DNA of 64,000 nucleotides from Mucilaginibacter frigoritolerans (GTDB lineage Bacteria > Bacteroidota > Bacteroidia > Sphingobacteriales > Sphingobacteriaceae). Shown here one piece after another: positions 1-64,000 of the stretch. The notes below the pieces were generated by a model that saw only the letters and a program-made list of their open reading frames with translations, did no database searches and was not told where the DNA came from. Position numbers and translations under genes: made by a program. The stretch is taken from assembly GCF_007830615.1 (NCBI RefSeq), contig NZ_VLLI01000002.1, positions 186,001 through 250,000 on the forward strand, written 5' to 3'. Position 1 is the first letter of the stretch. Each line of letters begins with the position of its first letter.

Positions 1-1
1 T

Positions 2-397
2 TTAAATCTTGTTCCTATTATAAAAAATGGGACAAAAAAAGTATATGTCATCACTGCACAAACCGCGCCGAATGAAGTATTATTAGGAAATGATTACCTA
101 ATCAATTTCGACAAAGACAATGGTATAATTAAAAAAACAAAGCTTCATAACAATCTTATCCCTCTGGGAACTGGCGGTCAAGATGCGATAAAAGCCTCCT
201 CACATCAACATTTAGGTGAAACAAGTCCTTTTATAACAGCCACAGATATTTGTGCATTTAAATTATGGAAGGCAAAGACCACCTGGGTGATCAGTTTCGT
301 TGTCTCAGCTGGCTATGTATCTGCATGGTACTTTGACGATGAATCTTTAGAAATTTTCACTCAGGCCGAATTCGAAAAAAAAATGAAAAATAAATAG
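2..397 (+). CDS. 3' end of an unclassified protein (partial)
   Basis: An open frame runs in from the left edge and ends with TAG at 395-397, giving about 131 residues of the C-terminus. I do not recognise the family. Visible features are a mixed alpha/beta composition, the motif SSHQHLGETSPFITATD near the middle, a short run of aromatic and aliphatic residues (TTWVISFVVSAGYVSAWYF) that reads as beta strand more than as a membrane helix, and a lysine-rich tail. No start or upstream context is visible. The gene points toward the minus-strand glycosyltransferase and the two are separated by a palindromic repeat. Confidence 0.6.
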   Translation, partial: LNLVPIIKNGTKKVYVITAQTAPNEVLLGNDYLINFDKDNGIIKKTKLHNNLIPLGTGGQDAIKASSHQHLGETSPFITATDICAFKLWKAKTTWVISFVVSAGYVSAWYFDDESLEIFTQAEFEKKMKNK

Positions 398-420
398 CAT
401 AAAGCTATTCACCCCACCAG

Positions 421-510
421 TCGAAGTTTATAAACTTCGACCTAAAACACTGTAAGCTTTCAGCTTAATCTGCCTCGCTGCAGACTCAGTCTGCGGATTA
501 CTATGCCAGT
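421..510. repeat. Intergenic palindromic repeat, copy 1
   Basis: Three successive palindromes are visible: a perfect 20-bp one at 421-440, TAAGCT-TTC-AGCTTA around 452-466, and GCAGACT-C-AGTCTGC at 480-494, then the tail GGATTACTATGCC. Copy 2 at 1861-1970 has the same order. It sits between two convergent genes, so it could also act as a bidirectional terminator. It resembles REP-type elements by structure; no family name can be given. Confidence 0.7.
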
Positions 511-527
511 AGCGATTACAGTAACCG

Positions 528-1811
528 TCAATCAACAGGCATCGCCTTAAAAAACTTTTCAATTTCATTTACTGCGTTTTCCAATCCGTTCTCATTCCTG
601 ATCTGGTGGCCTATAGCGGCGGCATTATTCTTTACTTCTGTAGTCTGAACTTTTGTTAGGGCCGAAATCAGTTTTTCTGCAGTGAGTTTTTTAACCGGGA
701 TATGTACGCCAATGTTCATCCGGTACACTATTTTACCCCAGGTAGGCTGATCGGTATAAAAGGAAATAATAATTACCGGCAGGTTGTTCCGTAACAGGGC
801 AGCCAGTGTACCTGCACCACCATGAAACACTCCTGCCTTGCATCCGGGTAAAACGGCATGATGGTTTACATATTTGGCTACGAATAGATTTTTATGCACA
901 GGCAAATTTTCAAAAAGCGACCATCCCGTACAAAACAAGATGCGCTCATTGGTTTGGTTCAGGATGGCATTTATAATGCTGACGAATTTTTCAGTATTAC
1001 CCACACCATTGCTGCCAAAGCCCATGTATATGGGTTTATCGCCTTGCTGCAGCCAATCTGTTAAGGCTGGGTTGGGATGAAGATTTGTTGCTTTTTCCGG
1101 CACGGTTAAAAAGCCGGTGATTTTATGATTATCGTCCCAATCTTTAGGCTGGGCGATCAGGCTGGGGCTCAGGCAATATAAATCAGGCAGGTTTTGTTTG
1201 CCGATATAGTTTACCAGGTTTTCCTTTAAAATGGGCAGACCCAGTTCCTCTCTGAATTCGTTGGTTTCGGCCTTCACAAACTTCCAGAAGAATAGGTGTG
1301 CCAGCTTATAAGTTAGCTTGTTATACCAGGGGAAATTCAGGAAATCAAAATCGCCTAATGGAAATTCTTTGGTAGGCACTACGGGCGGCATAAAATAGGT
1401 TAGCGCCATTTTCTTATTCTGCTTTTCGGCAATAGCACTGGTAATGGGCAGCGTTGCGGTATTGGCAATAATAAAATCTACCTTGTTAAAGCCTTCTATA
1501 TAGCTTTTGCGTAAAGGCACCCGCTGTTGATGCAGTACCTTAAAAAAGTACTTCATCAGCATAATGGTATTCTCCGTTTTTAGTACGTTTTGCCCTTCCG
1601 GCGAATTCATCTTTTCTTCAACATTGCCATACAGGGGGTGAAAAGCAATGCTATAGCCTTCTACTAAATCCTTAAAATTTTCCGGCGCAGCAATCGTTAC
1701 CAGGTGGCCCTTATCTGTAAGACCTAATGCCAGGGCAATATATGGCTGAATATCACCCCGGGTTCCGTAAGTAAAAATTCCTATGTTCAATGATAATCGG
1801 TTTATACGCAA
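528..1811 (-). CDS. GT1-family (UGT/sterol-glucosyltransferase-like) glycosyltransferase
   Basis: 427 residues, the usual length for macrolide, sterol or UGT-type family 1 glycosyltransferases with a GT-B fold. The N-terminal donor-loop motif TYGTRGDIQPY (14-24) is the hallmark of the Glyco_transf_28-like N-domain. The C-terminal half has the nucleotide-sugar binding motif HGGAGT (330-335) followed by DQP (354-356). It probably transfers a sugar from a nucleotide donor to a small lipophilic acceptor in the cytosol or at the membrane; the acceptor cannot be inferred. The gene stands alone and is bracketed by two direct copies of an intergenic repeat. The start at 1811 gives eight residues before the beta strand; an internal start is possible but ATG is not available immediately before NIGIF. 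Confidence 0.85.
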   Translation of the reverse strand: MRINRLSLNIGIFTYGTRGDIQPYIALALGLTDKGHLVTIAAPENFKDLVEGYSIAFHPLYGNVEEKMNSPEGQNVLKTENTIMLMKYFFKVLHQQRVPLRKSYIEGFNKVDFIIANTATLPITSAIAEKQNKKMALTYFMPPVVPTKEFPLGDFDFLNFPWYNKLTYKLAHLFFWKFVKAETNEFREELGLPILKENLVNYIGKQNLPDLYCLSPSLIAQPKDWDDNHKITGFLTVPEKATNLHPNPALTDWLQQGDKPIYMGFGSNGVGNTEKFVSIINAILNQTNERILFCTGWSLFENLPVHKNLFVAKYVNHHAVLPGCKAGVFHGGAGTLAALLRNNLPVIIISFYTDQPTWGKIVYRMNIGVHIPVKKLTAEKLISALTKVQTTEVKNNAAAIGHQIRNENGLENAVNEIEKFFKAMPVD

Positions 1812-1860
1812 AGTAACGGATTTGCCTTTAAATGTCAGTGGCCAGACTATAACCTCACTG

Positions 1861-1970
1861 GTCGAAGTTTATAAACCTCGACCTAAAATACTATAAGCTT
1901 TCAGCTTAATCTGCTGTAGACTCCCGTCTACGGATTAATTATGCCTATAGTCTGCAACTCAGCATGCAGA
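1861..1970. repeat. Intergenic palindromic repeat, copy 2
   Basis: Same module order as the repeat at 421-510: near-perfect palindrome GTCGAAGTTTATAAACCTCG, the AAGCTTTCAGCTT element, GTAGAC-TCCC-GTCTAC, and the tail CGGATTAATTATGCC followed by TATAGTCTGCA. It is in the same orientation as copy 1, so the glycosyltransferase gene lies between direct repeats about 1.4 kb apart. Confidence 0.7.
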
Positions 1971-2052
1971 AAGTTAATAAAATATTTTTTCGACCGGTAA
2001 TGGTAACTAAATTTAATTTATACTTTTATGGCAACCCAAACACCCCTATTGC

Positions 2053-2550
2053 ATGAGTGATAACATAGATATTATTAATAGCGACTTAAATTTCCCCAAC
2101 AAATCTGGCAGAAGGCGCGATCTGCTTCCTTGGTGGATTAAGACCTTTATCTGGATATTCCTGGTGTTTGCTGCCATCATACCTATAGGCATAATAATGG
2201 GGCTGCTTAAATTTAACTTTCAGATTTCGTTGCTTGGTTTATCAACTAATGAGCCTATCTCTTTAACCGGCTTATTTTTAATAATATTATTCGCGTTTAA
2301 AGGAATAATAGCCCTTGGTTTATGGCAGGAAAAGAAATGGGCAGTGGGCGTAGCAAAAATAGATGCTATAATAAGCGCCTTTGTTTGTTTAGGGGTGATG
2401 GGATATGCCATTTTCGGCCCTGACCATTCTTTTAATTTACGACTTGAACTACTAGTTATTTTTCCATATTACTACAAAATGAACCAGATACAATATGAAT
2501 GGGTAAATTTTGGTGAAGAAGAAGTAATAGCAACAGTTACCGCCGAATAA
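2053..2550 (+). CDS. Hypothetical four-helix membrane protein
   Basis: 165 residues. After a charged N-terminus with GRRRD (about 19-23) there are about four hydrophobic segments: WWIKTFIWIFLVFAAIIPIGI, LTGLFLIILFAFKGIIALGLW, VAKIDAIISAFVCLGVMGYAI and a weaker one near the C-terminus. I do not recognise a named family; small Bacteroidota membrane proteins of this layout are usually annotated only as hypothetical. The gene is alone, with a TACTTTTA box, close to the -7 consensus, about 25 bp upstream. Confidence 0.7.
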   Translation: MSDNIDIINSDLNFPNKSGRRRDLLPWWIKTFIWIFLVFAAIIPIGIIMGLLKFNFQISLLGLSTNEPISLTGLFLIILFAFKGIIALGLWQEKKWAVGVAKIDAIISAFVCLGVMGYAIFGPDHSFNLRLELLVIFPYYYKMNQIQYEWVNFGEEEVIATVTAE

Positions 2551-2572
2551 TATAAATTACTATTCCCCCGCT

Positions 2573-2597
2573 GCCACAAGCGTCCCTGGCTTGTGGC
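2573..2597. repeat. Perfect 8-bp stem hairpin
   Basis: GCCACAAG at 2573-2580 and CTTGTGGC at 2590-2597 form a perfect stem, but no T-run follows, so it is not a classical intrinsic terminator. A related stem occurs at 24020-24046. It may be a REP-like unit. Confidence 0.5.
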
Positions 2598-2690
2598 CCG
2601 CACGCTTAGTATACAATAGCTAAGCATGCCCGCCATTCTAACCCAAGGATGAAACATCCGGAATAAAGAGAAGCTATCTTTTCGACACTA

Positions 2691-2721
2691 TTTGTTTAAT
2701 TGTTTAAAATAGCTACATTTG
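2691..2721 (+). promoter_or_regulatory. Bacteroidota promoter of the tetR-MFS operon
   Basis: TTTG at 2691-2694, a 19-nt spacer and TACATTTG at 2714-2721 match the -33/-7 pattern TTTG-N19-TAnnTTTG used by the primary sigma factor of Bacteroidota. The expected start of transcription is around 2727, upstream of the ATG at 2740. This rules out the earlier TTG at 2719 as the start codon. Confidence 0.75.
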
Positions 2722-2739
2722 TTAAATCAACAACCCCCA

Positions 2740-3354
2740 ATGTCTGTTACTACACCCATTAAAGAAGATCTTATTCAGGAGCAAATTCTGCAGGCTGCCA
2801 AACGGTTGTTCGCGGTGCATGGCCTGGCTAAAGTAACTATGGACGATGTAGCCAAAGCCATTGGCAAGGGCCGCAGCTCGCTTTACTATTACTATAAAAG
2901 TAAAGACGAAATATTTGATGCGGTGATGAAAATAGAAATTAAAGAAATGCTGGAAACATTGGAAAAAGCAGTGGACGAAAAGCCAACAACTGAAGAGAAG
3001 ATCCATGCTTTCGTTGCTGCAAAATTCCGTTTGACCCGCGAAAAAAGCTCTTTTTTTAATGCAATTAAAATTGGCATGGATGCAGATGCCCTCACCGATT
3101 TCAATAAAACCAAAATAGCTCATCATCACCTCATCATGAAAATGGAAAGTGCTTTGTTTAGCCGTATCCTAAATACCGGCATAAAGCAAGGCGAATTAAA
3201 AGCCATAAACGAAACAGATATGGATACCCTGATCTACATTTTGCTTAGCAGTATAAGGGGCCTAAGAAACGAGATGAGCCTACCAGACAATATGCATGAG
3301 CCTGAACCTGCCATTGCCCGCTTTGTTTCGGTTATAATGCATGGACTGAAATAA
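2740..3354 (+). CDS. TetR/AcrR-family transcriptional regulator
   Basis: 204 residues from the ATG at 2740. The N-terminal helix-turn-helix is clear: QEQILQAAKRLFAVHGLAKVTMDDVAKAIGKG with the recognition helix followed by LYYYYKSKDEIF, a standard TetR_N domain (about 12-60). The C-terminal ligand domain is helical and not assignable. An MFS exporter follows 66 bp downstream in the same direction, so the likely role is repression of that exporter and of itself in response to a toxic small molecule. The promoter directly upstream is well formed. Confidence 0.88.
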   Translation: MSVTTPIKEDLIQEQILQAAKRLFAVHGLAKVTMDDVAKAIGKGRSSLYYYYKSKDEIFDAVMKIEIKEMLETLEKAVDEKPTTEEKIHAFVAAKFRLTREKSSFFNAIKIGMDADALTDFNKTKIAHHHLIMKMESALFSRILNTGIKQGELKAINETDMDTLIYILLSSIRGLRNEMSLPDNMHEPEPAIARFVSVIMHGLK

Positions 3355-3420
3355 AAAAATTTGATCAACTTTCGACAAAATGACAAAATTCGTCAAAAAG
3401 ATTGCGCATATAAAAATATA

Positions 3421-4653
3421 ATGACAACAACTCAAAACAACAGTACCTTCCGCGCATTTCGCAACCGTAACTATGCCTTATTTTTCACCGGGCAGTCTAT
3501 TTCACAAATCGGCACCTGGATGCAGCGTACGGCGGTGATATGGGTAATATATTCGCTTACGCACTCTGCCTCTATGATAGGCTTTGCGGTATTTGCGCAG
3601 CAATTCCCTTCATTTTTGCTTTCCTTGTTCGGCGGTGTGGTTGCTGACAGATACCCACGGTACAAAATATTACTGGTTACCCAAACAGCATCTATGATAC
3701 AAGCCATATTACTGGCCATACTGATATTAACCAACCACTATGTGATATGGGAAATATTAACGTTAAGCGCATTATTAGGTATTGTTAATGCCTTTGATGT
3801 GCCTGCGAGGCAGCCTATGGTGCATGAAATGGTGGATGACAAGGCCGATCTGGCAAATGCCATCTCCCTTAATTCGGCAATGGTAAATTTGGCCAGGCTT
3901 ATCGGGCCGGCTTTGTCTGGCATTGTTTTGCAGCAATTTGGAGCGGGGATCTGTTTTAGTTTAAATGCGCTGAGTTTTATAGCAGTGATCGCTTCTCTTG
4001 TCCTTATGAAGTTTCCGGAATTTAAAGCGCCTGCCATTAAGAAAAAGATCACATCCGAACTGGTTGAGGGCCTCCACTACCTGAAACGAACCCCGGCTAT
4101 CAGTATACTTATTATCCTGCTCATCTGTTTAAGCTTGCTGGTATTCCCCTATGATACCATAGAGCCCGTGTTTGCCAAGGTTGTTTTTAAAGGCGATGCA
4201 ACTACCTATGGCTACCTAACCGGCAGTATAGGTTTAGGTGCATTAATAGGCAGTTTCCTGTTGGCCTCGGCTAAAAAAGGAATAAACCTGAGGATGATCC
4301 TGTTACTAAGCATTACCGTGCTGGGCATTGGGCTGATACTGTTCTCACGCATGACCTATTTCGCCCTCGCCCTGCCTGTTGGGGCCATACTGGGGCTGGG
4401 GTCAATCACGCCTATGTCAACCTCTATTACCATTATCCAGATAGAAGCCGATGCCAACATGCGGGGCCGGGTAATGAGTTTTATGGCTATGGCGTTTTTC
4501 GGTATGCTGCCCATTGGGAGTTTGCTGATAGGCACCGTTTCTCAAAAAATAGGCGCTCCGCTCACCATGTTATGCCAGGGAATCAGCGCTCTTACAATTG
4601 CTGCGGTATTTTCTAAACTATTGCCAAAAGTAAAACCAGCAATTAGAGATTAA
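3421..4653 (+). CDS. MFS exporter, EntS/MFS_3-like
   Basis: 410 residues from ATG 3421 (MTTTQNN); a TTG at 3361 would add a polar tail with no support. The opening FRNRNYALFFTGQSISQIGTWMQRTAVIWVIY is characteristic of the EntS-like (transmembrane secretion effector) branch of the major facilitator superfamily. About twelve membrane helices follow, with the inter-helix motif GGVVADRYPRYK in loop 2-3. It should be a proton-driven exporter in the inner membrane. It is the second gene of the tetR operon, and a second MFS gene follows 47 bp later, so all three may be co-transcribed. Confidence 0.85.
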   Translation: MTTTQNNSTFRAFRNRNYALFFTGQSISQIGTWMQRTAVIWVIYSLTHSASMIGFAVFAQQFPSFLLSLFGGVVADRYPRYKILLVTQTASMIQAILLAILILTNHYVIWEILTLSALLGIVNAFDVPARQPMVHEMVDDKADLANAISLNSAMVNLARLIGPALSGIVLQQFGAGICFSLNALSFIAVIASLVLMKFPEFKAPAIKKKITSELVEGLHYLKRTPAISILIILLICLSLLVFPYDTIEPVFAKVVFKGDATTYGYLTGSIGLGALIGSFLLASAKKGINLRMILLLSITVLGIGLILFSRMTYFALALPVGAILGLGSITPMSTSITIIQIEADANMRGRVMSFMAMAFFGMLPIGSLLIGTVSQKIGAPLTMLCQGISALTIAAVFSKLLPKVKPAIRD

Positions 4654-4700
4654 GATGGGATCTAATTGGAGCATTCACTCAAATTTGATATGTTTGGTTT

Positions 4701-5984
4701 ATGAACCAGCAACCTATCCCCGCAAATCCTGTTAGGCGTATACTTACCGCAAGCCTCATTGGTACCACTATTGAGTTTTTCGACTTTTACATATATGCCA
4801 CTGCTGCGGTGCTGGTATTCCCGAAGTTGTTTTTTCCGGGGAGCGATCCAACTACGGCTACGCTGCAGTCGCTGGCTACTTTTGCGCTGGCCTTTTTTGC
4901 ACGACCATTGGGGGCGGCTTTGTTTGGCCATTTCGGCGATCGTAAAGGGCGCAAAGCCACGCTTGTTGCAGCGCTCATGACCATGGGGCCATCAACAGTA
5001 GCTATCGGGCTTTTGCCGGGCTATGCTTCCATCGGCATTGCGGCCCCCATTTTGTTGGCCCTGTTTCGTTTTGGGCAGGGATTGGGTCTTGGCGGCGAAT
5101 GGGGTGGCGCGGTGTTACTGGCTACAGAAAATGCCCCTGCTAACAAAAAAGCCTGGTATGGCATGTTTCCGCAATTGGGTGCGCCCATTGGTTTTTTGAT
5201 ATCCAGCGGTAGTTTCCTCATCCTCAGTAAAACCATGAGCGAAAATGATTTTATCAGTTATGGCTGGCGCATCCCTTTTATTGCCAGCGCCATATTGGTT
5301 TGGGTGGGTCTGTACGTTCGGTTAAAAATAACCGAAACGCCCGAGTTTATGAAGATAATCGACAATAAGCAACGCTCAAAAATACCGATTGCCGATGTTT
5401 TTGTTAAGCATACCAAAGCCATAACATTAGGCACGCTGGCTACCATTACCACCTTCCTGCTGTTTTATTTAATGACGGTATTTACCCTTAGCTATGGAAC
5501 AACAGTGCTTCATTACCCCAAAAGCAGTTTTTTGATCATTCAAATGATATCGATGCTGTTCTTCGGTTTGGGTATTCCACTATCATCTTTGCTGGCTGAC
5601 AAATATGGGCGCAGCCAAATGCTTATTGTGGCAACCATCTGCATTATGGCGTTCGGGCTTGTTTTTGCTCCTTTATTTACCACCGGCAGCCCGTTAACAA
5701 CCGCTATATTTCTTTCGCTGGGCATGTTTCTGATGGGCCTTACCTACGGACCAATTGGCACCACGCTGGCTGGTATTTTTCCGGCATCGGTACGTTATAC
5801 AGGGGCTTCGCTGGCATTTACCCTGGCGGGGATTTTAGGCGCTTCGCTCACGCCTTATTTAGCAACCACACTGGCGCACAATTACGGACTTGCTTCTGTA
5901 GGTTATTACCTTACAGCAGCCTCGGCCATTACGCTGTTGGCTTTGCTGGGGGCCAGGACGATGATTAGCAGGCAGACCGAATAA
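4701..5984 (+). CDS. MFS transporter, metabolite:H+ symporter (MHS) type
   Basis: 427 residues, twelve predicted helices. The N-terminal signature GTTIEFFDFYIYATAAVLVF and the loop 2-3 motif GHFGDRKGRK (76-85), plus RFGQGLGLGGEWGGAVLL, place it in the MHS branch (ShiA, YhjE, KgtP relatives) that imports small organic acids or zwitterions with protons. It follows the EntS-like gene by 47 bp and is followed by a strong terminator, so it closes the tetR operon. The substrate cannot be told. Confidence 0.87.
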   Translation: MNQQPIPANPVRRILTASLIGTTIEFFDFYIYATAAVLVFPKLFFPGSDPTTATLQSLATFALAFFARPLGAALFGHFGDRKGRKATLVAALMTMGPSTVAIGLLPGYASIGIAAPILLALFRFGQGLGLGGEWGGAVLLATENAPANKKAWYGMFPQLGAPIGFLISSGSFLILSKTMSENDFISYGWRIPFIASAILVWVGLYVRLKITETPEFMKIIDNKQRSKIPIADVFVKHTKAITLGTLATITTFLLFYLMTVFTLSYGTTVLHYPKSSFLIIQMISMLFFGLGIPLSSLLADKYGRSQMLIVATICIMAFGLVFAPLFTTGSPLTTAIFLSLGMFLMGLTYGPIGTTLAGIFPASVRYTGASLAFTLAGILGASLTPYLATTLAHNYGLASVGYYLTAASAITLLALLGARTMISRQTE

Positions 5985-6023
5985 TTGCCCAATCTGGCAC
6001 GGGTATGCGCTATCCAAATAACA

Positions 6024-6060
6024 CAAAAGCCTCAAGTTGAACAACTCGAGGCTTTTGCGT
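6024..6060 (+). terminator. Rho-independent terminator of the tetR-MFS operon
   Basis: CAAAAGCCTCAAG (6024-6036) pairs with CTCGAGGCTTTTG (6045-6057), one mismatch, with an 8-nt loop. The flanking A- and T-runs make it usable in both directions. Confidence 0.8.
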
Positions 6061-6105
6061 TTAGTAATAGGAAAATATGGACAACGAGGCAGTAACTATG
6101 CCCCT

Positions 6106-6834
6106 CTATTTATTCAGCTCCTTATCAATTTCGGTTACAACACTTCTGATATCTTTAGCGAGTTCCTTTTTTTGTCGTATACGTTCATGTATATAATTTC
6201 CATAGTAAACAATTTGGTATCTTACAGCGGGGTCGCCCAGCATCTGTGAAACATGAACAATCTTTTTTGAATCCATGGGTGCTTTCATGCCAATGTAGGT
6301 ATTGTAATCGGTGCGCCTGCTTCCATAAATGAACTCATCAGCATTAACCTGGAAAGGCATTTCGGTGGTATATAAACTGGTTATATGTTTTAAAAGGTTT
6401 TGATTCTCAATCAGCCGCAGGTAACCGCTGGATTTAAAACCTTCGAATCGTCCGTTGTCGAATTCGAAATAAACGGTATTTAAAAGTTGCCAGCTGTTGG
6501 TGTCTATGTAGGCCGCGTCCACCTTGTGGCTGTTAATTTGCTGCCATACCGTATCGTAATAATGTGCGGTACCGTTCAAATTGGCAACCGCGTAATCGAG
6601 ATTTTGCGCTTCATTTTTCAAATCTCCCTTTATTCCTGTCAAAAACTCCTTTTCCATTTTGCGCTCGTTCCGCCAATCGTTCCAGTTATGAAAAGCCAGC
6701 GTAATACTAACTGCGAATATAATGATCGCTATCTCCTCGGTAAGTTCCAGTATTTTTTTGCGCCAGGTTTTTTCTTTGTTTGCAATAAGGTGGACCGCAG
6801 CCTCGGTATGCTTGATTATTTTCTCTTCAGACAT
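6106..6834 (-). CDS. DUF6090-like single-pass membrane protein
   Basis: 242 residues. One membrane helix, LTEEIAIIIFAVSITLAFHNWNDWRNERKME (about 30-60), is preceded by a basic cytoplasmic segment and followed by a long helical soluble domain. The pattern of helix plus NWN-ER is typical of the DUF6090-type family widespread in Bacteroidota; its function is unknown. The remainder has regularly spaced aromatic residues and YGSRRTDYNTY. The gene is single, convergent with the MFS operon across the terminator. Confidence 0.65.
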   Translation of the reverse strand: MSEEKIIKHTEAAVHLIANKEKTWRKKILELTEEIAIIIFAVSITLAFHNWNDWRNERKMEKEFLTGIKGDLKNEAQNLDYAVANLNGTAHYYDTVWQQINSHKVDAAYIDTNSWQLLNTVYFEFDNGRFEGFKSSGYLRLIENQNLLKHITSLYTTEMPFQVNADEFIYGSRRTDYNTYIGMKAPMDSKKIVHVSQMLGDPAVRYQIVYYGNYIHERIRQKKELAKDIRSVVTEIDKELNK

Positions 6835-6929
6835 ATATTAAAATTTTACACCTGTTAATGTTCAGTAACAAATATAAAAATCCACTTAAAACACTGCATA
6901 TCAAAACCAATATATATTTTACCGGCTGT

Positions 6930-6957
6930 AGGTAGACGCAGTCTACGGATCAATTAT
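6930..6957. repeat. Intergenic repeat, copy 3 (short form)
   Basis: GTAGAC-GCA-GTCTAC (6932-6946) followed by GGATCAATTATGC matches the right half of the repeats at 421 and 1861. The repeat overlaps the end of the doxX-like gene: the stop codon of that gene (6950-6952) lies inside it. Confidence 0.6.
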
Positions 6958-7324
6958 GCATTTTGAAAACCCCGAGTATCCAACTCTGGTTCCAGCGTAA
7001 ATAACCTGCGAAGAGCAACAATACCAGGCAAACGGAGGTAACCGCAAATGTGTGCCATACCTGGTGGCTGAGCAGCGTGAACGATGCGCCAGTCATAATT
7101 AAACAAAGCAGCAATGCGCCGCTGGTTGCCGTGGCTGGAAATAAAAGCAGTAGCGCGCCGATGAGCTCCAGGCAGCCTACAAATTTCAGCAGCCATGGCC
7201 CATAACCCCAATCGTGAAAATGTTGCGCGGTAACTTCATTGCCGGTTAGTTTTTTATATCCGGCATAAATAAAAAAAAGTGTCAGTAAAATGGTGAGGAT
7301 CCAGGTAGCTATTGTTCTTAACAT
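6950..7324 (-). CDS. DoxX-family membrane protein
   Basis: 124 residues from the ATG at 7324. Four hydrophobic helices and the motifs ATWILTILLTLFFIYAGYKKL, FVGCLELIGALLLLFPAT and LLCLIMTGASFTLL are those of DoxX/DoxD-like proteins, small inner-membrane proteins linked to redox or thiol homeostasis. A longer in-frame start at 7402 would use residues encoded by a duplicated intergenic stretch and is unlikely. The last residues and the stop codon come from an intergenic repeat. Upstream lies the 3' remnant of a Crp-type gene, suggesting that the ancestral order was crp-like then doxX. Confidence 0.8.
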   Translation of the reverse strand: MLRTIATWILTILLTLFFIYAGYKKLTGNEVTAQHFHDWGYGPWLLKFVGCLELIGALLLLFPATATSGALLLCLIMTGASFTLLSHQVWHTFAVTSVCLVLLLFAGYLRWNQSWILGVFKMHN

Positions 7325-7328
7325 GATG

Positions 7329-7434
7329 ATTTGAATTTTAGTGGTTACGTTTAATTTAACCCTGGTAAAATTCAGATTTAGCGTAGCCAAATCAATTATC
7401 ATATGATAAGAAATTTATTTGCTTTTCTGCGCCC
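7329..7434. repeat. Direct repeat A (106 bp, identical to 8501-8606)
   Basis: Positions 7329-7434 are identical to 8501-8606 (offset 1172). Homology continues with scattered mismatches to about 7548/8720. The identical block covers the space between the crp-like stop codon and the doxX start plus the last codons of the crp-like frame. Confidence 0.9.
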
Positions 7435-7579
7435 GGATACGGCTCAAAGAAATGGGGGTGATGCCCAAATAGGAGTCGATATGATAAGCTGGCACCAATT
7501 GCTCCAGTTCGGGATATTGCTGTTGAAGCAGCTGGTAACCCGTTGTGAGCCTTGCGATTCTTGCTTTTGTTTGAACGAA
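7415..7579 (-). pseudogene. C-terminal remnant of a Crp/Fnr-type regulator
   Basis: Reading the minus strand from 7579 to the TAA at 7417-7415 gives about 54 codons ending in YQLLQQQYPELEQLVPAYHI, then DSYLGITPISLSRIRAQKSK. This aligns residue by residue with the C-terminal helix-turn-helix of the intact gene at 8587-9168, with several substitutions. Upstream the frame meets a stop and then the end of the peptidase gene, so the cyclic-nucleotide-binding domain is gone. It cannot make a functional regulator. Confidence 0.85.
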
Positions 7580-7597
7580 TTACGATTTGCTTTATCG

Positions 7598-8344
7598 TTA
7601 TTTTTGGCGGGAACGGAAAAACAATGTCCAATCGCCTTCGGATACGACTTCGATATCATTGTCTACCACTTTAATCGCCGTTTGGTCGTCGATTGCATAT
7701 ACCGACGCGGGTATGCGAGCAGCCCATTTTTTTGCGTTGGCAATAGATGCATCCGCATGTTGTTTGTTGTCCAGATGGGGGATTATTGCAAAGTCTACTA
7801 AGCCAGCTCCATTAGCCGTTATCAACGTCGTGCTTATTTCTCCTTCTGGCGTTGAAAGTATCAATTGTTCTGAGCTAAGCGGTATGCCGCTTCCGCCGCG
7901 TGGCACCGAATAGGTTTCGCCGAAAATTTTACTTGCCGCCATGCTTCCGGCACTTACGCCTACATAAACGGTTTTTTGCAGTAATGTTGGCAATAGCGGT
8001 GCCAGCCCACTTTGCTGTAACCAATAGCTGAGGTACAGAGGGTCGCCCCCCCAAAACAGCAAAGCATCAGCCTCCTCGACCGCAGGCAGCCAAATTGCCT
8101 TTTCTATACTGGGCAGCGCGGTCAATTCTAGTAACCCCAGGGTTTTCCATGGTAAGGTGCAGAGTTGTGATTGGGAATTTCCACTAATTGGGTTCCAGGC
8201 GTAGCGTGCGCCATATTTAAAAGGATAAATCGCCGTCGGAATGAACAAGGCATTAGATTCTTCGATGGGTTTACCCAACAAATCAACCAACGCATGGTGA
8301 ATGCTCGGATTAGTAATACCACTGGAGGTGAGAAGAAGTTTCAT
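7598..8344 (-). CDS. Peptidase S51 family (peptidase E-like)
   Basis: 248 residues. The nucleophile elbow GVSAGSMA with Ser131, preceded by FWGGDPLYLSYWL (97-109), is the signature of the S51 family (peptidase E, cyanophycinase and class I glutamine-amidotransferase-like folds), where the serine sits in G-x-S-A-G. The segment DFAIIPHLDNKQHAD probably supplies the histidine region. The enzyme would be a cytoplasmic dipeptidase or related hydrolase. The gene lies inside a 1172-bp unit bounded by direct repeats and splits two homologous crp-like segments, so it is probably an acquired insertion. The start ATG at 8344 fits the family N-terminus MKLLLTSSG. Confidence 0.85.
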   Translation of the reverse strand: MKLLLTSSGITNPSIHHALVDLLGKPIEESNALFIPTAIYPFKYGARYAWNPISGNSQSQLCTLPWKTLGLLELTALPSIEKAIWLPAVEEADALLFWGGDPLYLSYWLQQSGLAPLLPTLLQKTVYVGVSAGSMAASKIFGETYSVPRGGSGIPLSSEQLILSTPEGEISTTLITANGAGLVDFAIIPHLDNKQHADASIANAKKWAARIPASVYAIDDQTAIKVVDNDIEVVSEGDWTLFFRSRQK

Positions 8345-8390
8345 GATAACTAAGGTAGTAAAAATAAATTTTCCGTGCTCCTGTAGTGCC

Positions 8391-8425
8391 TTTGGGAAGA
8401 TAAATTTCGCGTCCCCCTACCTTTG
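8391..8425 (+). promoter_or_regulatory. Orphan promoter-like site
   Basis: TTTG at 8391-8394 and TACCTTTG at 8418-8425, spacer 23 nt (slightly long). It points right, toward the repeat at 8501, but no plus-strand gene follows. It may be the leftover 5' end of a gene cut at the recombination junction. Confidence 0.35.
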
Positions 8426-8500
8426 TGTCATTAACAAAAATCGTTATTTGAGCTGCCGGGCAAATTTTTGGTATTCGTTATGCGTGTCTAGAGCATAATC

Positions 8501-8606
8501 ATTTGAATTTTAGTGGTTACGTTTAATTTAACCCTGGTAAAATTCAGATTTAGCGTAGCCAAATCAATTATCATATGATAAGAAATTTATTTGCTTTTCT
8601 GCGCCC
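8501..8606. repeat. Direct repeat B (106 bp, identical to 7329-7434)
   Basis: Second copy of the 106-bp block. Here it contains the 3' end of the intact crp-like gene, but the doxX gene that should follow is missing and sequence left of 8495 is unrelated. Confidence 0.9.
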
Positions 8607-9168
8607 TGATACGGCTTAAAGAAATAGGTGTGATACCTAAATAGGAGGCGATATGATAAGCAGGCACCAATTGCTCCAGTTCGGGATATTGCGTTTGAAG
8701 CAGTTGGTAACGCTCGGCAGCGGTGAGGGTAAGCAGCTGGAGTTCCTTTTCAAATTTCTTCATCAGCAGGTTGTGGGCCAGGGTGTGCGACACCTTTAAC
8801 CAAAAGGCATCGGACTGAACAAGCTTTTGATATTTTTTATGGTCGATCACCACTACTGTACTATCAGCCAGGGCCTCAATGGTTACCAGGGATGGCTTTT
8901 GTATGTGCAGGTCGTAATAGGAACCTGTAAAATCGCCTTTAAAAGAAAAAGCCTTATTATACTCGCGGCCATTGTTGTCGGTATAATACTCGCGGAACGC
9001 ACCTTCCATAACATAACCCGAATGCAATGCCATAGCGCCCGATTTAAGAAAAAACGCTTTCTTTGGGTACCGTTTAACCGAGCATAATTTATCTAAAACC
9101 GACAAATCTTTATCAGCGATGCCGGTAATTTGCTGAAGCGTAATTTTTAATTCATCCAGTATTTCCAT
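8587..9168 (-). CDS. Crp/Fnr-family transcriptional regulator
   Basis: 193 residues, the usual size of the Bacteroidota Crp/Fnr branch. The N-terminal cyclic-nucleotide-binding-like beta barrel includes YPKKAFFLKSGAMALHSGYVMEGAFREYY (about 34-62), and the C-terminus has a winged helix ending PAYHIASYLGITPISLSRIRAQK. There is no Fnr-type cysteine cluster at the N-terminus, so the effector is unknown; nucleotide-contact residues typical of cAMP binding are not evident. Upstream and on the same strand lies only the repeat region before the restriction-modification gene. The 3' end is duplicated at 7415-7579. Confidence 0.88.
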   Translation of the reverse strand: MEILDELKITLQQITGIADKDLSVLDKLCSVKRYPKKAFFLKSGAMALHSGYVMEGAFREYYTDNNGREYNKAFSFKGDFTGSYYDLHIQKPSLVTIEALADSTVVVIDHKKYQKLVQSDAFWLKVSHTLAHNLLMKKFEKELQLLTLTAAERYQLLQTQYPELEQLVPAYHIASYLGITPISLSRIRAQKSK

Positions 9169-9303
9169 GTAAAATTGCGGCGATTGGCAATCAATCTTTT
9201 TTTACAAGGCAAGTTAATACATTACGCAAGTAATTTCATCGCTGTGGGTATACTGTGTTTACGGATTGATTTTGTGGGTAGGCTGAGGTTTACGGGCATA
9301 GTT

Positions 9304-9340
9304 GTTCGATTTATAAACTTCGAACAGCGGATTATGTAAT
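9304..9340. repeat. Intergenic repeat, copy 6 (palindrome part)
   Basis: GTTCGATTTATAAACTTCG at 9304-9322, closing with TCGAAC to 9325, is a variant of the 20-bp palindrome at 421-440; the preceding stretch 9258-9300 (TTTACGGATTGATTTTG) resembles the tail of the same family. It lies directly upstream of the restriction-modification gene. Confidence 0.5.
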
Positions 9341-9424
9341 TTGATGCCTTGATTCTCAATTTTAATTACGAGATTAATTTTGCTATCGTACATTTACAAT
9401 TTACCTGAAACAGCTTAGAAGTAA

Positions 9425-12400
9425 ATGATAACAAAGGATAATTTTAAAGAACTTATATTAAAACTTGGTTTTTCTGGTACAAAAGATACGTTTATTAAAA
9501 AATTCAAAGAAACGGATGTTTATCTAAAAGTTGATTTCAAAGAGGAGAAACTCATTTATCCTGAGGATAAAGGTTTTATAGTTAATGAAAGACAAACCTG
9601 TAGCTTTAGTCAAAACGAAAATTTTGTAGTTTTTGAATGTGTTAATAGACTGCTTGAAAAGGGTTATAAACCAGAACATTTTGAACTCGAACCTAAGTGG
9701 AAAGTTGGACATGGAGCAAGCGGTGGACGGGCAGATATAATGGTGAAAGATAATTCCGGAAAGTCCTTACTTATTATTGAGTGTAAAACAGAAGGAAAAG
9801 AGTTTGATACTGCTTGGAAGAAAACTTCATTGAACGGAGGACAAATACTATCCTATGCAAAACAATCTGGTAGTACGCAATTTGTATGCCTTTATTCCTC
9901 GGACTATGTCGATGGAAGAATAGTTTGGTATAATTATTTACTCACTTTAAAGGACAATGAAAAGTTACTTTTAGAACTAGCGGAGAAGTCGCCGCTATCT
10001 TTCGAAAAAGCTAAGGGACTCGACGTAGAGGATATTTTCCGAGCTTGGAATGAAACTTATCAGCAAGATTATTCTACAAAGGGGCTATTTGAAGAAGATA
10101 TTCCAGCATATGAGATTGGAAAAACAAAATATTCAGTTAAAGATTTAAATATCATTAACAGCAATGATATTCAAGGCAAATATCATGAATTTGCAACTAT
10201 TTTAAGGCAGCATAATGTTTCCGGACGTGAAAATGCTTTTGACAAATTGGTAAGTCTGTTTTTATGCAAAATAGTTGACGAAACGAACAATCCTGAGGAA
10301 CTAAAATTTTACTGGAAAGGCATCGCTTATGATGATCAGTTTAGTTTAATTGATCGTCTTCAAAAATTATATCAAGAAGGTATGCAGCGCTTTCTTGGAG
10401 AAGAAGTAGTATATATTAGTGCAGATCAAATAGATAATGCGTTTGATTTTTTCAAAAATGATCCGGATGCCACAAAAGATACAATCAAAAAATATTTTAG
10501 AGAATTAAAATTCTTCAATAATAATGATTTTGGCTTTATTGATGTTCATAACGAAAAGCTTTTTTATCAAAATACAACGATTCTTTTGAAGATCGTTAAA
10601 ATGCTTCAAGATTTGCGCTTGAAGTCTGATAATGAGTCTGCAAGCGAGGGCAATCAGTTCTTAGGTGATATGTTCGAAGGGTTTCTTGATCAGGGTGTTA
10701 AACAATCGGAAGGGCAATTTTTTACCCCAATGCCAATTGTAAAATTTATCCTTAAATCATTACCTCTAGAAGTTTTAATTACAGAAGGAGACGAAATACC
10801 CAAAGTGATTGATTTTGCATGTGGCGCTGGTCATTTTTTAAATGAGTATGCGAAAGAAATCAAATCTATTGTTGAGAAAAAGAAGGAGGCAAATTTAAAA
10901 AGTTTTTATGAAACCGTTTATGGCGTGGAAAAAGAATATCGTTTATCCAAAGTAGCCAAAGTCTCTGCTTTTATGTATGGTCAGGACGATATTAATATTA
11001 TATACGCAGATGCCCTATCATCCGGTAAAGAGATGGATGATAAAAACATCAAAGATAATAGTTTTTCTCTCTTAGTTGCTAACCCTCCTTACAGCGTCAA
11101 AGGATTTCTCGAAACATTATCGGAATCAGAAAGGAAAAAATATAAGTTAATTGAAACGGTTGGAGAGAAGAGTTTTCCGAATAATAATAGCATTGAAGCT
11201 TTTTTTATCGAACGGGCTAAACAACTATTGAAACCAGGGGGCGTTGCCGGTATAATTGTTCCTGCCTCTATTTTGAATAAAGGTAAAGCCAAGAGTACAT
11301 CCAAATCGACGAATATTTTTGTTGCGACTCGCGAGTTATTACTGAAATACTTTGACATAATCGCCATTGCAGAATTTGGAAGTGGAACTTTTGGAAAAAC
11401 AGGAACAAATACAGTCACACTTTTTATCAGACGCAGAAAAGAAAACCCGGCACCTGCTGACCACTTTAAAAACAGAGTAAATGCATGGTTTAATTTTGAC
11501 AAAACCAAAGATGGACTATTTGAAGATGAGCAATATTTAAAACAATATTGCACTCATTTAGAATTGGATTTTGTGAGTTATCAGACCTTACTTAAGGGTG
11601 AACCAAACGAAGAGTTACTCAAGTCAGAGATTTTCTTAGATTATAAAAGGGAGTTTGATAAATGGTCGGATATCCAGAATTTGAAAAAGAAGAAGACCTT
11701 TAAAGAACTAAGTAGAGAAGAGCAACAAAGTGAACTAAAAAAACGCTTTTTTTCTTATCTATTCGACAACGAGAAAGAAAAGCTTTATTTTTTCGTTTTG
11801 GCAAGCCAAAACCCACAAAAAGTTCTGATTATTAAGAGCCCATCGAAAACATCGGAAATGAAAGAATTTCTTGGTTATGAGTGGAGCACTGCTAAGGGCA
11901 ATGAAGGTATAAAGTATTTAGGTGGTGTAAAGTTAGATAAAATGGAAGGTGACGATGATGATGAGGGAAATGTTGCCTGGGAAGAAGGAGATAAACGGGT
12001 ATTGAGCAATATTTTTAATTTGGATAATATTAATACCCCATTATACGATCCTCAAGATAAATTTAATGACGAGAAAATCAACCACCTGATCCATCAAAAT
12101 TTTAAAGGTGGAGTTTTTGAGGTACCAGAGAAATTATATCCCTTTGTTGTACAGTCCAGGTTAATTGATATGTTGGAATTTTCACGACTTGATTTTAATA
12201 AGTCAATAAGCATAACTCCAAAACAGAATTTAATAATTGAAAGCAAATGGAATGGTGAAAAAATAAGCAAAATAATGAGTTTGGAGTATGGAAATAATTT
12301 GCCAGAAAATAGTAGAATTGATGGCGAGTACCCTGTTGTTGGATCCAATGGAATTGTTGGTTATCATAATTCTTATCTTGTAGAAGGCCCTTGCATCGTC

Positions 12401-13267
12401 ATTGGCCGAAAAGGAAGTGCCGGAAAAGTGAATTGGATTATTGAAAACTCTACACCAATAGATACTACTTTTTATGTCAAAAAACTAAACTCAGAAACTG
12501 ATTACAAATACCTATTTCTAATGCTTGATTTGTTAGGATTAGAGCAGTTAACGGGGGGAACTGGGGTTCCCGGCTTGAACAGAGATGATGCATACAATCA
12601 AAAAATCCCCCTTCCGCCTCTTAAAATACAAAAACAACTGGTTGAGGCCTGGGACACAATTGATAATGAATTTAACAAAACATTGCAAAAACTCGATATA
12701 TTAAAAGCAGAGGTTGAGGGCCTTTTTGACGAAGCTTTCTCTATGGCAAAGACAAGTTTTAGATTAAGTGATACTAATCACTTTGAACTTTCTATCGGTA
12801 AACGAGTATTAAAAGATGAAATAAACAACAATGGGATTGGCATTCCTGTTTATAGCGCAAATGTATTTGAACCATTCGGACATATCGATAAAGAATTAAT
12901 AAAAGATTTTAGTACTCCTTCTGTTCTTTGGGGGATCGACGGTGATTGGATGGTAAATTTAGTTCCTGAAAATGAGCCTTTTTACCCTACTGATCATTGC
13001 GGAGTGCTGCGCGTTAAAAGCGATGAAATAAAGCCAAAGTATTTAGCCTGGGTTCTTCAAAAAGAAGGAGAGCGCGTAAGATTCTCAAGAACTAATCGTG
13101 CTTCAATGGATAGTATGAGAGGCCTTACCATTAAGGTGCCATCACAAGAGATTCAACTAAAACTTATCAAAGAAATCGAAAAGAAGGAAAAGAAAATTAA
13201 TGAATCACAAGAGATTATTGCTGGAATAGCCACGCGCAAAGAAGCGATTATTAAAGCTTATTTGTGA
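9425..13267 (+). CDS. Single-chain restriction-modification enzyme (Type IIG-like, R-M-S fusion)
   Basis: 1280 residues with three visible parts. Residues about 1-190 carry an HsdR-N-like PD-(D/E)xK nuclease: GRADIMV (Asp104) and LLIIECKTEG (Glu119-x-Lys121). Residues about 380-700 are an N6-adenine methyltransferase of the HsdM type: GQFFTP near 429, motif I VIDFACGAGHF near 461-471, and the catalytic NPPY at 553-556. Residues about 935-1280 are HsdS-like: a first target-recognition half ending in IPLPPLKIQKQLVEAWD with a helical spacer, then a second half ending IKVPSQEIQLKLIKEIEKKE and a second spacer. Two recognition halves predict a bipartite asymmetric DNA site. The gene is alone, visibly richer in A+T than its neighbours, and so probably acquired. 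No BREX or separate hsd genes are nearby. Confidence 0.88.
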   Translation: MITKDNFKELILKLGFSGTKDTFIKKFKETDVYLKVDFKEEKLIYPEDKGFIVNERQTCSFSQNENFVVFECVNRLLEKGYKPEHFELEPKWKVGHGASGGRADIMVKDNSGKSLLIIECKTEGKEFDTAWKKTSLNGGQILSYAKQSGSTQFVCLYSSDYVDGRIVWYNYLLTLKDNEKLLLELAEKSPLSFEKAKGLDVEDIFRAWNETYQQDYSTKGLFEEDIPAYEIGKTKYSVKDLNIINSNDIQGKYHEFATILRQHNVSGRENAFDKLVSLFLCKIVDETNNPEELKFYWKGIAYDDQFSLIDRLQKLYQEGMQRFLGEEVVYISADQIDNAFDFFKNDPDATKDTIKKYFRELKFFNNNDFGFIDVHNEKLFYQNTTILLKIVKMLQDLRLKSDNESASEGNQFLGDMFEGFLDQGVKQSEGQFFTPMPIVKFILKSLPLEVLITEGDEIPKVIDFACGAGHFLNEYAKEIKSIVEKKKEANLKSFYETVYGVEKEYRLSKVAKVSAFMYGQDDINIIYADALSSGKEMDDKNIKDNSFSLLVANPPYSVKGFLETLSESERKKYKLIETVGEKSFPNNNSIEAFFIERAKQLLKPGGVAGIIVPASILNKGKAKSTSKSTNIFVATRELLLKYFDIIAIAEFGSGTFGKTGTNTVTLFIRRRKENPAPADHFKNRVNAWFNFDKTKDGLFEDEQYLKQYCTHLELDFVSYQTLLKGEPNEELLKSEIFLDYKREFDKWSDIQNLKKKKTFKELSREEQQSELKKRFFSYLFDNEKEKLYFFVLASQNPQKVLIIKSPSKTSEMKEFLGYEWSTAKGNEGIKYLGGVKLDKMEGDDDDEGNVAWEEGDKRVLSNIFNLDNINTPLYDPQDKFNDEKINHLIHQNFKGGVFEVPEKLYPFVVQSRLIDMLEFSRLDFNKSISITPKQNLIIESKWNGEKISKIMSLEYGNNLPENSRIDGEYPVVGSNGIVGYHNSYLVEGPCIVIGRKGSAGKVNWIIENSTPIDTTFYVKKLNSETDYKYLFLMLDLLGLEQLTGGTGVPGLNRDDAYNQKIPLPPLKIQKQLVEAWDTIDNEFNKTLQKLDILKAEVEGLFDEAFSMAKTSFRLSDTNHFELSIGKRVLKDEINNNGIGIPVYSANVFEPFGHIDKELIKDFSTPSVLWGIDGDWMVNLVPENEPFYPTDHCGVLRVKSDEIKPKYLAWVLQKEGERVRFSRTNRASMDSMRGLTIKVPSQEIQLKLIKEIEKKEKKINESQEIIAGIATRKEAIIKAYL

Positions 13268-13363
13268 GAGAGAGTATGAAGAATGTGAATTAACTATCTC
13301 ATTCTGGCGCGAGTATACAGCGATGAAAAGTGGTAGGCGTACTCATGTCTGTGCTGTCCTGCA

Positions 13364-14227
13364 TCAACCCGCACTTACCCCTAACCTTTCTCCCCAGCTC
13401 TTTTTAAATTCAGTAGGATTCATGCCCCGGTATTTTTTAAAAATTCTGTTGAGGTGGCTCTTGTCAGTAAAGCCAAATTCATCAGCAATTTCGTTGATGC
13501 GCATATGGCTGTGCAGCAGCCTGTTTTCAATAAGCTTCAGTTTATAATTTACAATGTACTGCTGCAATGATTCGCCGATATGTTTCTTAAAATAGCTCCC
13601 GAGGTAATTTTCTGCAATACCAAACTGATTGCTGATCTGCTCTGCCCGCATTTTCTCGGGGTAGTAGATATTAGCCTGGATATACTGCAGTATGGCCATA
13701 ATTTTTTCTTCGCTCTGCTCATTCACTGTTTCGGGCAATGCCTGGCTCAGGTTGCGGGCAATAAGCACCAGTAAAGTGTTAACCAGCTGTGAAATAAGCT
13801 GCTGCTGATACAGGTTATGATGCAGGTGTTCATTAATCAGCATAGCCATGAGCTGTGTAACAAACAATTTGTCGGTTTGGTGCTTTAAAATAGAGCCGGG
13901 CTCGTGCCGGGCATTGCGAAGGATGAGTTCCAGTTGCTGAACCAGCTCCTTTTCCTTTTTTTCGGTATGAACAAAGTTGTTATTGAAGCGGATAAAAAAG
14001 AATTGCGTGGCATTTCTGATCCTGAAGATATGGGTATCGTTGGGAGCAACCAGAAACAAGTCGCCTTTTTTATAGTCTATTTCGTTTTCGTTAATGTGCT
14101 GCTTTCCGTCGCCATCAACAATGTAAATCAACTCAAAAAAAGTATGGGTATGCAGACCACGGGGGCATTCATCCAGATACTCTTTTAAAACCAGCTCGAA
14201 GGGCTGGCGCAGATGATCTTTTACCAT
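13364..14227 (-). CDS. AraC-family transcriptional regulator
   Basis: 287 residues from ATG 14227. The N-terminal cupin-like sensor has LHTHTFFELIYIVDGDGKQHINENEIDYKKGDLFLVAPNDTH; the C-terminal AraC DNA-binding domain has two helix-turn-helix units, AEQISNQFGIAENYLGSYFKKHIGESLQQYI and INEIADEFGFTDKSHLNRIFKKYRGMNPTEFK. It is divergent from the oxidoreductase at 14329 across 101 bp and probably controls it. The -7 box TACTTTTG ends 4 nt before this ATG, supporting a leaderless mRNA and excluding the longer frame that starts at 14266. Confidence 0.88.
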   Translation of the reverse strand: MVKDHLRQPFELVLKEYLDECPRGLHTHTFFELIYIVDGDGKQHINENEIDYKKGDLFLVAPNDTHIFRIRNATQFFFIRFNNNFVHTEKKEKELVQQLELILRNARHEPGSILKHQTDKLFVTQLMAMLINEHLHHNLYQQQLISQLVNTLLVLIARNLSQALPETVNEQSEEKIMAILQYIQANIYYPEKMRAEQISNQFGIAENYLGSYFKKHIGESLQQYIVNYKLKLIENRLLHSHMRINEIADEFGFTDKSHLNRIFKKYRGMNPTEFKKSWGERLGVSAG

Positions 14228-14231
14228 AATG

Positions 14232-14264
14232 CAAAAGTACACCATTTTGATGTACAAATACAAC
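14232..14264 (-). promoter_or_regulatory. Promoter of the araC-type gene
   Basis: On the minus strand, TTG at 14263-14261, a 21-nt spacer and TACTTTTG at 14239-14232. An inverted repeat GTACA-N9-TGTAC overlaps the spacer and may be an operator. Confidence 0.6.
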
Positions 14265-14328
14265 AATTATAGTACGCTTTGTGCCGAATTTTGGTGTATC
14301 AATTCAGATAAAACATTAAAAAAAATAT

Positions 14329-15312
14329 ATGAAAGCCTTAGTATTAGAAGCATTTAACAGCCCTTACCAGTTAAAAGAGGTTGAAAGGCCACGTGCCGCA
14401 AAAGGGCAGGTTTTGGTTAACATTAAAGCCAGCGGGGTAAATCCGCTCGACCTGAAAATTGTTGCAGGCGAAGCCGCACATGCCAAAGCCAAACTGCCGG
14501 GCATTTTAGGGATAGATATGGCCGGCATTGTAGAAGAAGTGGGCGAGGGCGTAACCAAATTTAAAAAAGGCGATGAGGTTTACGGCATGACCGGCGGCAT
14601 AAACGGGGTGCAGGGTTCGCTAGCAGAATTTGCTGCTGTTGATGCCGACCTGCTGGCCCTGAAACCCAAAAACCTGAGCATGCATGATGCCGCCGCCATA
14701 CCCCTAATTTTTATTACCGCCTGGGAGGGCCTGGTGGATCGTGCCATTGTTAGCGCAGGCAAATCGGTATTGATACATGGCGGAGCCGGAGGCGTAGGGC
14801 ACATAGCCGTGCAAATTGCCCAGGCAAAAGGCGCCACAGTTTTTGCAACCGTTAACCCCACTCAGTTCGACCTGATAAAAAGCTATGGTGCTACGCCTAT
14901 TGATTACAAAAACTCAACGCCGGAAGATTACCTGCAAAAATATACCGGCGGAGAAGGATTCGACATTATTTTAGATACCGTAGGTGGTGCTACACTGGAT
15001 GCTTCGTTTAAAGCAGCAAAGCAGTATACCGGCCATGTGTTAAGCATTTTGGGCTGGGGCACACACAGCCTGGCGCCCCTGTCTTTCCGCGGTGCAAGCT
15101 ATTCGGGTGTGTTTACCTTATATCCGCTCATCTCCGGCAAAGGCCGCGCCCACCACGGGGAAATATTAACAGCAGCCACTGCATTAATTGAGCAGGGTTT
15201 GGTTATTCCGCTGGTAGACAGCAGTCCCTTTACGCTTGAAAACGTTGCTTCGGCTTATGATTTGATGAAACAGGGTAAGGCCCAGGGTAAAGTGGTGATT
15301 GATGTTGCTTGA
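14329..15312 (+). CDS. MDR-type NADP-dependent quinone oxidoreductase
   Basis: 327 residues, the length of zinc-free medium-chain reductases. The Rossmann motif VLIHGGAGGVGHIAVQIAQ centres on GGAGGVG (151-157), and the N-terminal GroES-like part has SGVNPLDLKI and GIDMAGIVEEVG. There are no zinc-binding cysteines, so it belongs to the quinone or enone reductase branch: NADPH-dependent reduction of quinones or alpha,beta-unsaturated carbonyls in the cytosol. It is divergent from an AraC regulator, which suggests induction by a reactive carbonyl or similar signal. Confidence 0.87.
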   Translation: MKALVLEAFNSPYQLKEVERPRAAKGQVLVNIKASGVNPLDLKIVAGEAAHAKAKLPGILGIDMAGIVEEVGEGVTKFKKGDEVYGMTGGINGVQGSLAEFAAVDADLLALKPKNLSMHDAAAIPLIFITAWEGLVDRAIVSAGKSVLIHGGAGGVGHIAVQIAQAKGATVFATVNPTQFDLIKSYGATPIDYKNSTPEDYLQKYTGGEGFDIILDTVGGATLDASFKAAKQYTGHVLSILGWGTHSLAPLSFRGASYSGVFTLYPLISGKGRAHHGEILTAATALIEQGLVIPLVDSSPFTLENVASAYDLMKQGKAQGKVVIDVA

Positions 15313-15513
15313 TTTTCGCGAGTGCAAAAAGCAGGGGCATGGTTATCAATAAGGTTTTAAGCAAAGGCTAAATTGGTTTTCGACGCTTTGAATATCACAA
15401 GTAAGCTTTTTCGCTTGAAGCCTACGCAATATATTAGCAGTTAAACAGCGTTGGCAGTTAAAAACTTAGGATATATTGCTATTTTTAAAACGTAAAAAAA
15501 CTTAACCCTGATT

Positions 15514-15933
15514 ATGCGCTTTATAAAACCTTATCAACTAAAAACCATTATTGTATTAAGCCTGCTTTGGCTGTATGGCTGTACATTCACACAAACGTAT
15601 CAGCCTGAATTTAATGGAAAGAAAACAGCAACAATTGATTCTATTAAAACCAAATACGGGTTTGAGGATGTTTCTTTTTCAGCGAAAAAAATAAGCAAGA
15701 GTGGGGAAAAACAGACTTCTTTGACGGTGAAATTTATAAACGGGAAAACCATACCGGCCGACACAGCTCAAATGGCCACACTCGAAAAACTTTTAGGTTC
15801 GCAAATTAAAACCATTGTAAAAAACCCTAAAGAATTTGATAGTTACATCATTCTTTTTGACAAAGTAACGGTTAATGGAAATGCAACCAACGAAGATTAT
15901 ACAGGCCGTGAATTTAAATCGGGTGATTTATAA
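15514..15933 (+). CDS. Small hypothetical lipoprotein
   Basis: 139 residues. The N-terminus has a basic start, a hydrophobic helix IIVLSLLWLYGC and a lipobox ending at Cys23, so it should be exported and lipidated. The mature part is lysine-rich and hydrophilic with ITKYGFEDVSF-like beta segments. I recognise no family. It stands alone between two oxidoreductase modules. Confidence 0.65.
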   Translation: MRFIKPYQLKTIIVLSLLWLYGCTFTQTYQPEFNGKKTATIDSIKTKYGFEDVSFSAKKISKSGEKQTSLTVKFINGKTIPADTAQMATLEKLLGSQIKTIVKNPKEFDSYIILFDKVTVNGNATNEDYTGREFKSGDL

Positions 15934-15959
15934 TTTGGAGGAATTGACCCCTGCTATTC

Positions 15960-15999
15960 GTAGACAGAGGCTACGGGTAATTATACCGGTAGTCTGCAT
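15960..15999. repeat. Intergenic repeat, copy 4 (degenerate)
   Basis: GTAGACAGAGGCTAC (15960-15974) followed by GGGTAATTATACC and GGTAGTCTGCA aligns with the right half of the repeats at 421 and 1861. Confidence 0.5.
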
Positions 16000-16063
16000 T
16001 TGATCAATTCATTTTCACTAAACAAAAGTCCGTTTTGGATAAATTGCCCTGCCGGTAGCGCTA

Positions 16064-16071
16064 TACTTTTG
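16064..16071 (+). promoter_or_regulatory. -7 box of the oxidoreductase-araC pair
   Basis: TACTTTTG fits TAnnTTTG; a TTG at 16044-16046 lies 17 nt upstream, slightly close. The box ends 15 nt before the ATG at 16087 and decides against the TTG start at 16000. Confidence 0.5.
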
Positions 16072-16086
16072 CTAAAAATATTTATC

Positions 16087-17019
16087 ATGAAAGCAATTGT
16101 ATTGAATGAGGCCGGAGGTGCAGACAAACTAATTTATCAGGATATTGAAAAGCCCGTTTTAAAAAATGGGGAGATTTTGGTGAGGACCAAGAACATCGGA
16201 ATGAACCCAATGGACGTTCACATCCGCGGAAATGAACAAATCCTTACCCGTTTTATGGGGAGCGAAAGACCTGCCATTCTTGGTTGGGATATTTCGGGAG
16301 AGGTAGTTGAAAAAGCGGATGATATAACTGATTTTGAAATTGGAGATGCTGTTTTTGGTTTAACTAAGGGCAAGGGCTATGCAGAATACGTAGCCGTGAA
16401 AACCGACTTAATGGTTCATAAGCCTGCAAATATCAGTTACGCGGAGGCTGCCGCTGTGCCCGTTGTGGGGATAACGGCCTGGGAGGCTTTGATTAAAATA
16501 GGAAACGTTAAAAAAGGCGACAGGGTTTTGATCCATGCTGCTTCGGGCGGAGTGGGGTATATGGCTATACAACTGGCCAAACACCTTGGCGCTACCGTAA
16601 TTGCCACATCATCCGGCAAAAATCGCGATTTCGTATTATCGCTGGGTGCCGATCAACACATTGATTATACAACCGAAAAGTTTTACGAGGTGGTTAAGGA
16701 TGTTGATTTTGTGTTGGATCCTATCGGTGGCGAAACCCGTATGAGATCCATCGATGTGGTGAAGAAAAACGGCACCATTGTATCGGTTGTGCCAATACAA
16801 TATGAGGAGGCCCAGGAAAAAGCACGTGAAAAAGGCGTAAATTTGATTATCCTGCTTGGGCAGGGAAACAAGGAAGAAATGGAATCCCTGGCCGGGCTAT
16901 TACGGAAAGGAATTCTTAAAGTACACATTTCTGCCGTTTATCCATTTTCACAAATGGCCAATGCGCATTTACAAATAGAAAGCAAACGAACAGTAGGGAA
17001 AATAGTTGTTGAACTTTAA
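16087..17019 (+). CDS. MDR-type NADP-dependent oxidoreductase
   Basis: 310 residues from ATG 16087. Nucleotide-binding loop AASGGVGYMAIQLAK (151-165) and N-terminal GMNPMDVHIRG are typical of zinc-free quinone oxidoreductases. It is a distant relative of the enzyme at 14329 and of the one at 43526. The AraC gene begins 22 bp after its stop, so the two are an operon, unlike the divergent arrangement at 14 kb. Substrates are unknown; quinones or enones are the usual ones. Confidence 0.87.
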   Translation: MKAIVLNEAGGADKLIYQDIEKPVLKNGEILVRTKNIGMNPMDVHIRGNEQILTRFMGSERPAILGWDISGEVVEKADDITDFEIGDAVFGLTKGKGYAEYVAVKTDLMVHKPANISYAEAAAVPVVGITAWEALIKIGNVKKGDRVLIHAASGGVGYMAIQLAKHLGATVIATSSGKNRDFVLSLGADQHIDYTTEKFYEVVKDVDFVLDPIGGETRMRSIDVVKKNGTIVSVVPIQYEEAQEKAREKGVNLIILLGQGNKEEMESLAGLLRKGILKVHISAVYPFSQMANAHLQIESKRTVGKIVVEL

Positions 17020-17041
17020 TGTAAAAACGTTCACCCTAAAA

Positions 17042-17959
17042 ATGAAACAGCCATACAGACTCGAAACGATAAGCCAGTTTCACAAATTCAGAAACCAGCC
17101 GCCGCCGCTGCACCCATTAATCAGCGTTATTGATGTTTCGGGTGCCAAATACCTGAATGATGATGAACCCCGGAGCCTGGTTTTTGACTTTTATACCATT
17201 GCACTGAAAAAGGTGCACAACACTAAAATGAAATACGGGCAGCAGCTATTTGATTTTGATAGTGGTATGATGGGCTTTTCATCGCCGGGCCAGGTGATTA
17301 GTGTTGAGGTAGAGAAAGGAAAACTGTTAGAACAGTCGGGCTGGCTATTGCTTATCCATCCTGACTTTTTTTGGAATACATCGCTTGCTAAAAAGATAAA
17401 GCAATATGAGTTTTTTGATTATGCGGTTAATGAAGCCTTGTTCGTTTCTGAAACAGAAGCGGGCATCCTGAATAGCATTATCAATACCATAAAAGAAGAA
17501 TCACACAGGCAGATTGATAAATTCAGCCAGGAGATTATTATTGCCCACATTGAAGCACTATTAGCTTACAGCGAAAGGTTTTACCAGCGCCAGTTTATAA
17601 CCAGAAAAATGGCAAACCATCAGATACTTGACAGACTGAACAACCTGTTAAATACCCGCTTCAATGATGACGAGATGATGAGGAAAGATGGACTGCCAAC
17701 GGTGGCCTTTGTTGCTGATCAACTAAACGTTTCTTCACATTACTTGTCAGGATTGCTACGTTCCCTCACCGGATTAAACACACAGCAGCACATTCATATG
17801 AAACTGATTGATAAAGCCAAAGAGCTTCTGTCTACCACCTCTCTGTCCGTTAGCGAGATTGCCTATGCTTTGGGTTTTGAACAAATTCAATCATTCAGTA
17901 AATTATTTAAAATCAAGACCAATATATCCCCGCTCGAATTCAGACAATCTTTTAATTAG
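17042..17959 (+). CDS. AraC-family transcriptional regulator
   Basis: 305 residues from ATG 17042; the upstream TTG at 17006 overlaps the preceding stop region and adds no conserved residues. The C-terminal DNA-binding domain is clear: VAFVADQLNVSSHYLSGLLRSLTGLNTQQHI and VSEIAYALGFEQIQSFSKLFKIKTNISPLEFR. The N-terminal sensor half (YDVP-less, with FDSGMMGFSSPGQVISVE) is of the AraC_N cupin-like type common in Bacteroidota. It follows the oxidoreductase gene and probably regulates it. Confidence 0.87.
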   Translation: MKQPYRLETISQFHKFRNQPPPLHPLISVIDVSGAKYLNDDEPRSLVFDFYTIALKKVHNTKMKYGQQLFDFDSGMMGFSSPGQVISVEVEKGKLLEQSGWLLLIHPDFFWNTSLAKKIKQYEFFDYAVNEALFVSETEAGILNSIINTIKEESHRQIDKFSQEIIIAHIEALLAYSERFYQRQFITRKMANHQILDRLNNLLNTRFNDDEMMRKDGLPTVAFVADQLNVSSHYLSGLLRSLTGLNTQQHIHMKLIDKAKELLSTTSLSVSEIAYALGFEQIQSFSKLFKIKTNISPLEFRQSFN

Positions 17960-17976
17960 CAGTGAATAAACAAAGA

Positions 17977-18062
17977 GTCCCGGCATGAGTTTAGTGTCCC
18001 GGCTCTGAACAATATTTTCGAAAGTTTTGGCCCGGCTTCGAAATTTTTGTCCCAGCGTGGCC
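17977..18062. repeat. Cluster of four GTCCCGGC-like motifs, possible mobile-element end
   Basis: GTCCCGGC at 17977 and 17996, GGCCCGGC at 18029 and GTCCCAGC at 18049, spaced 19, 33 and 20 nt, with TTCGAAAGTTTTGG and TTCGAAATTTTTG between them. Spaced sub-terminal repeats of this kind occur at ends of IS21-type elements, but no istA or istB gene is present. That interpretation is inference only. The rest of 17960-18175 shows nothing assignable. Confidence 0.35.
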
Positions 18063-18175
18063 CACATGCGAGCTTAACTTGTTGATTTACAGTAGCGGTG
18101 TGTTTTTCTTATGTCGCCTGTCCCTTTGTGTTCCATGTATTCGTGGGACAAGGTCAACAGCGAGATTTTTGCTAT

Positions 18176-18619
18176 TTAAACCCCAAACTGACTTAGATGA
18201 TGGTTGCAATGAATGTAAACAAATTGCCCCAGCTGATCTTTGGTCATTTTTCCAAAAAACCAATGCGGAAAATATTCATGTGGGTAATGGCTATAGCTCT
18301 CTATCAGGGCCTTCCAGTTTCTTTTTTGGCTGGCGAGGTCATTAACGGCTTCGGTCACTAAAAAAGCAGAAACAGTTGGTGCATTCTTTTGCAGCACGCT
18401 TTTATTAAGTGTGCTGGCCAGCGCCATTTTGCCTATCAAACGCCCAAGGAATGCCCGTTTAACCGCAAACTTTCCCTGGTAATATTCTTCGCATAATGAG
18501 CAGTGCTTCACCATTTGTTCAACAGACATTTTGCCCCATGCCGGTTTGTTGTTTTCGGTAAGGGCATCTATACGGTCCAATACTTCGGCCCGGTCAGCTT
18601 TATTAAATATCGATTTCAT
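18176..18619 (-). CDS. DUF1569 (DinB-like) protein
   Basis: 147 residues. Helical, with WGKMSVEQMVKHCSLCEEYY at the start of the first helix pair and GKMTKDQLGQFVYIHCNHHLSQFG at the end; the spaced histidines fit the DinB/DUF1569 four-helix metal-binding fold. Function in vivo is unknown; relatives include thiol-dependent transferases. It is the last gene of an araC-VOC-DUF1569 operon, 6 bp after the VOC gene. Confidence 0.82.
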   Translation of the reverse strand: MKSIFNKADRAEVLDRIDALTENNKPAWGKMSVEQMVKHCSLCEEYYQGKFAVKRAFLGRLIGKMALASTLNKSVLQKNAPTVSAFLVTEAVNDLASQKRNWKALIESYSHYPHEYFPHWFFGKMTKDQLGQFVYIHCNHHLSQFGV

Positions 18620-18625
18620 GGCTTA

Positions 18626-19036
18626 TTAATTAACCTGTGCAAGTGAAAACCAATTGCCCGAATCATCCAAAAAAAGCGCTTCGTAACCATAAAACTCTTT
18701 GGTGGGCACTTTTTTAAACACCACGCCTTTGGCTAGTAACTCCTGGTAGGTGGCCATTAAGTCGTTACAGGTAAACACGGCTGCACCAAAAGTGCCTTTT
18801 TTTATGAGGCTGGTCATGGTGGCTACCGTCTCCTTGTCAAACATGCCGCCTTCTGCCACCAGGAATAAGGTTATTTCCAATTCGGGCTGTTCGGGTGGGG
18901 TAACGGTAAGCCAGCGGGCGCCTTCGCCCATAGGGGCATCTGTATGAACGGCAAAACCCAATTTGTTTACATAAAAATCGTATGCACTATCCTGGTTCAG
19001 GACATATACGCACAGGTGGCTCAATTTGGTAATCAT
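18626..19036 (-). CDS. VOC-family (glyoxalase/dioxygenase fold) protein
   Basis: 136 residues from ATG 19036 (MITKLSHLCVYVLNQDSAYDF). One beta-alpha-beta-beta-beta module pair: KLSHLCVYVLNQDSAYDFYVNKLGF in the first half and VFTCNDLMATYQELLAKGVVF in the second, ending FLDDSGNWFSLAQ. This is the glyoxalase, bleomycin-resistance and dioxygenase superfamily; the substrate is unknown. It lies in an operon after the short AraC gene. The longer frame from 19108 has no conserved residues. Confidence 0.85.
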   Translation of the reverse strand: MITKLSHLCVYVLNQDSAYDFYVNKLGFAVHTDAPMGEGARWLTVTPPEQPELEITLFLVAEGGMFDKETVATMTSLIKKGTFGAAVFTCNDLMATYQELLAKGVVFKKVPTKEFYGYEALFLDDSGNWFSLAQVN

Positions 19037-19095
19037 TTGTTGTTTTTTTCTTACAAAATTGATCTTTAAGCACCAGTGTAGGCTATTGAAAATTG

Positions 19096-19515
19096 CTATT
19101 TTGTCCACCCGTGTGTTTGGGCAAAGCAGTTGGGTACGGCGGATAATGGATTGGCGGTAATAGCCAGTTTTTTAATCATTGCCTGGCCACGATAGGCCGA
19201 CGGCGTTTTACCCACCATTTTTTTAAAGGTAGCCGCAAACGAGGTCGGGCTGTCAAATCCAACGCGCAGGCTAACATCCAGAACAGAAACGCCTTCAGTG
19301 AGAAACTTTTTGGCCTTCTCTATCCGCACGCTGATGAGGTAATTATGCGGCGATCTGCCGTAAATGGATTTAAAGAGCCTGATAAAGTGAAATTTTGAAA
19401 AACAGGCCTGGTCGGCAATATTATCCAGATCAATATTGTCGGCAAAGTGCTTGTCAATAAAAAGTTTGGACTGCACAATGCGCTTATACAGATATAGTTT
19501 CTCGTATTGCTCCAT
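19096..19515 (-). CDS. Short AraC-family regulator (DNA-binding domain only)
   Basis: 139 residues from ATG 19515. It consists almost only of the AraC domain: LDNIADQACFSKFHFIRLFKSIYGRSPHNYLI and VLDVSLRVGFDSPTSFAATFKKMVGKTPSAYR, with a short tail. No sensor domain is present, so activity may be set by expression or by a partner. A TATTTTTG box lies 18 nt upstream of this ATG. It heads the operon with a VOC protein and a DUF1569 protein, an association known from many Bacteroidota genomes. Confidence 0.86.
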   Translation of the reverse strand: MEQYEKLYLYKRIVQSKLFIDKHFADNIDLDNIADQACFSKFHFIRLFKSIYGRSPHNYLISVRIEKAKKFLTEGVSVLDVSLRVGFDSPTSFAATFKKMVGKTPSAYRGQAMIKKLAITANPLSAVPNCFAQTHGWTK

Positions 19516-19533
19516 CAGGTTACCGGCTTTAAA

Positions 19534-19541
19534 CAAAAATA
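19534..19541 (-). promoter_or_regulatory. -7 box of the araC-VOC-DUF1569 operon
   Basis: TATTTTTG on the minus strand matches TAnnTTTG. Because it covers 19534-19541, the in-frame ATG at 19536 cannot be the start, and 19515 is preferred. Confidence 0.55.
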
Positions 19542-19645
19542 ATAATAATAATGCCTCGTTTATTCATCTACGGTATAAACCCGTTATACTCTGGCTGTGT
19601 ATGCAGGCATAGTTATTCGAAGTCTTAGGTTTTAACAGCGAGGAT

Positions 19646-20530
19646 TCAAATTGGTTCGATAGGAAAATAAACCTCCCTCTGCAATTCATCATAAGGGATT
19701 GTGGCAGGGTTTTCTGTGAATACTTCAAATCTTACAACATCAGCTATTTTATAACCATTTTCAGGCAGCCATTTGCGATACAAAAAATGTCCCGCGTTGA
19801 TTGTTTCTTTTATGCCACCTGTAATTCTCAACGTTGCATATTTTCCTGCCTTTATTTCTGTCATATTTAATTTGCCGGGTAATGGCTGGCGCTTGTTTAC
19901 AGCAACAAATGTTTTGTAAATATTTCCCTGATGCGGGCTAAGTATCCCATATATTTCCCTCTCGCTAACTAATAAATCGTTTGTTTGTGCAATTTGGATA
20001 GCTGTTTTAAAACTTTCCTGTATTTTACCTATATCATCACATGGCGCGGTCAGGTAAAAGCCGGTGATCGCATCTATTTTTTTGATTTGCACATCAAGTT
20101 CATCTGCTACGTTTTCTGAGCCTGTTGCATCATGGGCAATTTGACCTGGGTTTTTTATTTTAAATAGTCGCATCCTTTCTTTAGGCAAACGCTCCCTTAT
20201 TTCCTCTGGTGATATACCAAAATAGTTTTTAACCGCACGTGAAAATACAGCCGGGGAAGAAAACCCGCAGTCCAGCGCAATTTCCTTGAGTGATTTATGG
20301 GGATGAATAACCAGTAAAAGCAAAGTAGTTTCCAACCTCACCTTGATAATATACTGCTTTGGCGATTCGCCGGTATGTTGTTTAAATACTTTTTGCAGAT
20401 AAAAAGGGGAATAATGGGCCACATCAGCCAATGTTTTCAGCGAAATATGATTATTTATATTCTTTAAAATATAATCAATAACCGTTTCAATTCGCTTTTG
20501 ATGTTCTTTTGATGTTTCCTTGTCCTGCAT
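19646..20530 (-). CDS. AraC regulator with C-terminal GyrI-like effector domain
   Basis: 294 residues. Unusually for AraC, the DNA-binding domain is N-terminal (about 10-115: LKTLADVAHYSPFYLQKVFKQHTGESPKQYI and LKEIALDCGFSSPAVFSRAVKNYFGISPEEIR) and a GyrI-like/SOUL-type small-molecule domain follows (about 135-294, ending VRFEVFTENPATIPYDELQREVYFPIEP). This is the Rob/SbmC-like layout, expected to bind a hydrophobic or cationic ligand. It follows a DUF2269-like membrane gene with a 24-bp gap, so they are likely co-transcribed. Confidence 0.88.
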   Translation of the reverse strand: MQDKETSKEHQKRIETVIDYILKNINNHISLKTLADVAHYSPFYLQKVFKQHTGESPKQYIIKVRLETTLLLLVIHPHKSLKEIALDCGFSSPAVFSRAVKNYFGISPEEIRERLPKERMRLFKIKNPGQIAHDATGSENVADELDVQIKKIDAITGFYLTAPCDDIGKIQESFKTAIQIAQTNDLLVSEREIYGILSPHQGNIYKTFVAVNKRQPLPGKLNMTEIKAGKYATLRITGGIKETINAGHFLYRKWLPENGYKIADVVRFEVFTENPATIPYDELQREVYFPIEPI

Positions 20531-20554
20531 CGGTATATTGCGTTAATGATTTTA

Positions 20555-21202
20555 TTAATGATGACCACGCATTCCACCTGTGATGAGGTGCACAATGACA
20601 AACAGGATAACCAAACCAGCAATTCCCAGCAATAAATACGGCCGTGAGTTTTGTCGGTACTCTTCCTGTTTTGGCAAACCATATCCGGTTTTGCCCCAAG
20701 GCTTATAAACCGATAACACCGTAGTGGTCAATAATATTAACAATCCTCCTGCGGCGTGAACCAGGAGCTGGATCTGTAACTTTTCATACTCCGAACCAAA
20801 TATTTGCCCTTTACCCACCATATTGGCCATTTTGCTTACCACAGGCATATGATTTACAAGTACGATTGAAGCAACAAAAGTCAGTAGAAATTTTAAGAAT
20901 ACCCAATAATACCGGCCCCCCCCCCAATGTGTACCCAAAGACTGGACCAGCCCGGTAAGCAGGGCAGCCAAACTGCACGGTACGATCACGTACCAACCCA
21001 CCAGCGCCAATGCGGGGTACACCATTCTGACTATTTCATCTTTTTGGCTCACCAAACCTGTAATTGCCAATGATAAGTAAGCTAAAACGGCGCCTAACCA
21101 CCCCACCGAAAATAAGATATGCAAGGTCAGTAAGAATTTGCGGGTACTTGCGGCCATTTTTATAGGCTTTTCTATGATGGCTCCGCCGATTGTCTTTTTC
21201 AT
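20555..21202 (-). CDS. DUF2269-like integral membrane protein
   Basis: 215 residues from ATG 21202 (MKKTIGGAIIEKP). About five membrane helices; the first, FLLTLHILFSVGWLGAVLAYLSLAI, has the conserved His and Gly-Trp of the DUF2269/CopD-like group, and YVIVPCSLAALLTGLVQSLGTHWG follows. The last helix ends HLITGGMRGHH. Function is unknown; heme or redox-related membrane proteins share this fold. It is the first gene of a pair with the AraC-GyrI regulator. Confidence 0.72.
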   Translation of the reverse strand: MKKTIGGAIIEKPIKMAASTRKFLLTLHILFSVGWLGAVLAYLSLAITGLVSQKDEIVRMVYPALALVGWYVIVPCSLAALLTGLVQSLGTHWGGGRYYWVFLKFLLTFVASIVLVNHMPVVSKMANMVGKGQIFGSEYEKLQIQLLVHAAGGLLILLTTTVLSVYKPWGKTGYGLPKQEEYRQNSRPYLLLGIAGLVILFVIVHLITGGMRGHH

Positions 21203-21295
21203 CTGATAAAAATGATAAAGTAAATTCACCAACACTTGACAAAAGCAGGGAAGTACTTTGCAAATCTTGCTATGATGAAAATTTCACCGTCTATT

Positions 21296-21330
21296 CACTG
21301 TGTCTATGGATTAATTATACCTGCAATCTG
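21296..21330. repeat. Intergenic repeat, copy 5 (degenerate)
   Basis: GTGTCTATGGATTAATTATACC followed within a few bases by GCAATCTGCC aligns with the tail of the repeat family (CGGATTAATTATGCC then TAGTCTGCA). Confidence 0.4.
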
Positions 21331-21454
21331 CCAGTAGAACCCGAGACCAATTGGCAAGACTTTCAAACATATTTTAACTTTTATCCGGAGAAATCCGGCG
21401 TTAATCAACTTTCCTATACTCGTTTATGTATATTTAATCATTAAACCCACCACA

Positions 21455-22201
21455 ATGAAAAAATTCTGCATTTTATTTTCCCTCGTTCTTGTTTTCGGTC
21501 TGTCGGTTTGTGCTGCACAGGAGAATACGTGGGTATACCGCCCGGGTAAGGTTATCTTTAAAGATGGCACCAGCGCTAGCGGCCTCGTACGCATATATGA
21601 CGATGCGCCGTGGTACAACCAGCGCTTTATCTGGTTTATTGATTCGGCTTCTTATGCTGCTAACCCTAATGTAAAAGGTAAAAAGTACAAAGCTGATGAC
21701 ATGCAAACGTACATAGTAGGGACCCGAATATTTAATAAGGCTCATTATGTAAACACCGAGCATTTGCAGTTGAAAAGTTTGGGTTCCAACGATCACATGA
21801 TGGAACAGTTAACTTCAGGGCGCATTACATCATACCGTTTTTATGATTACCCGGATGATTTTTATGGCGACTCCGGCACCCAGGAAAAAATAGAACAGGA
21901 CGAGGCGCAACGAAAAAATGATCTGCTAAAGGGTTATAAGATTCTTTGCAAAAAAGACGACGAAAAAAAATTTCAAAATGCCTTTGATATGGATCTGCTG
22001 AAATACCTGGCGGATGTACCCGCGGTACAGCAAAAGTACCAAACCGTAGGCTACGGAAACCAGCCGGTAGAGGCGCACAAAGGTCTTGCAGCAAAAATGA
22101 TTGCCATGGCCAAAAAAGCTGCATTTAAACCAGATGAGGCTGATGCAATTATTGCAGCATTTAATGACTATAACGCAGCAAGCAGCGCACCCGCCAAGTA
22201 A
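21455..22201 (+). CDS. Hypothetical secreted protein
   Basis: 248 residues with a typical signal peptide (KKFCILFSLVLVFGLSVCA, cleavage near AAQE). The mature protein begins NTWVYRPGKVIFKDGTSASGLVRI, a beta-rich segment, and ends in a lysine and alanine-rich helical part. I recognise no named domain. It is expected in the periplasm. It is a single gene with a terminator directly downstream. Confidence 0.7.
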   Translation: MKKFCILFSLVLVFGLSVCAAQENTWVYRPGKVIFKDGTSASGLVRIYDDAPWYNQRFIWFIDSASYAANPNVKGKKYKADDMQTYIVGTRIFNKAHYVNTEHLQLKSLGSNDHMMEQLTSGRITSYRFYDYPDDFYGDSGTQEKIEQDEAQRKNDLLKGYKILCKKDDEKKFQNAFDMDLLKYLADVPAVQQKYQTVGYGNQPVEAHKGLAAKMIAMAKKAAFKPDEADAIIAAFNDYNAASSAPAK

Positions 22202-22232
22202 CCACAACTATTGTTTCGGATATAATTTACAG

Positions 22233-22257
22233 GCCCTCATACGAGGGCTTTTTTGTT
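22233..22257 (+). terminator. Rho-independent terminator
   Basis: GCCCTC (22233-22238), loop ATAC, GAGGGC (22243-22248), then a T-run. Ends the secreted-protein gene. Confidence 0.85.
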
Positions 22258-22339
22258 TAAACGCTTTTCTCTTAAATGGCAACGGGCAGACAATTAAAAA
22301 ATAGCAACTTTGTATATTGGTTTATTAATTGCTGTGATT

Positions 22340-23197
22340 ATGTTAACGATTCCAAACACGTTTGTAGAAAAAGATCTGAAGGATTCATTTTTCATTACAT
22401 TTCGCGATGGTGAATGTGTTGAACAGTTATCATCTTATCGCCTTACTTATAATCGCATTCTCCTGATTAAATCAGGCAATGGTAGTCTGCAAATTGACGA
22501 CAGTACTTTTACTATTTCCGGGAACGAATTATTTCTGATCGCTAAAGGGCAAATTATGGGCTTTAATCCAGGCACAAGCTTTCTTGGCTACGAATTGAGT
22601 TTTGGCGATTGTTTTTGGGAAAAGGCGCCGCAAAGCGCCAGCAATTGTAAGGCTGTTTTATTTAATGATGCTTCTGCCAACCAGCGCCTTCCACTCAGCG
22701 CTTCTGATTTAAGCGAGCTTAGCAGCTTATTCCTTCCAATGCACACTGAGTTTTTAAAAGAGGATTATATCAATAAGATAGATGTGATGGCAGCCTATCT
22801 TAAAATAATCATGATCAAAATGGCCAACGTAAATGCCTCACTTGCGCAAGGATTTGATAGTTACGAGAATCAACTTTATCGCCATTTTCTGGAACTAATA
22901 AGTCACCATTACCAAAGCTCTCACGAAGTGGCCGACTACGCCAACTTATTAGGAATATCAACCAGAAAATTAGCAGATCTATCAAAAAGATGTAGCGGCA
23001 AAGGGGCCAAGGAACTCATCAACAGGCAACTGATTGCAGAGGCCAAGCGCTCTTTACAGTTTTCATCAAAGTCGATTAAAGAAATTGCCTTTCAACTCCA
23101 TTTTTCAACCCCCGATCAATTCAGCCATTTTTTTAAAAAGAACGCTCAGCTTTCCCCAATTGACTATCGGTCCCTTTTTGTAAATATCGGCCTATAA
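22340..23197 (+). CDS. AraC-family transcriptional regulator
   Basis: 285 residues from ATG 22340; the TTG at 22310 would add a hydrophobic stub with no homology pattern. The C-terminal AraC domain covers ADYANLLGISTRKLADLSKRCSGKGAKELI and IKEIAFQLHFSTPDQFSHFFKKNAQLSPIDYR. The N-terminal cupin-like half has GNGSLQIDDSTFTISGNELFLIAKGQ. It precedes the HD-domain gene by 134 bp in the same direction, but that gene has its own promoter. Confidence 0.85.
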   Translation: MLTIPNTFVEKDLKDSFFITFRDGECVEQLSSYRLTYNRILLIKSGNGSLQIDDSTFTISGNELFLIAKGQIMGFNPGTSFLGYELSFGDCFWEKAPQSASNCKAVLFNDASANQRLPLSASDLSELSSLFLPMHTEFLKEDYINKIDVMAAYLKIIMIKMANVNASLAQGFDSYENQLYRHFLELISHHYQSSHEVADYANLLGISTRKLADLSKRCSGKGAKELINRQLIAEAKRSLQFSSKSIKEIAFQLHFSTPDQFSHFFKKNAQLSPIDYRSLFVNIGL

Positions 23198-23308
23198 TTG
23201 ACCATTTTACATATTTCAGCTAATATCTCATCAAAGACATAAGATCCGCCTGTGAATTTTTGCATGCGATTGACGGAATTTAACATTTACCGCCCCATTG
23301 GGTAACTG

Positions 23309-23316
23309 TAGCTTTG
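23309..23316 (+). promoter_or_regulatory. -7 box of the HD-domain gene
   Basis: TAGCTTTG matches TAnnTTTG; the region 19 nt upstream has ATTTA rather than TTTG. The box ends 15 nt before the ATG. Confidence 0.5.
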
Positions 23317-23331
23317 TAAAAACAAATAATT

Positions 23332-23982
23332 ATGTCAGTAAATCAATTAAAAAAAGTAGCAGGGATAACCATTCCTGACAGCAGCATAGCCACACAGGCT
23401 ACCGAACTTTTATTGGAACATGGAACAGAATTTATATATAACCATTCCTTACGCGTTTTTTTATTTTCTTCGCTCAACGGCAAGCGTAACAATCTCAGCT
23501 ATGATCCGGAATTGTTATATGTAGCCTCCGTATTTCACGATCTGGGATTAGTTCCTCATTACAGCAGTCCTGATCTTCGGTTCGAGGTAGATGGGGCCAA
23601 TGCCGCCCGCGATTTTTTGAAAAGTCATGGTGTGCCAAAAGAATCATTACAATTGGTATGGGATACCATTGCTTTACACACCACCATAGGCATTGCAGAA
23701 CATAAAGAGCCAGAAGTAGCTTTAATGTATTCGGGCGTAGGTTTAGATGTTATGGGCGAAGGTTATGAGCATCTTAGTGTTGAAAACAGGGAAGAGATTA
23801 TAAAGGCTTTCCCCAGAAATGATTTTAAGAAGAATATTATTCCAACTTTTTTCAGTGGTTTCGAGCATAAAACAGAAACCACCTTTGGCAATATAAAAGC
23901 TGATGTTTGTGCTTTTATGATTCCTAATTTTCAAAGAAAAAACTTCTGCGATTGCATATTGCATTCGCCATGGAGTGAATAA
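23332..23982 (+). CDS. HD-domain phosphohydrolase-like protein (cyanamide-hydratase-like)
   Basis: 216 residues. The HD metal site is complete: NHSLRV (His38), FHDLGL (His69-Asp70), with His76 in VPHY, and later IALHTTIGI. Order and spacing are closest to the small single-domain HD proteins that include cyanamide hydratase. It should bind one or two divalent metals in the cytosol and hydrolyse or hydrate a small substrate that cannot be named. The C-terminus has a cysteine pair (NFCDCILHSPW) typical of several relatives. Confidence 0.82.
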   Translation: MSVNQLKKVAGITIPDSSIATQATELLLEHGTEFIYNHSLRVFLFSSLNGKRNNLSYDPELLYVASVFHDLGLVPHYSSPDLRFEVDGANAARDFLKSHGVPKESLQLVWDTIALHTTIGIAEHKEPEVALMYSGVGLDVMGEGYEHLSVENREEIIKAFPRNDFKKNIIPTFFSGFEHKTETTFGNIKADVCAFMIPNFQRKNFCDCILHSPWSE

Positions 23983-24019
23983 TTAATAGCTTTTTTTCGC
24001 ATCTATAACAGCTGATGTT

Positions 24020-24046
24020 CACAAGCCCCTTTAACAGGGGCTTGTG
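24020..24046. terminator. Bidirectional terminator-like inverted repeat
   Basis: CACAAGCCCCT (24020-24030) and AGGGGCTTGTG (24036-24046) are perfectly complementary with a 5-nt loop, between the convergent HD and rhomboid genes. Confidence 0.75.
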
Positions 24047-24066
24047 GCTTAAAAACATTTCCTTAG

Positions 24067-25686
24067 CTATTTATCATGATTTTCCTTTATGCTAACGTGG
24101 GCAATTTGTGTTTTAGGCTCAGGAAGATCTCCCCAAAAATAAAAACCATAACCCATTAATAATCCACATAAAAGCCCTCCAACGTGAGCTGCATTATCAA
24201 CGCCTCCAAAAAAACCCAGAAATAAATTTATTGCAACCAAAGGCAGGGTAATTATCAGGATACTTCTTTTAGCGTTTGTATGTATTTTATTAGTTGTTAA
24301 TAAGGCCAAAAGAACGCCATATAAACCCATTATTGCACCGGATGCCCCTATACTAATTGTTGCCGGATGCCACAATATGCTGGCCCCACTTGCTACTACA
24401 CCACAGATTAAGTAAGCAACAGCATATTTCAACCGACCTAACAAGGGCTCAAGAAATATTGCTACCAAAAATAAACCAACCATATTCGCAAACAAATGCA
24501 TCAACCCGGCGTGTAAAAAAATAGAGGTGAGTAATCTCCACCATTCACCATCGATTGTTTTGGGACGAAAATTTGCTCCCAACTTTAAAAGATCATGCGA
24601 GTCAAAAGAAATCACGCCTAAACCTGCAAAAACCATTACCAAAAAAACGAGTACATTTAAAGCAATAATGATAACGGTAATTTGAATGTTGCCGAAAGAC
24701 TTAAATTTAGTAACTGACTGATAAAAGGTACGCCAATCTGAGCTAAAAGTATATCCTTCCCTTTTTCTCATCTCCACTGTATTTATTTTAGGGATACAAA
24801 TCATCAGTAACCAAACAGCAGCTCCTATACCCATACTTAAAAAAATCCATTTCAATTTTTCACCATTTCTGGCTTCAAATGGCTTGTTTACAGCTTCAAG
24901 TATTATTGGCTTTTCCAGATCGCTAAACTTTGTGCTTATCGCTTTTAAATAAGCATTCCTACGGTCATTCTTGCCAATTCGGTCCAGATAAACAAATTCA
25001 TCAAAATTCTTCTCTTTAAATTCGTTGTTTGTTACCGTATCAAATGTTTTAAATTCTATGTTCTTTTCATCATCACTTAAATGATTGCTGATATTCTTTT
25101 TAAACTCATAACATAACCAGGCTTTAGGGGATATTACATACTGGGTATTATTCAGCTTTGTTAAATCTCCGAGATTTTCTTGCCGCTCCAAAATTGGACA
25201 AGCAACATCTATAATCAGGCTAAGTGTTTCATTATTTCGCCCACTTATTTCCGTTCGGCGGTAAACTGCAATATGCCACTTATCAATAAAGTGTTCTTTT
25301 AATTCATAATATTTGGTGAGCGATTGGCCATTAATTTCACTAATATTTTGCAATTTGGTAAGTGAGCCTGTAGCAGTAACAAGGTAATCCTGTGCAATAA
25401 TTACAGGAACAGCAATAACTATTGCTGCAATAAATCTGTACAAAAAAGGTAGATTACCTTTTTTATCTTTTAGTACCAATAATCTTATACGGGGACTCAA
25501 CCAAATAAAAACAGGAACCCAGGGTAATACAAAAGCAAGCCAAAAATGAACTAATTCTTCATTTACCGGTAGCTCAATTTTGATTAGTAACAGCCAGTCC
25601 AAAAGGCTATAAATTACAATAAAACTCGTAGCTATAATTAAATATGGGATATAGATCAGTCTGATCTTGGTTAAAAAATTTGTCAT
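24067..25686 (-). CDS. Rhomboid-family intramembrane serine protease with large N-terminal region
   Basis: 539 residues. The C-terminal rhomboid domain (about 350-525) has all key elements: HAGLMHLFANM for the second helix, GASGAI with nucleophile Ser449, and AAHVGG with catalytic His501. The first about 330 residues contain two N-terminal helices, another at about 65-85, a 200-residue soluble segment, and a further helix before the protease domain. That extra soluble segment is much longer than in GlpG and may recruit substrates. It should cut membrane proteins in the inner membrane. It stands alone. Confidence 0.88.
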   Translation of the reverse strand: MTNFLTKIRLIYIPYLIIATSFIVIYSLLDWLLLIKIELPVNEELVHFWLAFVLPWVPVFIWLSPRIRLLVLKDKKGNLPFLYRFIAAIVIAVPVIIAQDYLVTATGSLTKLQNISEINGQSLTKYYELKEHFIDKWHIAVYRRTEISGRNNETLSLIIDVACPILERQENLGDLTKLNNTQYVISPKAWLCYEFKKNISNHLSDDEKNIEFKTFDTVTNNEFKEKNFDEFVYLDRIGKNDRRNAYLKAISTKFSDLEKPIILEAVNKPFEARNGEKLKWIFLSMGIGAAVWLLMICIPKINTVEMRKREGYTFSSDWRTFYQSVTKFKSFGNIQITVIIIALNVLVFLVMVFAGLGVISFDSHDLLKLGANFRPKTIDGEWWRLLTSIFLHAGLMHLFANMVGLFLVAIFLEPLLGRLKYAVAYLICGVVASGASILWHPATISIGASGAIMGLYGVLLALLTTNKIHTNAKRSILIITLPLVAINLFLGFFGGVDNAAHVGGLLCGLLMGYGFYFWGDLPEPKTQIAHVSIKENHDK

Positions 25687-25817
25687 TTGTGATAAAAAGT
25701 GGCAGGCTAAAAGTATAGATAATATTATTTAATATCTATCCAAAAGTTTAATAATTAAGTACAAAAGGTTACCTTATCAAACCGACGGTATTAACACATA
25801 AATAAACCGTCGCTATT

Positions 25818-26177
25818 ATGGAAGAAAGAAAAACCGCTGCAATAGTTTTGCCCATTATTGCGCTTATCATTTTATTCTTTACAGTAATATTTCCCGAAAT
25901 TCGTAAACCCCAAACTATTTCTTTCAAAAGCTGTAAAGTCCAGGTTGAATATTTTACGGGCTTAGAAGAGGATGCAAATAGGGCAACTAATAACAAACTT
26001 GCCTTATGCCTTTGTGATCTTTATGTTCATAACCCTGATAGTGCTATAGCCTCGCAGATTCTAAAAATATACAGGGAATATGGCACTCATGACAGTACGA
26101 GTTATGGCAGAGATAGTTTAAACAGCATCATCAAAAACAAAAAAACCGTTTTTGACACACTTATATTATTGGATTAA
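25818..26177 (+). CDS. Small single-pass membrane protein, hypothetical
   Basis: 119 residues. One helix near the N-terminus (TAAIVLPIIALIILFFTVIFPEI) acts as signal-anchor; the rest is a soluble domain with ALCLCDLYVHNPDSAIASQILKIYREYG. I recognise no family. Divergent from the rhomboid gene and convergent with the Fur-family gene, with 5 bp between stop codons. Confidence 0.6.
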   Translation: MEERKTAAIVLPIIALIILFFTVIFPEIRKPQTISFKSCKVQVEYFTGLEEDANRATNNKLALCLCDLYVHNPDSAIASQILKIYREYGTHDSTSYGRDSLNSIIKNKKTVFDTLILLD

Positions 26178-26182
26178 TAACC

Positions 26183-26611
26183 TCACCCACAATTACAATT
26201 TCTGCAAATTCCTATCACCACCATGTTTAATGAATGAATCTCGTACACATCAGGCAGGGAGATGGCCGGTACCAGCTGATCATCCAGGCAATAAACACTT
26301 TTACATTTAATACAGCTGAAATGCAGATGCTGATTAATATTGGATACTATCTGTTCTCTTTCGAAATGCGAGAGCGCATAATTGGGTAAACCGCTTACTG
26401 TATATATTTTATGAATAATACCCAGTTCTTCAAACATTTTAAGCGTGCGGTAAACTGTTATCCGGTCTAACGCTTTATCGGTTAGTTTAAGTAATTCTCC
26501 ATAAGTTACCGCTCTGTCTTTAGTCAAAAAAACTTCCAAAACTTTTAAGCGGGTCAATGTTAAATTGAGCCCGTATTGTTTAAGTCGATCTTTGATTTCC
26601 TTCGGATTCAT
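26183..26611 (-). CDS. Fur-family metalloregulator (first copy)
   Basis: 142 residues from ATG 26611 (MNPKEIKDRLKQYGLNLTLTRLKVLEVF), the normal Fur length. The winged helix includes DRITVYRTLKMFEELGIIHKI. The metal-binding region has HLHFSCIKCKSVYC and, at the end, ICRNCNCG, that is the CxxC pairs for structural zinc. The SCIKC plus missing HHH-rich sensor suggests a Zur- or PerR-like rather than iron Fur role, but this is inference. It is the last gene of the TonB-receptor operon, behind an inverted repeat that may terminate or control it. Confidence 0.85.
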   Translation of the reverse strand: MNPKEIKDRLKQYGLNLTLTRLKVLEVFLTKDRAVTYGELLKLTDKALDRITVYRTLKMFEELGIIHKIYTVSGLPNYALSHFEREQIVSNINQHLHFSCIKCKSVYCLDDQLVPAISLPDVYEIHSLNMVVIGICRNCNCG

Positions 26612-26669
26612 TACGGTTTCTTTATGATTTATGAAGAGCGGTATTTGAGTTGCGCCTGCAATTTTTAGT

Positions 26670-26698
26670 AATAAGTCACCCAAATTGGGTGACTTATT
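26670..26698. promoter_or_regulatory. Perfect 12-bp inverted repeat upstream of fur-type gene
   Basis: AATAAGTCACCC (26670-26681), loop AAATT, GGGTGACTTATT (26687-26698). It lies between the outer-membrane barrel gene and the Fur-family gene, 59-87 bp before the start of the latter. It could be a weak terminator (no clear T-run) or the operator of the regulator itself. Confidence 0.6.
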
Positions 26699-26710
26699 GA
26701 GGAGAACTAA

Positions 26711-27442
26711 TTAAAAACTAAAGTTTAAACCAAGGGTAGTTTGCAAAATTGTAATAGGCTGTTTGGTATCTAAACGGCCTGCATTGTTAACCCGCTGCGT
26801 GTTGGTAATATCTATACCTGAAGAGGCAACATAATTTTCTTTCAGTACGAGGCCCAGTTTTTTGGTGAAATTGTAACGAAGATCTGCACTGCCACCGTAA
26901 GCAAAAGCAGAAGCTTTAGAGCTTTCTTGTGCAAATGGGTAACTAATACCGGCATCTGTAATAACGATATTAATCTGCGGAGTAGAGAATGACTTAATTA
27001 AGCCAACATTAGCACGAAGGTCAACCGCAAACTTGCTAAAGAAGAATGAATATTGCGGACCTACCAATACATTCAAATTTTGATAACGTTTGGTACTGGT
27101 AACTGCTCCCTGGTCAACGCCAAAGGCATCCTGATAGCCTGCTGCCAAAGTATGCGCATCATTAGCACTCAGCTGGCCCTGATCCTGGTAAGAAACAGTT
27201 GCCGCAATTGCCCAGTTTTTATGAACGTACCAGGCTCCGTCAAGCCCTAATGTCATCCCGGTTTTGGCAAAACCTGCTTTGTTATTATCATGCAAAAACG
27301 TTCCATAGTCTGAATTGGCAAACTGACCGGTTGGAACAGAAACACCGCCGAATACTCCCCAGTAGCTTTTTTCCTGGGCTTTTGCTTTAAACGTGGTCAG
27401 CGTTATTAACACTGCCGAAATAAGTATTATATATTTTTTCAT
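26711..27442 (-). CDS. Outer-membrane beta-barrel protein
   Basis: 243 residues with a signal peptide (MKKYIILISAVLITLTTFKAKA, cleavage before QEKSYWG). The mature part is an alternating pattern of beta strands with aromatic girdles (SYWGVFGGVSVPTG, WYVHKNWAIAATVSYQ) and ends in Phe (TTLGLNFSF), as required for BamA-type insertion. It is of the outer-membrane-protein-beta-barrel type common in this phylum. It follows the lipoprotein gene by 23 bp in the TonB-receptor operon and may be an auxiliary porin. Confidence 0.8.
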   Translation of the reverse strand: MKKYIILISAVLITLTTFKAKAQEKSYWGVFGGVSVPTGQFANSDYGTFLHDNNKAGFAKTGMTLGLDGAWYVHKNWAIAATVSYQDQGQLSANDAHTLAAGYQDAFGVDQGAVTSTKRYQNLNVLVGPQYSFFFSKFAVDLRANVGLIKSFSTPQINIVITDAGISYPFAQESSKASAFAYGGSADLRYNFTKKLGLVLKENYVASSGIDITNTQRVNNAGRLDTKQPITILQTTLGLNFSF

Positions 27443-27465
27443 ATCTGATTGTACTTAGGCTTTAA

Positions 27466-28104
27466 TTATTTAATCACAGTTACAAAATTTACATCCAGAT
27501 CTGAAGAACCCGGATAATAGGTTCCGTTTTTAGCGTTTGGCTGGTGACGCAAAACCCAACGCAGGTTTCCAGTACTGGCAGCACCGGTGGTAAACACTGT
27601 TGTAAGGCCGATTTGAAGCGGCGGATTGTTTGTATCCAAATCCGTTCTCTGGATAGCCAGGTTAAGAGGAGCGGCCGATGTGTTAACAGGCGTACCGGGA
27701 ATATAAGGGGATGTATTGCTGATTACCGGTGCAGCGTTGATTGGGGTGGGCTGATAAAAGAATAAATGATAATTCTCCCTGTCTTTTATCTCGTTAGATA
27801 CCACAAAAACCGGCGACTGTGTCTGATCAAGCATATACACTACGGCATTATACTTTGAGTTTGCTTTCAGCGTAAGGGTTGTTGAGTCAACAGAGGTTAC
27901 GTTACCGTTATTATCCACATGGAAAGTGTAGGTACATGAAGTAGTATCTGTAACATTTGCCTGGTTAGTAAACTTTAATGAGGCCTGGGTAATGGTTTCG
28001 TTGGCAATATTAGGTGCCACAGCTTGTTCAGATTTTGAACTACAGCTTGCGTAGAATAGCGCTGTTCCCAACAGCGCATATACAGCGTGTTTTCTTTTAA
28101 TCAT
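27466..28104 (-). CDS. Operon lipoprotein, hypothetical
   Basis: 212 residues; signal peptide with lipobox ASC (Cys21). The mature protein is beta-rich and Thr/Asn-rich, with repeated TTSCTYTFHVDNNGN and STTLTLKANSKYNAVVYML segments, resembling an immunoglobulin-like fold. I recognise no named family. Its place between a TonB receptor and an outer-membrane barrel (25 and 23 bp gaps) suggests it is a surface substrate- or metal-binding partner of the receptor. Confidence 0.72.
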   Translation of the reverse strand: MIKRKHAVYALLGTALFYASCSSKSEQAVAPNIANETITQASLKFTNQANVTDTTSCTYTFHVDNNGNVTSVDSTTLTLKANSKYNAVVYMLDQTQSPVFVVSNEIKDRENYHLFFYQPTPINAAPVISNTSPYIPGTPVNTSAAPLNLAIQRTDLDTNNPPLQIGLTTVFTTGAASTGNLRWVLRHQPNAKNGTYYPGSSDLDVNFVTVIK

Positions 28105-28129
28105 GATGTTTGTGAATTTTAATTGTTAG

Positions 28130-30481
28130 CTATTGTTTATTATTATTATTTAAGATTTTAAAGGGCACCCTCAGCCTGAAGATGATATTGCGCCCCGGCT
28201 CATCAGCAAAATATCTGAACCTGTCCAGGTAGTCCTTATAGGCTACATTGGTGAGGTTATTGGCGGCGATATCAAAGTCGGCAAGTGTTTTATTGATAAT
28301 AAGCTTGAAGCCGATATGCGCATTGTAAAGACTATAAGCATTTGGCGGCGGTGCAAAGTCATATCCTACAGGTACATGGGTTTGCTTGGCCACATATATA
28401 TTTTCTGCACCAACAGAAATGTTTCTGAAAGCTCCCAGGTTTCCAAAATGGTAGGTAAATCCGTTTTGCAAACGGGTAGGTGGGGTGTAGATCAAATAAT
28501 CATGAATGGTTTCGTTCCAGGCATAAATAAGGGATGTTTTTGAACTGATATCTAAAGAATCCAGCGGTTTTATAAGCACGTTAAGGTCCGCTCCGCGGAA
28601 AAATACGTTGGCTTGTGTATATTGAAATTCAAGCAGGGCACCGCTCTGTGCATGGTAATACTGATCGGTAGGCTCCTCGAAAATGAAATTGTTTATTCGG
28701 TTATAATATCCTTCCAGATCAACCAATAACCATTTGGAAGTATAATTCAAATCAAGGCTGAAATCATTAGCCCTTTCTGTTTTTAAATTGGCATCGCCTA
28801 TTTCAAACTCCCCAATAGATTGGTGAACACCGTCAATATATAACTCGTTAATGGATGGTGGTCTGAAGGCTGCGCTGTAATTGCCTGTAATTTTGAGATT
28901 GTCGGTAAGGTTATACGTTGCCCCGGCAGTGGCACTTGTACCGGAATAGCTGGTAGTAGTAGTATTGATTTTAGCCTGGTCAGCATCAAAGGCATAAGCT
29001 TGCAGCCAACGGTAATCATAGCGTGCCCCGGCTTCAAAAAGCCATTTATTGTGCCGGTATTTTTCAATCACATAAGCACCGCCATCATAATCAACATAAT
29101 TCGGAATCAGGTAGCCGTACATCCGGATATTGCCCTGGTTTACCCCGCTCAGTCCCACGGTACCCGAAAAGCCGCCACCATCTTTATGATCAAAATTTGC
29201 CTCAACTGCAGCAGTATGGATCTGCAGGTAAATGGCCGGAGCAAGACTTGGAGAGAATGAAAGCTCTTCAAATTCCTGCCGTGTATTTACCTGGTAAGAG
29301 TATTGCAGTTCAATCTTGCTGCTGTCGCTTATATTAAGAAACCCTTTTACTTTAGCTGTAGAATGATTTACCGTTTGGTAAGGGCGGTCAATAAGATAAG
29401 TAAAATCATAATAGGTAACCGGGTGGCCAATGGCAATTTTTTGTTCAAGATCCGTAATGGAGCCTACTTCGGTATCGTACTCAATGCCCAGTTTTGTGTT
29501 AAAATTGCTGAAATAGCCTTCAATTCCGTAGTTCTTATGATGATATTGTACCGCAGCTGAGAAGTCATCCTCCATTAAACCGGTATTTCCCAACACATAA
29601 TCGGGTGTACTGGTATTTCCAGCGCGTTTAAATGTTCCTTGTAAGCGGTAACTGAATCCAGCCAGTTTCTTTCCTAAAGCCCCCTCCAGCATGGCAGAAA
29701 AAGCACCCAGCCTGCTATTCGTCATGCCAACGGCATTTACTTCGGCATCCATGCTTCCGGTATCAGTTGGGAGTGGTTTAGGATTAACCGAAATAACCCC
29801 TGATATCGCGTCAGCACCATACCGTATTCCTGCGGCACCTTTTATTACTTCAATCTGATTGGCTACAAAAGGATCAATCTCCGGAGCATGCTCCTGGCCC
29901 CACTGCTGTGCTTGAAGCGTAACACCATTATTGAGGATAGCAACCCGCGAACCCGTCAACCCATGAATAACCGGCTTGGCAATGGAGGGCCCGGTTTGAT
30001 AAGTAGTTACACCGGTTACCGATTTTAAAGCCTCGCCCAAACTAAGGCCACGGGTTCTGTCTAAATCCGTACCCTGTAAAACCGTTAAGTTTTGTGTAGC
30101 TATTTCTTTATGATTATCGGCTGTGGCTTGTATGGTTATCTGCTTAAGGCCTTGTGAAGATGGATGCAGTAAAAAGTTAAATTGCCTATTGGCCGATACT
30201 TCAATAATAGTATCCTCCGCCATATATCCCAGGTACTGGCAATAAAGGTGAACCTTTCCTGCGCTCACTTTTAAAATATACTTCCCGTTTTTGTCACTTT
30301 GAACGCCGAGTTCCGTGCCCTTTACTGAAATAGTTGCAGCGGGAAGCGATGCACCATTAGAAGCATCTGTTATTATGCCACTAAGTTGAAATAAGGCTTT
30401 ATTTTCACCCTGCTGAGCATAGCAAAAGCTTATAAAAACCATTGTAATAAAGAATAAATATGTAAATTTTATATTCACCAT
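28130..30481 (-). CDS. TonB-dependent receptor, ZnuD-like metal receptor
   Basis: 783 residues from ATG 30481 (MVNIKF); the ATG at 30508 lies inside an operator-like palindrome. Order: signal peptide, CarboxypepD_reg-like domain (about 30-110), plug domain with RGLSLGEALKSVTGV and GPSIAKPVIHGLTGSRVAILNNGV, then a 22-strand barrel ending GRNIIFRLRVPF plus a short tail. The plug pattern is that of ZnuD-type zinc receptors. It would import a metal ion or chelate across the outer membrane with TonB-ExbBD. Adjacent Fur-family genes and the operator region support metal control. It is the first gene of the operon. Confidence 0.85.
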   Translation of the reverse strand: MVNIKFTYLFFITMVFISFCYAQQGENKALFQLSGIITDASNGASLPAATISVKGTELGVQSDKNGKYILKVSAGKVHLYCQYLGYMAEDTIIEVSANRQFNFLLHPSSQGLKQITIQATADNHKEIATQNLTVLQGTDLDRTRGLSLGEALKSVTGVTTYQTGPSIAKPVIHGLTGSRVAILNNGVTLQAQQWGQEHAPEIDPFVANQIEVIKGAAGIRYGADAISGVISVNPKPLPTDTGSMDAEVNAVGMTNSRLGAFSAMLEGALGKKLAGFSYRLQGTFKRAGNTSTPDYVLGNTGLMEDDFSAAVQYHHKNYGIEGYFSNFNTKLGIEYDTEVGSITDLEQKIAIGHPVTYYDFTYLIDRPYQTVNHSTAKVKGFLNISDSSKIELQYSYQVNTRQEFEELSFSPSLAPAIYLQIHTAAVEANFDHKDGGGFSGTVGLSGVNQGNIRMYGYLIPNYVDYDGGAYVIEKYRHNKWLFEAGARYDYRWLQAYAFDADQAKINTTTTSYSGTSATAGATYNLTDNLKITGNYSAAFRPPSINELYIDGVHQSIGEFEIGDANLKTERANDFSLDLNYTSKWLLVDLEGYYNRINNFIFEEPTDQYYHAQSGALLEFQYTQANVFFRGADLNVLIKPLDSLDISSKTSLIYAWNETIHDYLIYTPPTRLQNGFTYHFGNLGAFRNISVGAENIYVAKQTHVPVGYDFAPPPNAYSLYNAHIGFKLIINKTLADFDIAANNLTNVAYKDYLDRFRYFADEPGRNIIFRLRVPFKILNNNNKQ

Positions 30482-30503
30482 TGTAAAGTTAATGCGACAA
30501 AGA

Positions 30504-30530
30504 TGCATTTAATATGCAACAATGTAGCAT
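30504..30530. promoter_or_regulatory. Two overlapping palindromic operator candidates
   Basis: TGCATTTAATATGCA (30504-30518) and ATGCAACAATGTAGCAT (30514-30530) are near-palindromes of 15 and 17 bp with a shared ATGCA. Their size and place between the divergent TonB receptor and fur-type gene fit Fur-family operators. The sequence differs from classical Fur boxes, so assignment is by position and symmetry. Confidence 0.55.
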
Positions 30531-30610
30531 TTACTTTGTAAAATATTTGTTAGCCTTTTTTCGAGTGTATAAGGTTAGGGGTGAATAGTTCAGGAACTGA
30601 ATTTTCTTGT

Positions 30611-30618
30611 TATTTTTG
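30611..30618 (+). promoter_or_regulatory. -7 box of the second fur-type gene
   Basis: TATTTTTG matches TAnnTTTG. It places the transcription start near 30624, so ATG 30645 and not the earlier ATG at 30621 (in frame, MVLYLRLPMPAKK) is preferred. Confidence 0.5.
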
Positions 30619-30644
30619 TGATGGTTTTGTATTTGCGTTTGCCC

Positions 30645-31085
30645 ATGCCAGCGAAAAAGAATAATTACCGGTTTGAAGAAATTCTTGATAAGCATCAACT
30701 TAAAAAAACGGATGCCCGGCTTCGCGTGCTTTCTATGCTGGCATCAAAAAACTTCGCTACTTCACAACCCGACTTGGAGGAAGTAATGGTAGATGTGGAT
30801 AGGGGAACACTTTACCGGATCCTTAATGCATTTGAGGAAAAGGGCATAATCCATAAAGTATTTGACTTAAACGGAACAGCCAATTACGCTTTGTGCAATT
30901 CTGATTGCGAAGAAAATCATCATCATGACGAGCACTTGCATTTTAATTGCGTACAATGCAATAATGTATACTGCCTCAATGATCTTGATTTGCCGGATCT
31001 AAATCTTCCTGAAGGTTTTAAATCATTAAACTTTTCTTTGTCTGTAACGGGGATCTGTCCTAAATGCGGTAAAAAATCCAAATAG
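30645..31085 (+). CDS. Fur-family metalloregulator (second copy)
   Basis: 146 residues from ATG 30645 (MPAKKNN). Winged helix with KKTDARLRVLSMLA and VDRGTLYRILNAFEEKGIIHKV. A histidine- and acid-rich stretch EENHHHDEHLHFNCVQC plus the C-terminal ICPKCGKKSK supply the regulatory and structural metal sites. It is clearly a different paralogue from the one at 26183. It is divergent from the TonB receptor, with palindromes between, and so is the first candidate for repressor of the operon; zinc is the most likely effector. Confidence 0.87.
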   Translation: MPAKKNNYRFEEILDKHQLKKTDARLRVLSMLASKNFATSQPDLEEVMVDVDRGTLYRILNAFEEKGIIHKVFDLNGTANYALCNSDCEENHHHDEHLHFNCVQCNNVYCLNDLDLPDLNLPEGFKSLNFSLSVTGICPKCGKKSK

Positions 31086-31189
31086 AACCCGGTATTATTC
31101 AATTGCCCAATGCTTTGTTGGTGTTTATCTATTTTTTAATATCAAAAAGATGTTAGTTTTGAGCTGATTAAAACAGCAACATTATCCGC

Positions 31190-31495
31190 ATGAGTAATTC
31201 ATCCAAAACCAATACGCCGGTTTCGCACAATACTTATTTTGAAGGCATGGTTCAAAGCCTGGGCCTCGAAACAGAAAAAGGTCGTGCCACTTTAGGGGTT
31301 ATGAAAAAAGGCTCTTATCAGTTTGATACCAGCACCAAAGAAACCATCATCTTTATAGAAGGCGCTGTAAGTACTAAACTACCCGGTGGCGAATGGCAAA
31401 AACACCAAAAACAGGATACACTTATTGCCCCAGCCGGAATTGTTTTCGACATTAATTGCGAAACAGATGTTGCCTATATCTGCTATTACGAATAA
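31190..31495 (+). CDS. ppnP: Pyrimidine/purine nucleoside phosphorylase PpnP-like
   Basis: 101 residues, single cupin domain. The order of motifs FEGMVQSLGLETEKGRATLGVMKKGSY, IIFIEGAV and the closing VAYICYYE matches PpnP (YaiE) of enterobacteria, which splits diverse nucleosides with phosphate to free base and ribose-1-phosphate. Length is normal for the family (94-105). Alone, with a strong inverted repeat downstream. Confidence 0.87.
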   Translation: MSNSSKTNTPVSHNTYFEGMVQSLGLETEKGRATLGVMKKGSYQFDTSTKETIIFIEGAVSTKLPGGEWQKHQKQDTLIAPAGIVFDINCETDVAYICYYE

Positions 31496-31525
31496 TTAAT
31501 ACGATCTTATTATTTATATAAATGA

Positions 31526-31560
31526 TGAGCTGAGTTATGCCAATGATATAACTCAGCTCA
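31526..31560. terminator. Inverted repeat between ppnP and the tRNA array
   Basis: TGAGCTGAGTTAT (31526-31538) and ATAACTCAGCTCA (31548-31560) pair perfectly with a 9-nt loop. The T-run is weak in both directions. It separates convergent ppnP and the tRNA array and may end both. Confidence 0.55.
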
Positions 31561-31662
31561 ATGAAATAAAGAAATATCTTTATTTAAACACAGCTCCCCC
31601 TACCCGCAAACAGCAGCAATTTAAACACAAAAACCAATATTCAACCCTATAAAATCATCCGT

Positions 31663-31729
31663 TTTCCTTGGGTTCGAACCACGATCTTCTGAATCAAAAT
31701 CAGACGTGCTACCGTTGCACCATAGGAAA
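31663..31729 (-). tRNA. tRNA-Gln(UUG)-like, truncated T-arm
   Basis: On the minus strand the D-arm GTGC-AACGGTA-GCAC and anticodon stem-loop TCTGA-TTTTGAT-TCAGA are as in a normal tRNA-Gln with anticodon TTG. The acceptor can pair as TTTTCC with GGAAAA. The T-loop TTCGAAC is present but its stem has only three base pairs (TGG/CCA) if the acceptor is formed, so the gene is about 67 nt instead of 72-75. It may be decayed. No CCA is encoded. Confidence 0.6.
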
Positions 31730-31735
31730 ATAATG

Positions 31736-31807
31736 AGGTCAGTACAAGATTCGAACTTGTGAACAATCCATTTGCAGAGGATACCCTTACCACTCGGGCA
31801 ACTGACC
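31736..31807 (-). tRNA. tRNA-Cys(GCA)
   Basis: Acceptor GGTCAGT/ACTGACC is a perfect 7-bp stem, D-arm CCC/GGG, anticodon loop CTGCAAA (anticodon GCA) and T-arm ACAAG-TTCGAAT-CTTGT. One mismatch (T-T) closes the anticodon stem. 72 nt, CCA not encoded. Third in the array. Confidence 0.75.
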
Positions 31808-31814
31808 GCTTTTG

Positions 31815-31887
31815 TGGAAACAAAAGGACTTGAACCTTTAACCGGCACCGTATAAGGGTGTTGCTCTAACCATTGAGCTATATTTCC
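31815..31887 (-). tRNA. tRNA-Ile(UAU)
   Basis: Acceptor GGAAATA/TGTTTCC (one G-T pair), D-arm GCTC/GAGC, anticodon loop CTTATAC with anticodon TAT, and T-arm AAAGG-TTCAAGT-CCTTT. The top pair of the anticodon stem is A-C. 73 nt. Anticodon UAU is rare in bacteria, which normally read AUA with a lysidine-modified CAU anticodon. Second in the array. Confidence 0.7.
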
Positions 31888-31897
31888 ATTATAAAAG

Positions 31898-31971
31898 TAG
31901 GGTAACCCGGGCTCGAACCGGGAGCCTCTCCGTTCCAAACGGAGTAATCTGACCAATTGATATATTACCCT
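31898..31971 (-). tRNA. tRNA-Pro(UGG)-like
   Basis: Acceptor AGGGTAA/TTACCCT perfect, three-pair D-stem, anticodon stem-loop CTCCG-TTTGGAA-CGGAG (anticodon TGG) and T-arm CCCGG-TTCGAGC-CCGGG. Unlike ordinary tRNA-Pro it lacks the CGGG-type acceptor and has A instead of G at position 37, so charging and identity are uncertain. First gene of the array, 22 nt after the terminator. Confidence 0.7.
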
Positions 31972-31993
31972 GAAAAATCGACACAAAACAAAA

Positions 31994-32021
31994 AATCCCC
32001 TTAGATTTTTCTAAGAGGATT
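31994..32021 (-). terminator. Intrinsic terminator (attenuator) before the tRNA array
   Basis: On the minus strand AATCCTCTTAGA, loop AAAA(A), TCTAAGGGGATT, followed by TTTTGTTTTG: a canonical stem and U-run. It lies between a short ORF and the first tRNA. The left arm segment ATCCTCT can pair instead with AGAGGAT at 32064-32058, giving an antiterminator. Confidence 0.75.
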
Positions 32022-32055
32022 CAAGTATCGTGTTTATGTTAAGTCAATACATAGC

Positions 32056-32112
32056 CTATCCTCTCTGATAAATCAGTTGGGGTATAGCGCAAAGTATTGT
32101 TGTTGTTTTCAT
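32056..32112 (-). CDS. 18-codon leader peptide of the tRNA array (attenuator)
   Basis: ATG at 32112 to TAG at 32058-32056 encodes MKTTTILCAIPQLIYQRG. Codons 6 and 10 are ATA, 8 is TGC, 11 is CCC and 12 is CAA, that is one or more codons for each of the four downstream tRNAs (Ile-UAU, Cys-GCA, Pro-UGG, Gln-UUG); codons 3-5 are three ACA Thr codons. A promoter-like box ends 4 nt before the ATG. The last codons (AGA GGA T) contain the strand that can break the terminator stem. Translation is not proven; the call rests on architecture. Confidence 0.5.
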   Translation of the reverse strand: MKTTTILCAIPQLIYQRG

Positions 32113-32116
32113 GGCA

Positions 32117-32148
32117 CAATGATAGGACTTATTTTTTAAATAAAGAAA
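32117..32148 (-). promoter_or_regulatory. Promoter-like site of the leader and tRNA array
   Basis: On the minus strand TATCATTG (32124-32117) is one mismatch from TAnnTTTG, with TTTC 20 nt upstream (32148-32145). The distance to the leader ATG (4 nt) is the same as at 14232, 44619 and 45248. Confidence 0.5.
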
Positions 32149-32286
32149 TTTTCTGTAAAAAATTTTCATTAATGCTGTTTACCCCAAATTCAATTTAGTT
32201 ACCTTTAACTTGTGCTTCATCAATACATTTTGGTTAATCATCCATACATATAATAATAGCAATACTTGAAACGCTTCCTTTGCAAA

Positions 32287-33465
32287 ATGAAAAAGACCAA
32301 AGCGCCTGGCATTATTGCCCATTTTGCAGGATGGCTTATATTTCTTGCTTTCCCATTTGTATTCATCAGTGCCGAAAATGATAATGACAATTATTTATCG
32401 CTGCTTTTAAGTAAAGAATATCTCTTATTCGGTATTTGTTATTTGCTGCTTTTCTACGCTAATGGCTTTTTTCTCATTCCCCGGTTGTTATTCAGGAAGA
32501 GACGTTGGTTATATGTGCTTACCATTTCGATACTTTTTTCAGGCGTATATTTTTTGAAGCCGTTTCACGGTCTGTTGAGAAGAAGTTTCTCCGGCCCCCA
32601 GATAAATGCAGTTCCTCCCGATTTTGACAGACCTGATGCAAGGTGGGATGGAAGGCAACCGCCACCGGATAATGGCCCTCCATTTTCTGAAAGGAATGGT
32701 CCACCGCGGCTTGGCTTCCCGGGGCCCGGTAAACATCCCGGAAAATTAGTGCTTCCTCCGCCTATTCGCGGCGGCGACACGACGAGCTTGTTCCTCTTTA
32801 TAGTGATTATCGGCCTAAGCACTTCTCTGGCTATAACGCAGAAATGGCGGGTATCAGAACAAAGGGCATCGAATGCAGAAGTTGGAAAAGCCAATGCAGA
32901 GCTTTCTTTTTTAAAAGCCCAGATCAATCCACATTTTTTATTCAATACACTAAATAATATTTATACACTAGCGCTAGAAGGAGATATCAATACCGCTGAC
33001 AGTATCATGAGGCTATCAAATATCATGCGGTATGTTACTGATGAGGTCTCCGAGGACTTTGTGCCTTTAGAGAATGAGGTCGAATGCATTGATAATTACA
33101 TTGATTTACAGCGCCTTCGTGCCGGCAAAATGACTGAGATCGACTACAGTATTAGTGGCGATGCCTCCGGCAAAGAGATTGCGCCGCTAATTTTCATGAC
33201 CTTTATTGAGAATATTTTCAAGTATGGCATCAGTAAACAGGCAAATAGTAAACTAATTATCAGGGTAGAAATTGCCGGTGATCTTATCAGCTTATTTTGT
33301 AAAAACCCAATCTATGAAGGGATAAGAACAGAACCGCGCCAGGGAATCGGAATCCAAAATACCGTACAGCGGCTTGACCAGCTCTATCCCGGCAATTACA
33401 CCTTAAACATCCACCGCACAGGTGATTTCTTTACCGTTGACCTCAAGCTAAACACCAATCTATGA
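32287..33465 (+). CDS. LytS/YehU-type sensor histidine kinase
   Basis: 392 residues from ATG 32287; the TTG at 32266 is less likely. Four membrane helices in the first 185 residues. Between helices 3 and 4 there is a proline- and glycine-rich stretch of about 50 residues (about 115-165). Then a coiled linker and the His_kinase domain: AQINPHFLFNTLNN with phospho-acceptor His216, and TFIENIFKYGIS as N-box, ending GIGIQNTVQRLDQLYPGNY. It phosphorylates the response regulator encoded by the overlapping next gene (4-bp overlap). Confidence 0.9.
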   Translation: MKKTKAPGIIAHFAGWLIFLAFPFVFISAENDNDNYLSLLLSKEYLLFGICYLLLFYANGFFLIPRLLFRKRRWLYVLTISILFSGVYFLKPFHGLLRRSFSGPQINAVPPDFDRPDARWDGRQPPPDNGPPFSERNGPPRLGFPGPGKHPGKLVLPPPIRGGDTTSLFLFIVIIGLSTSLAITQKWRVSEQRASNAEVGKANAELSFLKAQINPHFLFNTLNNIYTLALEGDINTADSIMRLSNIMRYVTDEVSEDFVPLENEVECIDNYIDLQRLRAGKMTEIDYSISGDASGKEIAPLIFMTFIENIFKYGISKQANSKLIIRVEIAGDLISLFCKNPIYEGIRTEPRQGIGIQNTVQRLDQLYPGNYTLNIHRTGDFFTVDLKLNTNL

Positions 33466-34160
33466 AGATCAAATGCATAGCCATAGATGACGAGCCGTTA
33501 GCACTTCGGCTGATTAGCGGATATATCAGCCGTTTTCCGTTTTTGGAGTTGGTCGGTACTTTTGAAAATGCCATGGCAGGTGCTGAGTTTTTAAAACATA
33601 ACCCGGTGGATCTGCTTTTCATTGATATTTTGATGCCTGACGTAATGGGGACCGAATTGGTACGCTCCCTAAAGAACAAGCCGATGGTTATTTTCGCTAC
33701 CGCTCATAAAAACTTTGCTTATGAAAGTTATGAATTAGCCGCAATGGATTATCTGCTTAAGCCTATCGACCTCAAACGATTTACCAAGGCAGTCGAAAAA
33801 GCGCAGGACTACTACAAGTATAAAAACGGTTTAGATAATGAAACAGAAGGCGAAAGCCTGTTCGTCTATGCGGAGTATAGAATGGTGAAGATTAATCTCA
33901 GGGATGTGGAATATATTGAAAGCATGGAAGCTTACATTAAAATACACACCATTGAATCCAAGCCTGTTATAACGCTGATGCCCTTAAAAAAGGTTTTGGA
34001 AAAGTTACCTGATAAAAGTTTTAAACAGATACACCGCAGCTATGTGGTCAATATTCAGAAGATCCGGTCTATCCAAAATCGCCGGGTGCAGTTAACTGTA
34101 GCGGAACTTCCAGTAAGCGATACTTACATTGAAAGCTTGCGCAACGCGCTCAATAAATGA
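33462..34160 (+). CDS. LytTR-family response regulator
   Basis: 232 residues. Receiver domain with acidic pair Asp9-Asp10, phospho-acceptor Asp55 in LLFIDILMP, and the conserved YLLKPID near residue 103. The C-terminal LytTR DNA-binding domain (about 130-230) has VKINLRDVEYIESMEAYIKIHT and FKQIHRSYVVNIQKI. It starts inside the last codons of the kinase gene (ATGA overlap), so the two are translationally coupled. The genes 34295-39103 directly downstream are the natural targets. Confidence 0.9.
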   Translation: MKIKCIAIDDEPLALRLISGYISRFPFLELVGTFENAMAGAEFLKHNPVDLLFIDILMPDVMGTELVRSLKNKPMVIFATAHKNFAYESYELAAMDYLLKPIDLKRFTKAVEKAQDYYKYKNGLDNETEGESLFVYAEYRMVKINLRDVEYIESMEAYIKIHTIESKPVITLMPLKKVLEKLPDKSFKQIHRSYVVNIQKIRSIQNRRVQLTVAELPVSDTYIESLRNALNK

Positions 34161-34294
34161 GTAAACTCATTACCTGTATTAGTCGAGAACCTATTTCATG
34201 AATACAAAATAATCATTCATCGAGTCATTTAGTAAGCAGTAAAATACAACAGCGACTTTCGGTTATATTTTAATTAAAAACTAAACGACAAAGT

Positions 34295-35437
34295 ATGAAA
34301 ATCCCTCAATTATTAATCCTGATGGTCATCTCTTTTGTGATGGCTTCATGTAAAAAGGACAGTAGTAACAGTTCATCGACTACGAGCAGTACTACTACTA
34401 CTTCTTCTTCAACCGCAACTAATACAGGTCTTGGAACTGCGGATAGTACCGGTTGTCCTACTTCAACCGGTGCCAGTAAAGTTACCTGCCTGGCACAAGC
34501 TTTTTTAGCTACCCTTACTACCACGCAGCAAACTTCAGTAGAACTGAGTTTAACGCTGGCAAATGCAAAAAACTGGTCGAATCTCCCAATAAGCCTGGCG
34601 CCAAGGAATGGTATTCAATTCAGCACACTTACAAGTACCCAGCTTTCAGCTGCATTAGCAATAATCAAAGCAACTGCCGGGACCGGCTATTCCATGGAAG
34701 GCTTTGAAAAGTTCCAGACGATAAGGGCTGCGGATGATTATTTAGGGTCTATGCAAAGCGGTTATGGCGATGGTAATTATTTTATCGCCTTCCTGGGAAC
34801 CCCAACCAATACCGGAAAGTGGATGCTGCAATATGGCGGCCACCACTATGCAGCCAATATCATGTTCAACGCAGGTGCCATGGTCGAAATAACCCCATTA
34901 CATGAAGGTGTTGAACCACATACCGGTTTTACCATCAATAACGTCACCTATACCAACCCGCTTACCAACGATGTGACCGGAATGCAAAACATGCTGGGTT
35001 CTTTTACGAGTGATGAATTGAGCACCGCCAAAATATCCGGGACGTTTTCCGATTGCCTTATGATTCCGGGTTCAACTACCAATACCATGCCGACCGTTAA
35101 ACAAGGCATCAAAGTGAGCGCTTTGAGTACCACGGCCCAGGCGAAGGTTTTGGCAGCCATGCAGCCCTGGATCAACGATATTGATTCGACGCAGGCCGCA
35201 ACGATCAGGGCCGCCTATAAAAGTGAGCTTGCAGACACTTATGTTTGTTATGCCAGCAATACCAGCGCAGTAGCAGGGACAGGAACGTCATTTTTAACCG
35301 CAGCCACTGATTACGTAAGAATAGACGGGCCTACTATATGGATCGAATTTTGTTGCCAGAGCGGCATTGTAATTCAAAATCAAATCCACTATCATACGGT
35401 TATGCGTGATCATTCACGAGATTACTTAGGATTATAA
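34295..35437 (+). CDS. DUF3500-domain lipoprotein
   Basis: 380 residues. Signal peptide with lipobox MASC (Cys19), then a 35-residue Ser/Thr linker, then a DUF3500 domain recognised by LGTPTNTGKWMLQYGGHHYA, HEGVEPHTGF and the closing IHYHTVMRDHSRDYLG. Histidines in GGHH, HEG and HYHT could bind metal. Function is unknown. It is the first gene of a set with HupE/UreJ and a TonB receptor, a neighbourhood seen in other Bacteroidota, so it likely serves the same uptake process at the outer surface. Confidence 0.82.
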   Translation: MKIPQLLILMVISFVMASCKKDSSNSSSTTSSTTTTSSSTATNTGLGTADSTGCPTSTGASKVTCLAQAFLATLTTTQQTSVELSLTLANAKNWSNLPISLAPRNGIQFSTLTSTQLSAALAIIKATAGTGYSMEGFEKFQTIRAADDYLGSMQSGYGDGNYFIAFLGTPTNTGKWMLQYGGHHYAANIMFNAGAMVEITPLHEGVEPHTGFTINNVTYTNPLTNDVTGMQNMLGSFTSDELSTAKISGTFSDCLMIPGSTTNTMPTVKQGIKVSALSTTAQAKVLAAMQPWINDIDSTQAATIRAAYKSELADTYVCYASNTSAVAGTGTSFLTAATDYVRIDGPTIWIEFCCQSGIVIQNQIHYHTVMRDHSRDYLGL

Positions 35438-35456
35438 AGTCCAAATTAAAAGCATC

Positions 35457-36836
35457 ATGTACAAAAATTCATATTACAGCAGTTGCCGCGCATTTTTGCG
35501 GCGACTGCTATTAATCACAGGTTTTATTACGTCGATAGTTTTTGCGCCGTCACACGTACAAGCACATCAGGCACCCTACACCGCGGTTTTCCTTGACGTA
35601 AGCCCGGACAGAGTTGGTGCCGAAATGCAAATTCCGCTGACAGAACTGGAATTTGCCTTTGGACATCATATAACCGCCAATCCTGAAACGCTGCTGGAAC
35701 GTTTGGGCCCTGAGCTTAAAGCCTATTTACTATTACATACGCACGCCTATAAAAATGAGGCATTACCGTGGACGGTAAATGTAACCAACATGGCTATGGT
35801 CAAGGAACAGCAGGTTGCAAGCGGGCCGCCTTTTTGGGAGCTTAGGGTTAACATCCTGTTATTGCCCCGGCAGAACGAAGATACGCGGAAATTTATGCTT
35901 GCGTATGACGGCGTTGTCCACCAGGTAATCAATCATGTTATTTTCGTAGCAGTTCGCAATGATTGGGAAACCGGGAGATCAGACTCCTTAACATCAAGGA
36001 GTGATCCAATGACCATCCGGATAAGCAGTGATAACAAAGTTCATCCACTGGAAATCAATATTGTTAAAGGAAATTCATGGACAGGCTTCAAGAACATGGT
36101 AAGCCTTGGTATGGAACATATCAAAACAGGGACAGATCATCTGTTATTTCTGTTAGTGCTATTGCTTCCGGCCACCCTGGTCGTGAAGTCCAAAAGATGG
36201 GCTGAGTTTGGTGGTGTCAAATACAGCCTTAAAAGGCTCCTTAAAATTGTAACAGCTTTTACCGCGGGTCATTCGTTAACCTTATTGCTGGGTGCTACCG
36301 GTGTATTAGTACCACCTTCCCAGATTATCGAAGTTTTGATCGCTGTATCCATTTTAGTTTCAGCCATCCATGCCTTAATACCGATTTTCCCAGGTAAAGA
36401 ATATTATGTTTCCGGCGGCTTCGGTTTAATTCACGGAATGGCTTTTGCTTCCATATTATACAACATGCAATTACATGGAATGACATTGATCCTGAGCATA
36501 CTGGGCTTTAACATTGGAATCGAAATGATGCAATTGTTCATTGTGGCGCTGATCATTCCCTGGCTCATTGTGCTAAGTCGTGGTAAAAGTTACGCTATTC
36601 TTCGGGTAAGCGGAGCTATAATCGCTGTTATTGCGTCGTTTGCCTGGATAATTGAACGGATAAGTGGCAGACCAAATGTCATTTCAGCCCATATGCAGCC
36701 AATATTTGATCAGGGTATTTGGTTTGTTGCGGGACTTGCAGGTATTGCTATTGCAAGCTTGTTTTTTAAGAGAGGCCGAAGATCGAAAATTCAAAGCAGG
36801 CCTTTACAGGTGGTTACCGTTAATTCTGCCAGTTGA
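35457..36836 (+). CDS. HupE/UreJ-family membrane protein with extracytoplasmic N-domain
   Basis: 459 residues. A signal-like helix (LLLITGFITSIVFAPSHVQA) is followed by a soluble periplasmic domain of about 170 residues starting HQAPYTAVFLDV, and then seven or eight membrane helices. The HupE_UreJ signature is SLGMEHIKTGTDHLLFLLVLLLP, with AFTAGHSLTLLLG and GGFGLIHGMAFA; the spaced histidines and aspartate are candidate metal ligands. Simple HupE/UreJ proteins carry nickel or cobalt; for this long form the substrate is not established. It overlaps the downstream TonB-receptor start by 4 bp. Confidence 0.85.
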   Translation: MYKNSYYSSCRAFLRRLLLITGFITSIVFAPSHVQAHQAPYTAVFLDVSPDRVGAEMQIPLTELEFAFGHHITANPETLLERLGPELKAYLLLHTHAYKNEALPWTVNVTNMAMVKEQQVASGPPFWELRVNILLLPRQNEDTRKFMLAYDGVVHQVINHVIFVAVRNDWETGRSDSLTSRSDPMTIRISSDNKVHPLEINIVKGNSWTGFKNMVSLGMEHIKTGTDHLLFLLVLLLPATLVVKSKRWAEFGGVKYSLKRLLKIVTAFTAGHSLTLLLGATGVLVPPSQIIEVLIAVSILVSAIHALIPIFPGKEYYVSGGFGLIHGMAFASILYNMQLHGMTLILSILGFNIGIEMMQLFIVALIIPWLIVLSRGKSYAILRVSGAIIAVIASFAWIIERISGRPNVISAHMQPIFDQGIWFVAGLAGIAIASLFFKRGRRSKIQSRPLQVVTVNSAS

Positions 36837-39103
36837 AATACATTTATACGTTAATAGTAGCTGCCTTGTTAACAAGCCAGGCAGTTGCGCAGTCCGGGTT
36901 TAGCTTGTCCGGTAAAATTATCGACAGTGCTACCCAAGTCCCGCTCAATGGTGTTACCGTTATTTTGCAACCTGTAAACCGCACTAACATCACAGATGAA
37001 ACGGGCCGGTTTTTCTTCAAAAACATCACAGCGTCCGCTTCCACAACGATCACTTTATCTACAGTAGGTTATCAAAAGATAACCTACCAGCTGTCTGATC
37101 TTAAAAACGGCCAAACCATTAGTATGGCACAACGGCAAACTCAATTAACCGATGTTGTTATTACCGCAGACAATCGGAATCCCTATAAAGCGATCAGCGA
37201 AACGGATATCAAATTGCGTGGTGTCTCCAATTCGCAGGAAGTTCTGCGTATCGTACCGGGACTTTTCATCGGGCAGCATCAGGGTGGCGGTAAGGCCGAG
37301 CAGATCTTTTTGCGTGGCTTTGATAATGATCACGGGACTGATATTAATATGAGTGTTGACGGTATGCCAATTAATATGGTATCCCAGGCGCACGGACAGG
37401 GTTATGCCGACAGTCATTTTATCATCCCGGAAACCATTGAAAGTACAACTTACGAAAAAGGTATGTATAATGCCGAAAAGGGAGATCTGGCCGTTACCGG
37501 TTTTGTAAACTTTAATACGGCTAACGCCATCAGCTCTGATATGGTTAAAGTGGAAGCCGGGCAGTTTAATACTTACCGGATATTAGGCATAGTGAATTTA
37601 TTAAATGAAAAAGCAAAAGCAAATGATCAATCCTGGTATGCCGCCTCAGAATACCGATACAGTGACAGTTATTTTGATAACCCCCAGCATTTTAGCCGGT
37701 TTAATTTTTTTACCAAATACCATGGAAAACTGGACGACAACAACTGGTTAACGATCAGTGCTTCCACTTTGTACAGCAAATGGAAAGCGTCAGGGCAAAT
37801 TCCGGAAAGCGCAGTAGATCAGGGAATAATCGGTTTTTATGGAGCGCTTGACCCTAATGAAGGTGGCGTAACATCCCGAACCAATGTCAATGCACAATTA
37901 CTTACGATATTATCTGATCACGACCTGATCAAAAATCAATTGTATTATTCCCGCTATAAATTTGACCTGCATACCAATTTCACCTTTTACCTGGTGGATA
38001 CTGTCAATGGCGATGAAATCCGTCAGCGGGAAGCCCGAAACCTATATGGTTATAATGGCAACTATATTCGCGAAAGTTACCTTGGCAATATAAAGGTTAC
38101 ATCAGAAGCAGGGCTTGCCGCGCGGTTGGATGCCACTACAAATTCCGAACTTTCACATACTGTGAATGATTTTACACTTATAAATCCAATTAAATTAGGT
38201 GATATTAAAGAACTTGGAACCGGTGCTTATCTCAAGGAGACCTTCCAGCTAAATTCCAAACTGACAATTAATGCCGGTTTGCGCTTTGATCAGTTTTATT
38301 ACCAATACAATAATAAACTCGCAAGTGATACCACACTCAGCGGAGTGGGTATATATAAAGCAAGCAACCACATCATTAGCCCAAAACTTAACCTCTACTA
38401 CCAGGCTACCGATAAAATGCAGTTATACCTATTAATGGGTAAAGGTTTTAACAGCAATGATACACGTGTGGTTGTTGCCGAAAAAGGATTGCAAACATTA
38501 CCCGCTGCCTATGGCGCTGATTGGGGAACGGTGTTCAAACCAGCGGCCAATCTTTTGTTTAATGCCGCTTTATGGTATAGCTACCTGCAAAAAGAATACG
38601 TATATGCAGGTGACGGCGGTACGGTTGACTTTACCGGCAGGACACAAAGAATTGGATTTGACTTTTCCGGGCGTTATCAGCCTATAAAAGCTATTTATTT
38701 AGATGCTGACCTAAATTATGCCCACGGCCGCGCTCTTGACGAATCCAGAGGTGATAATTACATTCCGCTGGCACCGGTTTGGAGTAGTACGGGAGGAATT
38801 ACTTATAAACTGAAAAACGGTTTGAACGGCAGTCTGCGTTACCGCTGGTTGGGCGATCGTCCGGCGAATGCCAGCTATAGTTTAAAAGCCGACGGTTACT
38901 TTGTGAATGATCTTGTACTCAATTACACTAAGCCTAAATATGAGGTAGGACTAACTATCAATAATCTATTTGGAGTAAAGTGGAAAGAAACCCAATTTGA
39001 AACCATTACCCGCCTCAAAGGACAGGCGGCTGTTGATGGAATTGCGTTTACGGCAGGGACAAAGTTTATGACAGTTGCCCATGTAAGCTACTTCTTCAAA
39101 TAA
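36833..39103 (+). CDS. TonB-dependent receptor (TTG start)
   Basis: 756 residues starting at TTG 36833, which overlaps the preceding TGA (TTGA). The start is supported because the signal peptide begins immediately (KYIYTLIVAALLTSQAVAQ) and no ATG is available. Order: signal peptide, CarboxypepD_reg-like domain (about 22-105), plug with VSNSQEVLRIVPGLFIGQHQGGGKAEQIFLRG, barrel ending MTVAHVSYFFK. The GQHQGGGKAEQ plug variant recurs in receptors next to HupE/DUF3500 genes. Probably imports a metal complex across the outer membrane. Confidence 0.87.
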   Translation: MKYIYTLIVAALLTSQAVAQSGFSLSGKIIDSATQVPLNGVTVILQPVNRTNITDETGRFFFKNITASASTTITLSTVGYQKITYQLSDLKNGQTISMAQRQTQLTDVVITADNRNPYKAISETDIKLRGVSNSQEVLRIVPGLFIGQHQGGGKAEQIFLRGFDNDHGTDINMSVDGMPINMVSQAHGQGYADSHFIIPETIESTTYEKGMYNAEKGDLAVTGFVNFNTANAISSDMVKVEAGQFNTYRILGIVNLLNEKAKANDQSWYAASEYRYSDSYFDNPQHFSRFNFFTKYHGKLDDNNWLTISASTLYSKWKASGQIPESAVDQGIIGFYGALDPNEGGVTSRTNVNAQLLTILSDHDLIKNQLYYSRYKFDLHTNFTFYLVDTVNGDEIRQREARNLYGYNGNYIRESYLGNIKVTSEAGLAARLDATTNSELSHTVNDFTLINPIKLGDIKELGTGAYLKETFQLNSKLTINAGLRFDQFYYQYNNKLASDTTLSGVGIYKASNHIISPKLNLYYQATDKMQLYLLMGKGFNSNDTRVVVAEKGLQTLPAAYGADWGTVFKPAANLLFNAALWYSYLQKEYVYAGDGGTVDFTGRTQRIGFDFSGRYQPIKAIYLDADLNYAHGRALDESRGDNYIPLAPVWSSTGGITYKLKNGLNGSLRYRWLGDRPANASYSLKADGYFVNDLVLNYTKPKYEVGLTINNLFGVKWKETQFETITRLKGQAAVDGIAFTAGTKFMTVAHVSYFFK

Positions 39104-39342
39104 GGAAACTTAATATCATATATACACTATTTAAGAAAAAACAATAATCAATGTTTCAGCCAGCACCTTTACTTTACCAGACAGAATTGTGATGCTCAAA
39201 TTGATGTTTAATATTTGATTGACCGGGTTGTTTGACCGGGCGGGGTTATTTACAAATTTGGCTGGATTATAATTTTAGATACCTTAGCAAAAGGACAAGT
39301 CAGGGGCTATTACCACGTTAATTGGCCTGGTAGAATATTTAA

Positions 39343-40452
39343 ATGGAAACCAACAAACCCACCCCGGAAATTCTTCAAACAAAACAACATTTCGAAATTC
39401 TAGATGGATTAAGGGGAATTGCCGCCCTGTCTGTTGTAACATTTCATTTTATGGAATGGGCCTACTCCAATTACAGCAAGAGCTTTATCGGACACGGTTT
39501 TCTGGCTGTTGATTTCTTCTTTTGCCTTTCGGGATTCGTTATCGGATATGCCTATGATGATCGTATAGCCAAAATGGGCATTCTTGAGTTTTTTAAATCG
39601 AGGATCATCCGTCTGCACCCACTGGTTATAGCAGGATCAGTGCTGGGCCTGCTGGCTTTTTTGTTCGATCCGTTTGGCGGCCATCCCGAATTGTACAGCA
39701 CCGGTAAAATCATCCTGGCATTTTTTTGCTCATTACTACTTATTCCCTTGCCTGTAATAGCCGACCGTAGTTTTAACCTGTTCAGCTTCAATGCACCGGC
39801 ATGGTCCTTGTTTTGGGAATATGTTGCCAATATTGTTTATGCATTTGTGCTTTATAAAATCAACCGTGGCTACCTGCTGTTGTTAACTATATTCTCGGCA
39901 GGGGCTATTTGCTTAGTAGCTTACCGTTCCGGTAATTTATTAGGCGGCTGGAGCGGCCCAACCTTTTGGGATGGGGGCGCCCGCATATCCTATTCTTTTT
40001 TAGCAGGATTGCTTATTTACCGTTCCCGCTACATCATCAAAAACAATCTGGGTTTTATCGGTATGGCCATATTATTGTTTCTGGCCTTTATAATGCCATT
40101 CTCAAAATGGAACTGGTTATCTGAACCGGTAGTAGTACTGTTTTACTTTCCCTTACTGATAGCTTTGGGCGCAGGGGCTACGTTAAAACCTGCATTAAAA
40201 AAGGTTTGCATATTTTTTGGAAAGATTTCCTATCCCTTGTACATGACGCATTATGCCGTGTTATGGATGTTCGGTAATTATTACGGCAGCCATAAACCGG
40301 GAACTGTGCAGTTGGCCCTCATCATTATAACTAGTTTAATCCTGCTGGTTGGGGCAGCGTATCTGGTAATGATAATTTACGATATTCCTGTGAGGAAATA
40401 TTTAAACGATAAACGAGATGAAAGGCTTGCCAAACAAAAATCTGGCGGCTAA
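39343..40452 (+). CDS. Acyltransferase family 3 (OafA/YrhL type)
   Basis: 369 residues, about ten membrane helices. The family motif FEILDGLRGIAALSVVTFHF (about 17-36, with the conserved His35) and FLAVDFFFCLSGFVIGYAY are textbook for Acyl_transf_3 proteins, which O-acylate sugars of surface polysaccharides or antibiotics using acyl-CoA. The C-terminus is basic and cytosolic. It stands alone 239 bp after the TonB receptor, so it is probably a separate unit. Confidence 0.87.
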   Translation: METNKPTPEILQTKQHFEILDGLRGIAALSVVTFHFMEWAYSNYSKSFIGHGFLAVDFFFCLSGFVIGYAYDDRIAKMGILEFFKSRIIRLHPLVIAGSVLGLLAFLFDPFGGHPELYSTGKIILAFFCSLLLIPLPVIADRSFNLFSFNAPAWSLFWEYVANIVYAFVLYKINRGYLLLLTIFSAGAICLVAYRSGNLLGGWSGPTFWDGGARISYSFLAGLLIYRSRYIIKNNLGFIGMAILLFLAFIMPFSKWNWLSEPVVVLFYFPLLIALGAGATLKPALKKVCIFFGKISYPLYMTHYAVLWMFGNYYGSHKPGTVQLALIIITSLILLVGAAYLVMIIYDIPVRKYLNDKRDERLAKQKSGG

Positions 40453-40527
40453 CTGTTAATCGACTATCACAAAAATTGTTTGCAACATTTTGCTTATCGT
40501 TTAGAACTTATGCTGTTCTCAAATTTT

Positions 40528-40565
40528 CTATAAAATGGTTCGAATTGTGCCCAGCCAGGGAGCCT
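40528..40565 (+). repeat. tRNA-3'-end-like repeat, copy 1
   Basis: CTATAAAATGGTTCGAATTG, then TGCCCAGCCAGGGAGC. It matches 45179-45215 almost base for base and shares GTTCGA and GCCCAGCC with the tRNA-Asn relic at 43351-43393. A terminator follows directly, as is usual for tRNA genes. The rest of the gap 40453-40832 holds no gene. Confidence 0.6.
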
Positions 40566-40571
40566 TGGCAG

Positions 40572-40602
40572 ACAAGCTGGTAAAAATACCGGCTTGTTTT
40601 GT
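40572..40602 (+). terminator. Rho-independent terminator
   Basis: ACAAGCTGGTA (40572-40582), loop AAAA, TACCGGCTTGT (40587-40597) then TTTGTTT. It lies next to the tRNA-like repeat and could be the original terminator of a lost tRNA gene. Confidence 0.8.
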
Positions 40603-40798
40603 TTAATTCCCTGTACATTCCGGAGCCATTGACCACAGTGTTACGGAATTGCAAACAGTTAATATTCTATACTATCTGGAAGTATAAATCCCCTCGCAGA
40701 TCCATGATGTTCCCTATACTTGATTATGCAATATATCTAAAAAACTTTATCCTCGGCAATATGAGCCACCATCCCATTTTTAACCAAAATTTAACACG

Positions 40799-40815
40799 AA
40801 AAGTGTAACACTTTT
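40799..40815. promoter_or_regulatory. Palindrome AAAAGTG-TAA-CACTTTT
   Basis: Perfect 7-bp arms 18 bp upstream of the DUF5916 gene. Position fits an operator overlapping the promoter (ACTTTTG part resembles a -7 box). The regulator is unknown. Confidence 0.4.
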
Positions 40816-40832
40816 GTTGCAGATAGCATCTT

Positions 40833-43319
40833 ATGCTTATGACATTGTTTGCCATAAGAACGAGATTTACCTTTCTTCTGTTATTTTCCTTTATAACCTG
40901 CCTCGTTTTTGCGCAAGACCAGGTTAAAAAATCAGTTGCTATAAAAACGACCAAGCCACCTAAAATTGATGGCCTGCTGGATGATGAGGCCTGGAAAAAT
41001 GCGCCCATAGCCAGTGACTTTGTTGAGTTTAGTCCCGTTGCCGGCCGGCATGAAACACAGGAAAACCGGACGGAAGTAAAAATACTGTATGATGACAATG
41101 CGATTTACGTAGGCGCACGCATGTACGAAACCTCAGCAAAAAAAGTAGCCCATGAGTTGGTAAACCGCGATAACGTAGGCACATCCGATTTTGTGGGTGT
41201 TGTATTGGATACCTATCACGATGGCATAAACGCCGTGGGCTTTTACGTTACCGCTGCCGGGGTGCAGTTTGACGCCAAATACGCGCCAAACCCCAACGGC
41301 AACACGGAAGACCCGACCTGGAATGCTGTATGGTTAAGCAAGGCACACATTGACGAGCACGGTTGGACAGCCGAACTCAAGATCCCTTACTCAGCGTTGC
41401 GCTTTGCTAAAAAAGACGTGCAGTTATGGGGCTTGCAGTTGGTGCGCCGCCGGCAATATGAGCAAAAGGAATTATTTTGGAATGAGGTGGACCCCAAAAA
41501 GAATGGATTTGTAAACCAGGAGGGCGAATTACATGGTATACAAAATATAACACCACCGGTACGCCTGGCGTTTTACCCCTACATTTCTACTGACATCAAC
41601 CATTATCCCTACAATACGCCGGGGCTTAAAAATACCAGTGCCCAGTTTGACGGAGGTATGGATGTTAAATACGGAATTAACGAAAGCTTTACGCTCGATC
41701 TGACGCTGGTACCCGATTTTGGGCAAGTACAATCGGATAATAAGGTACTAAACCTTACACCTTTTGAGGTTAAATATGTAGACAACAGGCCATTTTTTAC
41801 GGAGGGAACAGAACTGTTTAATAAGGGGAATATTTTTTATTCGAGAAGGGTAGGCGGGCAGCCATTAAATTATAATGCAGCTTATGACAACCTGAAGCCC
41901 GGTGAACAGGTGATCAGCAACCCAACCGAAACCAAGTTATTGAATGCTTTTAAAATAACCGGGAGGACCGCTGGTGGTCTTGGCATCGGTTTATTCAACG
42001 CGGTGACTGAACCAACAGACGCCATTATCCAGGACAGCCTGGGCCATACACGGCGGTTTCAAACATCCCCCTATGTCAATTACAATATCCTGGTTCTCGA
42101 CCAAAACCTGGCCAACAATTCGTCGGTAACACTTATCAACACCAATGTAGATCGTTTTGGAAAAGATTATTCCGCCGATGTGGGCGGGGTGGTGTTCAAT
42201 CTTTATAATAACAAAGCTAATACCTATACCCTGCGCGGTTTTGGGTTGGTGAGCAATTTGTATGGCGCTGGTACCAAACCAACAACAGGTTACAGTTACG
42301 AATGGGCGGGCGGAAGATCGTCGGGCAATTTTACCTGGATATTAACGGAGGACCACGTAGATGATAAATACAATCCCAACGACTTTGGCATATTGAATAA
42401 CAACAATTATTTCGACCATAATCTTAACATGGTATATGCTGACTACAAACCTAATAAATGGTTCACCCAATGGGATGTATTTGGCAACCTGTATTATTCA
42501 CGTAGGGAAACCCCCTCGACCTATCAACGGTTTAACCAGATTTTAGGGTTTGACTTTAAGCTGAAAAACTTTTCCTACATCGGGCTCAATTTTGCTCACA
42601 ATAGCCAGGCAAATGATTTTTATGAGCCACGCGTAGCAGGCCGCGTATTCCTCTCGCCAGAAAACAATAACGCCGGCATCTATTATAACAACAATCCAGC
42701 TGCCCGTTTTAGCTGGGGAGGCGATTATTTTTACCGTAAATTTTATTCGCACGGGGGCTATGGGCACGATGTGGTACTGTTTTATAACCTGCGCGTAAAT
42801 GACCATTTTTCATTCGGGCAAAATGTTTCTTATACACCGCGCATCAACAATACAGGTTATGCCACGGTAGACAGTGTAAGCAACAACCCTGTATTTGCGC
42901 TACGCAATGTGCAAACCATCGAAAATATCTTCAATATCAAATACACCTTCAACGATGTAATGGGCCTGACGTTCAGATTGAGACATTACTGGTCGAAACT
43001 GAATGTGGTGCAATATTACGACCTGGGCCAGTCCGGTACGCTTGATCCGCTGATATCGTCGCATTTCAACACCGATAATAACATGAATTATAACGACTGG
43101 AACATCGATATGCTGTACGTATGGGAAATATCGCCGGGTAGCGAACTGAGCTTCGATTGGAAAAATTCATCACTTATTGATAATGACCAGGCCCGTCAAA
43201 ACTACGTCAACAATTTTGAAAACACACTTCATGTGCCCAAAAACAATAATTTCTCGCTGAAGATCTTATACTATATCGATTACCAAAGCCTGCGGAAGCA
43301 TAAAAAAGCATCGGCGTAA
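40833..43319 (+). CDS. DUF5916 outer-membrane protein with CBM9-like domain
   Basis: 828 residues (a second ATG at 40839 is equally possible). Signal peptide ending FAQDQ, then a carbohydrate-binding family 9-like beta-sandwich domain (about 35-220; PPKIDGLLDDEAWKNAPIASDFVEF), then DUF5916, predicted to be an outer-membrane barrel with FTLDLTLVPDFGQVQSDN and PFFTEGTELF (about 285-325). Function is unknown; relatives are large envelope proteins found next to very varied genes. It stands alone between two tRNA-3'-end-like repeats. Confidence 0.87.
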   Translation: MLMTLFAIRTRFTFLLLFSFITCLVFAQDQVKKSVAIKTTKPPKIDGLLDDEAWKNAPIASDFVEFSPVAGRHETQENRTEVKILYDDNAIYVGARMYETSAKKVAHELVNRDNVGTSDFVGVVLDTYHDGINAVGFYVTAAGVQFDAKYAPNPNGNTEDPTWNAVWLSKAHIDEHGWTAELKIPYSALRFAKKDVQLWGLQLVRRRQYEQKELFWNEVDPKKNGFVNQEGELHGIQNITPPVRLAFYPYISTDINHYPYNTPGLKNTSAQFDGGMDVKYGINESFTLDLTLVPDFGQVQSDNKVLNLTPFEVKYVDNRPFFTEGTELFNKGNIFYSRRVGGQPLNYNAAYDNLKPGEQVISNPTETKLLNAFKITGRTAGGLGIGLFNAVTEPTDAIIQDSLGHTRRFQTSPYVNYNILVLDQNLANNSSVTLINTNVDRFGKDYSADVGGVVFNLYNNKANTYTLRGFGLVSNLYGAGTKPTTGYSYEWAGGRSSGNFTWILTEDHVDDKYNPNDFGILNNNNYFDHNLNMVYADYKPNKWFTQWDVFGNLYYSRRETPSTYQRFNQILGFDFKLKNFSYIGLNFAHNSQANDFYEPRVAGRVFLSPENNNAGIYYNNNPAARFSWGGDYFYRKFYSHGGYGHDVVLFYNLRVNDHFSFGQNVSYTPRINNTGYATVDSVSNNPVFALRNVQTIENIFNIKYTFNDVMGLTFRLRHYWSKLNVVQYYDLGQSGTLDPLISSHFNTDNNMNYNDWNIDMLYVWEISPGSELSFDWKNSSLIDNDQARQNYVNNFENTLHVPKNNNFSLKILYYIDYQSLRKHKKASA

Positions 43320-43350
43320 AGGATAAGATCTTAGTAACATATAGAATGGT

Positions 43351-43393
43351 ACTGTTAATCAGAGGATCACTGGTTCGAGCCCAGCCTGGGGAG
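43351..43393 (+). tRNA. 3' half of tRNA-Asn(GUU), displaced relic
   Basis: From A43351 the sequence reads as a tRNA-Asn from the anticodon loop on: loop CTGTTAA with anticodon GTT (43354-43356), 3' anticodon strand TCAGA, T-arm CTGG-TTCGAGC-CCAG and acceptor strand CTGGGGAG to 43393. The 5' half is absent; the bases before it do not pair. A terminator follows at once. This is what remains at one end after integration into a tRNA gene, or after deletion. It is not functional. Confidence 0.8.
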
Positions 43394-43430
43394 AAAATGC
43401 CATCACTTGAAAAATTGATGGCATTTTTTA
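43394..43430 (+). terminator. Rho-independent terminator behind the tRNA-Asn relic
   Basis: AAAATGCCATCA (43394-43405) and TGATGGCATTTT (43416-43427) form a perfect 12-bp stem with T-run; probably the native tRNA terminator. Confidence 0.85.
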
Positions 43431-43525
43431 TGATTACATCTCTTACAACGTTGTAGAATCAATTATTGTAAAATTCATAAATTATCGAAGAAATTGATTG
43501 GAGGCCAATATGGCGTATAATGTTC

Positions 43526-44524
43526 TTAAACGTCTTTTTCAATTGCCGGCACCAAAATAATACTGCCCGTAGTTTTACGCTCTTCCAAGTCAGCGTGTGC
43601 CTGGTTAGCATTGGGCAAAGGATATATTAACGGCTTTTCTAATTGGAATACTCCGTTTCGCACTAAGGAGAATATCGCGGGCAATGCCTTTCCTGACTTA
43701 TCCTGGTAAGCCGGATAATTATTTAATACAGCCTGTACAAAGTGTATTTTTCTTTGCTCAATAAATGCAGTATTAATTTCTGGCATACCGGATGCCCAGC
43801 CGTACAGCACCGCACTTCCACCAGGTTTAACTAACTCAAGTGATTTTTGAAATGTAGCGACGCCGATACTATCGTAAAAAACATCGATACCCTTGTCATC
43901 TGTAATTTGCCTTACCCTTTCATCAAAGTTCTCGGCCGATAGATCAACAACGTGCTCAAAACCTTGCTTTAATGCAAGATCTTTTTTAGCGGCACTGCCT
44001 ACCGTACCAATTACGGTAGCACCAATAGATCTGGCCCATTCACTTAATAAAGTTCCAACGCCGCCGGTCATGGCATGGATCAGCACAACTTCCCTTGCCT
44101 TTAATTCATGACTTTGTTTCAATAACATGTGTACAGTCATGCCTTTTATCATGATCGACGCCGCCTGGTCAAATGATATATCGTCCGGGAGTTTAAAAAT
44201 TTCATTAGCACGAAGGACTCTTCTTTCGGCGTAAGCCCCGTTTGAGCCATAGTAAGCCACCCGGTCGCCGACCGCAAATTCTTTGACGCCATCGCCGGTT
44301 TGTTCAACGATTCCTGCCGCTTCTAATCCGATCAGCGCCGGATATGCGGGCATCGGGAAAGTACCATTACGAAAGAAGACATCCAGGAAATTTACACCAA
44401 TTGCTTTTTGGCTAATTAATACTTCTCCTTTTCCAGGTTGCGGAATTTCAGTTTGTTCATATTTGAGTACCGCGGGTTTTCCTGGTTGTTCAATACGGAC
44501 AATGCCGCTTGTTATTGTGTTCAT
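43526..44524 (-). CDS. MDR-type quinone oxidoreductase
   Basis: 332 residues from ATG 44524 (MNTITSG). Rossmann motif AMTGGVGTLLSEWARSIGATVIG (151 onward), N-terminal GVNFLDVFFRNGTFP and YGSNGAYAERRVL match the quinone oxidoreductase 1 (QorA) group, NADPH-dependent reductases of quinones. It is divergent from a HxlR regulator; HxlR relatives (YodB, CatR) control such reductases in response to quinones and thiol stress. The frame extends upstream to 44878, but that part is antisense to the regulator and is not real. Confidence 0.88.
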   Translation of the reverse strand: MNTITSGIVRIEQPGKPAVLKYEQTEIPQPGKGEVLISQKAIGVNFLDVFFRNGTFPMPAYPALIGLEAAGIVEQTGDGVKEFAVGDRVAYYGSNGAYAERRVLRANEIFKLPDDISFDQAASIMIKGMTVHMLLKQSHELKAREVVLIHAMTGGVGTLLSEWARSIGATVIGTVGSAAKKDLALKQGFEHVVDLSAENFDERVRQITDDKGIDVFYDSIGVATFQKSLELVKPGGSAVLYGWASGMPEINTAFIEQRKIHFVQAVLNNYPAYQDKSGKALPAIFSLVRNGVFQLEKPLIYPLPNANQAHADLEERKTTGSIILVPAIEKDV

Positions 44525-44577
44525 CTGATTTGAATTTATGAATGCAAAGCTACCATGACTGGCTTCCCTTTCGGTAT

Positions 44578-44597
44578 TACTTTCCCAAAGGGAAGTA
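44578..44597. promoter_or_regulatory. HxlR-type operator candidate
   Basis: TACTTTCCCAAAGGGAAGTA is a near-perfect palindrome between the divergent oxidoreductase and hxlR-type genes. TACT...AGTA ends are the pattern known for YodB/CatR operators. It is followed by a second half-like stretch CTTCGGGGAAGTA. Confidence 0.6.
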
Positions 44598-44618
44598 GTC
44601 TCCTTCGGGGAAGTATTG

Positions 44619-44626
44619 TATTTTTG
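44619..44626 (+). promoter_or_regulatory. -7 box of the hxlR-type gene
   Basis: TATTTTTG ends 4 nt before the ATG at 44631, implying a leaderless mRNA and excluding the TTG at 44616. Confidence 0.55.
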
Positions 44627-44630
44627 CAAT

Positions 44631-45008
44631 ATGGAAACAAACTCGGTTGACGGAAAGATATCGGTAGATTGCTGGGAGCGATTAAGAGCGATCAACGATA
44701 CAAAGGATATATTAAGCGGTAAATGGAAAGTTATGATCATCGCCTGTTTAGCTTCATTCGGAAAAAAGCGATATATGGAACTACATCGGTTATTGGCCGG
44801 TATCGGTACCAAAATGCTTTCCAAAGAATTGCAGGAATTGGAGATCAACGGTTTAATAACACGAACTGTGATGAACACTAAGCCGATTACCGTTGATTAC
44901 GAGTTGACCAGCTATGGCCGTAGTTTAAAACCTATCATCGATGAAATGGCTTTGTGGGGGATGCATCATAGGGGGAAAATAATTGGTGAAATAACCCAAA
45001 AAAAATAA
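44631..45008 (+). CDS. HxlR-family transcriptional regulator
   Basis: 125 residues from ATG 44631. Winged helix of the HxlR type: ILSGKWKVMIIACLASFGKKRYMELHRLLAGIGTKMLSKELQELEINGLITR, ending VDYELTSYGRSLKPIIDEMALWG. A cysteine near the N-terminus (CWERL) is in the position where YodB/HypR have their redox-sensing cysteine. Divergent from a quinone oxidoreductase with a palindrome between them, so it likely represses that gene until thiol modification. Confidence 0.88.
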   Translation: METNSVDGKISVDCWERLRAINDTKDILSGKWKVMIIACLASFGKKRYMELHRLLAGIGTKMLSKELQELEINGLITRTVMNTKPITVDYELTSYGRSLKPIIDEMALWGMHHRGKIIGEITQKK

Positions 45009-45178
45009 TTGCATAGCATCGCGGCTATTTGCTCTGGTTTTTTGGCAACCCTCACTTTAATCCGATAGCATAGGTATCCTGTTTGCCTGAATGAGGAGCA
45101 ATTGTTGCTGCCATTGCGACTTAATTTAGAAAAAGGGTATCTATACGATTTTCAGTTCACTAATAAGCTCTAATTGCT

Positions 45179-45215
45179 CTACAAAATAGTTCGAATTCTG
45201 CCCAGCCTGGGGAGC
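45179..45215 (+). repeat. tRNA-3'-end-like repeat, copy 2
   Basis: CTACAAAATAGTTCGAATTC, then TGCCCAGCCTGGGGAGC. Same repeat as 40528-40565; shares the 15-mer GCCCAGCCTGGGGAG with the tRNA-Asn relic. No terminator hairpin follows; the promoter of the next gene does. Confidence 0.6.
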
Positions 45216-45247
45216 TTGCTGCAAAATTTTTTCCGACCAGGATGATG

Positions 45248-45255
45248 TATCTTTG
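45248..45255 (+). promoter_or_regulatory. -7 box of the araC-type gene
   Basis: TATCTTTG ends 3 nt before the ATG at 45259: another leaderless arrangement, and it excludes the TTG at 45253. Confidence 0.55.
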
Positions 45256-45258
45256 ATT

Positions 45259-46236
45259 ATGATTTATTCTCAATTGGATAATCCGGTGCAATGGCTTGAG
45301 CACACCGCAATCCAAATTGGCGCCAAGTTTGAAAATAACAGCTTAATTCTAAGCGGGTCTGCAGATGATGGTTCAATCAGGCTATTTCCTTTGGAAGAAG
45401 GCCTTATTATGATTTTGACAGAAGTAAAGTCAAATTTAGAGATTCCAAAGCTGATGCAATATGTACCAGCGGATTACTTGTTTTTTAAATTATACCTCCC
45501 CGATTATCATTTGGACACGGCTGTTAAGTCTGGCTTCGAATACTATCAAATAACAACTCCCGGTGTTCTGCTTTATAACTCCCAATTGGAATTAAGGTCA
45601 TTATTCAAGGTTCGACAGCGAATTAAGATTGTTTCATTTGCTATGCGCGCCGACTGGCTCAAGCAAACATCCCAAGCTGATTCTATATTTTCTGAAAAAC
45701 GATTATTCGAAGTCCCACTTTTTAGGTTCGAACAGGTTACGCCGGCAATATTACAATCCGCATTAAATCTATTTACGCTTAAAACAGATACTGGCTCTGT
45801 CCATTTGCGGATGAAGGCAATTGCTTATGATATGCTTAGCCAATTTTTTTCTGCTTTTGACCTAAGGACTGCATCAAACTTATCTGCTTTTAAACATCAA
45901 AGTGACATCGAAGCTATTTTTAGGATCAGAGAGCAATTGCTAGATCATAAAGAAATGAACTATCCAACCATTGAAGTTTTGGCAAAACAGGTGGCGATGA
46001 GCCCTTCCAAATTAAAAACACTGTTCAGCTCCGTTTTCGGCATGTCTGTTTTTGAATTCTATCAGCATCACCGGTTAAATTATGCGCGGCATTTGATCGA
46101 AGCGCGGAAACTTACTATTGGAGAAGTCGGTTTGAAAATCGGCTACAATAACCTAAGTAAGTTTTCGCAGGCTTACAAAAAGCAATTTGGGTATCTGCCA
46201 CATCAAACTTTATTACCTGATCGGGCTATTATTTAA
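45259..46236 (+). CDS. AraC-family transcriptional regulator
   Basis: 325 residues from ATG 45259 (MIYSQLDN). C-terminal AraC domain: IEVLAKQVAMSPSKLKTLFSSVFGMSVFEFYQHHRLNYARHLI and IGEVGLKIGYNNLSKFSQAYKKQFGYLPHQTL. The N-terminal half is of the type without an obvious cupin motif. It is followed in the same direction by a SnoaL-like gene with its own -7 box and by an NmrA-like gene, so the three may form a regulated module. Confidence 0.87.
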   Translation: MIYSQLDNPVQWLEHTAIQIGAKFENNSLILSGSADDGSIRLFPLEEGLIMILTEVKSNLEIPKLMQYVPADYLFFKLYLPDYHLDTAVKSGFEYYQITTPGVLLYNSQLELRSLFKVRQRIKIVSFAMRADWLKQTSQADSIFSEKRLFEVPLFRFEQVTPAILQSALNLFTLKTDTGSVHLRMKAIAYDMLSQFFSAFDLRTASNLSAFKHQSDIEAIFRIREQLLDHKEMNYPTIEVLAKQVAMSPSKLKTLFSSVFGMSVFEFYQHHRLNYARHLIEARKLTIGEVGLKIGYNNLSKFSQAYKKQFGYLPHQTLLPDRAII

Positions 46237-46270
46237 CCCGCACGGGCTATCTGGTGCGGGAGGTCCGGTC

Positions 46271-46278
46271 TACCTTTG
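46271..46278 (+). promoter_or_regulatory. -7 box of the SnoaL-NmrA pair
   Basis: TACCTTTG matches TAnnTTTG; it ends 14 nt before ATG 46293 and excludes the earlier frame start at 46254. Confidence 0.5.
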
Positions 46279-46292
46279 TTAAAAAAACAACA

Positions 46293-46745
46293 ATGGACTT
46301 TCCAAAACAAAAGATCGAAGAAGTATTAAGCAAAATGATTGCTTCATTTGATAAGGGTCCTGAAAGCTTAATAGCTTTTTTTGCTGAAGATGCCAGCATT
46401 CAGTTACCTTTTTCAAAACGCCATAGTGCTGAAATGACCCGCAATCAATATTTAAATCATTTATCAAGAATATTACCAATGATGAAATCATTTCAGCTTC
46501 ATGATCACAAGTTATACGCTACGGATGAGCTTGGTAATTATTGGGCCACAGCAGATTTGGAATGTATCGTTATCCCTACAGGGAAAACTTACCGTCAGAA
46601 TTATATTTTTCGGTTCTGTCTTAATGAAGAACTGAAGATAACACAATATTATGAATATGGTAATCCTCTCAAAATGGCGGAAGCAATGCGGCCTTTATGG
46701 AAATTATTTTTGAATATTTTCTTGGCAAAAATATCAGCAAAGTAA
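46293..46745 (+). CDS. SnoaL/NTF2-like protein
   Basis: 150 residues from ATG 46293. Cone-shaped NTF2 fold pattern: an N-terminal helix pair (KMIASFDKGPESLIAFFAEDASIQLPF), then strands with YWATADLECIVIPTGKTYRQNYIFRFCLNEELKITQYYEYGNP. SnoaL-like proteins act as cyclases, isomerases or binding proteins; the role here is open. Three bases separate its stop from the NmrA-like gene, so they are co-transcribed and probably act on the same metabolite. Confidence 0.78.
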   Translation: MDFPKQKIEEVLSKMIASFDKGPESLIAFFAEDASIQLPFSKRHSAEMTRNQYLNHLSRILPMMKSFQLHDHKLYATDELGNYWATADLECIVIPTGKTYRQNYIFRFCLNEELKITQYYEYGNPLKMAEAMRPLWKLFLNIFLAKISAK

Positions 46746-46748
46746 ATC

Positions 46749-47408
46749 ATGCCAAAAAGAATATTAATATTGGGTGCCACCGGAAGAACCGGTAAATATG
46801 CCATACCATTTGCATTAGAAAAAGGTTACCAGGTAGTTGCATTGGCTAGAAATCCGGATAAGATCAGTGTCAAATCTGATGACTTAACTATTGTAACAGG
46901 TCTTCCTACAGATATTGATGATGTCCGTAAAGCGATGAAGGGCTGCGATGCTGTTCTCAGTTTGTTAAGCCCTTTAACCAGGGGAGAAGCTGTTTCTGTC
47001 AGGAAAATAAATTCACCGCGAGTTCTGGAAAAAAGTATGATGAATGTATTACAGGTGATGAATGAATACGGCGTTAAACGTATTTTAATATTATCATCTG
47101 TTGGGGTAGGAGATTCCTGGAAGTATGCGCCATGGTATGTAAAGCTGCTGATTAAGCTAACGAATTTCAAAGTTATATTCGCTGATCATAATGCGCAAGA
47201 AGATTTAATTCAAGCATCCGGAAAAAACTGGACCATTGCGAGACCTGCCGGGCTAAATGAAAACGAAACTATGGGAACATTAGCAGTTACCTATAATCAC
47301 ACGCCAAAGCCGTTCCATATGAGCCGCAAACTGCTGGCTAAATTCTTTATTGAAAACTTGTATAGCGAAACATACATTCACAAAACGCCTATGCTGTCAG
47401 AAAAATAA
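46749..47408 (+). CDS. NAD(P)-binding NmrA/SDR-like protein
   Basis: 219 residues. N-terminal Rossmann loop ILGATGRTGKYAIPFALEKGYQVVALARNP (about 5-35; GATGRTG is the NADP-binding glycine motif of atypical SDRs), then DAVLSLLSPL and ILILSSVGVGDSWKYAPWY. No YxxxK catalytic pair is evident, so it may be a redox sensor like NmrA or a small epimerase or reductase. It is second in the operon with the SnoaL-like gene. Confidence 0.83.
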   Translation: MPKRILILGATGRTGKYAIPFALEKGYQVVALARNPDKISVKSDDLTIVTGLPTDIDDVRKAMKGCDAVLSLLSPLTRGEAVSVRKINSPRVLEKSMMNVLQVMNEYGVKRILILSSVGVGDSWKYAPWYVKLLIKLTNFKVIFADHNAQEDLIQASGKNWTIARPAGLNENETMGTLAVTYNHTPKPFHMSRKLLAKFFIENLYSETYIHKTPMLSEK

Positions 47409-47543
47409 CTGATAGGAAATAACCGAAGCAATTTATAATAAGTACGATGTGCCTTTTTACCTGAAAACATATTAAAAAAAACGGGGCGCTATATTTCACA
47501 CCGGGGCATTTCCCTATTGCTTTTTGTCCCTTTATAATATCCT

Positions 47544-48197
47544 TTAATAACTGTTATCCAGTATCTGCAGAATAATTTGCTGTGCCTGCTTTTGTTTTTT
47601 GGCTTTAATAGCTTTAAACAGCTCTTCGTGCAGGTGATGGCTCATAGCAAAATGGCTTATTCCCTGGGCTTCCCTGCGCGAAAAGAAATCGCGGATAATG
47701 GTGGTAAAACTTGTGTAAAGCCCGGCAAGCACTTTGTTTTTTGAGGCCCGCGCAATGGCTGTATGAAAAGCAATATCGGCATTGGCGCATTGTTCCGGCT
47801 GCTCGGCAAGGATGGCCAGCTTGCGATCTTCCAAACACTTTTCCATCTCCTTAATCTGCTCGTCGGTATGATTTATCGCCGCCAGTTTTACCATTTCCCC
47901 TTCCAGTAATATCCGTACAGCATGAATATCATCAAAATCGGCATTTTTTAATTTTTGGTCTATTGATTCTGTTTCTAACCTTTCGTTCACCATCGTGCCG
48001 GAGCCCTGCTGAACCTTTAAAATGCCTGATATGGACAACGATTTAATAGCCTCCCTGATGGTGGATCTGCCTACACCGTAAAGCTTCATTAACTCAGGCT
48101 CGGCCGGAATTTTTTCATTGGGTGGATATTTCCCCTTGCTAATGTCCTGCCTTATCTGGTTGGTTATTCGTTCGGATAGTTTTTCTTTTACCGCCAT
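47544..48197 (-). CDS. GntR-family regulator, FadR/FCD subfamily
   Basis: 217 residues from ATG 48197 (MAVKEKLSERI). N-terminal winged helix: ISKGKYPPNEKIPAEPELMKLYGVGRSTIREAIKSLSISGILKVQQGSGTMV. C-terminal FCD helical domain with metal-ligand histidine pattern (DIAFHTAIARAS, HFAMSHHLHEELF), which in this family binds carboxylic acids with a metal. It is divergent from the oxalate-decarboxylase-like gene and both have matching palindromes upstream, so it probably represses both and senses a small carboxylate. Confidence 0.88.
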   Translation of the reverse strand: MAVKEKLSERITNQIRQDISKGKYPPNEKIPAEPELMKLYGVGRSTIREAIKSLSISGILKVQQGSGTMVNERLETESIDQKLKNADFDDIHAVRILLEGEMVKLAAINHTDEQIKEMEKCLEDRKLAILAEQPEQCANADIAFHTAIARASKNKVLAGLYTSFTTIIRDFFSRREAQGISHFAMSHHLHEELFKAIKAKKQKQAQQIILQILDNSY

Positions 48198-48216
48198 ACT
48201 ATTAACAATTGCTTTA

Positions 48217-48224
48217 CAAAAATA
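48217..48224 (-). promoter_or_regulatory. -7 box of the gntR-type gene
   Basis: TATTTTTG on the minus strand, 19 nt before the ATG at 48197. The palindrome at 48238-48252 covers its -33 region. Confidence 0.5.
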
Positions 48225-48237
48225 AGTCAATTTATTT

Positions 48238-48252
48238 AAACATCATATGTTT
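48238..48252. promoter_or_regulatory. GntR operator candidate 1
   Basis: AAACAT-CAT-ATGTTT. It shares ACATCATATG with operator 2 and lies over the promoter of the regulator gene, as expected for autorepression. Confidence 0.65.
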
Positions 48253-48383
48253 GGGCAAATAAAGCGCCCTTTTATCCATCAATTTAAAATCAGCATAAAT
48301 AACACAAATCCGGCAAAATAAAGTGTAGTTACTGTATACATTCTGTTTTTTATGGTGATTGCCTCATTTTTTCATCAAAAAAA

Positions 48384-48413
48384 TTTGCGAATAAATAAAT
48401 ATCTCTACATTTG
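48384..48413 (+). promoter_or_regulatory. Promoter of the bicupin gene
   Basis: TTTG at 48384-48387, an 18-nt spacer and TACATTTG at 48406-48413. The expected transcription start falls in operator 2. Confidence 0.7.
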
Positions 48414-48416
48414 TAT

Positions 48417-48448
48417 AACATCATATGTATTATAAAACATATGATGTT
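48417..48448. promoter_or_regulatory. GntR operator candidate 2 (perfect 11-bp arms)
   Basis: AACATCATATG (48417-48427), 10-nt centre, CATATGATGTT (48438-48448). Placed directly after the -7 box, so a bound repressor would block initiation. Confidence 0.7.
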
Positions 48449-48488
48449 ATAATTGATTTTTAAATTAACCCTATTAAAACATATAACA

Positions 48489-49661
48489 ATGGAAACTACA
48501 CGACGCGGATTTATTTCCAGAGCCTCGCTGTCAACCCTGGGCTTGGTGGCAGCAGCAACCAGTATTGGTGCATTGGTACCAGAAAAAGCATCAGCCAAAA
48601 CATCATCTTACGACAAAAAACCAGCGGCAGCACAGGAAGAACTGGAAGACTTTGTTTATGACATTGAAAATGGTAGCAAAGGCTACCTGAGCGAGGGAGG
48701 CTCGGCCAAAGAAGCTACTGTTGAAGAATTTCCGGTTTCGCAAAGCATTGCAGGCGTATCAATGCACCTTAAGCCCGGCGCCTTCCGTGAAATGCATTGG
48801 CATTCTATCGCTGCTGAATGGGCTTATATTTTAGATGGGGAGGTAAGAACAACCGTAATTACTCCTGGTGGAACAACCTCAACAGATGATTTTCAAAAAG
48901 GAGACATCTGGTTCTTTCCAAAAGGGCATGGCCATATGCTGCAATGTTTAGGAGATAAGCCTTGTCATTTTTTGTTGGGTTTTGATAGCGGTCATTTCTC
49001 GGAGTTTGGTACTTTTAGCGTAACCGACTGGATCAGCCATGTGCCGCCGGCTATTATGGCTAAAAATACAGGCTTGCCCGCAAGCTTTTTTTCAGGCCTG
49101 CCTAAAAAGGAGCTTTATATTGGCGTTGGAAAAATTGCCGAAAAATCAAGACCTAAAAACATAAATCAAGCCATTCCGTTCAGTACCTCTTTGCACAAAT
49201 TCAGTATGGAAAGGGATGGCATATACCAGGAATTTAAAGGCGGCTCAATAAAACTTGTTTCGTCACTTGAGTTCCCAATTCAAAACACCATAACCTCCAT
49301 GCGTATGAATATAGAACCCGGCGCTATCCGCGAGTTACACTGGCACCCTAATGCCGATGAGTGGCAGTATGTAATGCAGGGACAGGGTGAATTAAGCATT
49401 TTTGGATCGCATGGTCGTGTAAAAACAATGCCATATAAAAAAGGGATGGTTGGTTTTATTAAGCAAGGCTATGGTCACTTTATTGAAAATACAGGTACCG
49501 AAACTTTAAAACTGATCATCTTATTTAATAGCCCCGTTTACCAGGAAATATCACTAAACGACTGGTTAAATTCTAATCCGCCTCAATTGATAGCCGACCA
49601 TTTTGGCATGTCGCTGGATCAGGCTTCTTCACTCATCAATCATCAAAACGGTATCTATTAG
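48489..49661 (+). CDS. Exported oxalate-decarboxylase-like bicupin
   Basis: 390 residues from ATG 48489. The N-terminus has a twin-arginine-type signal (TTRRGFISRASLSTLGLVAAATSIGALV). Cupin 1 has HWHSIAAEWAY (His103, His105, Glu110) and GHGHML (His149), the Mn site of OxdC, plus the lid SEFGT (171-175) in which Glu172 matches the catalytic lid glutamate of decarboxylases. Cupin 2 has HWHPNADEWQY (His284, His286, Glu291) and QGYGHFIEN. Expected reaction: oxalate to formate and CO2 outside the cytoplasm. Divergent from a GntR/FCD regulator. The lid differs from SENST, so an oxidase or another substrate remains possible. Confidence 0.85.
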   Translation: METTRRGFISRASLSTLGLVAAATSIGALVPEKASAKTSSYDKKPAAAQEELEDFVYDIENGSKGYLSEGGSAKEATVEEFPVSQSIAGVSMHLKPGAFREMHWHSIAAEWAYILDGEVRTTVITPGGTTSTDDFQKGDIWFFPKGHGHMLQCLGDKPCHFLLGFDSGHFSEFGTFSVTDWISHVPPAIMAKNTGLPASFFSGLPKKELYIGVGKIAEKSRPKNINQAIPFSTSLHKFSMERDGIYQEFKGGSIKLVSSLEFPIQNTITSMRMNIEPGAIRELHWHPNADEWQYVMQGQGELSIFGSHGRVKTMPYKKGMVGFIKQGYGHFIENTGTETLKLIILFNSPVYQEISLNDWLNSNPPQLIADHFGMSLDQASSLINHQNGIY

Positions 49662-49722
49662 TTTTGTAGTAGCCAATCATAAAGAAATAAATTTTTTACT
49701 AAAACTGACCCCGTTAACCGTT

Positions 49723-49763
49723 GAAAGACTGCTCCGTAATTGGTGGCGGTCTTTCTTTTTTTA
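49723..49763 (+). terminator. Rho-independent terminator of the bicupin gene
   Basis: GAAAGAC (49723-49729) pairs with GTCTTTC (49749-49755), followed by a T-run; the 19-nt loop can fold further. Confidence 0.7.
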
Positions 49764-49807
49764 GGTTGATAAACTTTCCCTACCCTCTTTTTTGCTTGCA
49801 AAAGGGT

Positions 49808-49907
49808 GGTCCAGCGTAGCGATGTTCGGGTGAGTCCCTCTACGGGCGGCGTTAACGTAAATGCATTGGCGTTTTAACTCATCCCGACATTGCCTCGCTT
49901 GTCGACC
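49808..49907. repeat. Long imperfect hairpin in the nrdJ upstream gap
   Basis: Left arm 49808-49835 (GGTCCAGCG...GGGTGAGT) is complementary, with gaps, to 49877-49907 (ACTCATCCCG...GTCGACC), enclosing about 40 nt. The size and GC-rich arms suggest a MITE- or REP-like element. Nothing else gene-like is seen in 49662-50254 except a small palindrome ATTGTAACAAT at 50139-50149. Confidence 0.5.
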
Positions 49908-50254
49908 TTCTCTTCACCTTCGGTGGAAAGGAGGCTAGAAAAATAATAAGGGAAAGCAATTTTCTTTAGCTTACCCATATCGCTTTCCGCATTACTTAAA
50001 TTCTCCCTTAAATAAAAAGGCAATATTCCCGAAAGTTTTAAAGCTTGTCGACTTAATAATTACGGTTTTTTTAGTTTTCAACAGGGTTAATTCTTTATAA
50101 TCTAATTATTTATGCGGGGGTATACGCAAAGTGAGCCTATTGTAACAATGTTGTGGAAAACTCTGCATTGAATGCTGTTTTTGAGAACAATAAATTTGAT
50201 ATAAACCCCCTAAAGGTTTTTGATAAATTTTTTTACCGCTCTCATCTTACTACT

Positions 50255-53200
50255 ATGACTAAAACTACTACAAAAAAACCAGGAGGACTAAGTGACAAGG
50301 GGTTAGTAATTCAACGGCACTTCAGCAAAGAAAATACCAACGTATTTGATTTGTTTAAATATGATAAACGTTCGTCGGTTATCCGTAACCCATCGGGTGA
50401 TGCTGTTTTTGAAATGAACGATGTGGAGGTGCCGTCAACCTGGTCGCAGGTAGCTACAGATATTCTGGCTCAAAAATATTTCCGCAGGGCTGGGGTACCG
50501 CAGGCCGATGGATCAGAAGGTGGTGAACGGAGCATTAAACAGGTTGCCCACCGCATGGCCAACTGCTGGAAAGATTGGGGTATGCGCTATGGTTATTTCG
50601 CTTCGCCAAAAGATGCTGAAATTTTTTATGATGAAATAGTTTACACCATAACCGGACAGCTTGCTGCGCCGAACTCCCCCCAGTGGTTCAATACAGGGCT
50701 ATACAGTTCGTACAACATAACCGGCAAACCGCAGGGGCATTATTATGTTGACCCGGTTACCGAAGAGTTAAGCAAATCAACCTCAGCCTATGAGCGTCCG
50801 CAGCCACATGCTTGTTTTATCCTATCTGTTGATGATGATTTGGTGAACGAAGGTGGTATTATGGATCTGTGGGTACGCGAAGCGCGTATTTTTAAATATG
50901 GATCGGGGGTAGGCACCAACTTCTCAAAAATCAGGGGCGATAATGAAAAACTGGCCGGTGGTGGTTATTCATCGGGCTTAATGTCATTTTTGAAAATTGG
51001 CGACAGGGCGGCCGGGGCCATCAAATCAGGCGGGACCACCCGCCGTGCTGCAAAAATGGTTTGCCTGGATCTGGATCATCCCGAAATAGAAAGCTTCATC
51101 AACTGGAAGGTTGAGGAAGAGAAAAAGGTAGCAGCCTTAATTGCAGCAGGATATTCTTCCGATTATGAAGGAGAGGCATACCGCACCGTGTCAGGCCAAA
51201 ATTCAAATAATTCTGTACGTATCTCCAACAGCTTTTTTAAAGCGCTGGAAAAAGGAAAACCGTGGGATTTAACCAGCCGTGTAAGTGGCAAAGCGGTTAA
51301 GTCGGTATCGGCACAAAAACTATGGGATGATATTGCCTTTGCAGCATGGGCCTGTGCAGATCCGGGTGTACAATTTGATACCACCATTAATGAGTGGCAC
51401 ACCTGCCCCGAAGGTGGCCGCATCAATGCTTCAAACCCCTGCTCAGAGTACATGTTTTTGGATAATACAGCCTGTAACCTGGCATCCATCAACCTAGCTC
51501 ATTTCTTCGACCCTAAAACCCGCGTCTTTAACGTAAAGGGTTTTGAACATACCTGCCGCATCTGGACCATCGTACTGGAAATATCGGTACTGATGGCACA
51601 GTTCCCATCAAAAGAAGTAGCGCAGCTATCCTACGATTACCGCACCCTGGGGTTAGGTTATGCCAACCTGGGATCGGCCCTGATGGTAAACGGTATCCCT
51701 TACGACAGCAAAAAGGCCCGTGCCATTGGCGGTGCCATTACCGCCATCATGACGGGCACTGCCTACGCAACTTCAGCCGAAATGGCCCGCGAGTTGGGTA
51801 CCTTTAACCGTTTCGAAGAAAACAAACAGCATATGCTGCGCGTAATGCGCAACCATCGCTATGCAGCCTATAACTCTACCGGCAATTACGAAGGACTGGA
51901 AATTGCCCCTCCGGGAATTGACCAGGTACAATGCCCCGATTACCTGTTATCTGCAGCCTGCAATGCCTGGGATAAAGCGGTTGAAATGGGCGAAAAATAT
52001 GGCTACCGCAATGCACAAACTACCGTTATTGCCCCAACCGGAACCATAGGTTTAGTAATGGACTGTGATACCACCGGCATCGAGCCCGATTTTGCATTAG
52101 TAAAATTTAAAAAACTATCGGGTGGCGGTTACTTCAAAATTATTAACCAGGCCGTGCCCGAGGCATTGCGCAATTTAGGCTATGCCGAACACGAGGTTAC
52201 TGCCATTGTAAACTATGCCAAAGGAGCCGCTACTTTAAACGGCGCGCCACATATCAATACTCAAACCTTAAAAGCCAAGGGACTTACGGATGATGAGCTG
52301 GAGAATTTAGACAAGGGTCTTATTGCTGCTTTTGAAATCAGCTTTGCCTTTAATATTTGGAGTTTAGGCGAAGATTGTTTAAAACGATTAGGCTTTACCG
52401 CCGAGCAATACAATGCCCCAGATTTTAACGTACTGCGCGGATTGGGCTTTAGCCGCAAGCAAATTGCGGAAGCTAATGAATACATCTGCGGTACTATGAC
52501 TATTGAAGATGCCCCTTATCTTAAAAAAGAACATTACCCAATATTTGACTGTGCCAACAAATGCGGTGCAAAAGGCGAACGATACATCCATTCACATGGC
52601 CACATCAAAATGATGGCAGCGGCACAGCCCTTCCTTTCAGGTGCTATCTCCAAAACCATCAATCTGCCAAATGAAGCTAAGGTTGATGAAATAAAAGATT
52701 GCTACAAACTATCATGGACCCTGGGTTTAAAAGCTAATGCCCTTTATCGTGATGGTTGTAAACTATCACAGCCGCTATCAACCAAGTCAGACGTTAAGGA
52801 AGAAAAAGAAGAGCTTGCTGATGATAAGCTGGATACCGTTGAAGAAGTTTTGGGCAAAGCTGCCAATGTAAAGTTAAGCGATTTAACCCCCGAACAGGTA
52901 ATTGAAGCAGCGATTGCCATTATCGAAAAATCGCACGATACGAGCTTTATGCGTCAGCTATCACGCGTAGTGCAAAAGAAGAGTCTGCCCTTTAAACGCC
53001 GTGGCTATACCCAAAAAGCCAGCATTGACGGACAAACAGTATTTGTGCGTACAGGCGAATATGAGGATGGTACTTTAGGAGAGATTTTTGTGGATATGCA
53101 TAAAGAGGGTGCAACCTTCCGCTCATTGATGAACTGTTTTGCCATTGCCGTATCGGTTGGCTTACAGTATGGTGTTCCACTGGAAGAGTATGTAGAGAAA

Positions 53201-53590
53201 TTTACCTTTACCCGTTTTGAACCTGCCGGAATGGTGGTTGGCCATGCCAATATTAAAAGCGCAACCTCTATTATCGATTATATTTTCAGGATGCTAGGCT
53301 ACGAATACCAGAACCGTACCGACCTGGTTCACGTAATAACAGATCAGAATGGTGTTATCGGCAACCCGCAGATGGAGAACAGCGATGTTAATCCGGATGA
53401 AACTAATGTTTTTCAGCCTGCCAATAAACCGGTGGAAGTTGATTATAACAGCAGTAAAAAATACAGTTTTGATGTAAGTATGGGTGTACAAAGCGATGCC
53501 CCTGCCTGCAATACCTGCGGACATACCACCGTACGCTCGGGCACCTGTTACAAGTGCCTTAATTGCGGCAATTCGATGGGATGTTCGTAA
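50255..53590 (+). CDS. nrdJ: Adenosylcobalamin-dependent (class II) ribonucleotide reductase
   Basis: 1111 residues from ATG 50255 (MTKTTTKKPGG); the frame continues up to a GTG at 50153, but that stretch is not conserved in character. Core motifs: NSPQWFNTGLY, the active-site NPCSEYMFLDNTACNLASINL with Cys396, GTIGLVMDCDTTGIEPDFALVKFKKL, and a C-terminal zinc ribbon CNTCGH...CYKCLNCGNSMGC that holds the reducing cysteines. It converts ribonucleotides to deoxyribonucleotides using B12 without oxygen demand. No cobalamin riboswitch motif was found upstream. Confidence 0.93.
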   Translation: MTKTTTKKPGGLSDKGLVIQRHFSKENTNVFDLFKYDKRSSVIRNPSGDAVFEMNDVEVPSTWSQVATDILAQKYFRRAGVPQADGSEGGERSIKQVAHRMANCWKDWGMRYGYFASPKDAEIFYDEIVYTITGQLAAPNSPQWFNTGLYSSYNITGKPQGHYYVDPVTEELSKSTSAYERPQPHACFILSVDDDLVNEGGIMDLWVREARIFKYGSGVGTNFSKIRGDNEKLAGGGYSSGLMSFLKIGDRAAGAIKSGGTTRRAAKMVCLDLDHPEIESFINWKVEEEKKVAALIAAGYSSDYEGEAYRTVSGQNSNNSVRISNSFFKALEKGKPWDLTSRVSGKAVKSVSAQKLWDDIAFAAWACADPGVQFDTTINEWHTCPEGGRINASNPCSEYMFLDNTACNLASINLAHFFDPKTRVFNVKGFEHTCRIWTIVLEISVLMAQFPSKEVAQLSYDYRTLGLGYANLGSALMVNGIPYDSKKARAIGGAITAIMTGTAYATSAEMARELGTFNRFEENKQHMLRVMRNHRYAAYNSTGNYEGLEIAPPGIDQVQCPDYLLSAACNAWDKAVEMGEKYGYRNAQTTVIAPTGTIGLVMDCDTTGIEPDFALVKFKKLSGGGYFKIINQAVPEALRNLGYAEHEVTAIVNYAKGAATLNGAPHINTQTLKAKGLTDDELENLDKGLIAAFEISFAFNIWSLGEDCLKRLGFTAEQYNAPDFNVLRGLGFSRKQIAEANEYICGTMTIEDAPYLKKEHYPIFDCANKCGAKGERYIHSHGHIKMMAAAQPFLSGAISKTINLPNEAKVDEIKDCYKLSWTLGLKANALYRDGCKLSQPLSTKSDVKEEKEELADDKLDTVEEVLGKAANVKLSDLTPEQVIEAAIAIIEKSHDTSFMRQLSRVVQKKSLPFKRRGYTQKASIDGQTVFVRTGEYEDGTLGEIFVDMHKEGATFRSLMNCFAIAVSVGLQYGVPLEEYVEKFTFTRFEPAGMVVGHANIKSATSIIDYIFRMLGYEYQNRTDLVHVITDQNGVIGNPQMENSDVNPDETNVFQPANKPVEVDYNSSKKYSFDVSMGVQSDAPACNTCGHTTVRSGTCYKCLNCGNSMGCS

Positions 53591-53742
53591 GTAAATTACG
53601 AGAGATCAGTGCTGAAGGATAAATATAAACAAAGCCAAAACGGTAATTGGTGATAAGTGAAAGCGGCGGTGAAAACAACCAATAACCCAATGACTTAATC
53701 AAACAAGGCGTTTTGTGTTCAGTTTTATAGTTTATGTAAGTT

Positions 53743-53772
53743 AGCTCCGGAGTAGTGCCCGGGGCTTTTTTG
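53743..53772 (+). terminator. Rho-independent terminator behind nrdJ
   Basis: AGCTCCGG (53743-53750) and CCGGGGCT (53759-53766) with T-run. The other parts of the gap 53591-53899 hold no gene. Confidence 0.8.
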
Positions 53773-53859
53773 TTTAAAGGGATTGATTTTCATTTATTTA
53801 TAGCTTTAAATTAGATTAACATAAGATCATCTGTCTTAATGTTTATAGGACGATAATAT

Positions 53860-53888
53860 AACCATGATGCTTAAAAAGCATCATGGTT
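53860..53888. terminator. Perfect 13-bp inverted repeat at the end of prfH
   Basis: AACCATGATGCTT (53860-53872) and AAGCATCATGGTT (53876-53888), 3-nt loop, 12 bp after the prfH stop on the minus strand. Likely the terminator of rtcB2-prfH. Confidence 0.75.
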
Positions 53889-53899
53889 ATTCATTTTTA

Positions 53900-54514
53900 T
53901 TACAGGTTATCACGTATTATTTTAACTGGATTGCCGCGCTGCAAAGCATGATGCTCCAGCCAGCGGCTTTGCTGCTCATCCATTAATTGTTCCATCTGCC
54001 AGGCCATTACTTTGGCTTGTAGTCGCTCAACACAAAGCTTTTTATTTTCCAACTGCGACCGGCTGTCCATTGCAAATACCTGCAAACCGGAAGGCTGGTG
54101 TATGCCCCGCACGGCAGTTTCCACTTTATTTACGTTTTGCCCTCCGGGACCTGAAGCACGGGTAGTTTCAAATTTTACATCTTTCAAATCCCATTTCGGT
54201 AATTCTTTGATATCGAAAATGCTTACACCCACAAACCAGTTTTTGCGCTTATGATTTCTACGATACAGACTTTGCGCTATCCATTGAATAGTTCCACTCC
54301 ATTCCACAATAAATGATTCCAAATCGCCACCTGCTGCGGTTAATGTACCTGAAAGTAGCGTGCCTTCTATTTCTCCTTTTTTATTATCAAGTATTTCAGT
54401 TTCGATATGCTTTTGTTTTGCCTGTTCCAGTATCAGTTGCAGTACAAGAGCAACAGCCCGGCAACATTCTGCCGGGCCTTTGCCTGCTGTAATTTGTATA
54501 ATTACTTTTTTCAT
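53900..54514 (-). CDS. prfH: Peptide chain release factor homologue PrfH
   Basis: 204 residues. The RF-1 catalytic domain has TTRASGPGGQNVNKVETAVRGIH with GGQ at 124-126; the stop-codon recognition domain of RF1/RF2 is missing and is replaced by a short N-terminal alpha/beta part (MKKVIIQITAGKGPAECCRAV). This is the PrfH type, which with RtcB2 rescues ribosomes whose decoding-centre 16S rRNA has been cut, by releasing the peptide so that the RNA ligase can repair it. The gene is 4 bp after rtcB2, as in known operons. Confidence 0.92.
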   Translation of the reverse strand: MKKVIIQITAGKGPAECCRAVALVLQLILEQAKQKHIETEILDNKKGEIEGTLLSGTLTAAGGDLESFIVEWSGTIQWIAQSLYRRNHKRKNWFVGVSIFDIKELPKWDLKDVKFETTRASGPGGQNVNKVETAVRGIHQPSGLQVFAMDSRSQLENKKLCVERLQAKVMAWQMEQLMDEQQSRWLEHHALQRGNPVKIIRDNL

Positions 54515-54518
54515 GGTG

Positions 54519-55919
54519 TTAATCTTTATTCATGCGTACAATACGCGGTATAAATTTTCCCTGAATATCAACCAGGCTGGTTTGCGCTTCAATCACCTTT
54601 TCAATGTCTTTATAAGCCATCGGGTTTTCTTCTACGCTGCCGCCAATAAGCGTTACTCCGGCGTTTGATAATAACTTTTTCATTCCTGAAACAGTCATGC
54701 TGTCTTTTGCCTTTTGTCGGCTCATGGCCCTGCCCGCCCCATGCGATGCTGAATACAAAGCCTGATCAATTCCTTTGCCCTTTACCAAATAGGCCGATGT
54801 GGTCATACTGCCTGGTATAATCCCCAACTCGCCTTCATGTGCCGGGGTAGCACCTTTGCGGTGAATGATAACCTGTTTACCATCGGCCAGGGTATCCTTC
54901 CAGGCAAAATTGTGATGGTTCTCTATCAGGCAAAGCGGTTTTATACCCAATGCTTTTAGCAAATTGGCATGGATCCGTTCATGACATGCACGGGCATAAT
55001 CTCCTGCCAAGGTCATGGTTAGCCAGTACTCTTGTCCGGCTTCGCTGTCCATATCCAGCCAGGCTAATTGTTGTGCCTCGCGCGGAAGTCTACAGGTATT
55101 CATAGCCAATTGGGTGTAATGCTTGGCTATCGCCGATCCTAATCCCCTGCTGCCCGAGTGTGATAATAAGGCTGCATACTTTTTACCGGGTAAGCCCAAT
55201 GTGTTGTTATCAGCAAGCGCTATCTCCCCAAATTCAACAAAGTGATTACCATTGCCAGAAGTACCCAACTGCCTGGCAGCCTTTCCGCGCAATGGTTTCA
55301 GAAAAGGAATTTGGGTAAACACATCACTGTCCAGTATCTCGTGTTCCTGTCGTGTGTCCAGTCCGCCTTCCATACCAAAATGGGTGTTGCTTTTTAAGGC
55401 CTGTTTAATTTGATAATTGTAACGGCTGATAAACGTATCGCTTTCATCAATAATGGTTAGTGCCATACGGCAGCCGATGTCCATGCCCACAGCATAGGGT
55501 ATTACCGCATTGTTTGCTGCAAGCACCCCTCCAATAGGCAGACCAAAGCCCATGTGTGCATCGGGCATTAAAGCACCCTGTATACTTATGGGCAGGCGCA
55601 TGGCCAGTTCCATTTGTTTTTTGGCGGATGCCTCAATATCCTTACCGCCATAAATTTTATATGGTGCAGACTGCTCCATTATTTCAAAGGCTTTAAAAGC
55701 CGGTTCGTTTACTTTACCTATAACGCGCTCCGCTATTCTACCCTCAACTTCATGATGCAGATATTGCTCTGGTTTATCTTTTATTGCCGTTAGCAGGGTT
55801 ATAATCTGCTCGTTACTGTGGTGTTTATAGTGTTTTGCAGCTATTCCCAATGTAAAGCTGATGAGCTGATTATTGGTATAGCCGATCTTTGTCAGATCTT
55901 TTGTTTTTAAATTGCCCAT
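54519..55919 (-). CDS. rtcB2: RNA ligase RtcB2 (PrfH-linked RtcB)
   Basis: 466 residues. Manganese/GTP ligase motifs: MPDAHMGFGLPIGG (Asp120, His122), GMDIGCRM (Asp147, Cys150), SGNGNHFVEFG, HSGSRGLG and the guanylylated histidine in YSASHGAGRAMSR. RtcB joins 2',3'-cyclic phosphate ends to 5'-OH ends. Pairing with prfH marks the RtcB2 branch devoted to repair of 16S rRNA cut by ribotoxins. It heads the two-gene operon. Confidence 0.92.
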   Translation of the reverse strand: MGNLKTKDLTKIGYTNNQLISFTLGIAAKHYKHHSNEQIITLLTAIKDKPEQYLHHEVEGRIAERVIGKVNEPAFKAFEIMEQSAPYKIYGGKDIEASAKKQMELAMRLPISIQGALMPDAHMGFGLPIGGVLAANNAVIPYAVGMDIGCRMALTIIDESDTFISRYNYQIKQALKSNTHFGMEGGLDTRQEHEILDSDVFTQIPFLKPLRGKAARQLGTSGNGNHFVEFGEIALADNNTLGLPGKKYAALLSHSGSRGLGSAIAKHYTQLAMNTCRLPREAQQLAWLDMDSEAGQEYWLTMTLAGDYARACHERIHANLLKALGIKPLCLIENHHNFAWKDTLADGKQVIIHRKGATPAHEGELGIIPGSMTTSAYLVKGKGIDQALYSASHGAGRAMSRQKAKDSMTVSGMKKLLSNAGVTLIGGSVEENPMAYKDIEKVIEAQTSLVDIQGKFIPRIVRMNKD

Positions 55920-56455
55920 GTGGGTTTATATTTTTTATACCCGTTGCCGTTAAGCATACCAGGTGTGTTTTTAAATTTGTTAAGGCGCTGATGATAATTC
56001 CAATCATCAACAAAAAATTATTTGTCCGAATGGCCGTTTCAAAACGGCAAAGGCATAGCGATTCCATAAGCTAGTGATGATTAAAATTTAACAATTGATT
56101 TTAAATCGATAATTTTTCATCCGCAGCTTGGCGGATATACCCTTTGCATTGCCCAAAACGGCATAAAAATCGACAGACCGGAATAGCTAATAGTATTGAA
56201 TACCAAATGGCACCCAATTAATTATTTCCAAGAAAATTGAATAGCAATTTTGCCTGCCTTTTTAGGCAATGAGCGAAGGGGGCGATATGTGGATGAGCGT
56301 TGTCATGGTTCCGTGATATTTAAAAGGTTAACAAATCAGGAATTGAGGCAAAGATAACAGAAATATCTGATTTTAGCTGGCACCTAAACTACTCCTTTAT
56401 AATTCGTTAGTCTAACCAGCATGAAATTGTTATTTTTGCCGTTCCAAATAATATC
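55920..56455. other. Intergenic region between rtcB2 and glnS
   Basis: No convincing gene. It holds short inverted repeats: TGATGAT-N7-ATCATCA near 55989-56009, GCCGTTT-CA-AAACGGC at 56033-56048 and TTGCCT-N8-AGGCAA near 56250-56269. The glnS promoter is at its right end. The rest looks like ordinary AT-rich spacer. Confidence 0.5.
56431..56438 (+). promoter_or_regulatory. -7 box of glnS
   Basis: TATTTTTG matches TAnnTTTG, 17 nt before the ATG; the -33 region is weak. Confidence 0.55.
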
Positions 56456-58114
56456 ATGAGCGAAGAAAGAGCATTAAATTTTATAGAAGAAATAGTTGAA
56501 GAAGATTTAGTCGCCGGTAAAAATGGCAAGCGGGTACTTACCCGTTTTCCGCCTGAGCCCAATGGCTATCTGCATATCGGCCACGCCAAATCCATCTGCT
56601 TAAATTTTGGATTGGCTTTACGCTATGGCGGCCAAACCAATCTCCGCTTTGATGATACCAACCCCACTAAGGAAGATGTAGAATATGTTGACAGCATTAA
56701 GGAAGATGTAAAATGGCTGGGCTTTAACTGGGCCAACGAACTTTATGCATCCGACTATTTTGATAAGCTGTATGATTTTGCTGTAGCCCTGATCAAAAAA
56801 GGCCTGGCTTATGTTGATGATAGCTCTGCCGAAGAGATTGCCTCACAAAAAGGAACACCAACTGAACCGGGTACGCCTAATAAGTACCGCAGCCGTTCGG
56901 TTGAAGAAAATTTACAGCTGTTTGCTGATATGAAAGCCGGTAAATACCCGGATGGCGCCAAGGTGCTGCGCGCCAAACTGGATTTGGCTGCACCTAATAT
57001 GCACCTGCGCGATCCGTTGATGTATCGTATTAAACATACACATCACCACCGTACCGGCGATAAATGGTGTATTTACCCAATGTATGATTTCGCTCACGGG
57101 CAGTCTGACGCTATTGAGGAAATTACCCATTCTATTTGTACGCTGGAGTTTATTCCGCACCGCGATTTATACAATTGGTTTATTGAACAACTGGACATAT
57201 TCCCATCCAAGCAGTATGAATTTGCCCGCTTAAATCTTAACTATACCGTAATGAGCAAGCGCAAGCTGCTGCAATTGGTAGAGGATAAGCATGTTGACGG
57301 CTGGGATGATCCGCGTATGCCAACCATTAGCGGTTTGCGCCGCAGGGGTTATACACCTGCTTCCATACGCGAGTTTTGCGAGCGCATTGGCGTTGCCAAG
57401 CGTGAGAATATGATTGATGTGAGTCTGCTGGAGTTCTGTATCCGCGAGGATCTGAACAAAACGGCATGGCGCCGCATGGCGGTGTTGGATCCTATCAAAA
57501 TGGTCATCACCAATTATCCGGAAGGGCAAACTGAAACTATGTTCAGCGAAAACAACCCCGAAGTTGAAGGTGGGGAAGGCGGCAGGGATATTCCGTTTAG
57601 CCGTGAACTTTGGATTGAGCGCGAAGATTTTATGGAAGAACCTCCAAAGAAATTTTTCCGCCTGGGTGTTGGCTTAATGGCAAGGCTAAAAAGCGCCTAT
57701 ATTGTTAAGTGCGATAGTTTTGTGAAAGATGCTGATGGCAATGTAACCGAAATACACTGTACCTATATTCCGGAATCAAAATCGGGCAATGATACCAGCG
57801 GTATCAATGTAAAAGGCACCATCCATTGGGTGAGTGTTCCTCATGCTCATACTGCCGAAGTAAGGATGTATGATCGTTTATTCCAGGTGGAAGATCCGTC
57901 AAATGAAGATGGCGACTTTAAAGAATATTTAAACCCAACCAGTTTACACATTTTGCCAAACGCTTACATTGAGGCTGATCTGGCAAGTGCCGTACCGGGC
58001 AAGGGTTATCAGTTTATCCGCAAGGGCTATTTTACTCTTGATAAAAATTCTAACGCAGGCAAGCTGGTGTTTAACCGCACGGTGACGCTGAAAGACGGAT
58101 GGGTGAAAAAATAA
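56456..58114 (+). CDS. glnS: Glutamine--tRNA ligase
   Basis: 552 residues, the normal size of bacterial GlnRS. Class I signatures: [15 protein letters not shown] with HIGH at 40-43, and VMSKRKL at 265-271 as KMSKS. The region [30 protein letters not shown] is typical of GlnRS as opposed to GluRS, and the C-terminal anticodon-binding barrels follow. It charges tRNA-Gln directly in the cytosol. A single gene with its own promoter and downstream inverted repeat. Confidence 0.95.
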
Positions 58115-58124
58115 GTTAGCAGTA

Positions 58125-58165
58125 TTAAGTTGGCAGTTAGCAAACAAAACTAACTACCAACTTAA
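58125..58165. terminator. Long inverted repeat between glnS and the amidase gene
   Basis: TTAAGTTGGCAGTTAG (58125-58140) and CTAACTACCAACTTAA (58150-58165), one mismatch, 9-nt loop, between convergent genes; a likely bidirectional terminator. Confidence 0.7.
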
Positions 58166-58193
58166 CAATCTTTACTGCTCACTGCAAACTGTT

Positions 58194-59021
58194 TTATTGT
58201 GCATATTTCTGATACACGTTATATAACACATTCAAATCCAGTTGGGTTAACGTTGGGCTGATGTCTGTTTGTATAAAATGACGCTTAAAGGCAACCACTG
58301 CAGCTTTGATATCCGAGGTATCATAACCTATTAATTTGAGGGCGATGGCATAATCAAAGCCATCCGGAGCCAGTTCCAGTACATCATCGCTCCAGTAACC
58401 AAAGCCATGCTGAGCCATTATTTTCCAGGGGAAAAGCGGACCCGGATCTGGCTTGCGTTTAGGTGCAAAATCCTGGTGACCGATGAAATTGGCCTGCGGG
58501 ATATTATAATTTTTCTTTAACTGACCCAATAGCGATATTAGACTGATGATCTGATTTTCGGTAAATGGCTCACTTCCGTTGTTATCAACCTCAATACCAA
58601 TAGAGCAGCTGTTCATATCGGTAACACTTCCCCACTTACCAACACCTGCATGGTTGGACCGCAGGTAATCATTCACCATATGAAATACTTCGCCGTTTTT
58701 AGCCACTACATAATGGGCGCTAACCTGGGTACTGGTAACCGTAAACGTTTTTAAGGTTTGTTGTACAGAATCCTGAGCTGTAAAATGGATAATCACAAAA
58801 TTGGGTTTGCGGATACCAAAGTTTACTGTACCCACCCATGCCGATGGAATTAATGTACCGGTACTATCGGTTAATGAATCGGGCAATTGCTTCTGGATAG
58901 TTTTTACAAAGCCTTTTGTTTTATCGTTATAATACTTATTGGTAACGGCATACGGACCTTTTGGCGAGCATGAAGCCAGCGCAATAAGAAAGATAAGCAC
59001 GTACAGGTAAGAATATTTCAT
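58194..59021 (-). CDS. N-acetylmuramoyl-L-alanine amidase lipoprotein (AmpD-like)
   Basis: 275 residues; lipobox LASC (Cys18). Amidase_2 domain (about 65-215): VIIHFTAQDS supplies the first zinc histidine, AHYVVAKNGEVFHMV and NSCSIGIEVDNNG follow, and NFIGHQDFAPKRKPDPGPLFPW holds the second histidine and the Lys/Asp pair typical of AmpD-type enzymes. A C-terminal helical region (about 215-275) resembles a peptidoglycan-binding-1-like module. It would cleave the amide bond between MurNAc and the stem peptide, at the envelope. Confidence 0.88.
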   Translation of the reverse strand: MKYSYLYVLIFLIALASCSPKGPYAVTNKYYNDKTKGFVKTIQKQLPDSLTDSTGTLIPSAWVGTVNFGIRKPNFVIIHFTAQDSVQQTLKTFTVTSTQVSAHYVVAKNGEVFHMVNDYLRSNHAGVGKWGSVTDMNSCSIGIEVDNNGSEPFTENQIISLISLLGQLKKNYNIPQANFIGHQDFAPKRKPDPGPLFPWKIMAQHGFGYWSDDVLELAPDGFDYAIALKLIGYDTSDIKAAVVAFKRHFIQTDISPTLTQLDLNVLYNVYQKYAQ

Positions 59022-59338
59022 ATTGATGATATTGCTAATTTAAGCAATTGGGCTAATATTTATACAACGTAACCAAATTGTGATGTTATTAAAAGCAATT
59101 GAATATTATTTATTTGATCAGATCAACTTAAATGATGCCACCTTCCCTTGCTTTTATTCCTATCAACGAAGACTTAAAAAGTAAGTTTTACATCTCAAAG
59201 GTTTTGGGGGTGTATCGGCAGATTGTCCATTTTATACATTTTCATCTAAAAACACAAACAATACGATTACTTTCTATACAATTTAGTAAGAATAGCTAAA
59301 TTAAACCCACTTATCACATTGGTATCAATAATATATTT
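59022..59338. other. Divergent promoter region, no gene seen
   Basis: AT-rich spacer between the amidase gene and a plus-strand carboxypeptidase-like gene. No strong -7 box, repeat or RNA structure was recognised by eye. Confidence 0.4.
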
Positions 59339-60508
59339 ATGCTCAAATTCCTATTCCTCTTTCTTATTACCCCCGCCTCCATGTTAGCTCAAAACATTAT
59401 CAGCGGCAAAGTGCTAAGCCTACAAAGTAAAACCCCAGTAGCTAATGCAAGCGTATTTCTGAGTAACTCAAGCGTAGGAAGTGAAACGATGGTTGATGGA
59501 ACATTTAAGCTTACCGATGTAAAGAACGGGCAATATGACCTGGTTGTTTCCTGCATAGGCTATGAAACATATCATCAAGTGGTATCTGTCTATAATAAAG
59601 ACCTTACCCTACCAGATATTGAACTGAAATCTATCACAAATGTATTAGATGAAATAAAAATAGTTGGTGCAAAAAGAAAAGCTAAAACAGACCCAAACAG
59701 AAAAAGGTATATCAGAATGTTTACCGATGCATTTTTCGGGAATACACCAAACGCAGCTGAATGTAAGATATTAAATCCTAATCTGCTTGTTTTCAATTAT
59801 GATCAAAACACAGATAAACTTAGCGCAACTTCACGGGGCTTTTTGATTTTAGAAAATAAGGCATTAGGATACCGTATTAAATACCTGCTGAACTCATTTC
59901 TGATTGACCCGGGAGAGCATATTATTTACTATACAGGCTCTTCTGTTTTTACACAAATGGACAGTACAGCGGCACAGCAAATGATATGGAAAAAGAAAAG
60001 AGTTAAAGTATATCTTGGATCTGAAATGCATTTTTTACGCTCTTGTATAATTGACCGGGTAGCCGATGAGAATTTTATGGTACGCAAAGTGGTGAGAACG
60101 CCTATTGAAGGCGAGCCGACTGACAGCACTATACGTGCCAATATTAAAAAATATAGCACTCCGGGTAATGTCAGCCCAGAGTTACAATACTGGCAAAAGC
60201 AGGCTCAACAAGTAAAATTTAATCAGGAAGTGTTCGACAGACATTTAGCTACTACGGAATTTATAAAGACAACCAATATAAAAGGTATCTATGCTATGGG
60301 GTATCCGGATTGCCTGATAATTAACTATGCAAACGCCCGGAGCACTTCATTAAAAGATAATACCACAATCACCTTCACAGATCCTTATGCTTATTTTGAC
60401 AGTAACGGCATTATAATTAACCCGATGAGCAATAGGGTTGAAGGGTACTGGGGAACACAGCGTATGGCCGATTTACTTCCGGTGGATTATCAATTACCCC
60501 GAAATTAA
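59339..60508 (+). CDS. Carboxypeptidase-like regulatory domain protein
   Basis: 389 residues with a signal peptide (LKFLFLFLITPASMLAQ). The first domain is a CarboxypepD_reg-like beta sandwich: ISGKVLSLQSKTPVANASVFLSNSSVGSETMVDGTFKLTDVKNGQYDLVVSCIGYET (about 20-80). The remaining 300 residues have no named domain but are typical of proteins that in Bacteroidota pair this sandwich with a DUF-type tail (ARKRYIRMF, FLIDPGEHIIYYTG). It is not a TonB receptor: no plug or barrel is present. Surface or periplasmic, role unknown. Confidence 0.78.
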   Translation: MLKFLFLFLITPASMLAQNIISGKVLSLQSKTPVANASVFLSNSSVGSETMVDGTFKLTDVKNGQYDLVVSCIGYETYHQVVSVYNKDLTLPDIELKSITNVLDEIKIVGAKRKAKTDPNRKRYIRMFTDAFFGNTPNAAECKILNPNLLVFNYDQNTDKLSATSRGFLILENKALGYRIKYLLNSFLIDPGEHIIYYTGSSVFTQMDSTAAQQMIWKKKRVKVYLGSEMHFLRSCIIDRVADENFMVRKVVRTPIEGEPTDSTIRANIKKYSTPGNVSPELQYWQKQAQQVKFNQEVFDRHLATTEFIKTTNIKGIYAMGYPDCLIINYANARSTSLKDNTTITFTDPYAYFDSNGIIINPMSNRVEGYWGTQRMADLLPVDYQLPRN

Positions 60509-60560
60509 AAGAGGTGGCTTTTGTGAAGCCAACCTCATAATGTTTTGTTTTCTGAGCTAA

Positions 60561-61022
60561 TTAGTGATCACGACCTCTGTCTCCGTGATCGCCATCTCTA
60601 TGGTCACCATCTTCGTGCCAATGATTACGGTAGTGATCATCGTGGCTGTCGCGGATAACAACCTGATCATGACGGCCTCTGTAATTTGCATAACGAGCCC
60701 TGATTGCATCGTGACGTTCCCATGGGTTACGTTCATTTACAACTACTTTATAGGTACGGTATCTATCAAAATGGTAACGCGGAGGCAATGCGCCCGCATG
60801 TACCCATGCATTGTTATCAAAATAAACATATTGATGACGTGGAACATCGTAATAAGCATCAATATCAGGCATGTAGTAATATTCAGCATGATCGTAGCCA
60901 ACAGGCCCCCACTCGGGCTGGGCACCAATGTTAACACCTAAACTAAGATGAACCTGTGCATCAGCAACTTTAACAGATAAGCATCCAAATAATATGGCTG
61001 CTGCAAAAAGTAACTTTTTCAT
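60561..61022 (-). CDS. Histidine-rich secreted protein
   Basis: 153 residues from ATG 61022. Signal peptide (MKKLLFAAAILFGCLSVKVADAQ). The mature part has QPEWGPVGYDHAEYYYMPDI and RHQYVYFDNNAWVHAGALPP, a pattern of small secreted Bacteroidota proteins of unknown function, and ends in a 25-residue His/Asp/Arg-rich tail (HDDHYRNHWHEDGDHRDGDH) that could bind divalent metals. Single gene. Confidence 0.75.
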   Translation of the reverse strand: MKKLLFAAAILFGCLSVKVADAQVHLSLGVNIGAQPEWGPVGYDHAEYYYMPDIDAYYDVPRHQYVYFDNNAWVHAGALPPRYHFDRYRTYKVVVNERNPWERHDAIRARYANYRGRHDQVVIRDSHDDHYRNHWHEDGDHRDGDHGDRGRDH

Positions 61023-61117
61023 ATATAATGTTGTTTGTTTTATAGACAAACTTAATACGAAATAGTTTAGCAATGGGTTGGTATTTATTTTATGGATACC
61101 GGAAAAGAGGTTTAAAA

Positions 61118-62860
61118 CTATTGACCGTCCTGATCCTGGCCTGCCTTTTTAGAAGCCATTGCCAGTACGGGTTTACCTATTACTTTATAAGCGCCTTCAC
61201 CCTTTAATATAGAGGCTATCAGCTCTTTATCCTGCATAATTTTTACAGCTTGGGCAAGCTCTTTATCATACTTAAAGTTCGTTTCATAACGCCCTTTCTC
61301 AAAATAATAGCGGGATGCTATTTCATTTTCAAGCACCTGTTTTATTTCGTCTTTATGTTGTTGCAGGTCGTTCTTTTTGCTGGCCATCATTTTCGCCTCC
61401 AGGGCATCATACTCTGGTTTTATTTGGTCAAACTGCTTTTCTTTGGTGGCTTCCGTTTTCAAATTAGCCAGTACTTTTTCAGAACTTGTGGTATAGCTAT
61501 AGTTTTTATCAGCCAAAAACCTGGTGAAGTCGGCATAATCAGCATCTGATAAAGCAAAGTTACGCACATCACTTAAGGCTGAATGGGTTTCGCGGTAGTG
61601 TGTAGCATAATCAAAAATGAGCAATTTACCTACCAGTGTTTGCGTGATATTGGCAAAACGATCCTGCTTAACAAAAACATCAGGATAAATACCACTACCA
61701 TCATAAACAGAGCGGCCATCTTTTGTTTTAAATTCATGGATCAGTGAATCGGCAACTTTTACCACACTGCCATCGTCTTTACGATGTGTATAATCAATTT
61801 CCTGGATACAACGGCCCGATGGAATATAGTATTTAGCGATGGTTATTTTTACCAGGCTATTATAAGGAAGGTTAAATGTTTGCTGCACTAACCCTTTACC
61901 ATAGCTTCGCTGACCAATAATAATAGCGCGATCCAGATCCTGCAATGAACCGGCAACAATTTCTGATGCGGAGGCAGAGTGACTGTTTACCAATACAACC
62001 AGTGGCAAATTAGGTTCCAGCGGGGTGCTAACGGTACTGTAGGTAGCATTTTTTTCGGCTATTTTGCCTTTTTGTGATACAACCTCCACGTCTTTAGCTA
62101 CAAACAGGTTTACAATTTTAACTGCTTCCTGTAATATACCTCCACCGTTTGAACGCAGATCCAGGATGATCCCGTTTGGATTGTTTTTTTTCAGCGCTGT
62201 GAGTGCTGTGGTAACTTCTTCGGCTGAGTTTTCTAAAAACTTATCCAATTTGATATACCCCATATTGCCATCAACCATACCATAGTAGGAAACGTTGGGT
62301 TGCTTAATCTCATCACGAACAATAGTCTTTTCAAACGCTGGAGCATCGCCACGCTTAATAAGAAGTTTAATAGAAGCCCCCTTTGATCCTTTCAGTAAAG
62401 TTCCAACCTGGTCATTGTCCTTTCCATCAAGTACAATGTCGTTTATTTTTACCAGTTGGTCGCCTGGCCTTATATCTGCTTTTTGTGCGGGGAAGCCTGC
62501 AAATACATCCGAAACATATACTTTGCCATTGCGGGCAAAAACACCGGCGCCAATACCGCCGTATTGGGTGCTTACGTAATGTAGCTTATACTCTTCAATT
62601 TCCGATTCGGGTACAAATTCAGTATAGGGGTCCAATCCATCGAGCATGGCATCAACCCCGGTTTTTATCATTTTAGCCGAATTGATATCATCAACATAGT
62701 TAATGTTCACCTCTTTGTAAACAGATGCAAAAACATCCAGGTTTTTGGTTATCTGGAAAAGGTCGTCCTTAAAACTCCAGGTAGCTAAAGCCAGTACCAG
62801 GGTACCGCCCAAAAACGCCCTTTTCTTATATTTATTAAATAACACTTTACCCTTATTCAT
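61118..62860 (-). CDS. S41-family C-terminal processing peptidase
   Basis: 580 residues. An N-terminal membrane anchor (KRAFLGGTLVLALATWSF), a PDZ domain (about 80-170: YGGIGAGVFARNGKVYVSDVFAGFPAQKADIRPGDQLV) and the S41 protease domain: GYIKLDKF, ILDLRSNGGG and VNSHSASASEIVAGSLQDLDRAIIIGQRSYGKG, where the serine and the lysine after Ser-Tyr-Gly form the Ser-Lys dyad. A helical C-terminal part follows. It degrades or trims periplasmic proteins. A small CsbD-like gene lies upstream in the same direction, 65 bp away. Confidence 0.92.
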   Translation of the reverse strand: MNKGKVLFNKYKKRAFLGGTLVLALATWSFKDDLFQITKNLDVFASVYKEVNINYVDDINSAKMIKTGVDAMLDGLDPYTEFVPESEIEEYKLHYVSTQYGGIGAGVFARNGKVYVSDVFAGFPAQKADIRPGDQLVKINDIVLDGKDNDQVGTLLKGSKGASIKLLIKRGDAPAFEKTIVRDEIKQPNVSYYGMVDGNMGYIKLDKFLENSAEEVTTALTALKKNNPNGIILDLRSNGGGILQEAVKIVNLFVAKDVEVVSQKGKIAEKNATYSTVSTPLEPNLPLVVLVNSHSASASEIVAGSLQDLDRAIIIGQRSYGKGLVQQTFNLPYNSLVKITIAKYYIPSGRCIQEIDYTHRKDDGSVVKVADSLIHEFKTKDGRSVYDGSGIYPDVFVKQDRFANITQTLVGKLLIFDYATHYRETHSALSDVRNFALSDADYADFTRFLADKNYSYTTSSEKVLANLKTEATKEKQFDQIKPEYDALEAKMMASKKNDLQQHKDEIKQVLENEIASRYYFEKGRYETNFKYDKELAQAVKIMQDKELIASILKGEGAYKVIGKPVLAMASKKAGQDQDGQ

Positions 62861-62925
62861 CCTTAAACTCCTAAAAATATAAATCTACAAAAAGTGTTTT
62901 AACTTTTGCGCACCCCTGCCTTGAA

Positions 62926-63141
62926 TTACAGACGGTTGTTGTCGATATTTACTAACGCCTTTTTAAGGGTAAATAGTACATAATTTCTATCGCGTTTAAC
63001 CAATTCCATTAATCTGCTTATCAGGCTCTCTTCATCGCCCTCAAAGTATTGTAACTGTTCGTCAGTGAGGTGGTTGTATTTACGTTGTATTTTAATTTTT
63101 ACGCGTTCCCAATCTTTATTTGTAATGCTGATCTCGGCCAT
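62926..63141 (-). CDS. CsbD-like small protein
   Basis: 71 residues. ITNKDWERVKIKIQRKYNHLTDEQLQYFEGDEESLISRLMELV has the pattern of CsbD-type stress proteins (W-x-x-K-x-K...LTDDDL...G...L). Cytosolic, helical, function unknown; often induced in stress. Upstream of the S41 protease gene on the same strand, with 65 bp between. Confidence 0.72.
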   Translation of the reverse strand: MAEISITNKDWERVKIKIQRKYNHLTDEQLQYFEGDEESLISRLMELVKRDRNYVLFTLKKALVNIDNNRL

Positions 63142-63340
63142 ATTAAATTATTTTCACAAAAATATAAAAATACAGGTTGCCTGTAGCTAAAATTTTGGCA
63201 AGGCTATTGTTATTATTCTGTAATTATTTAAAGCAATTAATTATTTGTAAACTAATTTATGAAAATGGGGGATAATTTTTCGCTCAAATTAAACTAAATG
63301 ATACAGCGATAGTCTACCCTCAAACTAAAAACATCCTATT

Positions 63341-63916
63341 ATGAAAAAGTATTTTTTGTGTGCCGCATTACTAACTATACTTAGTATAAGTGCAAAGGCA
63401 CAATTTTCCCTTGGAATAAAAGGCGGGACCAATTTCTCCAACATTAATACTGATAACCTTAACAACTCCAGCGTTGCCGGTTACCAGGTTGGTTTATTTG
63501 CCCGTTTTGGCGGCCAGGTTTATTTACAACCCGAAGTTTATGTAAGCAGCACCGGCGGTAAGTTTGAGTCAAATGATAACTCATACAGCGGCCATGTTCG
63601 TTTTACCAATTTGAACGTGCCTTTACTGGTAGGCGCCCGTTTTGGAGGCGACAACCTGAATTTCAGGGTGATGGCCGGTCCTGTGTATGTTTCCAATTTA
63701 AGCACCAATGAAAGTTTTTCGCAGAACTTTACCAATGCTTATAATGATTTTGGACACTATAAAAACAGCACGCTTGGTTACCAGGCAGGTTTTGGTGTAG
63801 ATATTGGCCCTATTACTACTGATTTGCGCTACCAGGGTAATTTTAGCAATATTGACCAAAGCTATGGTCAGCGGCCAAACATCTGGGCCTTAAGCGTTGG
63901 CTTTAAAATTCTTTAA
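63341..63916 (+). CDS. PorT-type outer-membrane beta-barrel protein
   Basis: 191 residues with a signal peptide (MKKYFLCAALLTILSISAKA, cleavage before QFSLG). Eight-stranded barrel pattern of the outer-membrane-protein-beta-barrel type: FSLGIKGGTNFSNI at the start, LGYQAGFGVDIGPITTDLRYQGNFSNI near the end. The last residue is Leu after KI rather than Phe, slightly unusual. Single gene with a strong terminator. Confidence 0.82.
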   Translation: MKKYFLCAALLTILSISAKAQFSLGIKGGTNFSNINTDNLNNSSVAGYQVGLFARFGGQVYLQPEVYVSSTGGKFESNDNSYSGHVRFTNLNVPLLVGARFGGDNLNFRVMAGPVYVSNLSTNESFSQNFTNAYNDFGHYKNSTLGYQAGFGVDIGPITTDLRYQGNFSNIDQSYGQRPNIWALSVGFKIL

Positions 63917-63950
63917 GGCCGACAAAGAAAATTTTATTTGAGCTTTATTG

Positions 63951-63985
63951 ATCCCCACAGGGTAATACCTGTGGGGATAATTTTT
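63951..63985 (+). terminator. Rho-independent terminator
   Basis: ATCCCCACAGG (63951-63961), loop GTAATA, CCTGTGGGGAT (63968-63978), then AATTTTTAG. Confidence 0.85.
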
Positions 63986-64000
63986 AGTTTTAGTAATAGG

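Follow-up and report, generated by a model that had tools for sequence, protein, structure and literature searches.

The 64,000-nt window analysed here covers positions 186,001-250,000 of contig NZ_VLLI01000002.1 of Mucilaginibacter frigoritolerans, our reference locus, and all coordinates are counted within it. On the minus strand, an intrinsic terminator is placed between a short leader ORF and four tRNA genes (Table 1). An earlier note on this DNA had listed a promoter-like box, the ORF, the terminator, the four tRNAs and a set of codons read by them, and every one of these was recovered at the same minus-strand positions. The box, which we take to be a -7 box of the Bacteroidetes TAnnTTTG type, stands only 4 nt from the ATG, so that the leader mRNA probably has little or no 5' untranslated sequence and starts at the ATG or within a few bases of it. 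The leader contains ATA twice as well as TGC, CCC and CAA; all four codon types occur together in only 7 of 11505 stretches of 11 codons in the genes of the window, which gives the chance level.

Table 1. Leader and tRNA features of the reference locus (window coordinates)
Feature	Position	Strand	Basis
-7-like promoter box TATCATTG	32117..32124	-	4 nt 5' of ATG; read in sequence
Leader ORF, 18 codons and stop, peptide MKTTTILCAIPQLIYQRG	32056..32112	-	Sequence; start codon and frame kept in relatives
Sensor codons 6-12, ATA CTT TGC GCT ATA CCC CAA	32077..32097	-	Codons track array tRNAs
1:2 protector (anti-antiterminator) hairpin, inner stem CTGA-TTTA-TCAG at 32076-32065	32045..32099	-	Minimum free energy fold
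Region 2, AGAGGAT, overlapping last codons and stop	32058..32064	-	Pairs with region 3
Region 3, ATCCTCT, 5' arm of terminator and partner of region 2	32014..32020	-	Sequence, pairing
Intrinsic terminator (3:4), 13-pair stem GAATCCTCTTAGA/TCTAAGGGGATTT and T-run	31985..32022	-	Terminator search, conservation
tRNA-Pro (UGG)	31897..31971	-	ARAGORN; Rfam tRNA, 59.0 bits
tRNA-Ile (UAU)	31814..31887	-	ARAGORN; Rfam tRNA, 69.2 bits
tRNA-Cys (GCA)	31735..31807	-	ARAGORN; Rfam tRNA, 57.9 bits
tRNA-Gln (UUG), short T arm	31662..31729	-	Rfam RF00005, 41.7 bits; missed by ARAGORN

A tRNA-Gln occupies the equivalent place in the arrays of relatives. Because further Pro, Cys and Gln tRNA copies are encoded elsewhere in the genome (Pro UGG twice and GGG, Cys GCA four times, Gln UUG and CUG), all with bodies that differ from those of the array, the array looks like a reserve tRNA set. 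A second UAU tRNA besides the tRNA-Ile of the array was not found in the source genome.

The leader RNA folds at -37.2 kcal/mol (z of -7.0 against shuffles, 0 of 200 shuffles being as good), and its best fold combines the terminator with a long hairpin in which the sensor codons are paired with the AGAGGAT region. This 1:2 protector hairpin is a third helix, missing from the earlier note. The complementarity which that note had pointed out is exact, AGAGGAT (32064-32058) being the reverse complement of ATCCTCT (32020-32014), and the 2:3 duplex formed by these two segments is lengthened by a distal helix between GTATTG (32050-32045) and CGATAC (32030-32025).

On the 3' side of the array, at 31557-31605 of the minus strand, GGGTAGGGG is followed after about 15 nt by the palindrome TAAAGATATTTCTTTA; homologous motifs follow about 35 arrays. 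Many leaders have a similar AT palindrome, AGAAATTTCTT, across the -33 region on their 5' side. This echo of the 3' palindrome near the promoter led to the idea that the array is a mobile unit inserting at palindromes. The idea was rejected: the 3' motif is present once in the source genome, and a search of two near relatives for an empty site gave no clean junction.

Distribution and competing helices of the leader

A DNA search of 60 genomes recovered the leader and array in 13 genomes of the same genus, and a scan for the terminator pattern added Pedobacter, Hufsiella and Chitinophaga barathri. A covariance model built from 14 leaders gave matches in 66 of the 150 Mucilaginibacter genomes searched and, at the level of the family, in 64 of 400. 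Applied to the whole class, the model gave only weak matches and no strong leader outside Sphingobacteriaceae; the Chitinophaga copy was detected by the pattern scan and not by this search. Two of the weak class-wide matches that were checked lie upstream of hisG: in L228 (about 1500-2509) and L226 (608-1700) of the class Bacteroidia, His-rich leader peptides with terminators stand 5' of this gene. These are classical his attenuators in Bacteroidota; the model thus recognises a classical attenuator, and this serves as a calibration. The exact terminator pattern occurs in none of the IMG/VR viral contigs, and a comparison of the locus with phages gave similarity at the level of the tRNAs only. 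Mucilaginibacter also has a near-identical terminator, AATCCTCTTAGTTAACGCTAAGGGGATTTTTTG, at places that lack this leader (L083, about 7840-7961; L071, L045 and L081), in one instance directly 3' of a tRNA-Phe gene.

Two leader-terminator units in tandem were found in Pedobacter (L032, L088, L168 and L169) and in Chitinophaga barathri (L060), with tRNAs between the units in some of the loci, and possibly constitute two checkpoints. Nearly all leaders in first position carry TATnnTTGnnnnATG as promoter box. The second leader of a tandem lacks the box in Pedobacter and has it in Chitinophaga; the Pedobacter second leader retains the ORF, the protector hairpin and the terminator.

Conservation was assessed over 78 distinct leaders and the tRNAs behind them. 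In the terminator, 99.2% of cells are paired and three pairs show compensatory changes. In the 1:2 hairpin 84.5% of cells are paired, compared with at most 43% when the partners are slid by 1-3 columns; 12 of its pairs show changes on both sides, and at the second pair of the inner stem 42 sequences have U-A and 33 have C-G. The 2:3 antiterminator is likewise conserved (89% of cells paired), and folding of the segment that spans regions 2 and 3 returned the antiterminator pairing in 77 of the 78 leaders. Its proximal core measures only 4-5 bp in about a quarter of them, and a distal helix of clade-specific sequence often extends the duplex. No covariation was seen for 2:3 over the 78 leaders, since region 3 is nearly invariant and is held by the terminator as well. 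The earlier expectation for relatives was therefore borne out in that the ORF and the pairing are kept and the codons follow the array; the compensatory changes predicted for AGAGGAT-ATCCTCT are absent from that pairing and were seen instead in the protector hairpin and the terminator.

Median energies are -15.3 kcal/mol for 1:2, -8.5 kcal/mol for 2:3 and -15.0 kcal/mol for 3:4. The terminator exceeds the antiterminator in stability, so the switch has to work kinetically, with the antiterminator forming first. The last sensor codon ends about 12 nt 5' of AGAGG, which is roughly the reach of the leading edge of a stalled ribosome. In nearly all leaders the stop codon overlaps region 2, so that a terminating ribosome would mask it. 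The spacer between the T-run and the first tRNA is 0-17 nt in most loci. A transcription start in this gap, one of two outcomes that the earlier note had named as speaking against attenuation, is thereby made unlikely.

Leader codons and the tRNAs behind them

All 78 leaders retain a start codon, which is GTG in one of them (L155), and length changes in the sensor part are by 3 nt only, with the reading frame kept. The 73 promoter-proximal leaders were used to count Cys and Phe codons. All 38 leaders with tRNA-Cys contain a Cys codon, versus 3 of 35 without tRNA-Cys (the first leader of L060, L158 and L080). Two other candidate exceptions to this rule, L033 and L085, were dropped when longer stretches (L118 and L116) revealed tRNA-Cys in both. 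The Cys codon is substituted by CGC in L003, by AGC in L103 and by AGC in Pedobacter, and a whole group carries the peptide IQIQLPQ. Some arrays include a fifth tRNA, Phe(GAA), and a Phe codon occurs in 12 of 12 leaders with tRNA-Phe versus 17 of 61 without. Phylogenetically independent pairs were drawn from a tree built without the sensor region. All nine pairs differing in tRNA-Cys agree with the codon content, as do all eight informative pairs for tRNA-Phe, a further two being uninformative.

At least two ATA codons are found in 67 of 73 leaders with tRNA-Ile versus 0 of 5 without, counts that are partly structural because the first ATA (codon 6) is kept even where tRNA-Ile is missing. Its persistence is probably due to its pairing in the protector hairpin. 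ATA makes up 155 of 160 Ile codons in the sensors versus 248 of 880 in the window genes. Leaders average 2.4 Gln codons when tRNA-Gln is present versus 1.1 when it is absent. The smallest arrays are especially informative, each having a leader to match: one with Gln(CUG) only has the sensor MKARSIQQHFQQ (SIQQHFQQ), one with Pro(CGG) only has MNQTSIPCLSPC with CCG codons, and Pro(CGG) together with Gln(CUG) goes with MKTPSIQRQDPQ or MNYTPIQVQQQQ, both rich in CAG and CCG. In L036, where Ile(GAU) replaces Ile(UAU), the second Ile codon is ATT. Comparison of the sequences indicates that the leader serves as a protein-coding readout of the tRNAs in its array. Free variation of the leader codons, the other outcome held against attenuation, is not what the related genomes display, and the attenuator reading proposed earlier fits them well: ORF, terminator and 2:3 pairing are kept while the codons change with the array tRNAs.

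Some array tRNAs are themselves unusual. In L119, L127, L136, L010 and L003, tRNA-Cys is lost and the third tRNA of the array is Cys-like with an odd anticodon loop: the 8-nt loops TGTCTAAT and TGTTTAAT, TTTTAAG (UUA) or TTTTGAG (UUG). These Cys-like tRNAs may reflect decay or new decoding. In the array tRNA-Phe (L103, L034, L069 and others) the T loop, ATCGTTA, is non-canonical and the D loop is unusual, and this tRNA is quite unlike the housekeeping tRNA-Phe.

RNA-repair genes near the arrays

With about 10 kb read on each side, a gene for RtcB, TROVE/Ro60 or RlaP lies near 32 of 60 arrays. Among Mucilaginibacter genomes, 22 of the 38 with both TROVE and the array have the two within 10 kb of each other (0.13 expected at random), and RtcB is within 20 kb in 27 of the 58 that have both (0.6 expected); the random expectation is rough, and genomes that are related do not count as independent cases. 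Of the 65 genomes with the array 58 encode RtcB, versus 32 of the 85 that lack the array. The proximity does not go back to one inherited junction, as arrangement and strand vary, and the array and the repair genes are not one operon, being mostly on opposite strands. In the source window, the nearest RtcB is encoded with prfH at 55919-53900, 22.5 kb from the array, and a second RtcB lies just beyond the window edge. The prfH and rtcB-family genes adjoin glnS, for glutaminyl-tRNA synthetase (53900-58114).

The Salmonella RNA repair operon is known to respond to broken tRNAs (PMC7790460), and tRNA cleavage is for this reason the likeliest trigger here too. Caution is called for, as the RtcB2-PrfH pair is reported to protect against colicin E3 and to give no protection from tRNA-targeting toxins (PMC9223846). 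For the response to tRNA damage suggested in the earlier note, the linkage to RNA-repair genes is the one line of support, and it points to such a role from gene positions.

A proposed attenuator of tRNA genes and its alternatives

Comparative evidence supports the ORF, the three competing helices, the matching of codons to tRNAs and the linkage to RNA repair, and it is very likely that a ribosome-mediated attenuator of the trp/his kind governs this tRNA operon. For its operation we infer the following. Transcription would start at or just 5' of the ATG, and a ribosome would translate the short leader behind RNA polymerase. With tRNAs for the ATA, Gln, Cys and Pro codons plentiful, the ribosome would reach the stop codon and cover region 2; with region 2 masked, the terminator would form and the tRNAs would not be made. 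If one cognate tRNA became scarce, the ribosome would stall in region 1 and block the 1:2 hairpin, region 2 would pair with region 3, and the terminator would be pre-empted, so that read-through into the tRNA genes could occur. Since the products read the very codons that trigger their synthesis, the loop would be autogenous and self-limiting. The trigger would be loss of tRNA, probably through cleavage.

It is very improbable that the terminator instead ends a separate small RNA or untranslated transcript, the tRNAs having a promoter of their own and the ORF being due to chance. Either element, a consensus terminator or a short ORF, readily arises by chance, but the short spacers leave no room for a promoter in most loci, and frame and codon content co-vary with the array. 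In addition, the start of L155 is GTG instead of ATG, and the Pedobacter second leaders keep the ORF even without the box. A different question is what the attenuator responds to. Its natural signal might be amino-acid starvation, that is uncharged tRNA, as in trp and his, because a stalled ribosome cannot distinguish an uncharged from a missing tRNA and the same model picks up his leaders in the class. On the other hand, tRNA products do not relieve an amino-acid shortage, four or five unrelated amino acids would be sensed together, the codon choice is tRNA-specific (ATA, not ATT or ATC) and the neighbours are RNA-repair genes, which leaves starvation an unlikely signal.

The attenuator might also serve ordinary tRNA homeostasis or codon demand, for instance when growth is fast or during phage infection, and have no particular connection with damage. 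Autogenous matching of codons and tRNAs requires no damage, only about half of the arrays are near repair genes, and in the source genome the nearest RtcB is as far off as 22.5 kb. Against this, the housekeeping Pro, Cys and Gln copies elsewhere make the array resemble a reserve, and RtcB and TROVE are near it far above chance, so that we regard homeostasis as a possible but rather doubtful explanation. That the output of the array matters mainly when tRNAs are lost to damage seems to us evenly balanced between true and false. We give much the same weight to a dedicated response to tRNA cleavage, in which stalling would sense the lost tRNAs and the same tRNAs would be supplied from a reserve beside RtcB, Ro60 or RlaP genes, the sensed and replaced set shifting from one species to another as if in an arms race with anticodon nucleases.

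Leader-peptide attenuation is textbook knowledge for amino-acid operons. Like the trp, his, thr and ilv attenuators, the present leader combines a short ORF with regulatory codons and mutually exclusive protector, antiterminator and terminator helices. Unlike them, the regulated genes are tRNAs and not makers of the sensed amino acid, one leader senses several unrelated amino acids, the codons match the tRNA species of its own operon, the mRNA probably lacks a 5' untranslated region, and in some relatives two attenuators follow one another. Control of transcription by the state of tRNA is shared with T-box riboswitches, but these regulate synthetase and amino-acid genes, whereas the sensor proposed here is a translating ribosome; an Rfam scan of the locus at E up to 5 gave no T-box match. 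Phage, plasmid and conjugative-element tRNA arrays are likewise compact sets of extra tRNAs differing from the host copies, yet the present arrays are chromosomal, small (1-5 tRNAs) and behind an attenuator. No attenuator of tRNA genes was found in the open-access literature, and we know of no described case in which tRNA genes are the output of an attenuator whose leader reads its own tRNAs codon by codon. The mechanism is of a known kind; the target, the multi-codon readout and the autogenous logic are new to our knowledge. The RtcR-controlled rsr-yrlBA-rtcBA operon (PMC7790460) shares a response to tRNA damage, as proposed here, and RtcB and Ro60/Rsr, which stand beside many arrays. RtcR detects the ends of broken tRNAs and activates repair enzymes, whereas the present attenuator would detect a loss of decoding and supply replacement tRNAs.

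The natural variants, with 1-5 tRNAs and matching leaders, already amount to an experiment that can tell which tRNAs are sensed. Should tRNA cleavage be the trigger, the arrays would form an arm beside RNA repair that replaces what was cut, and the reason why bacteria keep spare tRNA arrays would become directly testable.
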